Origin: Chrysoperla carnea
Taxonomy: Eukaryota > Arthropoda > Insecta > Neuroptera > Chrysopidae
DNA: 64,000 nt
Assembly (NCBI RefSeq): GCF_905475395.1
Contig: NC_058342.1
Coordinates: 37,582,640 to 37,646,639, forward strand
Direction of reading: 5' to 3'
Part shown: piece by piece, positions 1-64,000 of the stretch
Layout: the number at the start of each line of letters is the position of its first letter
Numbering within the stretch: the stretch's first letter is position 1
Notes under the pieces: model-generated
Database searches by the model: none
What the model was told of the DNA's origin: nothing
The model's input: the letters and a program-made list of their open reading frames with translations, nothing else
Made by a program: the position numbers and the translations under genes

Positions 1-70
1 ATGAAAATTCAATGAAAACATTTTTGGCATTACCATTTATTGGTTGGTATCATAATATGATCATCATTTA

Positions 71-443
71 TACAGAGTGTTCTGTTATTGATAACAGATA
101 ATTATACCAGTAAATTAAGCTTATTAAGACAAATGGAAAAGCTATTTACCCAATTTCGATCTAAGGCCTGATTCGGGAGATGTGATTATGGGAAAAATAG
201 AAAGATTTGTGAATTCACAGACCTATCAAACTCATTAAATTTGTAGGTATCACTTTAGAATATAGAGATGATCCTACTAATTTAATGATAGGTCTATGAA
301 TGCACAAATCTTTCTATTTTTCTTATAGTCACATTTCCCGAATTAGGCCTCAGATGGAAATTTGGTTCATAGCTTTTCCATTTGTCTTGATAAGCTTAAT
401 TTACTGGTGCAATTTTCTGATATCAAGAACAGAACACTCTGTA
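71..443. mobile_element. Foldback MITE with about 185-bp inverted arms
   Basis: The two halves are imperfect reverse complements over almost the whole element. The left arm begins TACAGAGTGTTCTGTT and the right arm ends with its complement. Matching blocks inside include AGACAAATGGAAAAGCTAT and ATAGAAAGATTTGTG. The dinucleotide TA lies on both sides, as expected for a Tc1/mariner-type insertion. No transposase remnant was seen, so it is non-autonomous. Short relatives of the terminus occur at 24877-24930 and, as GAACACCCTGTAT, near 49076 and 55963. The structure is seen directly; the superfamily is inferred. Confidence 0.75.
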
Positions 444-995
444 TATATTATTTATTATTTATCATAATCTAATTTGTGTGTTTATTTAATTAAATTTATT
501 TAATTAATATTAATATAACGTAAACGTACTATGTATGAATAGGCTAGCTAATATTTAAAATTTAATATTATTTTTGATTTTAATTTGCGTTCTGTTCTCA
601 TTCAATTCAATTTAAAAAGGCTGCTGATTAGTTAGGTTTTATTAATTAATTAATTAATTAAATATAAATTTATAAAGGTAATATATAATTATAAATATTT
701 ATAATGTAATTATATTTTAATTTAGTTACATTTAGCTGCTGATATAAATCATTCATATGGATTACAGACAGTACTGTAGGTACTTATTAAATAATTAATA
801 ATATTATATCATTAATTAATTGATTAAACTCAATGAACAGTACCTAGGTATGATACGATATGGTACGCTATAGTACAATCAATATGTCTGTCATATGTTC
901 ATTTAATTAATATTGTTTTGTTAATTAAGAATTAAATTTAATTGTTATTTAATTATTGTAATTGTAATTGTTGTACGGCATGGGTAGGTATGTTT
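444..995. other. AT-rich downstream flank of the CRMP gene
   Basis: This stretch is dominated by TTAAT and AATTA runs. It lies immediately 3' of the minus-strand CRMP/dihydropyrimidinase gene and must hold its 3' UTR and polyadenylation site, which I could not place. No coding signal is visible. Confidence 0.4.
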
Positions 996-3900
996 TTACC
1001 AAAATCCACCAGATGATTTACCTCCTGGAGGATTCTTAACACGTATACAAGAACGACGGTCATCAGCATCTGGATCTTCTGTAAAAAACAAATCAAAATA
1101 TATATTTGTTTCAAAGACTTAGCTAGGTAATCCAAGGCCCTAAACAAAAGTGCAAAAAAAGGCCCCCTTCGGAGAACGGCACCGTTTAGCACTTCAGTAG
1201 CTACGCCACTGATTTGTTATAGCTTAAATACCTGAAACTTACCACTACTGATTGAAAATGATGAGCTTTGTAAATTTCTTTGGCCTTCTTGTCTCGGTGC
1301 TTTCCCAATTGGTGTGCTCACACTTGAGTTGGGTAAAGTTGGCATATTATAAATAACTTCTTCTTGTGCGTTTGGTCCATTACCATTGTTAATATTTAAG
1401 TGATCCAATGTCAATTCATTTTCGTAGCTGTGCAAACGTTTTTTCTCAACAGCAGCAATATCATCATCCGTGCCATAAACGTACGGAGCAAATGGTAATG
1501 TTGGAAGAAAACGTCCATAGCCTTGTACAGCTTTTAATTCGCCTTCGTCGACACAAACACGACCATTCACTATTACGTACTCTGGTGCGCCGTGACAAAC
1601 TAATCCCTCGAATATGTTAAAATCAATTGCATGATGATGTGTTTTTGCCGATATTGTTTTCGTTTGATTTGGGTCCCAAACAATTATGTCGGCATCGGAT
1701 CCAACAGCTATGCAACCTTTTTGAGGGTATAAATTAAATAATTTTGCTGCATTTGTACTGGTGATGGCCACAAATCTAGATGGATCCATGATGCCATTTA
1801 CAACGCCTTTTTCCCATACAACGTACAAACGATCTTCAACACCATTCACACCATTTGGTATTTTTGAAAAGTCATTTTTACCAGCTGCCTTCTGTTCAGC
1901 CGTAAATGTACAGTTATCACTTCCAGTTAAGTGCAGTTTATCCCTAAATACAATATTCCAATTTAGTACTTAACGTAATAAACAAACTTTCATAGCTATA
2001 TTTTTTATAGAAAGCATACGTGGATGCGGAGACACGATGCAAATGTCTCTTGATCTTTCCTGACTTGCGTATCATATGAATTTTTCTTTATAGTATATAA
2101 AATACAATGGATCCGTTCGAAGATATTGACGCCCATGTGGTAACAATAATAAGGTCCCCTTTTTGCTACAAATTACCTATTTCTGGTGAAGAAGTTCACT
2201 GCAGGTAAATTCTAGCTTAATAAATAAATTGAATTGAAGTAAATAAGATTGATACTGGATACGACCCCGATAAAAAGCAAATCAAAATAACAAACATAAA
2301 GCATAATTTGATTTGATTTGATTTGATGAGTGTGTATTGTGTAGTTTAGTATGCAGTTTGTAGCTTGCAACAGTGTAGAGTCAAAACTATGGAGGGCAGA
2401 GATAAGGAGAGTTAGTTCCTATGTGTCCTTGTCATAGTCATATGTCATAACCATATGATGCATAGAGATTTTGTGTCTGCCACTATTATATTTGTTTTAT
2501 ACAAAGAGGTTATATACAGCTATTGAAATAAATACCACAAAACACTTGAAATAAAACCCTTCCATTTCATTTCCTGCTTTTCAGTGGACACTTTTTATAT
2601 ACTGACATGATTTTCCTTATCTCTCTCCATAGTCAAAACTTACACAAACAGCTATCATTATAGGTTTTTGTATGATAATCAACCAACTAATAAGCTATAA
2701 ACATTTACTTAATTATCCACATTTTATTAGTATTTAGTTCTTAAGTACCATACCATGATACTAAATACTAAGTAATTTTAACTTTTTTTATTTACAATTT
2801 TATATGAAAGACAGACTTTAATAAATTTTAAATTTAAAGCTGAACTGTACTTAATTTATATAATCAATTGCAAGCTAAGTAATGCTATGCAATATGCACC
2901 AACCCAGCCCAACTCAACCCATCTTACTTAATATTAGTAGTTAATTATGTACACATACACACACGAACTACACTTTACAGTATAGTACAGTTTGTTTTTA
3001 ATAAAGTACTCTTCTGTTGTTTATTTTCTAATCGATATCTACTTTAAAAGAGTCCAGTCCCATCCAGAGTCAAGATATTGATAGCGTGCCATACAATCTT
3101 GTTTAAGGTATGATTCCGATACTGTCCTCTGTGCGCTGTGTCCTCTGCTGACACAATGCGCACTGCTGATACATACCTGACTATTTCTTCTGAAGTGTCA
3201 GTTGTACATATGTATGTGTTGTTGCGTCAGCGTCAGTATTGCTCTGAGAGAGATATAGCCGCAAGGCTTTCCAAGCTTACTCACTTAAGTATACTCACTT
3301 AAGCGTCTGACGTAGTGCGACAGCCACAGCATAGGAATCATATCTTTAAAATCGTATTGGTTCTGGATTGGTTTTTTTTAGAAGGAATTAAAAAATAAAC
3401 ATCAGAATTAGTGCTAATCTGTTAAGTAAATATGAATTATTAGGTAGTTAGTTAGTTAGTTAGTAACTTACGAAGAACTGATGAAATTCATCAAGTATTC
3501 TGGAGTTGTTGGATCAGAACGTATTGGAGGTACTGTGCAACACCTCACATCGTTCTTATTGCCTACCAGTGCTAGAGAACAAGCAAGCACTTCTCCATAC
3601 ACTGGATATCCATCAGTATGTGTGTTATTCTCACAATGCGTTGATATCACATCCGCCCCATTCTTACTACTCACGTGGGCTATGTATAATGGACTGTTTA
3701 CCTATTATTTATTATTGATTTATTATTCACTTCAAATTTAAACAAACTAAAATTCATTAATTAATTAGTTATTCATTAATTATTTTCTTATTTGTTTGCA
3801 AGCAATCTGTCATTGAATTTGTTTGCAATATCAATTATATAATAATGATAGCTACCTACACTAACATTATACAATAGTTTATATAATTATTAGTATTATC

Positions 3901-6900
3901 ATTAACTGTACGTTGCAATAGCACGTATCACGTAGTACTTAGTACGTTGAACGTAGATGTTGTGTAATTGAATAAAAAATCTGAACACATTTTAGTAGGT
4001 ACATAAAATATATTTAAAAATAAATGTAAAGAGCACTCACTCAAAAACAAAAAAACAAATGCAACAAAACAAAACAAAACAAGACTAAAAAAACATAAGT
4101 AGTGTTACTTAAATGTAGTAAAGTATATTAAGTAAAGTTAGATAAAAACAAAGAAACAAAACAAAATGATTTAAAAAACAGAATAAATAAACAACAAAAT
4201 AAATTTAAAAACAAAACATAATTATTAAAAGACCTCAGTACCAACATGATTTTATTGAGCCATCACATTTCATCCATCTCAACTTAATTCGACTGAATTG
4301 AATTGAATTGAATTAAATCGAGAATGAATTAAATCATTCATAATTATTATCAAATGAATATGAATGAAATGGAAGTTTGTTAGTAAAAAATAAAACTAAA
4401 ATCAAATAAAAATGTAAAAAATGGACAAAGAACAAAATGTAAACGTACTCAGCTAAATAGTGCATAAGAATGTTGGGCGTTTCTTTATTTGGTCGTAGCG
4501 GTGGACTTAAAATGTGTCTGGCTGCATGGTACCAATCAGCGTGGTAGTAATGTGACCCATCCGTACCCAACGCAGCTGCTAAAGTTTCTCCAATTATTTT
4601 CAATTCGCTATTGTTTATTTTAAATTGGTTTAGGGCTTGCGCTGCACTTTGACTCATTACGTGAACTACATACAACGGACTCTCCACCTAAATCCATCCA
4701 TCCAAAAAGAACCAAAAAGAAACCAATTCAAAACAAAACAAAACAAAAAATGATAATAAATAAAATAAAATAAAATAAATCAAAGAGTAGTAGTAGCAGT
4801 AATAAATAGTAGATGGCAGTACTACCTACATAGTAAATAAATAAGAGAATCAAATCAGTTCAGTCAGTTCCTAATATCTATCACAGTCTCATCAAATAGA
4901 AATAGAATCATTAGTCTAGTACCTAAATCACAAGTAAATGATTCAATTCAATCACTGATCAATACAATAATACCTAGTGCTAACAATAAACACACACCTG
5001 CTTAGCAATAACACAAGCACGATTCACTGCTTCAGCTTCAACTTCTTCATTGCGTGACAGTTCGTGACCATGAGGACCAGTCACACCTTTCGCTAATAAC
5101 TTCTTAGTGTTTTCAGTGATCACATCACCGTTTTCAGCATGAACCATCGTAAGTGCTCCAATTGACTTGCAAGTATCCATTAATTGATAGATTTCTGAGT
5201 CGCGCAGTGCAAAGTTGTAAGCCATAAATAGTTTGTATGAATTGATACCATGTTTGGCAGTTAATTCTTTGATTTCATTTTTTTGTCGTTCACCCCATGA
5301 AGTGACGCACACATGCAATGCATAATCACAACATACTTTAGGATCAGCTTTTTCACGATAACGCATATAAGCTTCTAAGAGTGTTTCATCTGATCGTGGC
5401 ATCACAAAATCAACTGTTGAGAACAATAAATGAATAAATTAATTAAAACTTAATGAATTGCTATTAGAATTAGTGAGTAGTAGATAACTTGAATAAAATG
5501 TAATGTACTTACTTATGGTAGTGGTTCCACCAGCTATAGCAGCTTTAGTTCCTTGATAAAAATCATCAGCCGTTACAGAGCCCATGAATTCCATTTCAAA
5601 ATGGGTATGTGGATCAATGCCACCAGGCATTATTAATTTACCTCGAGCATCAATCACTCGTGTCCCTCCTGGTATTATTAAGTTCCTACCTAATTGTTTA
5701 ATAACACCTTCCTCAATATAAATGTCACCTTCAGCAATTCCATCTTCGTTCACGATACGTCCATTCTTGATAAGTAATCGATTTTGAGCACTCTGTTGGA
5801 TTCAAACAGAACAATTCAAATCAAAACCATTTATTTTTATAGTCGAAGTCAATAATAATCTGAGATATTATAGGGTCTAGGCATATGGCTCTAATGGGTT
5901 ACTAGAAATAGTTTAATTTAGTATATTATATGGAAAAATCGGGTTCATTTTACATTTAGACGCCTCTCTGTAATTGTTTATAATTACCACGTGTAAAAAT
6001 GAGCTTATAGATTAATAACCTTGTTTGTTTTTTGCCGCTCCTTGAATTTGACACTGGGCATAGTTCTATTTTTTTCAGCTAGGTGGATTCCTAATTTGAC
6101 GCTCAAAGCTAGCGTCAAGCGTCATCATGAAGTTACATCTTTAGAGTTAGTTACTGCATATAGTGACTAGTGACACTAGCTCCAATATAATATCCAATAA
6201 CTGTAGAATATAGAATGTAGTCACTGTTTGTTTTATTAATTAAATAATTTATTTAATTATTTATATTTTCAACGCATGTATTATACATAATTTTTTTTTT
6301 TTTGTAAATAATATCATCAATTTAATAAATTATTAAAAAATTAATTAATTAATAGATGGGATGATCATCAGAGTTTCAAATATATGCATATATAGTGTTA
6401 CTTGTATTTATATCCACTTATAACAATTTTCAACAGTCCTCTCCGCTGTGCTAAACGAAGTTGCCGTTTTCCGCCTTCGTCGAGCAAAAAAATAGTACAC
6501 ACGCCATGAGAGCAAGTAAAAGATTACTCGGATTGCATGTTCATTGTTGCCCGAAGCGAAATCGAGGGTGACAAAAAAAAAAAGAAAGCGACACTTTCAT
6601 TTATCTCAGCGGGGTAAAAGACATCTTCCAACCGGATGGTAGAAAATTTTTGAAAAAGAATATCTTGTAATTCCTCGAATTACAGATCAAAGTGGTAATA
6701 TTTCAATCATTTTCTAATCTCAGCCACAAATAATTAATCTAATTATAATAAATCTGCATTGTAAGTACTGTTATAGTTATGTCGGATTAAAAGGGGTGCC
6801 CGATTAGACGGGGACTGAATTACCACGGGTCTACTGTATACTAGCATATTTTCTCAAAGGAAAAACAGAAAGTTGGAAATTTTTAGGTAGCTACAAATAG

Positions 6901-7618
6901 TGAGTCTATTGATTCCAATTTTCATATACGTACCAAAAACCTACGAAAAAATTCCTAGAAAAATTTTCGGGGAAAAATCGTCATCATTTTATCGCAGTGA
7001 ATCTTTTTATTTTTTTAAACTTATTTTATTTATTATAATAATACATGCACTGATATTCGACACTGTCTATATAAAATATTTCAACAATTAACTTAGGCAA
7101 TTGTTGTTACTTTTTCAAAAATTTCGTTTTTGAGTTATAAAAAATATCAAAGAAAAATTCATTGAAAAAAAAATTAATAATCATTTATCAATCAGCGTTT
7201 AAAATTTTTATTCAACAGCTCAAAACATTAAGGGAAAACTTATTAAGGATTAGGGTATACGAAATACAGAGAAAAATTAATTAGCCGCCGTACTATATTG
7301 TATTTGTATGCGTATAGTACAGTACAGTATACGAGCGACATGACATACGGTATACGTACACATTAATATGGATGATATACCGGCTTCTTTTCATTGGATC
7401 AATATTTGAACTAAAAATAACAATGTTCACATGCACATTGATATTTTTATAAAATAAAATAAAATATACTAACACTAATACTAATACTCTTAACAGAGAT
7501 ACAGATTAGGTAGTTTAGGTGCTGAATACTGAATACTAAATACTAAATTATGATAATTATTATCAAAACTCACTTGTAAATGAATTGGTACTTTTTTAAC
7601 GTGTGATGTAGTCGTCAT
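996..7618 (-). CDS. CRMP: Dihydropyrimidinase / collapsin response mediator protein (CRMP), complete gene
   Basis: Coding exons, 5' to 3' on the minus strand, are 7618-7574, 5792-5513, 5413-4998, then either 4687-4449 (exon A) or 3701-3472 (exon B), then 1943-1243 and 1078-996. All junctions have GT/AG and compatible phases, giving 587 aa with A or 584 aa with B. The protein is a cyclic amidohydrolase. Dihydropyrimidinase opens dihydrouracil and dihydrothymine in pyrimidine breakdown; CRMPs are non-catalytic relatives that bind cytoskeletal proteins in neurons. The isoform with A has a full set of metal ligands by alignment of motifs: H77 and H79 (DPHTH), K169 (NSYKLFMAY), H200 (MVHAENGD), H256 (YVVHVMS) and D336 (TGSDNCTF). 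Their spacing matches the known enzyme closely. The start [15 protein letters not shown] and the end [15 protein letters not shown] are typical of insect CRMP/DHP. A single insect gene giving both products by alternative splicing is known in Drosophila. No 5' UTR exon or promoter was identified. Confidence 0.95.
2389..2630. mobile_element. MITE with a perfect 10-bp target duplication, inside a CRMP intron
   Basis: The element starts ATGGAGGGCAGAGATAAGGA and ends with the near complement TCCTTATCTCTCTCCAT. The 10-mer AGTCAAAACT lies immediately on both sides (2379-2388 and 2631-2640), a perfect target-site duplication. Length is 242 bp with no coding remnant. The 10-bp duplication would fit a Mutator-like transposase, but that is inference. 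A relative sits at 25475-25632. Confidence 0.8.
3472..3701 (-). CDS. CRMP: Alternative exon B of CRMP/dihydropyrimidinase (CRMP-like version)
   Basis: The exon is 230 nt with the same entry phase and the same two-base exit (TC) as exon A. It begins [19 protein letters not shown], clearly homologous to the start of A, and ends [20 protein letters not shown]. The middle has diverged: the GTDGSHY block of exon A is replaced by [10 protein letters not shown] followed by a CC pair, and [10 protein letters not shown] matches the VVYGEP block of CRMPs. The flanks are a good acceptor (TAATAG) and the donor GTAAGT. I infer that it makes the non-enzymatic CRMP isoform. It still carries the histidine aligned with metal ligand H256. 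Confidence 0.88.
4449..4687 (-). CDS. CRMP: Alternative exon A of CRMP/dihydropyrimidinase (enzyme-like version)
   Basis: The exon is 239 nt, enters in phase 0 after AAG-CAG and leaves two bases (GA) of a split codon. It encodes [19 protein letters not shown] and then [19 protein letters not shown], ending [21 protein letters not shown]. The GTDGSHY block and the HAARH..PPLRP stretch are what family members with dihydropyrimidinase activity look like, and the metal-ligand histidine in VVHV is present. I infer that this is the enzyme-form exon. It is the upstream member of the pair and is separated from exon B by a 747-nt intron. Confidence 0.88.
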
Positions 7619-8633
7619 TTTTAAAATAAAAACTTTTAATATTTATTTAATATGAATATGAATAATAATAATTAAGTAAATCACAATTAACTTCACTTCC
7701 TGCTTGATATTTTTAATATTACAAACACATGCACATACACCACACACAGAGGTAGCAGAGCTGGATACTTGTACTAGTACTAGTACTACTGTTAATGTAC
7801 TGTAGCTGTTGCTGTAGGACTGGTAGATGAGATGGAAAAGTATAGTCTAGGTTCCAGGTGCTATACTTCTAGGTGTACTGATGATGGGTTAATCTATAAC
7901 AATCAACAAAAACATAATTTTATTTATTAAATCTAATCTAATATTATTTATATTATTTTTAAACTGTATTGTATCTAAATAAATAAATAATGTTAACTAT
8001 TAATAATAATAAATAAGTTTAGTTTAAAAGATACAAAATAATTTTAATAAATTAACAATACAATTAAATTAACAATACATTTGTATTGTTAATTTATTTT
8101 TAATATTATATAATAAATATATAACACGTTTACATTTCATTTATTATTATTAAGGTATATTTTTATATTTATTTGTTAATATCTTATCTTATTTAAATAA
8201 AAATTTTATATGATTTTATTACTTTTGATTTTGAACGTCACAGTCACTTCACAATACACAACACACAACGCTGAACACCTCACAACTCTTTTATTCTTTA
8301 CTGTTCACTGTTCACTGCTCTCTGAATCTCTACTCTCTGGCTCTGCTCACTGCTAGTGAGTGCTTCGTGTTTGAATAGTGTCAGTGGATATTCTATATTC
8401 ATAAAATGTATAGCTTTACCCCCTGTGTGATGTGAATATGGATGTGATGTGATGTGACTTCAACTTCGTTCCGTTCACAGTTGTGTGTACAATCGAAATC
8501 GATTATAGTGAAATTGAATTACGACGTCAAATTGGATGTTACGAGCAATAGGCAAGATTTATGTTAAACTAAATACAAATGTCAAACATATTGAAAACAT
8601 GAACGAGTTCACAGAAAATTTCTGTTAAAATTC

Positions 8634-8851
8634 ATAGAGATAATACCATAGAGTTGCAAACGGTTGATCTTTCGAACGTCGTCCAAACGGTTGCTTGCAG
8701 TAGAACAAGACAGATAAAATAGGCACATATAACTGCTTTCGCCTCTCTTATACACCTATAATTTCTCACTCTTTCTTCTTCTCTCACAGCGGTCAAGAAT
8801 TCACTTATTGCGTTTCCTATGTCTATACAGCTCTATGGTATTATCTCTATG
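8634..8851. mobile_element. MITE, ATAGAGATAATACCATAGAG family, copy 1
   Basis: Terminal inverted repeats of about 20 bp (ATAGAGATAATACCATAGAG and its near complement CTCTATGGTATTATCTCTAT) bound a 218-bp element. The interior holds TCTCTTATACACCTAT and GAATTCACTTATTGCG. Related sequence recurs at 14060-14152, 17921-18073 and 27413-27616, so this is a family active in this genome. No open reading frame is visible. Confidence 0.72.
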
Positions 8852-10550
8852 GATAAATTGCATTTAAAATGAACATGCTTTCAATTGAAATAAGCAATGA
8901 CTACTAATTGATATCTTTCCTTAAATCTCCTGCCCTTAGAACCTAGAAAAGTGCCGAGAACAAAGTTATTTCTATTATTTCGTATTGCGAATGCGAAAAT
9001 TCGCCCCATCACAAATACTAATAAATATGCAATTGACGTTTATTATGTCTAACATTTATTAATAATCTAATCTCATTTATGAGTAAAAAGTAATTTACTT
9101 AATCATTTAAGCTTTGTATATTTTTTATTTTAGGTACTTTTACTGTTATCTCTATACTTTATTAACCAAAAAGTTGTTTTTATTAATTTATGTTTGTTAA
9201 ATCTTTTAATGGACATTTTATATTTCACTGATCTTATGTTATTTTTATTTTGTAAATGCGCTTATCAGTAGGAGATAATTGGTCATATTACCCATAAAAA
9301 TGTACTTGTTACCATGACAAAATTTGAGTGAAAGTGAAATTAAAATTGATTAAAAAACGAAGAAGTTATAAGCAACCAAAGATTGCATTCAAAAGTTGCC
9401 CAAAGATTTATATGTCATCTCTATGGTGATACCATAGATAAAATAATAGTACTATTACAATATCTTTGGGTGATACTCACGTATGACGTCCCTAGTGGGT
9501 ATCTTCCTAATTTTGTTCCGTTACCTTTTTCAACGTAGTCAAATGAACTAATTTTGAGTGTAGTTAGTTAAGTTAGTTAAATACATTTACAGTAGCTGTA
9601 CCTACTATACTATCAACTACCTACTATTTACTACCTAATATACATAATAACTGTACTATATACGTAGGTAATATGTATTTACTGTTGTATGTAATATAAG
9701 TATGGTATGGCATGCATTTAGTTGTCACCGCGTGTAAAGTGTACTTAAAGCATTGTATTTCTTCCATTTTCATCTTTATTTTTATGCGCTTACATTATCT
9801 AACATTTATATAACATTACATATTGGGAGTTGAGTTGATGTTAGTTTGTTGAGTTTAGTTTTAGTCTATTCTATGCAAACAATCAATTTATGTTAGTTCA
9901 ACTGTTACATCACAATCATAATTATGATTATTCAAATTTTAATAGTTTAGCTACTTTGAATCGATTTTTTATTCATTACATTGATTCAATTGATTTATTT
10001 TATACAGCAGTTAAATCCATCTTGATTTAAATAAAAAATTAGTATTTAATTATGCACGAACACAACTCGACTTACATTTAGGGGAAACATAAATGTAGTT
10101 CCTATATGCTAATGAGTAATAAGTAATCAGCAGTGGCGGCGCGCCATTTGAGAGCAGTTGTCCAGCAACAATCGGAAACAAAAAACTTTTTTACGATTTC
10201 TTGCAATTTTTTTAAGGGGTACCCTTAGAAAAATTGATTTTTTTCTACAGATTTTGATAAAACTTAGTTTATAAGGCTAATTTGACCCCAAATATTCAAG
10301 TTTTATTTGACGATAGAGCAAATAGTTTTTAAGATATCGCTCAATTCAAAGCAATTTCATAAAATATCTCGAAAATTACTCATTTAATGATCAAATAAAC
10401 ACGATTTTTGTAATTTTCGGGTCAAAATTACCTTAAAAACTTAGTTTTATCGAAATCGGAAACAAAAAATTTTTTTACATTTTTTGCAATTTGTAAAAAT
10501 CCAAAAAATCATAAAAAATTCAATAAAACACAATTTTTGTAATTTTATGT

Positions 10551-10832
10551 TAGGTTGGGTTGGGTTGGGTTGGGTTAGGTTGGGTTAGGTTGGGTTAGGT
10601 TGGGTTAGGTTGGGTTAGGTTGGGTTAGGTTGGGTTAGGTTGGGTTAGGTTGGGTTAGGTTGGGTTAGGTTGGGTTAGGTTGGGTTAGGTTGGGTTGGGT
10701 TGGGTTAGGTTGGGTTAGGTTGGGTTGGGTTGGGTTGGGTTGGGTTGGGTTGGGTTGGGTTGAGTTAGGTTAGGTTGGGTTGGGTTAGGTTGGGTTAGGC
10801 TGGGTTAGGCTGGGTTAGGTTGGGTTGGGTTG
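10551..10832 (+). repeat. Telomere-like decamer array (TTAGGTTGGG)n
   Basis: About 280 bp of tandem TTAGGTTGGG, with runs where TTGGG alone repeats. It is uninterrupted apart from single substitutions such as TTGAG and TTAGGC. TTAGG is the ancestral arthropod telomere motif; here it alternates with TTGGG, so this is an internal, degenerate, telomere-like satellite. It runs directly into the GTGGGW array that follows. Long reading frames across it are low-complexity artefacts. Confidence 0.9.
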
Positions 10833-11277
10833 AGTGTGGGTGTGGGAGTGGGAGTGGGTGTGGGTGTGGGTGTGGGTGTGGGTGTGGGTGTGGGTGTGGG
10901 TGTGGGTGTGGGAGTGGGAGTGGGAGTGGGTGTGGGTGTGGGTGTGGGTGTGGGTGTGGGTGTGGGTGTGGGTGTGGGTGTGGGTGTGGGTGTGGGTGTG
11001 GGTGTGGGTGTGGGTGTGGGTGTGGGTGTGGGTGTGGGTGTGGGTGTGGGTGTGGGTGTGGGAGTGTGAGTGGGTGTGGGAGTGGGAGTGGGAGTGGGAG
11101 TGGGAGTGGGAGTGGGAGTGGGTGTGGGAGTGGGAGTGGGAGTGGGAGTGGGAGTGGGTGTGGGAGTGGGTGTGGGAGTGGGAGTGGGAGTGGGAGTGGG
11201 AGTGGGAGTGGATGTGGGAGTGAGAGTGGGAGTGGGAGTGGGAGTGGGAGTGGGAGTGGGAGTGGGAGTGGGAGTGG
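10833..11277 (+). repeat. G-rich hexamer array (GTGGGT)n / (GTGGGA)n
   Basis: About 445 bp of GTGGGW hexamers. The first half is mostly GTGGGT and the second mostly GTGGGA, so the two variants have spread in blocks. All guanine lies on the plus strand and GGG recurs every six bases, a composition able to form G-quadruplexes. Apparent frames of (GCGS)n, (GV)n and (PLPH)n in this region are products of the repeat, not genes. Confidence 0.92.
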
Positions 11278-12089
11278 GGGATTTCTCAAAAATACTTTAT
11301 CTACATCAAAGTTGGCTTTTGTCCGAGTATCCACTGGTAATCAGTAATTAGTAATGAATTGATCATATTGGATGTATTACAATGTGCTTGTAAAGATGAC
11401 GTAAAAAACTAATAAATAGTACCATCTACAAAACGAATGTGACAGTGACAGATTTACATACAGCAGAATCAGTTATAGCAATAGCAGCCATACATATGAT
11501 CAGACATGCGCAATTTAATCTTTATGAAGTGAGTTCGCCTCTCTCAATATGAAATTATGAATGGGTGCGTTTGATTACTGACTAACTGACTACTGAGTGC
11601 TAGTGAGAACTGACACTAAGTTACTGAATGATACATTCACAGCACCGCGTATATCTTTACGAAGAAATAAATTTTCGATGTATGGAGTGCAGACTGCATG
11701 GAGTTTCAGTTAACTAATCAAGCGCTTAATTCGGCCAAACTACATCACATGTAGTTTTAGTATATAGCAGTTACACTGTTGTGGACGCCACATAACCTCT
11801 ATATACGATCTAATATAAAAAAAAAAAATACAGGTGACAAATCTACAAATTCGAATAGTATTAGAAATCTTAAAAGTTCATATCTTGCATACTAGTAAAG
11901 TTTTTTAAAAACCCAACTTCACTTTTCTATTTATGAAGTGAGAATTCTTCATCTGAAGTGCAATAAATTTTAGTCCTATCCCCTTTTAAGTAAAAAGTAC
12001 GCGTACAAGCTATTGTGTACAACTTGTAGCGTACAAAATTGATTATGTTATGTTTTTATGTTTTGTAACAGTAACGTACCTAACTTAGG

Positions 12090-12151
12090 TAGGTAGGTAG
12101 ATACTATATTAACAAATATAGATAGGTAGGTAGGTAGGTAGGTAGGTAGGT
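12090..12151 (+). repeat. (TAGG)n microsatellite
   Basis: Broken runs of TAGG around 12090-12105 and 12121-12151. The same tetranucleotide, on either strand, recurs at 24585-24630, 30332-30360, 30957-30981, 33705-33725, 38563-38606, 41967-41990, 49407-49432, 53359-53380, 54740-54757, 56111-56165 and 56971-56990. It is the most common microsatellite of this window. Confidence 0.85.
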
Positions 12152-14059
12152 ACTTATTTTTTATTTATTTATTTACACTTTTATTATAAATTTCACTTGT
12201 AGTTGTAAATATTATGTATTCAAGTAGCTACATAATATTATTATTTTTATCATTTGATTGATAAGGTATTTAAATTCAAACAAGTTCCTAATTATTTTTC
12301 TTATTTAGTAAAATAATTAAGTGAAAGTAAGTAAGATGAACAAGTTTGTTTATCTATTTGTTTATAAATATGTGGATAGAAAGTTATCAACAATTCATAA
12401 TTAAATACTTTTAGTTGTATTGCACTTATTAGTACTTTAACTATTTACTCCTTAATTCATTATTTGGTAATAATAATTAATTAAATTTATTTACAATGTA
12501 AGTACCTACGTACAAATATCAAGAAACTAGTTGCCATTTGTTTTTACGAGTTTGATTGCCGCTTAATTATAATATTTGAGCCCGTTACCGATAAGTCAAG
12601 TAATTTTGCAGTCCGCTCCCGGACCATAATTCTATTAGTTCTGATAACAGTACACTGCACACCTACACGCTACAATTACAGCTACTCGACTATAAAATTG
12701 TCTAAGTTTAGGTTGTTATAGATACGATCTTTAATATTTTTCATGCTCTTTTTTGAAATTTTAAAATGTTTTATATGTATCAAAATTATTGTTATATCGA
12801 GAATCAAAAATATTGGTTACGTTTAGCTGAATTGCTTAAGTGCTTATACCGAAACCCTCGATTATGATAATCCTTTTTTATTTAAGATTTCTTTAAAAGA
12901 GTTGCCAATAATATCTTTTCGCTGAGGTACTTTAAATCGTAAATGGCCAAGTTTTAAGGAGACTTAATAAATTTAATTTTTTTTTTGATGACTCAATTAA
13001 AAACTGTAATAGTAGCAAATAGTAATTAAGTAAGCCTTAATATGCATATCTATAAATATAAAATGAATAAGTATGTAAATAAATTAGATTTGTTGCAACT
13101 TAAAATTTGAATACTTTTGTTAAAACTTTTAGTTTAGTTACATATTGAGTATTGAGTATTACAGTATTTTGATTTAGTTGGGTTGGGTATGTATCTTATT
13201 TTATTTATTTTACTAACTTTTTATTTATTTTTATGAAAAAACTATTTAAATATAAGTATGTATCTATATTCTGCAGTACAGTTACAGTTTGCAGTGCTGT
13301 TAGTTTATTCATATTTAGAAACATTCAGCAACATAGCCAACATAACATGTTAACATTAACACATTTTAAAAATTCATTTATGCAATACATATTACACGAC
13401 GCGACGTACAGTATACCAAACATTATCTTGTAGTACCTGGTTGACCAAACTTTGCTCGGTATTTTTTGCGTTAAAAAGACACTAATTTTATCACTAATAT
13501 ACGAACCTTTTAAAATTTCTCCAAACAAATACCAATTTGAATGTCCCGGTTATGTAGTTTATTTCGTTAACCACTATATACACCAGTAGATGTCAGGAAG
13601 AGTCATATTTTGTAGTTTGTTTCAGTTTTTTTCGAAAACAAGGATAAAACGAAATTTTCTACTATATATTATGATAAAGCTGAACAGTTTCTTTGTGTTT
13701 TTCATATATTTGTTTAAACGCGTTAATTAATCTCTGTAACCAATAAGATTCGCTAATTAATCCAGTAGGATTCGAAAAATTATCATCGTTTTATAAGCAA
13801 GATTCATAGCTGTATTTCATTTTCAAAAAAATTACGACATTGGTACGGTAATTGCAATAATGTAACCCAATGTGTCAAAAATTTGCCTATAAAGTTATTA
13901 CCAGAGATAAACTAAAAAAACTACTGAAACATCATCAGCTAGTAATATGAGCTATGTTTTTTGATAAAAAAAAGTTAGGGTACCGTCTTGAAAAACAAAA
14001 ACCCATTAAATGGTGGGAGAGGGAATACATAAGAGTAAGGGAAGTGAATAATGACAATA

Positions 14060-14152
14060 TCTTCTCCTCTTTCTACCTCTCTCACTACAGGTATGAATTC
14101 ACTTATTGCCATCCTATGTTTATACAGCTTTATGGTATTGTCTCTATACTTA
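14060..14152. mobile_element. MITE fragment, ATAGAGATAATACCATAGAG family, copy 2
   Basis: The right part of the family is present: CTCTCACTACAGG, GAATTCACTTATTGCC and the terminal TATGGTATTGTCTCTATAC. The left end is degraded; a weak match to its terminus lies near 13903. Confidence 0.55.
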
Positions 14153-15232
14153 TATTACTTGCTATTTGAGTGAATAGTATTTAAGAACATATGGTTTATT
14201 TGACATCATAAAAAATGGCGAACAATCTTACTCACATATATAGAGCTTCTCTTATATGTATGTGTAGCAGTAAGTAAGTAGTAATAGAACGTTTAGTATT
14301 GTAGCTCAATGGTACATAAAAAATAGAATTATAGTTACATTACTAGAGTATAATAGAGTATAATGGTGTACAGACACACTGTCATTCTATGTACAGTTGA
14401 GTACACTATCAAAGTGTTAATACAATGTTAGTGTATGGTTATGGTATTGATATCATGTCATGATATTATGATTATATGACAATGACGTAAAGTAATTTGA
14501 CATAAGAAACTAGCAAACTTATTTCATACTTAGTTCATAAGTGATTACCAATAAAAGAGTAACTAACTAAACTTTTAATTTGATTACCATACTAAGTATA
14601 CCTAATTATATAAAATATTTAATAAAAATGATTATATTTTATAATTATAAATATACCAATGATATTAATCATATTAATATGATGGTGGATATTATTCATA
14701 ATATGAATATTAATAAATGTATGAATATGAATGTAACAAGAAATGGTAATAGTTATGTTATGTAATTATGTGGATTTATATAAAAATGATTTTTGAAATA
14801 GCATTACAAGAAGGTTAGGTTATCAAACATACCAAATAACAAACAAAACTATCAACCTATTACCTATTGTAAGTAAATATTTACGTTAAGTAGATTTTAT
14901 TTCATTTTATTATAAGTACCTACCTGAACCTATCTTAATGCTTAGTTTTACAACTTACTTTAATCATACTTAAATCATTAATCCATCTATAAAAAAAGTA
15001 CTTGTACTATTTTTAGTACATTACATTCATAAAAATTAAATTAAAGATTATAAGATAAAGGAGAAGGCTCCGATTACTGGCAATGTTAAGACAACAATAT
15101 GTAGCGGAGTTTTAACGCCGCTAGTGATTGTGTCCAGTCATAAATGCTCTTCGCCTGTGGGTTATGGGCCCAGCACGCTTTCAATTGAGGTTACTAACTT
15201 ACAGAAAGTTTGAAATAAACTTAGCATCTTTT

Positions 15233-15388
15233 TTGGTATATATAACAAGCGTTGGATGCGTTTGTGTCAACTTCACCACTCAACCCCGTACGATAGTTGT
15301 ATCACATTCGTGGTGCCATTCGCCATATTTGATCTCGCTATGTGGTTGAGACAACCTTATATCGGTTGATATTCAAAAAAATTTTCAG
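15233..15388 (-). repeat. Dispersed repeat (GGTTGTCTCAACC family), copy 1
   Basis: Read on the minus strand this begins TACTGAAAATTTTTTTGAAT, then a palindrome around GGTTGTCTCAACC, then GCGAGATCAAATATGGCGAA and GATACAACTATCGTACGG. It is closely similar to 36518-36662 and, more weakly, to 46862-46975. No coding potential was seen; it is probably a non-autonomous transposon or SINE. Confidence 0.65.
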
Positions 15389-15830
15389 TATAATAATTGT
15401 ATTGGGATGTGGGTGGTGTGGTGTATGTATAGTGGTGTATAATTGAATTATATTTTAGAATGTACAGTAATAAAATAAAATAAAGTATTATCAGTATTTA
15501 ATACACCCACACAATACAATAAACATTGTACAACATCATACAAGTAAAACTACTAGTTTGTACTTATTATCATTATCAGTGATTATCAGTAACTACCAGC
15601 CACACACATATATACTACAGTTACAATATTACAGTCAAGTGATCTAACTGAATCTGAATCTAAATCTAAGTGTGATTTTATAGTTTAACAATTAATAATT
15701 ATTAAGTGTAAGTGAACTAGCTGACACTGTGACTACAGTCTACAGTCTACGCCAACACAAAATATTACGTTACATCACATTATTAAATTTTATTTTAAAT
15801 AATCTAGAAGTACTAATTGAGCACAATATA

Positions 15831-16100
15831 TTGTTGTAATGTGATTTTTCTGACAATGAATTTAAATGTCAGGAGGTCTTTGTTATAAAGCGCCTGAAGA
15901 AGTGATTATTCAGCACGAAACGTAGTGTGAAATGTAAATTACTTTCTCAATAAAGTTGTTGATTTGAATATTGTTGTAGCGTGATTATCCTGATATTGAA
16001 TTTTAAAACTTTTGTTATTAGATTGTCTGAAGAAGTGCTAATTCAGCACGAAACGTAGTGTGAAATATAAATAAGTTACTTACTGAATTTGTTTATTTTT
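15831..16100 (+). repeat. Tandem duplication of a 133-140 bp unit containing a GAAAC hairpin motif
   Basis: Two units start TTGTTGTAATGTGATT (15831) and TTGTTGTAGCGTGATT (15971). Each carries CTGAAGAAGTG, then TTCAGCACGAAACGTAGTG, then GTGAAAT. In the second unit GTGCT and AGCAC pair perfectly, making a 5-bp hairpin just before GAAAC. This recalls the core of hammerhead ribozymes found in Penelope-like retroelements, but see the findings for the mismatches. The unit may be the tail of a retroelement. Confidence 0.6.
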
Positions 16101-16406
16101 TCCTCAATCCTCTGTAAGTCCATTGTAATTATAACCATGAAGGACCTTAATCTTATTTCATTATTAAAAATAAATTTTAAACAATAAAATGGTTTTATAA
16201 TGTTACAATTCAAATATTTGGTAAAATTACAATACAACCTACACCACATTGTAGTACAGTACTAGTAATTAATATATAAATTAAAAATTAATAATTATTT
16301 ATTTGAATTTTAGTTTGAATGGAACAACAAGAACAAAAACAACATAATATATATGTTGTATTGTATATATTAGAATTAGATAATTAATTAATATTAATTA
16401 ATAAAG

Positions 16407-17732
16407 ATGAGAGGCTCAATAAAGATGTGTGTGTTAGTGATGATTGGAGCTGCAATCATCTTTTATCAGTCACATTTATCAAATACTTTAGTTGTACGAA
16501 TTGAGGTAAGTTTTAAATATTTATCTTAGAACCAGTAACAGTACATACACTCTACAGTACTTAACTACTTATCTATTGGATTGTAATGCTATCTAGCGAC
16601 AGTAAAACGAACTATAGGTGTGAGCTCTCAAAGATATATAATATTTAACGGACATGTTGTATACATTCTTGTATAAAAGTAAACACTTTGTTGTAGACAA
16701 ATCAAGAACTACCAAATGCAAAAGAAGAAATGTTTGTTGATGGCAATGGAATAGGAGTAGCAGCAGTAGGTGCAGGGAACTCAGGAGCAGTAGGAATATT
16801 AAATATAAACAGTAACAGTCATAGTCAGTTAGCACTACCACCCTTGTACATAATTACACCAACATACTATCGTGCTGAACAGTTACCAGAGTTGACTCGG
16901 CTGTCACACACTTTAATGTTGGTACCAAATGTGCACTGGTTGGTGATTGAAGATGCGCATACCAAGTCACCGCTGGTCGGTGAATTGTTGGAGCGAACCA
17001 GTTTAAAGTTTTCACATTTGGTGGCACCTATGCCAGACAAATATAAAAAGCGTAAAGTGAAACCTCGTGGTGTTTCAAATCGTAATCGTGGCTTACAATG
17101 GATCCGGGAACATGCTACTAACGGTGTTTTTTATTTTGCTGATGATGATAACACATATGATTTACGATTATTTGAACAGGTACGTCTCTTAATATTTCAA
17201 TTCAATTTAAATAAAATACTAACAGTTTTATTTTATTTAGATGCGTTTTACTAAAAAAGTATCGATGTGGCCAGTTGGATTAATCACCAAGTTAGGTGTG
17301 AGCTCACCAATAGTACGTAATGGTACATTTGATGGGTTTTATGATGGCTGGATTGCTGGTAGAAAGTTTCCTGTCGATATGGCTGGTTTTGCAGTATCAG
17401 TTAAGTTCCTGTTAGAACGGCCCAATGCAACGATGCCCTTCAAACCTGGATTTGAAGAAGATGGTTTTTTACGTAGTTTAGCACCATTTGAACCAAAGGA
17501 TATTGAATTGTTAGCATCAAATTGTACAAAGGTAATTTATTTTTATTATTTTTGAATAAATACATTTTATTTGAAGACATTTAAGGCACGTATTTAAAAT
17601 TTACATAATATTTAATATTTACAGGTGTTAGTGTGGCATACACAAACCAAAAAAAATGAACGGTCTCAACCATTAGACATGGTGAAGTATGGTACAACAA
17701 ACTTAGTTGATTTAAAAAAAGTGATCTTTTAG
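16407..17732 (+). CDS. GlcAT-I: Galactosylgalactosylxylosylprotein 3-beta-glucuronosyltransferase (GlcAT-I type)
   Basis: Coding exons are 16407-16505, 16697-17179, 17241-17531 and 17625-17732, all junctions in phase 0, giving 326 aa; the human B3GAT3 protein is 335 aa. It transfers glucuronic acid from UDP-GlcA to Gal-Gal-Xyl-Ser and so completes the tetrasaccharide linker of heparan and chondroitin sulfate in the Golgi. It has the type II layout: a short cytoplasmic tail, a hydrophobic anchor at about residues 7-20 (MCVLVMIGAAIIFY), a low-complexity stem (about 34-70), and a catalytic domain from about residue 75 (PPLYIITPTYYRAEQLPELT). Seen motifs are PRGVSNRN, the metal and UDP motif FADDDN (D182-D184), GFEEDG (E266/E267, region of the catalytic base) and WHTQTK near the C-terminus. 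Relatives have WHTRTE at that last position, so an arginine is replaced by glutamine. Small introns (61-191 nt) contrast with the long introns of the other genes. Membership of GlcAT-I rather than the P or S paralogues is likely but not proven here. Confidence 0.93.
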
Positions 17733-17920
17733 CTATACATTAACAATATTAAATTATTTATGTTAATATTCAATCATCAACATTATCATTATCAACATAA
17801 TCATAATCATAATCATTACAATAACACCCCCACCACTAACTGCACTCAAATTGATAATATTTTAACTGTTAAGGCTCAACAAACGATTATTTTAAAAGTA
17901 ATTAAGTTTTAAGATTATAT

Positions 17921-18073
17921 CATAGAGAGAAACAAAAAATGTAAGTGATAAAGTAGACATGTATAGCTATCTTTGTCTCTTGTATACACCTACCATTTCT
18001 GTCTCTTTCTACTTCTCTCACTGCGATCAAGAATTCACTTATTCTGTTGCCTATCTCTATATAGTTCTATGGG
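17921..18073. mobile_element. MITE, ATAGAGATAATACCATAGAG family, copy 3
   Basis: It shares TCTTGTATACACCTA, TCTACTTCTCTCACTGCG, CAAGAATTCACTTATTC and the terminal TAGTTCTATGGG with the copy at 8634-8851. It lies about 190 bp past the GlcAT-I stop codon and may sit within or next to the 3' UTR. Confidence 0.6.
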
Positions 18074-18470
18074 CTGTAGTTAATTTTACCACCATCTAGC
18101 ACTAGCACTAGCAGACTGACCGTTTAAAGGTAAGCATTGTCTAGCTTTTTACGATTTGACGCTGCTGAAGTTCTTTTTTATTCACCCAGGTGGTAGCACG
18201 ACCTAAACTGACTACGTAAGCTGATTTGACGCTCAAACTCACGACTTTAAAGAGTTCGCTACGTCACTGTACACTACAACTACACTAAACTATAAAGACG
18301 CTTTAAGTGAGATGGCTATATAATAATACTAATACTAATATATAAACACGCATGTCACTCATCTGTCAGTAACATTGTTCCATGGTTCCATGTTCATAAT
18401 GAACAACACGATATCATGTATCATGTATCATGTATCGTTTGCATCCCTAGTCTTACTCATGGAACTGATG

Positions 18471-18790
18471 TAAGACGAAGAAACGAAACACTAAAAATGG
18501 TTAAAGTTCGAAAAAGTCGAATTTGAATGCGGCTTTCGACATTCGATTCGTTAGAACGTCAGAAAATTTTGTGACCTTAAATTGATTTATAATTCACAAT
18601 TCGGTTAATAGTGACAAAAATGATTTCAAACTTGTTACACGGGGGTTTTTGGGAACACAAATATCATGACAGAATTGATCTCAGATGTACCTGGTACACA
18701 GGTTGAACGATATCCTCGCCGAATATCGCATTGAAATCCGACTTACTGCTCAAATTTTTCGAGCTTCATTGAATCGTTTCTTCGTCTATT
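18471..18790. mobile_element. Foldback MITE (GACGAAGAAACGA termini)
   Basis: The left end reads TAAGACGAAGAAACGAAAC and the right end GTTTCTTCGTCTATTA, its near complement. The interior shares ATTGATTTATAA, TTCAAACTTGTTAC and GTTTTTGGG with the larger element at 39569-40144, so the two belong to one family. No transposase remnant. Confidence 0.68.
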
Positions 18791-20007
18791 AAGTAATTTT
18801 TAAAATCGAATTCGTTGTTCGTCTCTATCTGGTCTATTTTATTTGTATTAAACATTCATTAATTAATTATAATTGTGGATTTTGTTTTAAGACAACAGAT
18901 TGGAATGAATCAATGAATATTTTTATTTTATGTGCAATAAAATTTAAATTGAATGAATGAAGTATTAAACACGTATTTAATTAAATAAGATATTACTATA
19001 CTTACTAGTCTACTTATTATTAAACAAATAATGTACAGTACAGTACAGTACAGTACAGTATAAACAAACAAAGAAACAATACAGTTTACAGTCCAAATAC
19101 ACAATATTACAATAAACAGTATTCAAATGTTTAAACTTTTACAACAAGAACAAAACATTAACAACATATTATTAGTATTATTATTATTATTTTTATTTAA
19201 ATTTGTTATTTTAATGAATTCATGTCTGGCAAGGGGGGGGGAGATACAGGGTTTACACCACAGAGCCACCCATCTCCTTGAGAGACATTAATCTTCACAA
19301 GTCAGCTACGTCTTTTGAAGGAAGTTCACTGACTTGTGGCCGTGTAGTCTGTACGTCCGTAAGGTCACGCGACGTCCGAAGGTCCGTCTGTCTTTCGAGT
19401 GAAGAGTACGTTAGTGTGTCATCGATATGGAACCTACTTAAAGAAGAAAAAGAAAAATAAAGAAATTTTAAGGGCTGTTACTTGAAGACAATCTAATGCA
19501 ATCTCAATGGACGAAGGGTTCCTATGATGACAGCTTTCTGTATGGCAGAGATGAGGTAACGAAGATGAGATCTACAGACCGAAATTTTAGAAAGATTCGT
19601 CTCGGGAGTGGGACGAATCCCGCCAAGGCAACGGATAACGAGAACAACCATTTTGACTGAGTAGCCAGGGCGTAGTTGCAGAAGATCAAAATATTTAGTC
19701 CTTATTATAATTAGTATTATTTTTATACAATATTTATTCATTTTATTTATTAATTATTATTTCAATTCATCAATTAATACAGAACAGAACATTATATTTG
19801 TATTATATCTCAATTTATATAAGTATTAGTATTAGTATTATATATTGAATCAAATTAAATTTATGAAAAGTCAAATCAACTACAGTTATCTAGACGTGGA
19901 CGTGGACGTGGGTAAGCGTTGGCTAAACTACTTCTACTATTTGCTATTCTACAAGTAACAGTTAATGCCAGGTCTTTCTAAAATCTGTATAAATGACAAA
20001 CACATAC

Positions 20008-20147
20008 TAGGGATGGACGATTCTTTCAAAAGAATTAATTCTTGAATTGGTTTATCGAGAATCGATTCACTTGTTATATATTAAAAAAAAAAAAGAAAAC
20101 GTAAGAAATAGTCATTCTGCGCAGCCATATCGTTCATCCCTAACAGG
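20008..20147. mobile_element. Small hAT-like MITE
   Basis: The ends TAGGGATGGACGATTC and (in reverse) TAGGGATGAACGATATGG are inverted repeats about 140 bp apart. The TAGGGATG terminus resembles hAT-type ends, but no clear 8-bp target duplication was confirmed by eye. Confidence 0.5.
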
Positions 20148-21184
20148 AACATTTATATGAGAAAATCGTTTTTTGGGTCGTGAATACTATAAGTGAAACT
20201 TTTAGACTGTTAGAATCAGGAGCGGATTAAAAATTTAAGGGGCCCTTTCCATCCTCTATTTTATGATTGATTTTTTTTTATATTTGATTGTTGGGGCTCC
20301 CAGAACACTCGGGGACCATATGCATTAATCCAATCCTGGTAAGACTGCTGAGTGCTAGTTTCCTGTACTTATTCAAGCGTATTTAACATGTGTTTTTTAT
20401 GAACCTTCTTTCAATTAAACTAACAAACTGCCTGACTAACCTTTCTTTTGTGTAAGATCTGTATAAGTCTGTTGTACTGGCTTATACAGAACATGACTGT
20501 AGACTGTAAACTGTAAACTGTAGACTGTACTTATTTAAAACATGTTACAATTAGTTATATTTCACAAATAAGTTGAGTTTTCTGACTTTTGTCCGGAAAT
20601 TTGATATAAATACTCCACTGTACGATGACCTTTAGTCTTCAGTGATCGTCAGCTTTCAGATCAAAGCAGTAATTAATCATTATCTCTAGTCAGTTAGTTA
20701 ATTAACTGTCATTATACAATGTATATATTTTAATTATATAAATATAAATATAATTGATTGTGGTTGTAGTGTAGTATAGATAAGAAGCTTCTTTAATTAT
20801 ATAATTGATTATATTATATAAGAAGTACGAAGAGTTGAGTTAAATCAAGTTGAATTGAATATATTATGTATTTATTTATATAAGTCCGTCCATACCAAAT
20901 CAATTCAATATATTATTATATGTATTATATATTATATATAATAATATATTGATTATTACGTATATTATATAATTATTAAAATATTTATAGATATTATTAT
21001 ATAATATATGTAATATTTAGTATTATATATTATACTACACTACACTACACTACACTATATTACATAAACATATACATATTAATTATATAATTAATTAAAT
21101 ATAATTATAAATATTTATTTTTAAAGTTAAATATAAATATAATACGTTTAATATACTACCATTCTGTACTAGAGTGTTGACATG

Positions 21185-21600
21185 TTGTTGTGTCTATGTC
21201 AATGTCAAGTAAACAATGTGACATCACAGGTATGCAAAACTATCCTCCTTGAAAATTGTTTAAAATCCTCGTTATACCTTTTTCTCTTGTCATTGAAGCT
21301 TCTTTTAAAGATTTTCCCTTGTGTTGTGGTCTTCTCAGCGTCCTTGTGTAACATCCAGCAAAAGTTTGCAATATTTGATGATATTTCTCTCCATGTTCTT
21401 CACTGAAATCCCCGAGATTTTCTGGTAAGAAGTCCAGGTGAGATTTTTAAGCTCATGTTGCATTCCAATTTCCTGAAATTATTTAACATGTTTTCCATTA
21501 ATTGGACGTAGTCTAAACTTTTCTTATTGCCCAGAAAATTTTTAACAACTTTTTTGAAAGAAACCCATGCTTCCTTTTCTTCAAAGTGCATATAAAGTTC
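21185..21600 (-). pseudogene. Decayed transposon-associated coding fragment
   Basis: On the minus strand a frame at 21591-21400 reads EKEAWVSFKKVVKNFLGNK and then ENMLNNFRKLECNMSLKIS. Another frame just downstream (21406-21220) reads SEEHGEKYHQILQTFAGCY and HKGKIFKRSFNDKRKRYN. The pattern KEAWxSFKxVVxNFLGNxK ... MLxxFxxLxCxMSLK ... SEExGExxHQ is one I associate with a widespread uncharacterised protein family in arthropod genomes, often multicopy. A block that should join the two parts is missing and the frame is broken, so this is a pseudogene. Function of the parent family is unknown to me. Confidence 0.6.
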
Positions 21601-22202
21601 TTTAAGGTATGCTCGTGATATGACGAGTTCGTTCTCAACCCAAGACTCTCAAGGTCATGGCGATTACGTTTGATGGATTTTTGTCATTATTTTTCCGTTA
21701 ATCAGCACCTCAAAATCTAGGAAAAACTATTATTCAATTTCAGTCAATTTTACGCATACATACCTGTGGTTCTATCGTTAACAAAAACAATCAAATATTT
21801 GGCATATCAACGGTTTGCGGTAATCGAATAATTTCTCGTAAAGCAGATTGTTTACTGATCGCCTAAATCTTACCATTCCACATCTCAGATGTCAGATCTC
21901 AGATAAGTGTTCACCGATCGAATATTAATATTTAATTTGAACTTTGTTAATGTCATTGATACTTGTTCACATTCTAGTACATAACCTCAAAATGAAATGG
22001 CGGTATATTTAAAAATGATACAGTTTACATAATGGAGTCTTATTTATATAAATAATAAAGTGCAGATGCATTATTATCATGATCATTATCATTATCACTC
22101 ATGACAATCGATTGTAAATAAAATTTGAATTTAATTAAACATATCTAAATTTAATTTAATACAATAAGTACAATTTTAAATAAATATCATTTTAGACCAA
22201 TC

Positions 22203-22361
22203 ATTTTAGACGAAAAAAGTGTAAATCAAGAATTTTTTTGTACCTCGAGCTATGGGGTCAATGTTCAGGAAGGTCCATATATCAAAATCTACATCTAACT
22301 AAGTGTCGAGGTACAAAAAAATTCTTTTTGAAATACTAAAATGATTCGTCTAACATAAATA
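22203..22361. repeat. Short palindromic element around GTACCTCGA
   Basis: The left block TTTTAGACGAAAAAAG ... AATTTTTTTGTACCTCGA is mirrored by TCGAGGTACAAAAAAATTC ... AATGATTCGTCTA. The arms are about 45 bp with roughly 60 bp between them. It is probably a very short MITE. Confidence 0.55.
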
Positions 22362-22397
22362 TATATAAAATAAATGATATATTTATTAAAGATTATA

Positions 22398-22592
22398 CAG
22401 TGGAGTCTTGGTAATCCATTCAGTAAACTCATTTTCGTTTCTCGGAAAAATGTCCGTCTTTTTGTTTATATACCATGTATATATGAAATATATCAAGGTA
22501 TACTAAGTTAGTCCCAAGTCTGTAACGCTAAAAATATTGATGCTACCAACAAAAATTTGGTTTGGGTCTTAAAAATTAGTGAGACTCTACTG
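22398..22592. mobile_element. pogo/Tigger-like MITE with another repeat nested inside
   Basis: The left end CAGTGGAGTCTTGGTAATCC follows a TA; the right end is TTAGTGAGACTCTACTG. These resemble the ends of 38957-39495. The middle (22455-22545) matches the unrelated dispersed family that includes CAAGGTATACTAAGTTAGTC, so a second repeat appears to be inserted in it. Confidence 0.58.
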
Positions 22593-23369
22593 GTACTGGT
22601 ACCGTATTATTAGAAATAAGTTATAAATTTTTTAAATAATAATATAACATATCTACTTACCTACCTACCTACATAAAATATCTTATGTAAAACTTTTTGA
22701 TTTATTGCCAACATTTCATCAATTTTGCTGAACAAACGATCGACCTGGACTTAAACATAAATTATAAATTAATTATTTGTTAATTACTAATATTAATTAT
22801 TACTATTACTATTTAATAAATGAATACATCATCATGTTATATGTTATGTGATTGTAATTTAAAGAGGTACCAGTTACAAGTGGTTCGGCTGTCACGTGAC
22901 TAATCAACTTATCAACTAGGCAATTTGTATGACGTAAATGTAAGAAAATGCTTTAAAAATATCGAAAAAGCGTCAAAAATCAAAGTTTTTTTTATGTTTT
23001 CTTTTTGGAAATCGCCGTAAGGAGGTAATGTTCTTTTTTTTTGCATAAAAAAAATCTGTGATAAATGAATCATGATGAAAACTTTATTAAGCTCATTTAC
23101 CGATTAATTTTTGCCCCGCAAGAGGCCTCAAAACTTTGTGATCAAGGGACTTTGAAATATCATTTAAAAAATGAACATTCGCCATACTTGCTCAAACAGC
23201 CGCACCACTTTAAAAAGTAACAAACTCAACTAGAAGCCTTCCTGCGTTTAATTCAAGTTGGTTTTGATTCCAATCCTTAAAGGCTTCAATATAATCATAG
23301 ATTATATTTATAATATAAATGATATTCCATTCCATTTCTCTTTGGAAATGTTTGTTCTTAAAAATGTTA

Positions 23370-23640
23370 AAGTTGCGATTTCATGGTGACGCTTGACGTC
23401 AGCTTCTACCGTCAAATTTGATCACATGGTATAATTTTGATCAAAGCGCCATCTACATAAAAGGCAGTAATAGAGCTGAAAGTTTTTGAGTTTTAATTAA
23501 TTGACGCTGGTATCATTATAATAAAAAACATAGTTAACTTGAAGCTTGGCGCTTGACGCTACAGTTTGACGCTCAGATTTGACGCTGCTCTTTATCTAGA
23601 TGGCATTCTAGCGCCAAGGGTCACCATGAAATCGTACAAA
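23370..23640. mobile_element. MITE with GCGATTTCATGGTGAC termini
   Basis: The left terminus GCGATTTCATGGTGACGC is mirrored on the right by GGGTCACCATGAAATCGTA. TTTGACGCT motifs recur inside. Partial relatives with TTTGACGCTCAAA lie at about 6085-6130 and 18155-18235. Confidence 0.65.
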
Positions 23641-24145
23641 TCATCAGCATCATGTAAAACAGTGATTTAATAAAAGCCTGCATCTCGAATCCATATAACA
23701 AGGACGTGAAATTCCTATTCCGAGCTATAAACGCCCGTGACTGAATTCACGGTGTCAATCTGGCCGAAGTCTAGTCTTCGGTTGTTGCGTACTTTGTTAG
23801 GTGATTGCAATTGTTTTCAATCACTTTCAATTGAGAACTGGAACTCGTTCAGATAGGCGCCTTTTTTCCTGATATCCGCTCCACTCGAGTTTCACGTCTT
23901 TATGATATGGGTTCGTGGCCTACATATTAACATTACAGGAGGTGCACATGCACTATTCAACTGTATTGTAGTGCAACTGTAACTGTAAAAGTTGCATGTG
24001 TTGCACTATTTATATTTGTATTGAAAGTAAGTGTACAAGACAACAAGACAACAACAAACAAGTACAGTATGTTAGTTCAGTGGTTTACAATTACAACTAA
24101 TAAGATAGACATCGAAATACAAAAATTGATCTGTATTATTATTTA

Positions 24146-24540
24146 CTACCTTGATACCCGCTCGCTTTACTGCTCTTTAAAAGTAAAAAACCAACGCTTT
24201 ATAGCTTTCCCCTCTCTTGATCTCACTTATCGCTCTTCCATAACACTCAAAGTGATTGTTTTACACAGCTAAAATATATGCAGTTTTCAATTTTTTTGAG
24301 TGTAAAATAGTCTCAGAAAATATGCTCATGAATTGTTTTACATTTACAATTTTAAATTTATGGTTAAAAATGATGAACATAGATGGAGCAGTAAAAATAT
24401 CAGATAAAATTTAATTTTTTGAATAATTTTTGTTAAAAATATATCTTTATAAAGTATAGCTCATGTGTTATTCTGATGTATGAGCTATCTATATTGTTGT
24501 ACAGTTTTATTCAAATCTTGATATTTATAATATATAAGGA
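24146..24540 (-). mobile_element. Non-autonomous Helitron-like element, copy 1
   Basis: Reverse complement of the family at 51599-52011 and 57773-58150. The minus-strand 5' end is TCCTTATATATTATAAATAT and the 3' end reads AAGCGAGCGGGTATCAAGGTAG followed by T. It lacks the GTTACGCTTTCACG block found near the 5' end of the other copies. Confidence 0.65.
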
Positions 24541-24876
24541 TTACGTAGACGTAGGTATTTACTATAATTATAAGTAGATAGATAGGTAGGTAAGTAGGTA
24601 GGTAGGTAGGTAGGTAGGTAGGTAGGTAGATAGATAGAAAGATAGATAGATAGATAGATATATTATAAATAATATTGTTGTTGTTCTTGTTCTCTTGTAT
24701 TGTATTGTAATGACAATCATTATCATTAAATAATAATTAAATAATTGTAAATATATACATATTTAATTGTAATATAAATGAATTCAATGTAGTTCTAACG
24801 TTCTAGTTTTAAGATTTAATTAGCTCTAATCAATTCAAATACACACATACAAACTAGTTAGTGCCCATGAGCTTAT

Positions 24877-24930
24877 ATATACAGGATGTTCTGTTTTATT
24901 TTTGGTATTAATAATAGAACAGCCTGTATA
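24877..24930. mobile_element. Very short palindromic relic (TATACAGGATGTTCTGTT)
   Basis: A 54-bp sequence beginning TATACAGGATGTTCTGTT and ending AATAGAACAGCCTGTATA. Its ends match those of the foldback element at 71-443. It is probably a solo pair of termini. Confidence 0.6.
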
Positions 24931-25141
24931 GAGGAGACAAACCATAAAAAACTACCTGTAAACTAAATAAATTTTGTTATCATCTGTCTCTGTCTAGTGG
25001 AAACAACAGTTACCGCAACTATATCTATCAAAATAACGCTCGGTAGTATCTGTCTCTGTCAGATAACAACTATCACGCGTCTACCTATCTCTTTTATTTT
25101 TGCTGTCAGGTTTTATGTTGGGTTGTCTCCTCTATATACAG
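24927..25141. mobile_element. MITE with TATAGAGGAGACAA termini
   Basis: TATAGAGGAGACAAACC at the left is mirrored by GGGTTGTCTCCTCTATATA at the right. It abuts the preceding palindromic relic. Inside are two copies of ATCTGTCTCTGTC about 80 bp apart. Confidence 0.65.
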
Positions 25142-25474
25142 TTTGGCAAGCAGCTCGTTAGCCATTTTAAGTAAAAAGATTTTTCATGAACGTTCTTATG
25201 TAGAAAATAAAGAGAGAATGTGTACTGTGTGTGATGCGTGATGTATCGTATGTGTACAACTTCAATTGATATAAAAGTGATGAGACAGATCGCTTGTATT
25301 CATGTATACACATACGCAATACATTTCCTGAAGACTCTTTCTTTGTCTTATACATAAGAACGTCCATAAATACTCTTCTTACTTCATATATTTTAAATGG
25401 GTAACGAGATGGTTGCCAAACTTTATATAACCTCTTTGGTTAGTACACAGTTATTACCAATACCTACACTTCTA

Positions 25475-25632
25475 TGGAGGGTAGAGGAAAGGAGAATCAT
25501 CTTTGTATATGAAAGGTGTCCACGAAAAGCAGAAAATTGGAAAAACTGTTTTTTTTCTGTTTTTTAGATGGACACTTTTTTACTGAAACCCCTTTTTAAG
25601 ATTACCTTCCTTACGTATACCCTCCATGCTCT
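25475..25632. mobile_element. MITE related to the 2389-2630 element
   Basis: The left end ATGGAGGGTAGAGGAAAGGA and the right end CCTTACGTATACCCTCCAT are inverted. The inner pair GTGTCCACGAAAAGCAGAAA and TTTTTTAGATGGACAC is also inverted, and resembles the AGTGGACAC of the copy at 2389-2630. Confidence 0.6.
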
Positions 25633-26520
25633 ATTCCAAATGATAACACGATACAATTCAATCTTTTGAAAATTTTTATTAAATATCTCAATAAAATTTA
25701 AGACAATGTTTTTTAAATTCAAATAAACCCTACTCTATTGCTCTCTTTGTCAGCAAAAGTACGAACAAAATTGAACAAAGCCCTTATTTTATCTAAGCCT
25801 ACTTACGCAATATTTGAAGGCCCCCTAACAAATTGGTCTGCAACTGAACAAACTCATCTATCTTATTTAATGAATAATTAAGCTTTTATTAATTAATTAA
25901 TACTTTATATATTATATTATTATTAATTTATTATTTTATTTAATTCAAATATTTATAATAATTTTCAAACAAACAACATACATACATACATACATACATT
26001 TTATTATTATTATGAATTAATTAATTAATTAATTAATTAATTTAAAATGCAATTAATTGCATTTAATAAGTATTAAATAAAAGTATAAACACAATAAAAT
26101 GTTTACATTATAAAGTAGGTCTTATATAATATGTAATATTATTTATTTATTTATTAATTATTATATATTTATTTAAAAAGGTACCTGCGATCAAAATAAT
26201 AAATCTGTATTATTATTATTATTATTATTATTCATTAATTATAATGTGATGTCATGTAAAATAATATAATATTATTAATTAATTACTTATGTATTCTTAT
26301 TATTATTATTATTAAAATTCAATTTAATTCAATAGAAACAACAATTCATTGTATTTATATTTTACAAAAATTGATTGTATTTATTAATAATAAATTTATT
26401 ATAATAAAGTAAATATTTATTATATATTGCCTTCCTATATACCTACCTACCTACCTACTTACCTACCTGCTATTATTATTACTTAAAGTTCTCGATCACA
26501 ATAAACACAAAATTTTATTG

Positions 26521-26875
26521 CCTGTTCTAGACATAAAAAGTGAGGTCGAGTTCGTAAATGAGCAACATAGGTCTCATCTTGTAAAGCGTTATTAGGTCCG
26601 TAGGATTCATCTTGTAAACCGTTTAAACAACTTTTGTTTCAAACATTTTTTCGGAAACGTTATTGTATACTCGTGAAAGCGCATATGGTATGTATTATAC
26701 GGGAATATCAGTCATACGTGTGTGACAGGTATGCATGTCTATCTATCTAAGAGTGGCTATCTCTCTTTGTTTATATGAAAAAATAAACGATTCTGTAATC
26801 AAATCTATCTATACATGGTATTTCAACAATTATCTCAGTTAATTGTTTGTTTTCACTTGTTTATTATCTTTGGTT
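26521..26875 (+). repeat. Dispersed repeat (CCCAAGTTTGTAAC family), central and 3' part
   Basis: It matches 50015-50450, 54420-54735 and 60485-60660. Shared blocks are GAGGTCGAGTTCGTAAATG, GTAAATGAGCAACATAGGT, ATCTTGTAAACCGTTTAAAC, the ACGTGTGTGACAGGTATG block and, at the 3' end, ATCTCAGTTAATTGTTTG followed by TTTTCACTTGTTTATT. No coding potential. Other pieces lie at 7048-7092, 22455-22545, 34395-34490, 35199-35290 and 35405-35800. Confidence 0.75.
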
Positions 26876-27039
26876 GGAGTACATGGTGTGCTATCTATAC
26901 TGAACTAAATAAAACTATCATAAATTTTTTATATAGAAGGTAGAAACCATCTTTATTATCCGAATGCTGTGCCATCTATGAATAATAAACAAAATTATCA
27001 ATAATTTTGTACATCCACAGCCAACAAAATATTTACAGA

Positions 27040-27295
27040 TGTTACCACCAATCATAAAATGAATACGATTTTTGCATTTTCCAGGTTGAAATTAGTCTAG
27101 GAAATGATTTTCATCCAAATCGGAGCCAAACATTTTACTCGATGTTTTTAATTTTCTGAGGCCATCCCCCCCTTTGAAAAAATTCGAAAAATCGAAAGAA
27201 CTTTTTGCTCTCCAATTTCGCCCGAACTTAGTATAAAAGGTAATTTGGACCCAAAAAATACAAAAATCGTATTCATTTGATGATTCAATTCTTAG
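27040..27295. repeat. Foldback repeat (AATGAATACGATTTTTG arms)
   Basis: The left arm AATCATAAAATGAATACGAT, then TTTTGCATTTTCCAGGTTG, is mirrored by ACCCAAAAAATACAAAAATC and then GTATTCATTTGATGATT. Similar wording (ACACGATTTTTGTAATTTTC, GGTCAAAATTACC) occurs at 10400-10440, so the two loci are related. Confidence 0.55.
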
Positions 27296-27412
27296 TTTTT
27301 GATGGTTTTAAAATTATCATCGTTATTACTTCAGAAGCTCGAGTGCTTTATTAAAAAACATTTGCCCAACAAAAGAATAACATAACAATGAGATACTTAC
27401 GAAATAAGCATA

Positions 27413-27616
27413 GAGATTATACCATAGAGACGTATAGACATAGGAAACGCAATAAGTGAATTCTTGACCGCTGTGAGAGAAGAAGGACGTGACGGAACTT
27501 GTAGATGTATAAGAGACACGAACGCACCTATATGTACCTACCTTATGTATCTTTCTCTACTGCAACTAATGGTTTAAGCGGCGACTTTGCAGCTAGATGG
27601 TACTATCTTTATGGAA
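27413..27616. mobile_element. MITE, ATAGAGATAATACCATAGAG family, copy 4 (inverted)
   Basis: Begins CATAGAGATTATACCATAGAG, followed by GGAAACGCAATAAGTGAATT and CTTGACCGCTGTGAGAGAAG, the reverse complement of the 8634-8851 interior. Ends ATGGTACTATCTTTATGG. Confidence 0.7.
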
Positions 27617-27978
27617 ATAAAAAGAGATTGTGGTAGTGATTAGTGAGTGCTTCACTTCTTCTAGAGTAGGATATACTCGGCGAGGATAATCCGAAAGAAT
27701 GTGGATGGCGGATGAAAGGTTATAAATTATAATTAAGTGCTAAATTTTGCGCACTTAGCATGAACACTAAGTAGTGTATTAGCATTATTAAATAGGAATA
27801 GTAGTAACAATAAGTAGCTGCTAGCAAAGTATCAAACAAAGTATGAACAAATTTAATTGTAGTATATTATACATAGAATGATTATATATAACTTCTTTGA
27901 TATTATATTACAGTACAGAAGTTAGTACTGACTTGATTTATCAAGTACTTACTGCTACCTTACAAAGTGACTGGCGTT

Positions 27979-28012
27979 GTGTGTGTATGTGTGTGTGTGT
28001 GTGTGTGTATGT
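27979..28012. repeat. (GT)n microsatellite
   Basis: GTGTGTGTATGTGTGTGTGT and onward, about 34 bp of alternating GT with single A interruptions. Confidence 0.85.
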
Positions 28013-28779
28013 GCACTAAACTATAATTATAACTGTTATATTATATTTATATTATATTTACATTACATACAAATCAGAGGATGTATATAATATAATGTAT
28101 TCATTTATATTAGATAAATATAATGGTACAAACTCACTTACTCACCTATAATTAAATGAATATTGAAGTTTTTATTATCTGTGTTTATTATTAATTAATT
28201 AAATATAATATAATGTAATATATATAATATAAAATTAAATAAAATTAGTAATTAAGATATATATTTTTATAATATTCTACAACTATTTAGTAAATAATAA
28301 TAAATACAAATACAAATTAATTAGAAGATTATATATGTAGATACTATGTACCTACTAAAGTATTTATTATTGTAACTTATTTATTATAGATATGTAATAT
28401 GTATATAGTACAATGAAACTAAATAACTGAAAGGAAAAAATTAATGCATCTTTGAAATTTTATTTATTAGTTGTTTATTAAGGTGTAAACACTTCGTAAA
28501 AAAAAGTTCCACCTCTCAGGAACATATCTGCTTTTTTGGGTTAATCAGTTTTTTACAAATTACTAAAATATTTTTCTTTCCTCTCATAAACACTATGTTC
28601 CTCTTATATTTTAAATATTAAAATTGCCATCCAATTTCTATCAATAAAAATAAATATTATACTCACTAATCAAGAAAGGAAAAAATCAATCACTTCAGTT
28701 TATCTGCACGGAACGTCCAATGTTATAGCGGTTGTGGAAATTTTATTTGCATGTAAGTTTTTTTGCCACTCTAAATGAG

Positions 28780-29356
28780 GATTTTTGAAAATTTAGCTCA
28801 AGGTTTTGAAAAGGGGGATGAAATTTTTTGGATACATTAAATAAAATAGATCAATTGAAAAACTATATTACCGATTTTAAAAGTTTCTTGTATTACTATT
28901 TTCAAAAAATTTATTCTTCAAGGGGGTGAAAGTTTATATGAAACTTTGTCATTATTGAGGTTAGAAATGTAAAACTTAATATATGAGCTCATGGTTTGAG
29001 ACCAAAGTTTATTTTACTTTTTTCATAAAAATTCATTCTTTAAGAGGATCCATATAATTCGGTAATCAATATAAAATAACTTCGTAATTTTGGTGGTGCA
29101 AAGGAGATTATAGTTTGTATGAAAATTCGTCATTTTTGAATTAACTACTTAACCGATTTTAAAAATTATTTCACTTGTAGAAAGTTACAATATCAGTGAG
29201 TATTATGGGAAAAATTTCATTTTCAAAATTTTCAGATCCATAAAATTGTAAACAAAAATAGAGGATAAGTGAGGGCAAGGGAAGTGAGGGCTATTACGCG
29301 GTAATCTTTATTTTTAAAGTAGAAATTGCTCAGCAAAGCGGGCGGGTATCTGCTAG
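28780..29356 (+). mobile_element. Helitron-like element, 3' end fragment
   Basis: The right end CAGCAAAGCGGGCGGGTATC followed by TGCTAG and T matches the 3' ends at 52011 and 58150 (GCGGGCGGGTATGAAGCTAG). CTAG followed by T is what a Helitron terminus requires. The 5' end could not be found; the left limit is approximate. Confidence 0.5.
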
Positions 29357-29915
29357 TTAATTAATAAATATAATATTTAGATATATTTTATTTAAAATAA
29401 ACTATAATTATATAAATTATCAAGTATCAACTATCAACTATAAATATAACTAGAATAAAGCATGAATAAAGCATCAATAACATTCAAATTTAAAAGCTTT
29501 GTTTTGTTAGATATAATTTAAGTTTTTATTGAATCTGTTTATTAATATGTATTAATAAAAAATATAATATAATATGTATGTATATAATATGTAAGTAAGT
29601 ATGTATGCGCATGTGTGTGTTAAAATGTATATAAATTAAGTTAAGTATGTAGTTGGTAGGTAGGTAGGTAGTTATTTAGGTAATATTATGTATTTGGTTC
29701 TTTATTTATTTTTTATTTAAATCTTTTAAATTTAAAAGCAGCATATTTAACTTTAATAAATATGATTATGAACATTAATTAATTAAACATATTACATCAT
29801 TACATTACATTACATTACATTACATTTATTAAAACTAAAGTACATTTATAATTAAATTGTATTTGTAAGTAAGTAAGTAAGTAAGTATTGTAATTGTAAA
29901 TATTATTAACTTTAT

Positions 29916-32900
29916 TTAATTTAATTTTAAAATAGATATCATTGCAACAACCAGTGAAGTAGTTATGATCAGTGGTGATTCGATGTTTACCATTGGAGCA
30001 CCTCCTAAAAACAAATAAATACTTTCATTATTATTCAATTCTTAAGGTAGTACGACCGCTAAAACAAGCATAGACGTGGGCTTCAAATTATTTGTACCTT
30101 ATTTTAACTTATACGGATTTACACGAAAAAAGAATAAAATTGTTCGATATCTGCCTTGTTTTTCGAAATATCGAAAGATTAATAGTAAAAAAATTTACAT
30201 TTTTCGATATTTCTAGGCTAGCCACCTGAACGTTTCTCTATAATCTCAGTAAGCACCTAATATGGTATGTATTTGATAAAATGACCATGAGTAAGTAGTA
30301 GGTGAACAGGTGATGTGATAAATGATGGATGGTAGGTAGGTAGGTAGGTAGGTAAGAAGGTAGGTTGTAGGTTAGACAACGTTATTATCACATTTAAATC
30401 TCTTCATTTAAATGCCAAGCAACATTACATAATATATATATATATATACTGATGATTTGTGGTTCAACTCATACAAATAATCATTTCCGTTCAATTCTTT
30501 AATACAGTGCAACCTTAATATAACGAATTCTTCAAACAAATTTTTCGTAGTACCCTTGAATTGTCCATAGGAGTAAAAAAAATGTAATAATAAAATACTT
30601 TTTAAGTGTTTATGGAGGAAGCGATGGGAAAATCAGGACGCTCCAACCTTACCATACACTGTCATCCAAACTAAGCTTGCATGCAAAATTCAGCTCAATC
30701 GGAAACCTGGAAGTGGATCAAATTTGACTTGCAAGATTTGATTACAGACAGACAACGGGACAGGTGAAACTAAATAAAAGCTTGTAAAACAACTTTGACA
30801 GCAACCTAACCTCAATATAATAAACCTCTCTTTAACGAATTACTTGATATAACGAATATTTACTGGTTTGCTTCAGATTTGTTATATCAAGACTGCACTG
30901 TATATATTATATGTATTATTATATAAGTATTAAGTATTATATATTTTATATAGGTTAGGTAGGTAGGTAGGTAGGTAGGTAAATAGATAGGTATTTATAA
31001 TAGATATTAAATGAATTTAATACTATAACTACACACTAGCAAAGTTAGAGGTAGTAGATGTAGGCCATAGGTAGGTAGTTGATAGTAGCAAGTAGGTATC
31101 TACTATAATGAACTTATTTATTATTTAGTGGATTGCCAACTGATCAACTATTAACGATATTTTAAATATTAATCATGTTTTTGTATTAGCCTCACTCAAA
31201 TTATACTATTATACAGGTCCGTGGGTGAAAATGATCCAAGGACCAAGGGTGGTCATAGTCAATTAAAACAAGAGACTCTTTTTTCGAGTAAGATAACATT
31301 TAATTAAGCACAAAAAATGTCCACGGTTCTCAAGACTATAAATCCAGATACCAGTGTTTGTGCCCCCCCCCCCCCAAATTCCATTCTAGACCAACGCCTG
31401 TGTTCAGGTAAATTAAAGGTTAAAATATTTGTAATTTTAAATTAAAAATAAGTTTTATTGTATTGCATTGTATCTTCGATATTTTTACTTGTACGTACAA
31501 TTCATATTTTTTCTAGAATTAAATTGAATGCTTTAAAATGATTCTAGTGGCAACGGAATCCTAAGTTTTTGTATTGTTTACTATTACTAGCCGCATTTAT
31601 TTAGATTTAGTGAAGTTTTACATATTACACACCAAAGACGAACAATCATTTCACCTTTAGAAAAAAAAAAAAAACAAGAAAAATGTTGGCAAGCCAACAG
31701 CTACCCGCTTCCTCCTCCAGCACGTTTGGAGCTACTTTATTACAACAGTAGTAAGTAGGTGGTAGGTGGTAGGTGGTAGGTAGCAGGTAATAGTTTAGGT
31801 GGTAGGTAGTGGATATACCCAATAAAACCTCGTTCCTTAATCACATATCAAACATGAGCAGCTGCTTAAACATGCAATATTGTATTCGTAGTCGTAGTCG
31901 AATCTGTTCGAAATGTAAATGTTAATGTTAACTTAAAGGCATGTTATGCGTACTGTGTTTAATACACGCTATGCTACGCTACGAAAGGTGCTACTCTACA
32001 CACTACAAAATTACACTGTTGTTATATCAACAAACTAGTTTTTAAGGTTTTCACCATCAACCACGGATCCAGCTTTCAAAAAAGGTAATGAGCACCGATG
32101 AACTCGTTTATGAGCTATATAGTACATTTTGTACCAACCCTCACCAAGATTTTTTACCGACAGAGTATTTGTAAAATAATAAAACTGTAAAATGTTAGCT
32201 AGTTCACTCAAAATAATTACAAAAGTAAATGTGCGTTTGTTTACACATCTCAGTGACACATTTAGACTCTAAACTACTGAACCAATTTTGATGAAATTTG
32301 TACAACTTCAAATTAAATTAAACGTTCTTTAAATTTAGGTTCTTTTCTTAAATAACAAATTCAAGCTTTGATAAAGATACTGAAGCTAAATACTGAACAG
32401 TCACAAGAATAGTCACTTTGTTACTTGATTGCATTTATCAATTAACTTTAATCTAGCTAATAATTTAATTGAAGTCATTTAACTTAAATCAATAGATATT
32501 CATTAGTTATAAATAATTATTAAGCATAATTATTCAGCAATTATATATGTAACAACATATATAATAACTATGAAAATGGTATTAAGTAATGGTTGTATTT
32601 GTGGTAATAATATTTACTTTATATATTTTTATTTACTTATATTCAATAATACATATTAAATAATATTAATTATTGAATTAAAATAAATAAATAATTATAA
32701 ATATGTTCTATATTTATAATTAAGTATATTATCGATTACAAACAAGGTCTAACTAAAAGTATTAATAAGTACTTAACATACATATAATTAACAATACATC
32801 AAGCAATTCATTACTAATTTATTCATTAAGGTGTTGTATTATGTAATTCTTATTCTTATACTTAGTAGTTATTATAAATATGGATTTTTAATTTTATTCA

Positions 32901-35900
32901 TTTTTGGTACTGATATTGTACTGACTGATTCTGTACTCAGTATTAACACTTATCATAACCAGTGATCACAACCGGTATGAGAAGTGAAGAACTTATCGTA
33001 TTAGTAGCGTAAAATTATCGTACATAAAATAAAATAGAATTATCGTACTTTTCAAAATATTTTTACGAGTGAAAGTGAACTATCGTACAACATCCGTTGG
33101 CATGAAATTATTGTAAATGGACGATAATGAAGGATTTAAATGTATAAACAAAGAAAATAGCACTTGGTGACGTCAAAGCTTGTAATAAATATCAGCAATT
33201 TCGGAAACGACTCCAACGATTTTCATGAATATTAGTATGCAGGGGTTTTTTGGGACAAAAACTCGATTTAGCTTGGTTTCATTTTTAGAAAATATCGGTT
33301 TATCCGTGTTTTCAGGAAAAACAGAAACTGCCTCTTACTGCCATCTATTAGCGAGTAGTAATTCTATTATTTATTTAAATTGGGAGAAACTTCTTTACTG
33401 ACACTGAAACATTAAAGATAGGTTTCAGTTCATTCTTGGAAACGGCTCTAATGATTTTTATGACATTTAGTATGTAAGGGATTTCGGGGATGAAAAATCA
33501 ATCTCGCTAGGTTTTATTTAAAATAAATAAGGAGCAAAGCTCGATCATCCAGGTAATAATTAATTAAAGCATGACATATATATAATATATAAATACAATG
33601 AATGTGACGAAGATAAAGGAATTGCAGAACAATTTTATAGTATCCTATCTTTTATATTACTTATTGTAAAATAATATATGTATGTACCTACTTATTTTAT
33701 TACCTACCTACCTACCTACCTACCTCACTAAACTAATTTCATTTTTACATATTTGTATTGTATTATACATGTATTATTTATACCTAGTTATGTTATTAAG
33801 TGCTGACTTGTTTGATTCGATTGTAAAACAAAATTTACAAATTGAAATCAACTCATAAATCACTTGAAATATTATGTAGTTTTATGATTGTTATTGTTAT
33901 TGTTATTGTATTGTTATTGTTCAAATATTCACTTGTTTATTTTGTACAATACATGTAATGTGTGCATTCTTTTAAAATAATCATCATATTTTAAGTAGGT
34001 AGGTAGGTAGGTAAGAACTAAGTAGGTAGGTAAGAAGGTAGAAAAGTACCCTACCATACTAATTCAATTCAATTGAATATTATAAATCTAGTAGCACACA
34101 CCATCACATACTATTTTATTTGTTTATTTGTTTGTTTAAATTTTATTTTTTTAAATAAATAGTTAAAAGTGTATGTATGTAAATATATATATATATAGGT
34201 TGTAGATTCAGTATCGATTCAAACCAAATACAACTATATATAATATATTTTAAATAAAGTAAATGTATAGGTGAGTTGTATTTTGTATTTGCACGCGATT
34301 CTTATGTTCTTTAGTGACCACTTGTATAAAATACAAATAACACAACATAAAATAATATAATATAATATAATATAAAATAATATAATATACTATGTTTGTT
34401 TTTATACCATTTATATATGAATTATATCATAGTATATTAAGTTCAGTCCCAAGTTTGTAACTAGAGTTAAAACTATTGATGCTACGGCACAATATCTTTT
34501 TAGGACCCCTCTCCTCCCAATCAAAAACCATATAATATTATATGTAAAATTTACTAAAAAAATAATAAATAAATAAAGTCATAGGTTCAAGCTAGGCTTT
34601 AAATTTGAGACAAAAATGTAGTTGAGAAATCAGGACTAGATTTTGACTTGTATATGATCGAAAAGAATCAAGTTCAAAAGATACCTATTATTTATCTCTA
34701 GCCAATTCTTTGGGCATTTTGCGGCGTCTATATGCAATTTTGTCTTTTATTTTAACAATTCCCAATGAAATCGGTTTAACTAATTGTTATAATCCAATAA
34801 TTTACATTTACTTTACCAATTACATGTAAACATTTGAAAAATAATCATATTTAAATTACTTTTCATGCAAAGAATATCTTCAAAAGGAACAATTTTTGGT
34901 GGAAACGCAATTAAATTATGTATACTATTAACTCTTTATATGTGAATTTAACTTATTTGCGCTCCCACCATATTTCACTTCAGCATTCAGAGACAGTTGT
35001 TCTTACACGTATTTTTGTATCAATTGTATTGTTTTTTTTGGGAACCATTTGGCGCTCTTTGTGAGATACGCCCGGGGCATGATGACCCTCCTAGCTTCAA
35101 CTAGTGACCTTGTGAAACATTCTCGAAAAACGAAATAAAACTTCTACAAAATATGTTGGTTTTTTAAACTTTTCTAATTTATAATAAAAAAATATTGCCA
35201 GTACTGATATTCAACACTTTCTATACATGGTATTTTAACAATGAACTCAGTCAATTGTTTGTTTTCACTTGTTTATTTTAATGTGTACTTTAACACACTT
35301 TTCAGCAATCATTCATCAATAATCAATAATCATTCTATAATTAATACATTTTATATAATATTCATCATCTCCTGGGAAGAAGAAGGCCTACCTTATTTTT
35401 ATAATCTGTATATATGAAATATATATCAAGGTATACTAAACTTAGTCCCAAGTTTGTAACACTTAAAAATATCTAGGATACGAACGAAATTTTGGTATAA
35501 GAGGTTCATAAGATCATCTAATTAGTCTATTTACGGTTGTCTGTCCAATTGTGTATCCGTCTTTCTGTCAACACGATAATTAAAAATCAAAAAGAGATTT
35601 CTAGCTAAAATTTTTAAAGCGTGCTAAGGACGTAAAAAATGACTTTGAGCTCGTAAATGAACAATATAAATCAATTGGGTCTTTGGTCAAATAGGTCCTA
35701 CGGACTCATCATGTCAACCGTTCAAGATAGAACAAAAGTTTAAATGTAAAAATGTTTCTTTGACATACTGAACATACGCATCGCTTGGTTTAAAATGTCC
35801 GTAGATTGACTAATAGAAAATATTTTTGTACTTTAAGGTACTATTTAAAAGGCATGAGTCTATATTTTAATGTTATGCCCATAAAAATATGTTTTATGCA

Positions 35901-38266
35901 ATAGCAACGAAGCTTGTACGATTTTAATTATTAAGCTTTATCATTTTTCCGACCCGCTATTAGTTTATAAGGCGAAAGCAAGCCATTAGTGTAAGAAAAC
36001 TTCACATAATTTACTCACCACTACACATGTTTCCAATTTCCACAGCACCTTCAGCACATTTGCAAACTTTTGAAGAGGTACCACCATTATTTCCATTATT
36101 TCCATTATTACCATTCGTAGCATTATTGATCATACATGACCCGCCTTCTAAACATTCACTGTCTGAGTTGCAAGAGTGGCCCACTCCTAAAATTCGATAA
36201 CAATTTATTAAAATGACAATAAACAGATTTAATTGTTTAAAGATTATATACTACTAGGTGTTATATTCTTAGTTTGAGTTATTAAAAAAATTATGTCACC
36301 GTAATATTTAATTTCTGGCAGATTGTAAACTAACTAGTAAAATTGTGAATTTGACTGCCGAAAAAAAAGGGTAAAAACCACGCGTTCTAACTCTACCTGA
36401 ATTTTAGAATTTTCTAATTAAAAGTTTCTCTCTATACAGATACAGATAGCTGATTGCTGTTACCACTTAAAAGATTATTTCCCCAAAACCATCGTTTGTT
36501 GAGTACAGACTAACAGTACACTGAAAAAAAATTCTTAATGTCAACCGATATGAGGTTGTCTCAACCTCATCGCGAGATCAATTATGGCGAATGGGGCCAC
36601 AAATGTGATACAACTATCGTGCGGGGTTGAGTGTTGAAGTTGACACAAACGCATTAGTTGTTTGTATGAAAGTAAGTAATATATTGTCTAAGAAATTTCA
36701 AATATTGTTATTTTGAAATGCAACCTAGTTTTAAACAATCTTTTTTTGATTAGATTTACCACTTATAAACCTTACCAAAATAAGTTACCTTACCAAAATA
36801 TATTTCTATAATTCTAGCTTTAAATTTGTGTAGGTATTTAATGGATAATCACATTTTTTCTTCTCAACATATGTTTACATACATTCGCTTATCATAAAAA
36901 ACCACATCCTATTTCCGCTCTAACAAATCTTAGCATGTTAGTTTAAAAATATTTAATCATAATTATTAAATAATCTTTTATTAATGCTGTACCAAAAAAA
37001 ACTCGGCAGCTTTTTTACCCCCTCAAAAAATTAACTGCGGACTTGGGTCGGCACTTTCAATGACCTCTTATTTTATCGCTCAACTGAACCACTCACCTTC
37101 TGGCCCACATCTTCAATACTCTAAAAGTCTAGTTTTTCCCGATGCGATTTAACAAATAGTTTGGTAAAAAAGTTGTTTTTTTTCTTTATGGCGAGTTATA
37201 AAGGGAATTGTCACAGAACTGTCACAGGACTCCTACTTTTCCCTTTACCTATTTTAAATTTTAATTATATTTAAATGTCTCCGAAAAATTTAATTCTGAT
37301 GGCACTTTTACGAGAAGGTTCGTTCAATATTCAGAAATTGATCATTCCTAGACTTCAAAAGTAAACAGTAGATAGGTTCTAGTAATTAATAATAATTAAT
37401 GAGTGATTTTTTTTTTATTTGTTAGATAGAAATAATTTGATTCTACTTAAATATTTTCAATTAAGGTGGTGTATGACTGTATGAGTAATCTAATTGTAGA
37501 TAATGAATGGTACCTAATTATACAAATTAAATGAGCTAAGTAGTTATTGAATTAGATAGGTAGGTATTATAGGTAATAAAGTAGAATTTTACCTTTTTTT
37601 TTAAAACGTTTTAAAGTGCAAAATGTAAATGGAAGGCAAAGTGATAATCAGACCACAGCCACTTTTGTCATTTAAAAGTCAACAATCAACTCAAATCTTC
37701 AACGACAAACTCAGCATAATATTTTTGTCATCGAATAACTGAATTGAATTGAAAATTAAAAAAAAAAAAACAGTGCGAGTTTGGTAAAGCGATTAGATAA
37801 TCAAGCGAAACACAATAATTAGCAAATGAAACGGCATGAAAATGATCAAGTTATGGTGCAATGATAATCCAAGCAATCCTCAATTGTACCTTTTATTTTA
37901 GCCTGACATTGACCGTTTTGCGGGGCTTTGTTGTCACCACAAAGACATCTCATTTTTTTATCCAAGGGATCTGGAACACAACTTGTGTCTTGTATTCCAG
38001 CACATTCTGATTCCATGGTACAGTCCTTGCCACGTGCTAATTAAATACAAAATTAAAAATAGATTATAATTTTAACTGAGCTGATTCTAACAATGAATTG
38101 ATGCTTTTTAAATTAAATTTAGTTAAATAAATTTTTACGAACCAGTTGGTGTTGGAATAGGTTGATTTTGATTACTTGGCGATTTACCAAAAGTTGTTAA
38201 ACTTTGTACTGAATTGAGTGAAACCATGAAGATAAGAAAAGCACAAATATTTATCGTATAAAACAT
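29916..38266 (-). CDS. Small secreted cysteine-rich (EB-module-like) protein with probable GPI anchor
   Basis: Four exons on the minus strand: 38266-38143, 38036-37890, 36186-36019 and 30004-29916. Every intron is in phase 1, giving 175 aa. Residues 1-21 (MFYTINICAFLIFMVSLNSV) form a signal peptide. A short linker rich in S, N, Q, P and T follows. Exon 2 encodes one cysteine module (CTMESEC, SCVPDPLDKKMRCLCG, GQC) and exon 3 a second (SCNSDSECLEGGSC, a run of N/G repeats with an NAT glycosylation site, then KVCKCAEGAVEIGNMC). The spacing C..xSEC....SC....CxC.....C resembles EB modules of invertebrate secreted proteins. Exon 4 encodes SGGAP followed by a hydrophobic tail (LIITTSLVVAMISIL) ending KLN, the pattern of a GPI-attachment signal. 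The first donor is GTTCGT, which is weak. I do not recognise the gene; a surface or extracellular role is inferred. One exon per module and uniform phase 1 suggest origin by exon shuffling or duplication. Confidence 0.82.
30505..30900. mobile_element. Tc1/mariner-superfamily (pogo-like) MITE with TA duplication
   Basis: Starts CAGTGCAACCTTAATATAAC, ends GTTATATCAAGACTGCACTG, near-perfect inverted termini of about 22 bp. TA stands immediately on both sides (30503-30504 and 30901-30902), the expected target duplication. A second inner copy of the ATATAACGAAT motif lies at about 30847. It is 396 bp with no transposase frame. Confidence 0.82.
33190..33555 (+). repeat. Dispersed repeat containing GGAAACG(A/G)CTC(C/T)AA
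   Basis: TCGGAAACGACTCCAACGAT at 33200 and TTGGAAACGGCTCTAATGAT at 33435 begin two tandem related segments. Each continues TTTNATGA..TTTAGTATG.AGGG and then into a GGGxxAAAAATC block. The reverse complement (ATCGTTGGAGCCGTTTCCGA) occurs at 43852. The 3' part GGAGCAAAGCTCGATCATCC forms a small hairpin. It is probably the tail of a non-autonomous element. Confidence 0.55.
34350..34390. repeat. (TAATA)n pentanucleotide repeat
   Basis: Run of AATAT/ATAAT pentamers. Longer examples of the same motif lie at 44475-44512, 52556-52692 and, in the other orientation, 53160-53205. Confidence 0.8.
36518..36662 (+). repeat. Dispersed repeat (GGTTGTCTCAACC family), copy 2
   Basis: Begins TACACTGAAAAAAAATTC, contains CCGATATGAGGTTGTCTCAA, GCGAGATCAATTATGGCGAA and GATACAACTATCGTGCGGGG. 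High similarity to 15233-15388 on the other strand. It lies in the second intron of the cysteine-rich protein gene. Confidence 0.65.
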
Positions 38267-38956
38267 TTTTAATTTTATTTGATTTTGAACAAATTCAACT
38301 TTAAAATTTAGAACGTTATGTTACAGTTACAGTTACAGTAAGTACAGTTACAATACTTTGTTTTATTACTTACAGTACAGTACAGTATAGTAATATTACG
38401 TTACGTTACGTTACGTTATGTTATTTGACTTTCAAGTAGCTTTGCAAAGTAACAAACACAGCACAACACAATACACCAATGAAGTGAAATGAATTACTTA
38501 AACTTTCTTATAGTCAAAGAATTGTTTAATTTAGTTTTATACTAAATAATAATATACATCGGTAGGTAGGTAGGTAGGTAGGTAGATAGGTAGGTAGGTA
38601 GGTAAAGGTAGGTAAGCAGTATATGTAGTATTATAGTATTATAGTAGTATAGTAAGAAATACTAGCACTAGCAGTATATCTACACAAGTACATTAACATA
38701 TACTTTGATAGTATGGTTAAAGTTAGTATAAAGTATAGTAAAGAAGGCACGAATGTAAGCTTTCTTATGTTTTCTTATTCTTTCTAAAGCACACCACACG
38801 AACGCTTAACATTTACAAGTGATTGACTGGCTAACGGACTATTCTATGAATAATGAATAGTAACTGGACTGACTTGTTCAACGTCTAAATCTGAATATTA
38901 GTTATACTAATACTTATACAAAAATACTAATTATGTGTTTTTTGCTTTTACTTATA

Positions 38957-39495
38957 CAGTAGAGTTTTACTAATCCGAACACTGAGTAGTCCTAGTCCTA
39001 GTTCTCAGGGCCCGATCTCTCGAGTTATCGAATATTTCGATAACTCGAAGCTCGATAAATAAATTTAATCGACGAAAAATATAAGTTTCAAAGGGATACA
39101 TCTTATACCGGCATCGAATTCGATCTAAGTTTTCAGGTTCAATTAAAAGGTCACTCTGGTTCATAACTGATAAATATTAAAGGAACGATTTAAATTAGAA
39201 AGTTGTTCTTTATCTATACACAAACATTAATTGCTTGAAACATACTTTGTAAAGCGAGTAGTTTAGACAAAATTTGATAGCAAAAATCTAGCTTTTTGTG
39301 CGTTTGTTCATACAATTTGAACTAAATTGATATTTCTAGAAAACAAAACCATTTTTATTCGATTTAAAATTTTTTTTCGAAGAATATCTAGATTTCCCAG
39401 AAACAAATCCAGTATTCCAGTGCAAGGTTCAAGGTGCTTCTGGTTTATGAATTTAGAGAGTAAAGTTGATTTTATAGATTAGTGAGACTCTACTG
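38957..39495. mobile_element. pogo/Tigger-like MITE
   Basis: Starts CAGTAGAGTTTTACTAATCC after a TA; ends TTAGTGAGACTCTACTG. The interior holds the palindrome CTCGAGTTATCG ... CGATAACTCGAAG and a segment (TTTCAAAGGGATACATCTTA on) related to 55460-55730. No TA remains on the right side. Non-autonomous. Confidence 0.68.
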
Positions 39496-39568
39496 CTATT
39501 GTAGCTACTGTAGCCACTGTACTTGTTACCAATAGCAATGAACAGTGAATAACAAGCGAACCAATAAC

Positions 39569-40144
39569 GATAGTCGTAGAAACGAAGCATTGAAATTAGA
39601 AAATTTGAACAGTAAGGCGGATTAAAATGCGATTCAGGAAATTTTGTGATCTAAATTGATTTATAAGAAATTAAAAATATGTAATTTATATAAATAATAT
39701 GCATTTATGATTGCATTTTAAATTAAAGTTGATTCCAAACTTGTTAACTTGTTACTCGGGAGTTTTTGGGGTCGCTGAACACGAATACCGCGACAGAATC
39801 GGACACCAGGTACTTGGTGCCGGGTGTAATGAAGGAAACCGAGGTAACCTGGCCACCTGGATCAATTCTGTGCCTCTTCTTCACAATATTCGTGTTCAGC
39901 TACCCCAAAAACCTCCGAGTAACAAGTTTGGAATGATTTTCATCACTATTAACCGAATTGTGATTTTAGTATATTTACGTTTAATTTAAAATACAATTAT
40001 TTATGCAAATTGCATATTTTTAATTTCCTACAAACCAATTTAGGTCACATAATTTCCAGATTATCTAACGAATCGAATGCTGAAAACCACATTAAAATTT
40101 TTCTGACTTTGACTGATTTTTAGTGTTTGGTTTCCGCGACTATA
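39569..40144. mobile_element. Long foldback element, near-complete palindrome
   Basis: The arms meet near 39855. Mirrored pairs include GATAGTCGTAGAAACGAAG with GTTTCCGCGACTATA, CCAAACTTGTTAACTTGTTA with TAACAAGTTTGGAATGA, and GGGGTCGCTGAACACGAATA with ATATTCGTGTTCAGCTACCC. It is 576 bp and related to 18471-18790. The frame seen across 39711-39989 belongs to the palindrome and is not a gene. Confidence 0.75.
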
Positions 40145-40597
40145 ACTAATACGAACCGATTCGTGTTGTCCGTCCGCTACTTTTCTTGAATTTATTCCTC
40201 ATGCAAACTATTTAAATTAGGACTAGGAGTTTAGTGAGGTCAAAATTTAAACAACTACATATACACATATTATATGTTACTATAAATAATTATGTTCTTT
40301 TGATGGTGATAAAGGTGTAATATAGTGTAAGTGTACCTCTATCTAAGTAGGTACATAACATAACATAACATATAAATACTAAGTAAAAGATATTGAATGT
40401 AGTAAATACAAGTATAGTATGTAATGTATTATATCTGACTAGTATGCTAATACTAGTGTTTTTACTATCAACACAATACACAGAACATGGTACAATACTA
40501 ATTACACCTACATCTACACCTCAACCATCACAAAAAGAACATATAAGCTTGCTAACTTATACTTTATACTTTCAGTTTTTACTATAAAAAGAATAAT

Positions 40598-41460
40598 ATA
40601 GTAATAAGTATTCATATGCATTCATCGATCATGCCAAAGCTTTTGATTCAATATTCCAAGCTCTACATATGTAATATGCCAAAAAAAGACACTAGTAGAA
40701 TGAAACTAGATAAAACTGGTCCCGAAATAGATATCATTTTAAGATAGAATAGAGGTTTAAGACAAGGGGACCCCTTTTCTCAGACATTATTTATAACTGT
40801 TCTACAAAATATTATGAAACAACTAAATTGGTCAAAAAAGGTATAAATGTTACAGTAAGTTACATTAGCAACCTACGTTTTATTCTTAGAAACAGTATCA
40901 CAACTTGAAGAAATGATAAAAGAACTTAACTATGTCAGTCGCAATAGTAGAATTCGAATATCGAACAAACTCAACTCAAAGACCCAAATTTTAGGGAGAA
41001 TCGACATGACAGTTGGAATATGTCCATGAATACATATATTTAGGCAAACAAATATACTTCTCAAAATCAAGAAACCGTGACGAAATAAAGAGACGTATTA
41101 AAAAGACATGGAACATATTCTGGAGCCACATACAAGTTTATTGGATCTACCTTTAAGATTAAAAAGGAAACTCCTAAACTCATGTCTTATCTTGCCTCGC
41201 ATATGCAAGTCAAATCTGGATCTATAAAACGCATACGAAGAAAAAATGAAAGAAATAGAATTGGGCGTCAGAGTAAAAAGATATGGACAAGCAAAATTAT
41301 TACATGGTCTGACCTCCCTGAAAAAAGAAAAAGAGGTCGCCCTCTGGAAAGATAGAAGGACGAACTTATAAAATTCGCAAAGAACGGTTGGATGAAAACA
41401 GCCCAAGATAGGAAAAAGTGGAGAGAGATGGAGAAGGCCTGTACCCACTCTGTATATCTG
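40598..41460 (+). pseudogene. RTE-like LINE reverse transcriptase, degenerate fragment
   Basis: Several plus-strand pieces in shifting frames match the reverse transcriptase C-terminal half of non-LTR retrotransposons: YAFIDHAKAFDSIFQALHM (40612), NRGLRQGDPFSQTLFITVLQ (40752), HEYIYLGKQIYFSKSRNRDE (about 41020), IKRRIKKTWNIFW, and the tail GRPLERWKDELIKFAKNGWM followed by KTAQDRKKWREMEKA (about 41330-41430). The order is right, but frameshifts, stops and deletions remove the FADD catalytic block, so it is dead. The ending GRPxxRWxDEL...DRxKWRxxExA is common in insect RTE/Craft-type elements. Confidence 0.82.
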
Positions 41461-42117
41461 TGCCTGTGTCTATCACTATCTTTATATAAATATCGTTATC
41501 GTTATACTTTATATTCTGTATACTGTACGTCTGTTTGTCACTCAATTTGTATTTAATTGGATCTCTGCATGCTAAAAGCAGACAAACCAACGCTCGGACA
41601 GTACGAGCTTCTCTAAATTGGGACAATTCATTTGAAATCTAAAAAAAAATTACCTGACACTGCAATTCATTGATTGCATTGAACAGCGAGCACTGCATTG
41701 CACTAGATATTTATTAGAAAACATAACAAGTTAATTTTTGTTATTGAAATGTTTCAATAATAAGCATTTGACATGATATCAGACAATCGACATCAGACAT
41801 CAAACTTCGACATCACTCATCAATACAAAGTTCAGATAACATAAATATCTTCTCTATTGGCTGAGTAATACTACATATGTCATATACATAATGCATTTAG
41901 TCATGAATAATGATATTTGATGTGGATCGATTTAATAATCTGTTGTACTGTATCTATGACTACTGGTAGGTAGGTAGGTAGGTGGGTAGGTGGAAGGTAA
42001 TTGATTTAACTACTCCAGAAGCTACAACTGCATCTGTCCGTATATAAGTCATACTATCTATCTTGGGGAAGCCCAATTACTATAATAACACTGGTCATAT
42101 TACTATTAATTTTAGTG

Positions 42118-42157
42118 TCTTAAGTCTACCGCTGTACCAACTGCGCTACCGAGGGCT
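42118..42157 (-). repeat. tRNA-like SINE head with RNA polymerase III A box
   Basis: The minus strand reads GCCCTCGGTAGCGCAGTTGG and then TACAGCGGTAGACTTAAG. TAGCGCAGTTGG fits the tRNA A-box consensus. No B box or 3' half follows, so it is not a tRNA gene but likely the head of a tRNA-derived SINE. It is close to 45430-45468. Confidence 0.6.
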
Positions 42158-43689
42158 ATTATACGTAAAAAAATATCCTATATATTATAAAAATGATCAA
42201 CAAATTTATTTCAAACTCTCTGTAAATTAGTAACAACAATCTTTATGTAGTTGACTCAACCTCACATTGACTAGACGTGACAGGTATGTGTTCGTTATAA
42301 CCAAATCCTATATTTAAAGCAAACGATATGTTTTTTAATTTGCCAATTTGCTTTAATTACACGTATATGTATTCCAACTAAGTACAATTTTAATTTCCAT
42401 TAATAAAATGAATGACTTTAAACTTAAAATCAATCTTTCATAGAAGTAATGATTTTGTTTATTTGATTTCGATGATTTTGTATCAATGAATTCATATTTT
42501 AAATTCAATACTTTTCTATTGTAAATACAAATATTTAGCTGTACTTGTTCCAATCATTAATAAATTGTTTAAAAGTTTTTTTACTTGATTTCAATATGAA
42601 ACGACCAACTTTGGGATGAAGTTGTCATTATTTTAATTTTTTCAGTGTACTTGTGTATGTGCTTAGGTTGGTTAAGAATCATTTTTATTCAATAAATCAA
42701 GTATTATTTTGATTAAACAATTTTACAATCAACAATAAACAATAGGTAGATTTAGGTACGTTACTACAACCACTAAGTACAACATTTATTATTGAGGGTG
42801 GCTTCAACTTTTTTTACCGATCGAGATTATTGTTTTTGATAAGTATACTGTATACTGTACAGTATACAGTGAACAGTGTACAGTATACAGTATTATTATG
42901 CATTCATTAACTAACAGGCCAACTAACAAACCTCCTACTCCCCAACCCCAAACTCTTTCTCTTCTAACCCAATCTTGTGTCCTTCCATACATATACATAA
43001 AGGTAAAGTATATGCCGCAATATTAGCACGTCTTGGTGGTCAGTTATAAAAACATAACGCGTCAACCGATGATTTCTTCACTGTTAAGAAACGGCGGTCG
43101 ATGGTCAAACACATTGGCACGCCACTTTGTCGATGGTTTGCTGTTCTGTTCTCTATTGCGTAATACTGGCCGTGTAAGTTGTAAGTTAGTCTGTCTGTCT
43201 GTCTGTGTATAACGTCCACCGTTTATGTTCGCGTCCTGTTGTGATGTGGTAGTGATTTACGGTTATGCTAATGACGTCACATTAAACAAAGATAGATAGA
43301 TAACTACCTTGATGTAAAAGGTTAGTACAAAATAATATATAACGGAAATTTAGAATACAATCAATTATTTGAACATAACATTTACGTTAGTGACGTGTGA
43401 CGTCATTATTTATTAATTTCATTTTAAAGGCTACCTACCCAAACTCTACCTACTACATTAATTATAAATTTTTAAATAGAGACCTTATTTAACTAAATTT
43501 ATTTACACGACTAAAAACTCTCAATGTTCTATGTTCTGTGTAATGTGTAGATCAGATGACTCCTAGCCGTAAGATCTAGATCCTAACGCTCTTAGATTGT
43601 AGACCACAAGCTTTATACTATGCGTAATACTAACCAAAACGGACATAGCCACACGGATCGCACACTATACATTACATACGAAACAAACC

Positions 43690-43915
43690 ACGTAAAATGT
43701 AGTTACTTGCCAATAAATGTCAGGCAACGTCATATTTTGCAGTTTATGTTTGTTTTTCCTGAAAACACGGATAAACCGACGTTTTCTAAAAATGAAACCT
43801 AACTAGATCGATTTTTGTCCCCAAAAGCTCCCTGCATACTAAATTTTATGAAAATCGTTGGAGCCGTTTCCGAGATTCCAAATATATACATACAAGAATT
43901 GCTCGTTTAAATATA
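43690..43915 (-). repeat. Dispersed repeat, reverse orientation of 33190-33490
   Basis: The plus strand reads CCTGAAAACACGGATAAACC, AATGAAACCTAACTAGATCG, CCCTGCATACTAAATTTTAT and ATCGTTGGAGCCGTTTCCGA. The mirrored blocks occur in the same order at 33200-33320. Fragments of the first block also occur at 13585-13655. Confidence 0.6.
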
Positions 43916-45429
43916 TCAGATAAACAAGGAAGTAAGTACTATCTAACTGATAAGCGGACAGCCTACATTTCTATCAGTACTCTCAACACCCAGTAAAAAA
44001 AAGCTTTTATATGAATAAATATATAATTTGATTGATTCCTATCTATAAAGTTTTTAGTTAGAGAATTCCTTATTAACTTAATGTTACTTTACAGTTAATC
44101 AAACCAACGAAGACATTTGATAGATTTTTATCGACTGCTTATTGCTCGCATTAAGTGTGTTGGACTGTGAAGTCTTATTGGTGTATAAACAAACATTCAT
44201 AAGGAGTAATTGTATAATAAGTTCGTAGTATAGAACTTGATAGCTTCATAAAATATATTATAAATAATTAGTCATAAGTACCTATTATTTTAAATTACTT
44301 TTTTTTTCTTCATTACATAAGCGATTAAATTTTGATATTTGAATAAAGATTATTATATTTTATAAAGATTATTTACTTAGTAGTAGCTTATATATAAGAC
44401 TTATTAGACTAAACTAGACAAGACTAAATTAAGTTTTAATTATCATTAATATATTAAAATGGGTTTAGAGTAATATAATATAATATAATATAATATAATA
44501 TAATATAATAAAATATCTTTAATTATTTATTTATTTCATATTATAATACAAAGTTTTCAACTATCAATAATCGCACCTCGGTTAGACCTCATTGGTTACG
44601 ATATCGCCACTGTGAAAAGCTCTCCTTCTAAATGAATAACAGTTTAATGTTAATTTTCATTGATTAATGATTAATGTAGGAAAGTATTTGTAAAAAGATT
44701 GTAAAGTCTTGAATCAAATAAAAATTTATTTATTTTTATTATAATACAACAACAGCTACATCTATTAGCAAAAACAAAATAAAATTAAATAGCTACCTAC
44801 TATAACTTTAATATGTGCTGTAAAAGTAACGAGAAATTGACTGTCCGTATGTTTTCGTTATCGTTACTAAACTAATCGGTACCCGTTACAATCGTAACGT
44901 TACGTTACTCGTTATAGTGTTTCAATACACGGTACTAGATGGCATACCCGTTACTCAGTATTCGGTACACACGTTTTGGTACTGCTATAATACATTGCCC
45001 ATACTTAAAATGTGTAGATACTTACTGTAATAAAGCTTTATTAAAATTATATGAACTGTAGGTATATAAATACCTGTAGAGATGCAGATACCTACCTAGT
45101 ACCTACCTTACCAAATAAACGAACGATTACCTACTAAATATATAATATCTAATATGTAGATGTAGAATGTCTATCTACTGTCAGGTGGGTAGACATCCCC
45201 TTATTCCAAAGTTGGCCGTTTCCTATTGAAATCAAGTAAAAATACTTGCAAACAATTTCTTAATGATTGAAACAAGTGCAGCTAAATATTTGTATTTACA
45301 AAAAAACATTACATGTCTATATGTGATTGAGCCAACTACATGAAGATTGTGGGTACTGACTTACAGAATGTTTGAAATAAACTTGATCATTTTTATAATA
45401 TATACCATTTTTTGGTAAATATCTAACAT

Positions 45430-45475
45430 GCATCGGTGGCCCAGTTGGTTAAGCTGTAGACTTAGGCCAAAAAAA
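45430..45475 (+). repeat. tRNA-like SINE head, second copy
   Basis: GCATCGGTGGCCCAGTTGGT then TAAGCTGTAGACTTAGGCC, followed by an A-rich run. It shares GGTxGCxCAGTTGGT and GTAGACTTA with the minus-strand copy at 42118-42157. It has an A box only. Confidence 0.58.
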
Positions 45476-46861
45476 AAAACAATAGTGATCCATATGTCGC
45501 TTTTTTGCAAATCGAAGAAACCTATTTTTTTTAAATATACCTGTTAGGTGGTATAAACAAAAATTTACACGTTAAAGTTTGATCGAAGCTTCACTATACG
45601 ATAGACAAAGCCAAAAAATTATTTTTAATTTTAATGTAATTATTGAATTAACGTTAGCGACGAAAGAACCTCCTTAATTGTTACCTTCGAGTAGAGTAGA
45701 GTAGTATTTGGTTGTGTTGGATAAGAAGTAATGTAAGTACCTTCTAAAACTTACTGTACTAAACTACTACTCTGAATTATAACGTTACTGTAATTAAGTA
45801 ATTACAGTGGTTGTAAGTTTTGTTAGTGACATGAAATGACATGACATGGCGAGTAACAACACAGATCACTGATGACTGATGACTGTTGAGTGAGGGCATG
45901 TATACATGACAGTCAAGTCACAGTCATAGTCATAGTCACAAATTATTTATACAATAAGTGGTAGATTATGATGTATGTCCGTCCGTCCCTACAGAGATAG
46001 ATAAGTAATGTAAATATAAATAAAAACGTAAACATACGTGGCTCATTTATTTTTGTTATTTTTTACTCTACTGTAAATATACAGTTTACAGTGTGTACAA
46101 TGTACTTAATGTACCTATACATTTTTCATAATTTCAATTAAATAATAGTAGCCTGACAGATTGCCTACTTTATGTATTATTTAGAATTCGGTCTCATTCG
46201 AGAATAAAAATACCTGTACCTTTCTTTTACTTATACCTTTTTTCAATATCTTTACGTTTCATGATTATTACCAAGCTTCCTGATAATCTGCAATGTTAAC
46301 AAAATTTATACATATCTCCTAAAACCTAATGCAAAAGACCGCATCTCGATCCATCTTACTTTAGAAATTTTGACGTTTTTCGGGTATTCCAATGTATATA
46401 GTTCTAGTTAGTATCTTAAGAAAGTTAGAAACTTAAAAAAAACTGTTTGCAGGCAAGCGCGGATCGAGCTTTCGAAAAAGGTGATAAGGACGGCAGAGCC
46501 ACCCGAAAATCAGCTAAATGTGAATCGGAACATGAATTCGCTCATGATCACTATAGTTTTTTCCTCCTTCATAACATTCGATCGAGTCGTTTCGAGTCAG
46601 CCGAGTATTATTTTTTTAAATTTTTTTTGTAAACTTTTTATTATGCTGGGAAGTTATTTGTGCAGTAAAAAACTTAAATTTGAATTTAATGCTAATGTAT
46701 ATGTATTAATACTAATGGAAATTATATTTCTTTTTTATTTTGTTAACATTTATTTTTTTAGTTAGACATTTTTACAAAATTAGATAGATGGGTAGGTAGC
46801 TAGGTAGGTAGGCAGGTAAGTGGTTTATTTCAATAGATAGATACATATATCTATTCTACAC

Positions 46862-46975
46862 TTAAAAAAAATTCTTAATACCAACCAATATGATCTCATT
46901 GCGAGATCATATATGGCAATAATGCCACGAATGTGTTACAACTACCGTTTGCTGGTTGAGAGTTAAATTAACCGT
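46862..46975 (+). repeat. Dispersed repeat (GGTTGTCTCAACC family), copy 3, diverged
   Basis: ACTTAAAAAAAATTCTTAAT, TTGCGAGATCATATATGGCA and CGAATGTGTTACAACTACCG parallel the copy at 36518-36662. The central palindrome has been partly lost. Confidence 0.55.
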
Positions 46976-47569
46976 TTGCTGGTTAATTTTTTCTTGTTGT
47001 GTTTTTTTAAAGTAAATCGACTACAAGTCACATTGGGTATTTTAAAAAATAGACAGAAGAAAGTAAAAAACGATCTTACAAAATTCCAACATTGCATAAT
47101 CAATCATTCAAACCAGCAAAAAAACAAAGCAAATCTGAGTAAAAAAAGTAAGTGCTACTGTTATAATATAGGAAGATACAATAGTAACATAGATCCAACC
47201 GGGTGTCCCACGATACCTCTCTTTTTTAAAAGTTATGATCTTTATTAAATTTTGAGACTCTAATGTGTTCATTTATTAATAATTATAATAAATGAAAGTA
47301 ATTAAGTATTGCACTTGTATGGTTGTATGGTTGTATGGCTATATGGTAGCATAAGTGTATCTATAATATTAAACGTAATAAGTATGTAATATGTAATATG
47401 TAATGAAATAATTTGATATTAAAGTTTTCTATATCCAATCCAATAATATTATTTTATACTGAAGAGAGAAAAACGAACACTAACAAAATTATAGAAAATT
47501 GATTGCATTGAGACGAGCTTTAAACACACAAACAAACATAATATATGGATGGTAGAAGAATAACAAAAC

Positions 47570-47645
47570 GAGTTACAGTTACAGTTAAAGCTGTAGCTAT
47601 AACTACAGCTATAAGCTACAGCTACAGCTACAGCTACAGTAACTA
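47570..47645. repeat. (AGCTAC)n / (GTTACA)n hexanucleotide repeat
   Basis: GAGTTACAGTTACAGTTA passes into CTACAGCTACAGCTACAG and ends CAGTAAC. An apparent minus-strand frame with VAVAVAYSCSYSYS is a product of the repeat. Confidence 0.8.
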
Positions 47646-50014
47646 TCATCACTAGCATATCATAATAAATGTATTTTATGGAATTGAAGCTGCAGCTGGT
47701 TGCTTGAATAGTTAAAGCTTTGTAGTGTAGTTGTAGATAGAAGCAACACTAACTGACTAACTGTAGGTAATGTAACTAACCAACCAGCATCAACCATCTG
47801 ATGAGCACAGAGTGAATACTAGAGACTGATTAATACATGAGTAGCAGCAGCAGTATGGCAGTACCTCACTACCTCACAGTAGCACGATACACGAACACCA
47901 GATACTAGATACTAGATACTAGATGTAGCATGTGACATGTAGCGTGTAGCATGTAACGATGAAGTGAGCTTGAGCTTCAGCTACGACCAACGACCAACTA
48001 TCAACGACGTAGAACGGAGTGAACGAGCAATAGATGTTGATTTGTATGCGCACAAAGCACAGGAGTTGTACCAGGAATACTTAGAACATGAACATCAAAC
48101 TGTAATATGTATGTGTGTGTAAGTATGTACGTACACACAAACACACATAATATATATACTAGTGTAGTAGGTAGGTAGCCTAGCCAGCTATAGGTGGTAT
48201 ATACTTACTAGGTATAGCTGTATAATACATACTACTGTAGTATCAGTATATAGTGGATAGGATGGATACTAGATATTGCTATTTTATATATTATGTGCTT
48301 ACATGTATGTAGCTACTACATATCTGTATCTGTATCTGTATCTGTACAGTGTGCACTTGCTATTGGTATTGGTATCCAGCTAAATACGAAATATCTGTTA
48401 GTGTTAGTTATATGTTTATGTTTATGTATACAGAGTATTCTATAGTTAACTGTACACCTCTGAGCTTCTCGAATAAGTTGGAAAAAATCGAAAGAAAATG
48501 CTTTTTACCAAATTTGCATTTGACGCCTAATTTACGCGATAATTAATCAAATCAATTAATAAAAATAAAGAAAGGTGTCGTTTTTTTTCTGATTTTTCTG
48601 ATTGAAATATTTTTCTGATAATTTAAGGTATTAATTTAAGAAGTCAATCAATTTTTTTGAAAGGTAAAACATAAAATGGTACAAAATATACAAACTTAGA
48701 GCTATAAACAAATTTTTTATTTTCTCAAAATTCATGGCAAGCTGAATTGATTGAAAAAGTTTTCCTAGGTAACCTACATATCCGTTTTTGGTGTCTTTTT
48801 TTGGTTTTAATTCCTAACTAGCAAATCAATCAGAACGATAATGTGCTAAAAAGAACATAGTTCCAAAAAATACATTCATCCAAATGAAATTCATCCAATA
48901 AAATATCATTCACACTCAAGTAGTAGGAATTTTATTTGGAGGAATGTAGTTTTTATTAATTGATTTGGGTAACTATCTCGTAAATTAGCCCTAAGATCCA
49001 AATTTGGTAGAGAACATTTTCTTCTTTATTTTCTCAGCTTATTTATTAAGCGAAGAGGTCTGCCGTCAATAATAGAACACCCTGTATGTATTTGTATTTG
49101 TATTCGTAAAAGTAAACGGTTCACGAATCGAATCCTTTACAACCACCAGTCAACACGAAACAGAGCCAAGTACCAGTACACCAGTACACTAGTACATCAG
49201 TACACGAACACCACATCCATCAGTACCAGTCTGACTCTTCTCTACTCTGTTCTGTTCTGGTCTGGTCTGTTCTGATGAATGCTACGCAACGGTTAACGGT
49301 AAACGGTTTACACACTAACGATAACGATAGCGTAGATAACGTAATGGTACAAACACTATTATTTTTTATTTAAAATACACAGAATGCACAGCTAGATAGA
49401 TAGCTACCTACCTACCTACCTACCTACCTATCTACTTACTTATTCTAGGTATATAAGACTATTGAAGCTCGTGTATTCTGTCACTTTGATTCTGTCAGCT
49501 TAGTGTTTATAATCATGCTCATTTAAATCATGGTAAAGTTTAAAGATGAGCTTGGTCCAGTGAAGTAACAATAACAGTAACAGTAACACTTGAAGTTTAA
49601 GTTAAAATGAAAGGTGAACTAGGTGATCTAGGTAACTAAAATCAAATAAAAAGTTTGTACCAACCGGACCGTGGCGTGTACGTGTACGTGTACGTGTAAA
49701 TATTAATATAAATACTAATTATATTTATATTAATATTTATTAATATTTATATGAATGTCACTCTTATTTAAATGAATGTGATTTGATGTGATGTGATGTG
49801 ATGTGGTTAGTAAAATAAAATTATTTCAAATATATTTATTTATAATACGTTTATAATATAAATATATCGAATTTAAAATAAAATCAATTCAATTATTATC
49901 AGATGATAAATCAAATAATTACCAACACATATTTGTTATTATAATCAATCTAACAATCAATCAATTGGTTTTTTATTAATTATAATATTTATTATTTAAA
50001 ACGTGTGTTTACAC

Positions 50015-50450
50015 ACTCACCAACAAAATTTTGTAATAGGTGTAAAATCATCTAATTAGTCTCTTTTCGGTTGTCTGTACGTCCTTCTGTTCGTCTGTCT
50101 GTCTGTCTGTCAACACGATAGCTCAAAAACGAAAAAAGATATCAAGAATATAAAAAGTGATATTTCGTAAATGAGCGATATAGGTTAATTGGGTCTTGAG
50201 TCCGTAGGGTTCACCTTGTAAACCGTTAGAGAACAAAAGTTTAAATGTAAAAAATGTTCCTTATAAATATACAACTTATGTTTGAAACATTTTTTCTTAA
50301 ACATTACTGTTTACCCATGAGAGGGCCCCGATCAGTTAAGTGTGTGCTTAAAAAACAAACGATTGCGTAATCAACACTGTCTTTACATGGTATTTCAACA
50401 ATTAGCTCAACAAATTGTTTGTTTTCACTTGTTTTAAGTATACTTGAGTT
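50015..50450 (+). repeat. Dispersed repeat (CCCAAGTTTGTAAC family), longest copy
   Basis: It contains AAATCATCTAATTAGTCTC, a GTCTGTCTGTCTGTC run, AACACGATAGCTCAAAAACG, CGTAAATGAGCGATATAGG, GTAAACCGTTAGAGAACAAA, and the 3' end GTATTTCAACAATTAGCTC to TTTGTTTTCACTTGTTTTA. It matches the other family pieces in the same order, defining a unit of several hundred bp. Confidence 0.75.
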
Positions 50451-51598
50451 TGTTTATTGAGGCCAACTTTTTGAACTGTGTGTTTTCGAGCCTAATAGTA
50501 CAATTTAATTGATTCGAATTTATAGTTTTTCTAAATATATTTCGCTAAAAGATCAAACTACTTCAATTAAACTGTGTGTTTTAAAAATGTACATCGTCTT
50601 TTTTAAATGTTGGCCTCGATAAAACAACAAGTATAGTAGATACTAGTAAAAGTACTATCTAGTGCTATTATTAGTATAGTTCTTAGTACCTACAGTACTA
50701 ATAATATTAATAATATGAAATTAAATTGAATTTAATTTGTTGAATTCAGTAATAAAATAAAAATAAAAATAAAATAATAATTATAGTGTATTATGGTGTA
50801 TTATGTATTATGTATTATGTACATTATCTTGAACATAGCGGTGTGATGTGTTTTGTGGTACTGGTCTGGTGTAATATTGTACACTAAATCTAATTAAATT
50901 CGAATCAAATTCATGATTATTATACGCATATATAATTAATTATGTAAGTTATATTTTAATATTATATTAATTATTAATAATTAGTATTTAACTTTTAATG
51001 TTTACATATTTATTTAGTATTTAGGAGGTACACATGTATTTAGTTATTTAGTTAAATAGTTGTAGCTGTAAGCTTTAGCAACTTAAACGTAGAGTTAGCT
51101 ACAGTTAGCTGCTATTAGCTATATAGTAATACATATTATATAATATTAGTAAAGTAAGTGATCGTGGAATAGATATAGTGTACTTTACTGTTTATTTAAA
51201 AGGTATCTACCTATCTCCCTAAGTACATACCTACCATATACCTGTATCAGTTTCTACATATATATATATACCTTTACTTATAATTACACCATATATGAAT
51301 TAATATATTTATAATTTTATTAAAATAAATTATGATTTTATTATAAATATATAAACAAAATAAATATAATAATAAATATAATAATTGTATAATAAATTAA
51401 ATGTAACATTACTTATACATTATTTTAAGTCCATTATAAATAATATTAATAAAATGTTGATATATATATAAAAACTATTTACAAATCAATATTTTATTTG
51501 AACTAACATTATGTAAGTATTTTATTTACTATCATTCTTATTATCTTACTACATTAATCTATTTAGGTATTTTTAAATAATAGCATATGTATTATTAT

Positions 51599-52011
51599 TC
51601 CATATATATTATAAATGTGAAAGTAAGTATGTTTGTTTGTTTCTTTGTTTATTTGTTACGCTTTCACGCAAAAACTAGCAAATGGATTTGTATAAAACTG
51701 TGCAACAAGATAGATCATACATTAGAATAACACATGAGATATAATTTATAAAGATATACTTTTAAAAAAATCATCATTTTGTACCATAAATTTTTAAATA
51801 ATAAATATGAAACAATTCATTTTCTAATATACTCAATGAACCATGACTATTTTACATTTATAAATATTGAAAACTGTGCTTATAGTTTAGCTGTGTAATA
51901 CAATCCCTTCGAGTGTTCTAGGAGGGGGATAAATGAGATCAAAAGAGGTGGAGGCTTTAAAGCAGTGGTTTTTATTTTTAAATCCAGTGAAGCGGGCGGG
52001 TATGAAGCTAG
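51599..52011 (+). mobile_element. Non-autonomous Helitron-like element, copy 2
   Basis: The 5' end is TCCATATATATTATAAATG followed by GTTTGTTTGTTTC and TTACGCTTTCACGCAAAAAC. The 3' end is AGCGGGCGGGTATGAAGCTAG, then T. TC at the 5' end and CTAG-T at the 3' end fit Helitron rules. No Rep/helicase frame is present. 413 bp. Confidence 0.75.
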
Positions 52012-52555
52012 TTTAATATAATATATACCCAGACCTATCTATCTACCTACCTACCTACTATAATATGTATATATAACCTATACACATTACGTTTTACTGC
52101 TTATATATTGACCATTTGTAAAATTAATAAAATTTAAGAGATCTTTTCCCTAACGTACTAAATCAATCTACAGGTATTCGGTTAAAATGATATCGCTTTT
52201 AAAGCAAAAATCTATTATAGCGACGAAATAGAAAAGTACAAATGAACCTATGTATAAACATGCAACGATAACGACCAATATTTATTGAAAAGCAGTTGTA
52301 CCTTACTTAATTGTCTAAATACCTAAGACACCTATACAGGTATAAGCGTGCTAGAAAACTGTTTTTTCATTTTATTGGGGCTTGCGTTCTGGAAAATCAA
52401 AGTTTTCGTACTTTTATTTTTTTTAATTTTATAATAAAAAAGCAATTCCTTTAATACTTTTACGTCCGACCACCTGCACTTTTACGTTCAGGAGTATTTT
52501 TTAAACGGGACCCTACAAAACTTTTCCATGCAAAAGTTAGTCATGCTCAATAATA

Positions 52556-52692
52556 TCTAATATAATATAATATAATATAATATACTATGATATAATATAA
52601 TATTTAATATAATATAATATAATATAATATAATATAATATAATATAATATAATATAATGTAATATAAAATAATATAATATAATATAATATGA
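52556..52692. repeat. (AATAT)n pentanucleotide array
   Basis: About 135 bp of TAATA pentamers with a few substitutions, the longest such run in the window. Confidence 0.88.
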
Positions 52693-53586
52693 TGCTCTGT
52701 GGTAGTTAAAGTTTCCTAATGCGTATTTAACTTGAAACTGTCAACAATTTGTATTTATAAAGAATACTTAATTATAAATAAATAAAATTAGAAGCTATTT
52801 TTTGATAATAATAAATATAGATATCAATCTATATTTATGTCAATATCTATATCAATATCAATGTTATTGTTATTGTTGATTGTTGATGGTTATATTGATA
52901 TGAATAGGATTGCTGATTCAACTAAAAATATAAATTGGTATTAAAAAAAAAAACTAAAATAAAGAACTATTGATATTGGGAGACAGAGATAAACTGTAAT
53001 CAAAGTGTAAGTGGAAATCAGTGTAACAAACATAAGATTACATAATAAATATAACACATATAACATGTTTCACATGATTTGGGTGTGTAGACGGAGTGCA
53101 GATGACAAGATGATTATATAAGTTAAATGAGAATCTAAGTTAAAAAAAATCAACCCCATCTTATATTATATTATATTATATTATATTATATTATATTACA
53201 TTATATTTTATTTTATATACGCAAGGTAACGAAACGCAACTCTATTATTTTTAGTTTAATACTTTTATCATCACCATCACTTTCAAAATAAAAACAATTT
53301 TAAACTGGTGTGGAAGCAGATGGTAGATTATTTGTGTATGTGACACCTTCCTACATCTACCTACCTACCTACCTACCTACTATAACTACATAAACACTAT
53401 AGCCTTATATCTACTATAAACTACAGCACCAGCTCTTTATATATGGTTTGTATATTTATACATACTATAAATATAAAACACGTTATTAGTACAGTAAAAG
53501 ATGTTACAAAAAACGACTAATAAAGGAAAATTAAAGAAACCGCTTTCGTTTTGGCAAAACCCCATGGAATGTGTGTCTTGAGTGTC

Positions 53587-53905
53587 AAGTATCATTACTA
53601 ACGCATGAATTAGTGGCGCAAATGTTTCTATTTGTTAATAAACAATAAATTATTAATTCAATGAAACGATCAATGTTAAAGTTCACCTAAAAAATTAGTA
53701 ATTAGGCAACTTGTATGACGTAAACGTTAAGTGTTTGTCAAATAATCGAAAACTATTATACGTGTATAACGTATACGTAATTCAAATTGCCTATTTATTA
53801 ATTTTGAAATCAACTTTAAATTGAATTAAATATATTGTTTATTAACAAATAGAAACATTTATACCACTAACTCATGCGTTATTAATGATATTTGATACCT
53901 AAAAA
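53587..53905. repeat. Foldback repeat (GTTTCTATTTGTTAATAAAC arms)
   Basis: TATCATTACTAACGCATGAA then AATGTTTCTATTTGTTAATA on the left is mirrored by TATTGTTTATTAACAAATAG and AACTCATGCGTTATTAATGA on the right. The arms are roughly 90 bp with a loop of about 110 bp. Confidence 0.68.
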
Positions 53906-54419
53906 ACATATTTTTTCCTTTATTTGTAACATCTTGAACTGTACTATATGTTTACAGTTCCAGTACAGTTACAGTTTACAGTGGTAGATATTACACTTTA
54001 ATAAGACAAACGTTTGCGTTACTTAATAACGTAACGATACCCTTCATATACCTGACCTTATCTGAAACTAACTATGACTAAACTATAAGGTTCAGCTTCA
54101 GTGAAACGTGAAGTGAATTACGGATTAACGTCCATCGAATGAGAGTCTTACGGAACGGCAAATGTAATAAGCGGTAACCAAACGAAGCCATCCATATATG
54201 ATTACAACCCACGTCGTGCTTGAAAACGTGACATAAATGTGCCACAAATAACACTAATACCATAATACTAGCACCACAGTGTGACTCTACTGCCATTAGC
54301 TCTAGGAAAGCTCTATTAGAAAATAAAATATTTTCTTTGAACTTTTAATTATTATTAAATTAAAATTAAACATGCTATTCACGATTTATTCAGATCAAAT
54401 TGTTCCAGGAAATTTGTGT

Positions 54420-54735
54420 ACTCTGTTTATATGAAATATATCAAGATATATTGCTTTTAGTCCCAACTTTGTTACTCCTAAAAATATTGCTGCTATGAAC
54501 ATAATTTTGGTATAGGTATTCATAAAATCACCTAATTAGTCCATTTACGATAACTAAAAAAACGAAAAAAGAGACCAAGCTTAAATTTTTACAGCGTGCT
54601 CAGAACGTAAAAAAGAGATGCTAAGTACGTAAATGAGCAATATAAGTCAATTGGGTCCATAGGACTCATGTAGTAAATCCATAGAGATAGAACAAAAGTT
54701 TAAACGTAAATGTTCCTTATATAAAACTAAACCAC
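54420..54735 (+). repeat. Dispersed repeat (CCCAAGTTTGTAAC family), 5' and central part
   Basis: Begins CTGTTTATATGAAATATATC, continues TAGTCCCAACTTTGTTACTC and AAATCACCTAATTAGTCCA, then ACGTAAATGAGCAATATAAG. It overlaps both the 5' pieces (22455, 34395, 35405) and the central pieces (26521, 50015), so the family is one long unit. Confidence 0.72.
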
Positions 54736-54898
54736 TTTGGTAGGTAGGTAGGTAGGTTGGCAGGTATTTAGTTAAATACACAACAATGGTACGTCTACAC
54801 TTAAAAAATATAAATAAAATATTATTTTATTGAATTCTAATTACACATTCGATTTTAATTAATAATTTAACTAAATTACTATGACGACATGGGACGCA

Positions 54899-54945
54899 CG
54901 CACACGCACACGCATCACACACACACACACACACACAAACACATC
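54899..54945. repeat. (AC)n microsatellite
   Basis: CACGCACACGCA then a run of CA dinucleotides. Confidence 0.85.
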
Positions 54946-56110
54946 CCCTTTGAGGAATGAATTTTACAAATTATTCAGTGGAATTAAATTTATTTTTTGG
55001 TCAGAATTTCTTGCTGACTTATTTATCTAAGCGTGTAAGCGTTTGTACTAATATAAAAGTGTAAGTTTATGAATCAAAAATAATTAATGGTAGTGGTACA
55101 TGGTACATGGTTCATGGTAGTGATAATAACTAGTAGTGCTAGATAACTGAATCGTAGTGACTACATTGGCTACATTGTGATGTACGTCCGTAAGTTAACA
55201 GTTATCAATTATCAATTAGCAGTTAAGCTGTTAGGTATAGTTATAGTTATAGATGTTATAATAATTAAGGCTGACATGTTATTATAAATCAAACTGTAAG
55301 TCAGTATTAGTTAGTAGTTTAATATATAACATAAATGTAATATGTATGACAGCAAACATAAGAATACAAAGTATTCAATATAAAATAGTACACAGGGTCT
55401 CTTTTTTAAACATATGATTGAAAATCCAGAAATCAATCGAGGAAAATGCTTCAATCGAAAAACGTTAGTTTCAAAGGCACTCATCTTATACCGAATCTAA
55501 GTTTTTAGGTTCAAACCTCACTCTGACACATAACTGACAAACCTTAACTTGGACGCTTTAAATAAGAAAGTTCGTCTTTATAAATACGCAAATATTTGTG
55601 TTTAAAACATTTTTTTGTAAACTGAATAGTTTCGACAGTAATCGACAACAAAAATCTACCTTTTTGGTCATTCTAGTTGAACAAAAATGATCTCTGTAGA
55701 AAAACAAACCACTTTAATTGGATTTATTGGAAAATTTGTATTGAAAAGACCACTTCGTTTATGTAATAGGCTGTTATTGCCTTTAATATCTAAGTGAACT
55801 GTGATTCGATAAAAGTATTTACTTTTTATTAATATTATATTAATTTATTTGGTTAATTATCTCTCGAAGTAGGCCTTAGATCGAAAATTGGTAAATAACT
55901 TTTCTCATCGTCTTTATGTGCTTATTCTGTAGGCCAACGATCTGCAGTCAATAAAAGAACACCCTGTATATGTATGTATATAAAACATAACAACAAAGTA
56001 GAATTATTAGATGTTCAAGTAAAGAAGTAAATGATTCAAATTCAAAACATAACATGCATACATACATACTTGTAAAACATAACATTCATATCAAACACAA
56101 CATACATCTG

Positions 56111-56182
56111 TACCTACCTACCTACCTACCTACCTACCTACCTTACCTACCTACCTACCTACCTATCTACCTAACTACCTTA
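56111..56182. repeat. (CTAC)n / (TAGG)n microsatellite
   Basis: The longest uninterrupted CCTA run of the window, about 70 bp with few substitutions. Confidence 0.88.
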
Positions 56183-56290
56183 CACTACCTTCATTCTAAT
56201 TGTGATTGTTTGTTTGTAAGTAAGCTGAACTCAAGTAAAGTATAAAATTACTAGTGTTAGTGTTTATGTATGTATGTACCTATGTATGTA

Positions 56291-56690
56291 TTAGTGATGC
56301 CACGAATGTCGAATCTTGTACTTTCGCGAAAGCGAATCTGTAATTTCAAATAAAGCGCTCACAAATTCTAATTTTGATTTTTTTCATCACTTTCCTACGA
56401 AATTTGATGTTGTTTTTTAGTCACGAGTACAGGGTAGCCAGAGATTACGGTAGCTACGGGAGCGGAATTCCTCACGGGTCGAGCTAGTACATATAATTCT
56501 TCTAACGCAAAAAAGTCCGTCGTATAAAAATTCAGTTTTTCAGTTTTGGTTAGTTTACTATAATTGCATTTATCCAACATTCAAATTGAATTGTGATTAA
56601 AAGTACATCTTAGTGAAGTTTGGGCTTATTTTGCAATTTATGATACAAAATGATGACTGCGAATGAATGCGAATATCCGTGCCAGCACTA
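56291..56690. mobile_element. hAT-like non-autonomous element
   Basis: Left end TAGTGATGCCACGAATGTCG; right end GAATATCCGTGCCAGCACTA, its near complement. GCGAATGAATGCGAATA tracts near the end are typical of such elements. Related termini (CGTCCCATCACTA, CGTTCCATCACTA) lie at 63146-63158 and 63949-63961. No transposase frame. Confidence 0.62.
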
Positions 56691-57074
56691 GTACATATGT
56701 ATGATTTGCATGTAGTTGTAAATTGTACTTCAAATGCTTCAAGCTGTAATTTTTCACTTGTTTAATGCTCTTGTTTTTATACCTTGAAGTACCTGTAGGT
56801 ACTGTAGCTGTAGGTTTCTGTGTTTCTGTATCTGTACTCTGTGCCTATACCTGTCGTAATTAAAACATACTTTCAAATGACTTTCTAGGATTTAAATAAG
56901 TGTATAATACTTACTTACCTATCTACTTCTGTATGGTATACTAATACTAATACTGATGCCTATAATAATGGTAGGTAGGTAGGTAGGTAGGCTTTATGTG
57001 TAATATAATCATGTAATACCTAATACTTACACATGCATCATCTATACATATTTATATTTACATGTATTACAAAA

Positions 57075-57343
57075 GAGTGTTCCAAGAAGAACGCCAATGT
57101 GACATTAAAAAACAATTGACTGTTTAAAATGGAGCGCTACAAGAAACAAAAGAGGAAATTTAAAGCTGTATCATTGAAATACTGCAACATTTATGTGCAA
57201 CAGTCCTTGAAAATTTCATGAAAAGAGCACGTCTGTGTGAGACGAGGCGGTCAGTTATCCGATGTCTTATTCCATTCATAGTCTTATTCCATTCATAAAA
57301 TGTTTTATTTAAAATTCAAAACCGACGTTCTTCTTGGAACACC
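57075..57343 (+). mobile_element. Deletion-derived Tc1/mariner-type element with transposase ends
   Basis: Inverted termini GAGTGTTCCAAGAAGAACG and CGTTCTTCTTGGAACACCC. Inside, MERYKKQK (57130) looks like the start of a transposase and VLENFMKRARLCETRR / RRGGQLSDVLFHS (about 57205-57280) like its extreme C-terminus, with almost all of the catalytic part deleted between them. This is how MITEs form by internal deletion. The family assignment rests on the RGGxLSDxxFH tail. Confidence 0.68.
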
Positions 57344-57772
57344 CATTAAATACAGTCACTGTACAGTAAAGTACAGTACCTACAGTTACAGTACTTATAA
57401 TTAACTCTATTTTACTTCTGAATTTAATTCATCATGAACTATTGTTTTTTTTTTTTTAATACAACTACAATATGTACCTACTTACTTACTATATTCATCG
57501 ACAGCCAAGCAGCGCTAAAATCCTTCAGCTCAGTCTACCTAACCTCAAAGGTAGCACTGAACTGCCGAACGTCTTTAAACGAGCTGGTAGTTGTGAAACA
57601 AATAATTGTAAATCTGGTATGGGTACATTAAAATGGGACAAATCTCACGGTACATGTCTCATACCTCACGCGCTAACTTTGTCAGTTCTATAATAAAACG
57701 AAACAGCAGCTAAAATAAAAGGATATAAGCGTACAATGATAAGGATAACTGTAACTTAAAAAGTTTACTTCA

Positions 57773-58150
57773 TCCCTATATATTATACATGTGAAGGTAA
57801 GAATGTTTGTTAGTTAGTTTGTTTGTTACGCTTTCACGTCAAAAACTATCGAATATATTTGAATGAAACTGAATAGCATCAGAATAGCACATGAGCTATA
57901 ATTTATAAAGATATACTTAAATTAGTCTGAATTTTTCTTGCTCCATCTATGCTCATCATTTTGAACCATAAATTAAATTTTCTGTAAAAATTTAAAATAG
58001 TAAATGTAAAACAACTCATGACTTTATGACTATTTTACACTTAAAAAAGTGGAAAATTGTGCATATATTTGAGCTGTAACAATTCCTTCGAGTGTTATAA
58101 GTGATATCAAGAGATTTAAAGGACAGTGAAGCGGACGGTTATCAATCTAG
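57773..58150 (+). mobile_element. Non-autonomous Helitron-like element, copy 3
   Basis: A then TCCCTATATATTATACATG, followed by GTTACGCTTTCACGTCAAAA, and a 3' end AGCGGACGGTTATCAATCTAG then T. Insertion between A and T is exact. 378 bp, same family as 51599-52011. Confidence 0.78.
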
Positions 58151-58487
58151 TAGTGAATATTTCTTCTTAAAAGTTTTTATTGATTATTTAAGAAATAGAA
58201 TGGAATAGAATAAAATTGAATAAAAAGAAGGAAGCTATTTGTATATTTATGTTTATATAATAAAATAGTGTGTGTGTACATAGACTTCATGGCAACTGAA
58301 CTTTTATCAAATAATAACATTGAATAACAAACAACACAACCATCACCATACCATGAGATAACAATAACAACTTATGTAACAACTTAATAATATTAGCATG
58401 TATTCAATTTACTTTGGTAGTTTTTTATTATTTTAGTTTGATTAGGTTATCGTAATGATTAGGTTAGGTTGTCTTCAGCCTTTAGGG

Positions 58488-58830
58488 TCCTAGAAAATTC
58501 TAGGTTTCACCCACCCCAACATTGAAATTTCAAATTTCACCTCCTACCTTGTGATGCCTCATTTGAAAGGACATACAATTGTCTCTTCAACCATGATAAA
58601 AAAATGAAACTCGATCGATTAGTTCTTCAGATAGACTACCCACAAGATAGAAGTCATACCTTCTTTCTTCTGTGCAGTTTATTTTAAGAATCAATCGATC
58701 GATTTTATTGGGCTACCATGATTGCAGAGCGAATTGTATACCCTTTCAAATGAGGTATCACAAGCAAGGGGGTGCCATTTTATATTTCAAATGGGGTTGA
58801 AGAGATGAAACCTACAATTTTCTACGTACT
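58488..58830. repeat. Foldback repeat with about 140-bp arms
   Basis: AGAAAATTCTAGGTTTCACC, CCTTGTGATGCCTCATTTGA and CTCGATCGATT on the left are mirrored by AATCGATCGATTTTATTGGG, TCAAATGAGGTATCACAAGC and GGTTGAAGAGATGAAACCTA on the right. Other parts of the arms are also complementary. Probably an old inverted-repeat transposon. Confidence 0.65.
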
Positions 58831-59350
58831 ACCTAATTTTGAATTTCCCCACCGATATCTAAATGGACGTGTTTTCACTCAAAACAATAATCATATTAGG
58901 TTAAGATTTATTAAGGGTGGATACTTTTGAAATGAACATGCTGTATAACGACAGCTCCTTAATATGATTTGAATATTGTTATATCATACCTAGGTATTAT
59001 ATAATAATACATTTATTTATATTTACTTAGTTTTAATACATACAAACATAATAAATAATAAATATATGTAGGTACATGTATCAAATCAAATCAAATCAAA
59101 TCATATATTTATTTATATATAAATTTTATTATATAAACAAATAAAAATATGTACTTATATTTAAATATTATTAATTATTAATAGTATTTAATATCTATAA
59201 AACTAGTATTTTGTATGTATTCATTCCATGATTGATTATTAATATTGTTTTGGTAACAGGAATGTGGATTTAGCTACGTTTCCATCAAAATTTAATCTTC
59301 ATCAGACATCATAAAACGTACCTCACAATAAACATTAAACTATTATGTAC

Positions 59351-59791
59351 AAGAGTGATACCCATCCGTTTTGCTAGGTTTAAAAGTAAAGATTGATAAA
59401 GATTTCTCTCGTTTATCCCCTTTCTATAATACTCGAAATAATGGTAAGGATTGTTTTACACAGGTAAAATATATGTATGGTTTTCTATTTTTTTATGTAT
59501 ATAATAGTAGTTATTCATTGAGTATGCCAGAGAAGAAGGCCGTGAAATATTTCATATTGACTATTTTTACAGAAATCTGTAATTTATGGTAACGTCAAAT
59601 TAAATAAATTTTTAATTTTTTTTTTTTTTATTAATATATCTTTATAAATTATGTCTCATGTGTTATTCTGAAGTATAAGTTATACTTCCTGTACAGTTTC
59701 ATTAAAAACCATTCGCTAGTTTTAGCGTGAAAGCGTAACAAACAAACAAACAAACAAACATGCTTACTTTCGCATTTATAATATATAGGGA
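59351..59791 (-). mobile_element. Non-autonomous Helitron-like element, copy 4 (inverted)
   Basis: The minus-strand 5' end is TCCCTATATATTATAAATG with the GTTTGTTTGTTTG run and TTACGCTTTCACGCTAAAAC; the 3' end is near AACGGATGGGTATCACTC and lacks a clean CTAG. The short plus-strand frame at 59371-59592 lies inside this element and is not a gene. Confidence 0.7.
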
Positions 59792-60484
59792 TTTGATAAT
59801 CTGAGGATTAATAATCATCAGATTATCAAATCAAAATGTTTTTTTTTTTGTTTGTATAAAAAAGATTATAATATCAAATAGTTTTAATATCAAATTTAAT
59901 ATCAATGGAGTTTAACAAATACCGTTAATTTGTTAATGATTTATAAAATACATGATAGTTTAATATTTACTGACTGATTACCCGACTGATTAAAAATGTA
60001 TGAGCACGGTAGTGGGAACACAAATTAAAAAAGAATTTCAACCACAAGTCTGAACTTTTCGCTCGTACAACCTTAACATGAGAATCGCGCTAAACAAAAC
60101 GATAGTGGCCGGATATCCTTACACTTAAATAAAAACTAAGAATTTAATAGAAATGTAGACTATCATTTGTTCATTTGCACAGGAAGTCTGACATAGAAAA
60201 TGCACTTAAGCTAAATTAATTAACTTTCATCAACTTTTAGTAAACCAACCACAGCAGGGATGGTTCACTCTTCTTAGGAAACGTGTGTTTACTCATTTTG
60301 AATCAACTCGTACTGATGTTTTTAGTGATAGTTTACTTATTATTGTAGATATAATCAACGCTTACCAACAATCGACTTTTCCTGTAACATGTTCATATAG
60401 TATGGTACCTACATACCATAACAATAGGCATTTGTCCTTTTGAAAAATTGGTTTATATGTTACATTAGTATCTGATTTACACCA

Positions 60485-60660
60485 AAAAAGTATTATTTAT
60501 ACATCACTGTTTACCCGTGAGAGCACAAATTAGGCGTAAATTGTATAGTATGTATTATATCAGTTATGTATGTGTGACATGTATGTATGGGTAATGTGAT
60601 AGAGTAATCAACACTGTCTAAACATAGTCAATTGTTTGTTTTCACTTATTTTTAAATTTT
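60485..60660 (+). repeat. Dispersed repeat (CCCAAGTTTGTAAC family), 3' part
   Basis: ACATCACTGTTTACCCGTGA, TGTGTGACATGTATGTATGG and the 3' end GTCAATTGTTTGTTTTCAC match 26521-26875. It lies just upstream of the mGluR 5' UTR acceptor. Confidence 0.65.
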
Positions 60661-60717
60661 AATAATCCTTATATTTTATTAAAATTAATTTTGAATATTT
60701 TCTTTTGTTTGTTTCAG

Positions 60718-61108
60718 ATTTAACAACAACAAAAATTAAATCAACAATCAACAGACAACAAACATGCATATAAACATGTTTAGTACAATAACGTGTTTAA
60801 TAGAACAACAATTAACTTACTGTTTATTAGCAACAACAATAAAGTGCAATATTCAAATAAACAATAACACCTAACTAAACTACATCACATTATTCAATAA
60901 ATGTAACTAAAGCTGTCACTGTAACTGTACTGTAATCTGTAACTTAATAATAATAAATAGTCACGTAACACTTAATTAGCTAACTCGCTAAGCTACCTTC
61001 ATCAAGTGCAATGCAGTACAGTGCAGTGTAATAATAATAGAGCTTTACAGTAACAGTGACTGACTGTAACTGTAAGTGTAACTGTAATTATAACTGCTCA
61101 AAGGTAAA
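60718..61108 (+). promoter_or_regulatory. Putative 5' UTR of the mGluR gene with three upstream ORFs
   Basis: A polypyrimidine tract and AG (TTTGTTTGTTTCAG, ending 60717) look like a splice acceptor, so the UTR probably begins here. Between it and the mGluR start lie three ATGs that open short frames: 60764-60874 (36 codons), 60901-60906 (ATG-TAA) and 61011-61031 (six codons). All close before the main start. They could limit translation. The acceptor is inferred without transcript evidence. Confidence 0.45.
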
Positions 61109-62271
61109 ATGTTACAAGTTAAATTACTGCGATCCTTAATATTCGTTATAATTATATTCCATGCCAGGCAGAGCTGGCAAGAACAAGGATCAATCAATCT
61201 TCCAGGAGATATAATACTGGGTGGTCTGTTTCCGGTACATGAAAAAGGTGATAAATCGCCATGCGGTCGAAAAATCTATAACCGTGGTGTACAACGATTA
61301 GAAGCGATGATGTTTGCAGTTGATAAAATCAATAAAGACAAAAACATTTTACCGAACATCACACTTGGCGTAAACATTTTGGACACCTGTTCACGAGATA
61401 CTTACGCACTCAATCAGAGTTTAGAATTCGTACGTGCCAGTTTAAATAACTTAGATACAACTGCATACGAATGTTTGGACAATTCGTTACCGAAACCAAA
61501 AAAAAATAACACTGGACCTGTTGTTGGTGTTATTGGTGGCTCCTACAGTTCGGTATCTTTACAAGTCGCTAACTTATTGCGATTGTTTCACATTCCGCAA
61601 ATTTCACCAGCATCGACCGCTAAAGCACTTAGTGATAAAACAAGGTTCGATTACTTTGCACGAACTGTTCCGCCTGACACTTATCAATCCATTGCTCTAG
61701 TTGACATCGTAAAAAGTGTTAATTGGTCCTACATTTCGACGATATATTCGGAAGGTTCTTACGGTGAAAACGGAATTGAAGTTTTCCATAAAGAAGCGCA
61801 AGAACGTAACGTGTGCATTGCTACCGCAGAGAAGGTGCCAAGCACGGCTGACGATCACGACTTTGATTTAATCATTGCTAAGCTGAAAAAGAAAGGTAAC
61901 GCTAAAGGTGTTGTACTGTTTACACGCGCAGAAGATGCACGCCGCCTGTTACAGGCGGCAAAACGATCAAACATGACAAATCATACACTGTACTGGATTG
62001 CAAGCGATGGATGGGGCAAACAACAAAAACTAGTCGAAGGTGTCGAATCAGTGGCTGAAGGGGCCATCACCGTGGAATTACAATCTACTCATGTGCCAGG
62101 CTTTGATGAGTACATGAAGTCTTTAACACCAGAAAATAATGCACGCAATCCATGGTTCGAAGAATACTGGGAGGAGATATTTGAATGCACTTTGGAAAAA
62201 AATGTACCATTAACTACGAATCAGAGTCTCAAGATGTGTGGTCCACATTTAAGATTAAATGAGCGTGTTGG
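61109..62271 (+). CDS. mGluR: Metabotropic glutamate receptor, first coding exon (N-terminal ligand-binding domain), partial
   Basis: The exon is 1163 nt, ends in phase 2 at the donor GGGTAAGT, and encodes 387 full codons plus two bases. A signal peptide (LLRSLIFVIIIFHA, about residues 6-19) precedes the Venus-flytrap domain from about residue 33 (GDIILGGLFPVHEKG). This class C G-protein-coupled receptor senses glutamate at synapses. By alignment of motifs with vertebrate mGluRs the binding residues are all present: R59 and R63 (YNRGVQRLEAM), S147 (GGSYSSVS), T170 (SPASTAK), D190 (VPPDTYQ), Y218 (EGSYGENG) and D300 (ASDGWG). Two arginines at 59 and 63, with GGSYSSVSLQVANLL, favour the group II type, equivalent to Drosophila mGluRA rather than the divergent mXR type, which lacks glutamate contacts. 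Six potential N-glycosylation sites are visible (N83, N102, N133, N205, N288, N371). The cysteine-rich and seven-transmembrane parts must lie beyond 64000; no further exon was found up to there. Confidence 0.95.
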
Positions 62272-64000
62272 GTAAGTTGATTTTCATTTCACTATTGTTT
62301 ACCACCTAATTTTAAAAAAAACTAATTTAAATTCCCAACTACCTCTCAAAAAACGGGGTTAGAAATAAAAATAAAATTTGAATTAAAGACAAACTTCATT
62401 TCATTCAAAATTATTTGATAAAGTAACAACAAGTGTTTAGTGTGTTGCATCTTTATGGCAGCCAACCAAATTTTTTTTATATAGAAACCACTTAAATCAC
62501 TTAAAAGTTTATTCAATAATTATAAACTAAAAATAAAAGAAATTTTAAATATTTACGAATTTATCCTTCTGTTATTTATAGAAATAACGATTTGAAATTT
62601 TGCATAATGCATGTCATACAGGGGGATGGATAATATGAGTTGAAGGAACAGGAATAATAGATAGTTGGGTTTAGATTGAATTGATAAATTTTAAAGAATT
62701 GAATATATATTTAAGAACAGTATGTACGAATAACATTTTAAAACAAACTTTGATTTTATTTAATGTTAAACTGAACAACAAACACACGCACATATAAAGT
62801 ATCTGCTGTCTACTATCTAGATTCTAGATATACATCATAGATCACACACAGCTAGTAAGTGAACCCAACGAATATAAGATAGAGGAGAAGTCTCCCATTA
62901 CCCATTACATGTTATAAAAGAATATACTAGTTTCAATAGTGTTTCACCGAGACTACGAGGCAGCCTCACCTCGCCTCGATGCCTCCGTAACTGAGGCAAA
63001 AGGTGAGAATCAAAATTTTAAGCCTCGTTACTAACCGGGAGAGGCGAGATACACTATTCCAAAAACCAAGGTGTGGGGATGCGAATGTTCTTTTTATTTC
63101 GAATGGTTTTTTGGGAATGCGAATATTAAAAAATACGTGAATATTCGTCCCATCACTAATACTTTTTATACAACAAACTACATACCTACATATACCTACC
63201 TATCTATATATCTATCCAAAAAAAACATTAGCTGCTTGCTGCTGGCTGCTGGCTGCCTTGTAGCTGCTACAGTGCTACGTGATTGAACTGAACTGAACTG
63301 AAGCAAGATTGAAATGACACAACAGTTATTATATAACATTGTTTGTAGGAAGCAGGTACTGTAGTCGATAATAAATACCTTAACCTTACGTATACCTTGC
63401 AATATACAATGCGTTACCTCATACCCTACAATAACAATTTATATTTACATGGATCACAGCAACAAAACGAAATGGAATGAAAAAACTATTAAGGTATTTC
63501 GATACCGAAAGAATGAAAATGATTCAAAAAAATTTGTAAAATTTATTTATCAATTAATCATCCTTTTATACGACTTTTGTGAAAAATTCATATCGATTGG
63601 TATGATGAGTACGGATTATGAAAAATTGATTATCAAAGCCAGTTTTTTTTCCAAAAAAGGGCACCTTTCTCATAAACCGTATATGAATTTTTCACAAAAG
63701 ACCTATACAAGCATGATTAATTGATAAAATTTTAGATGTAATCATTTTCATTCCAACTATTTAAGGTATTTCGATACTGTAAATTAAAAATGATACCAAA
63801 AAATTGAAATTTTATTTATCCATTAATCATCTTTTTATACGTCTTTTGTTAGAAATGTTAGGAGAACACGTTTCAAAAATAGTTTCAATTGTTAAAAAGT
63901 TAACATTCGCATTCGCATTTGCGAATATTGGAAACAAACGAACGCATTCGTTCCATCACTATCATCTAGAACTACGTTGACACTGACACTTAAGTGTAGA
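62272..64000. other. First visible intron of the mGluR gene, partial
   Basis: No exon was recognised. The intron contains hAT-type termini at about 63146-63158 and 63949-63961 with GCGAATATT tracts, a GCCTC-rich patch at 62945-63055, and three copies of one repeat at 63490-63865. It runs off the window. Confidence 0.5.
63490..63865. repeat. Three copies of a 100-bp repeat, direct-inverted-direct
   Basis: Copy 1 (63490-63600) reads TTAAGGTATTTCGATACCGA then ATCATCCTTTTATACGACTT. Copy 2 (63675-63773) is the reverse complement: CATATGAATTT-like AACCGTATATGAATTTTTCA then TCACAAAAGACC and TTGATAAAATTTTAGATG. Copy 3 (63762-63865) is direct again: TTAAGGTATTTCGATACTGT and TAATCATCTTTTTATACGTC. The 91-codon frame at 63449-63724 crosses these copies and is not a gene. 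Confidence 0.6.

Follow-up and report, generated by a model that had tools for sequence, protein, structure and literature searches.

Are the stop codons that appear when two alternative exons are wrongly joined a device selected to enforce the choice between them, or do they simply come with the exons? The question is raised by a gene of the dihydropyrimidinase (DHP)/CRMP family in the window, a stretch of 64,000 nucleotides of Chrysoperla carnea DNA. In this gene an internal exon exists in two versions, here called A and B. The coding exons and the intron between the two versions are, in the order in which the gene is read:

7574..7618, minus strand: exon 1, coding part from the ATG, 45 nt, open, phase 0, donor GTGAGT
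5513..5792, minus strand: exon 2, 280 nt, placed by splice sites and frame; encodes DPHTHFE (HxH motif, residue 75) in both isoforms
4998..5413, minus strand: exon 3, 416 nt, common upstream neighbour of exons A and B; encodes SYKLFMAY (residue 167) and VHAENGD (residue 199)
4449..4687, minus strand: exon A, 239 nt, the dihydropyrimidinase-like alternative, 39 of 77 residues identical to the human DHP segment
3702..4448, minus strand: intron A-B, 747 nt, GT-AG, no U12 donor or branch motif found
3472..3701, minus strand: exon B, 230 nt, the diverged alternative, 33 of 70 residues identical to the human DHP segment
1243..1943, minus strand: exon 5, 701 nt, common downstream neighbour, whose first codons give the double-skip stop
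996..1078, minus strand: last coding exon, 83 nt, ending in TAA

The introns are GT-AG at the borders of the coding exons. Exons A and B are both entered in phase 0 and left with two bases over, and their lengths of 239 and 230 nt differ by a multiple of three. Used singly, each yields a reading frame with one terminal stop, giving a protein of 587 amino acids with A alone and of 584 with B alone. Because each exon length leaves a remainder of two when divided by three, use of both or of neither shifts the frame, and a premature stop is present in either case. Exon A ends in GA and exon B begins GTAAAC, so that their junction reads GAG TAA. Omission of both alternatives joins the terminal CAG of exon 3 to the initial GGATAA of exon 5, which reads CAG GGA TAA. 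The exon coordinates, phases and both junction reads given in an initial annotation of this DNA proved exact to the base, and its claim that only single inclusion keeps the frame open holds to the last codon of both isoforms.

The initial annotation had also called the two exons homologous, and their similarity is beyond chance. The encoded segments align over their whole length with 25 of 82 positions identical (BLASTP, E 1e-11), and their Smith-Waterman score is 97, whereas shuffling B 2,000 times never gave more than 42. A tblastn search with A and B found no third copy in the 64-kb window, where other matches had E values of 0.54 or worse. Searches for relatives of exons A and B among viral contigs, and of 438 aa of isoform A among genome contigs, likewise gave none; as the contigs searched come from viruses and prokaryotes, this is uninformative on insects.

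We consider it very probable that this is a tandemly duplicated exon in an insect DHP/CRMP gene that is spliced, at the RNA level, as a mutually exclusive pair. By this account, an exon would have been duplicated in tandem within a single gene and become such a pair; inclusion of exon A would give the dihydropyrimidinase form, and inclusion of exon B, which has a weak acceptor, would give an alternative, CRMP-type form, probably in neurons if the analogy with Drosophila discussed below holds. A transcript with both exons or neither would lose the frame at once and would probably be removed by nonsense-mediated decay, and the junction stops would follow incidentally from the exon lengths and from codons rich in A and T, with no separate device involved.

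It is worth considering that exon B might instead be a decaying, unused copy, with the gene making the DHP form only. Exon B is certainly diverged, 7 residues having been lost from the family's W..W segment, which is invariant in five references, and 8 of the 25 bases ahead of its acceptor AG are pyrimidines, compared with 12 to 17 in the other five introns. However, its 76 codons are open, a state that survives in 26 of 5,000 dinucleotide shuffles (32 of 5,000 for exon A; shuffled intron pieces are open in 19 of 5,000), its splice sites are GT-AG and its phases match those of A. In an alignment with five solved relatives, 20 human DHP residues are common to both exons, while a further 19 survive in A alone and 13 in B alone. 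The five references agree throughout at 30 columns, of which 21 are preserved in A and 16 in B. That B retains 13 residues that A has lost argues against simple decay, which we regard as quite improbable. For a mutually exclusive pair, the weak acceptor suggests that A is the default and that B needs an activator, as described for FGFR2 exon 8 in passages of PMC2880598. The likeness to FGFR2 exons 8/9 (IIIb/IIIc) extends, so far as those passages go, to a mutually exclusive pair with a weak acceptor in one of its exons, with the difference that the weak acceptor belongs to the upstream exon (exon 8) in FGFR2 and to the downstream exon (B) here.

The assignment of the gene to the dihydropyrimidinase/CRMP family, also made in the initial annotation, is supported by the dihydropyrimidinase model TIGR02033, for which isoform A scores 564.9 bits and isoform B 535.6 bits, both above the cut-off of 393.25 bits. 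The best solved relative of the isoforms is human DHP (2vr2). The segment encoded by exon B scores 53.8 to 55.9 bits against DHPs (three best distinct sequences), as compared with 41.7 bits and below against DPYSL3 and CRMP2 and 39.0 bits against the Dictyostelium DHP.

In Drosophila, CRMP isoforms exclude exon 9a or exon 9b (Morris et al. 2012, via excerpts of PMC8652244), and the same excerpts describe the 9a form as non-neuronal, DPYS-like and functional in pyrimidine catabolism and the 9b form as neuronal and CRMP-like. Parts of PMC7954323 list CRMP among the genes with mutually exclusive exons and report a change of a zinc-binding His to Gly in one Drosophila isoform. To the extent covered by these sources, the present gene resembles Drosophila CRMP in that one gene would supply DHP-like and CRMP-like proteins by a choice between two homologous internal exons, and on this analogy the A/B pair is likely the counterpart of exons 9a/9b. 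It differs in that exon B keeps the aligned metal-ligand His, set against the His-to-Gly change given in those excerpts for one Drosophila isoform, a comparison in which the residue numbering is not matched. The gene adds one more insect genome, an AT-rich one, to those in which a DHP/CRMP exon pair is documented.

The difference at the metal site deserves closer attention. We take the metal ligands of dihydropyrimidinase to be HxH, Lys, His, His and Asp, as in the family, and we assume likewise that the HxH motif DPHTHFE in exon 2 belongs to the metal site. The motifs DPHTH, SYKLF, VHAEN, YVVHV or YIAHV, and GSDNC are all present in both isoforms. The His of YIAHV in exon B aligns with a metal-ligand His of DHP; CRMP2 and DPYSL3 carry Lys at that position. 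Those two proteins also have Ala in place of the Asp of GSDNC, which exon 5 keeps. By alignment, and with the ligands so taken, each of the six metal ligands has a matching residue in isoform B; the loss of ligands that marks a vertebrate-type CRMP is absent from it, both the His and the Asp being kept. Because exon B keeps this His and its segment matches DHPs with better scores than vertebrate CRMPs, the CRMP label for B rests on analogy. Furthermore, if the B form is non-enzymatic, it would be so by a route other than that of the vertebrate CRMPs, since all six ligand residues are matched and it is 7 residues near W..W that are missing. One may go further and suppose that the B isoform is a metal-binding enzyme, or a binding protein with a different substrate, and not a dead CRMP; the putative metal site, which appears complete, and the pocket segment, which appears rebuilt and shortened, invite this idea, although we think it improbable. 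Were it true, insects would have acquired the CRMP role with the metal site intact, in contrast to vertebrates. The metal site kept in exon B bears on the separate turn from catabolic enzyme to neuronal protein in insects and in vertebrates.

With the exon pair characterized, the junction stops themselves can be weighed. They might have been selected as a fail-safe that halts translation at the first possible codon, and both stops are in fact the second codon of the aberrant read. To gauge this, exon B and exon 5 were rewritten 20,000 times in synonymous codons, drawn according to the usage of this gene (third-position GC 28%), a choice that brings a mild circularity because the usage comes from the same gene. 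A stop as early as the observed one or earlier occurred in 60.0% of recodings for double inclusion, in 80.3% for the double skip and in 48.4% for both together, and every one of the 20,000 recodings had a stop somewhere. Without the junction stop, the next stop of the A+B read comes five codons later, and a doubled exon A, which can stand in for a fresh duplication, stops 7 codons past the junction. As a broader control, skipping or doubling exon 2, 3, A or 5 in isoform A puts a stop between 1 and 22 codons beyond the new junction. Moreover, the stop of the double skip (GGA TAA) is independent of the exon duplication, because the upstream and downstream exons form it by themselves. The junction stops thus lie within chance expectation for the residues encoded and the codon usage of this gene. 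The recodings, together with the exon skipping and doubling, indicate that the stops are what the gene would show without selection on them, while leaving room for weak selection. A special design of the junction stops is rejected on the 48% joint chance, and selection of the pair as a fail-safe seems to us very improbable. The recodings show that no special selection is needed for junction stops in exon pairs of this kind.

The initial annotation had further presented the double stop as something special and not previously described, a view that does not survive comparison with the literature. Pairs of mutually exclusive exons that shift the frame when both are included or both are skipped are described in sections of PMC11062102. 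PMC5740500 (section 7) counts 377 human mutually exclusive clusters (60%) whose lengths are not multiples of three, and joining reads are reported for 83 (22%) of those 377. Nonsense-mediated decay is named as one contributor to mutual exclusion in excerpts of PMC6071210, which also cite Jones 2001 for the FGFR2 double-inclusion form as a target of this decay, a form that PMC2880598, in its excerpted text, designs around. Since frame-shifting pairs or nonsense-mediated decay are reported in these parts of PMC11062102, PMC5740500 and PMC6071210, the fail-safe has been described in general, as a class of exons that meet a premature stop on double inclusion or double skipping because their lengths do not divide by three. 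The human clusters are alike in losing the frame on combined inclusion (the 377, or 60%); the present case is an insect gene. Our literature search on the general idea found no earlier notice of a stop exactly at this gene's junction.

Whatever their origin, the stops have a predictable consequence. By the usual type of criterion for nonsense-mediated decay, a stop more than 50 nt upstream of a later exon junction, both qualify by position: the distance to the next exon junction is 226 nt for A+B and 695 nt for the skip. Decay of the aberrant transcripts is therefore expected. For FGFR2, according to the excerpts cited above, decay of the double-inclusion form was demonstrated experimentally; for the present, unrelated gene it is predicted from the position of the stops.

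Joint use of A and B could also be prevented before decay comes into play. One such scheme is exclusion through competition between intron pairings of the docking-site and selector-site type, of which insect Dscam and 14-3-3zeta are examples. The strongest duplex, of -22.6 kcal/mol, joins introns A-B and B-5, and 2 of 60 shuffles were as low; the best for introns 3-A and A-B has -18.9 kcal/mol (12 of 200 shuffles) and that for introns 3-A and B-5 has -20.7 kcal/mol (21 of 100), in a scan whose window step of 8 could miss or clip duplexes. None of these stands out once three tests and AT-rich DNA are allowed for, however, and the evidence for intron pairing is suggestive at best; we judge the scheme unlikely, if less so than the other alternatives weighed here. 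It is compatible with, rather than opposed to, the account of a mutually exclusive pair.

Steric hindrance and incompatibility between U2 and U12 splice sites are both known routes to mutual exclusion (so described in PMC5740500), and either might bar the joining of A to B. Yet at 747 nt the A-B intron exceeds the length at which simple steric exclusion would operate, and no U12 motifs were seen in introns 3-A, A-B and B-5, which are all GT-AG; hence both steric exclusion and spliceosome mismatch are unlikely, to the point that we give them hardly any credence. The splicing-regulator motifs TTTTTTT, TTTTG, TGCATG and GCATG showed no clear excess in introns 3-A, A-B and B-5, the top count being that of TTTTG in intron A-B (10, compared with a shuffle mean of 6.58, and reached in 17 of 200 shuffles).

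Several features of the surrounding DNA may be recorded. Just past the 3′ end of the gene lies an inverted repeat (63-228 / 286-451) with 166-nt arms that are 88% complementary and 57 nt apart, which looks like a foldback or MITE-type element. Upstream of the gene, a shorter inverted repeat (8630-8656 / 8828-8854; 27 nt, 93% complementary, 171 nt apart) is possibly another small element of the inverted-repeat kind. Tandem TTAGGTTGGG repeats occupy 10545-10832 and continue as TGGGTG repeats to 11278. The TTAGGTTGGG array, an interstitial telomere-like array, is close to the telomere motif TTAGGTTGGGG, which is confirmed in Bombus according to passages of PMC9841428. On the minus strand, 44504-44621 matches U4 spliceosomal RNA over the whole model (69.8 bits). 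An open frame on the plus strand at 16697-17254 matches glycosyltransferase family 43 (PF03360, E 2.3e-35), which we take to be a family of glucuronosyltransferases, and another at 61094-62275, also on the plus strand and 393 aa long, matches the receptor ligand-binding family PF01094 (E 1.2e-73) and looks like an exon of a metabotropic glutamate receptor.
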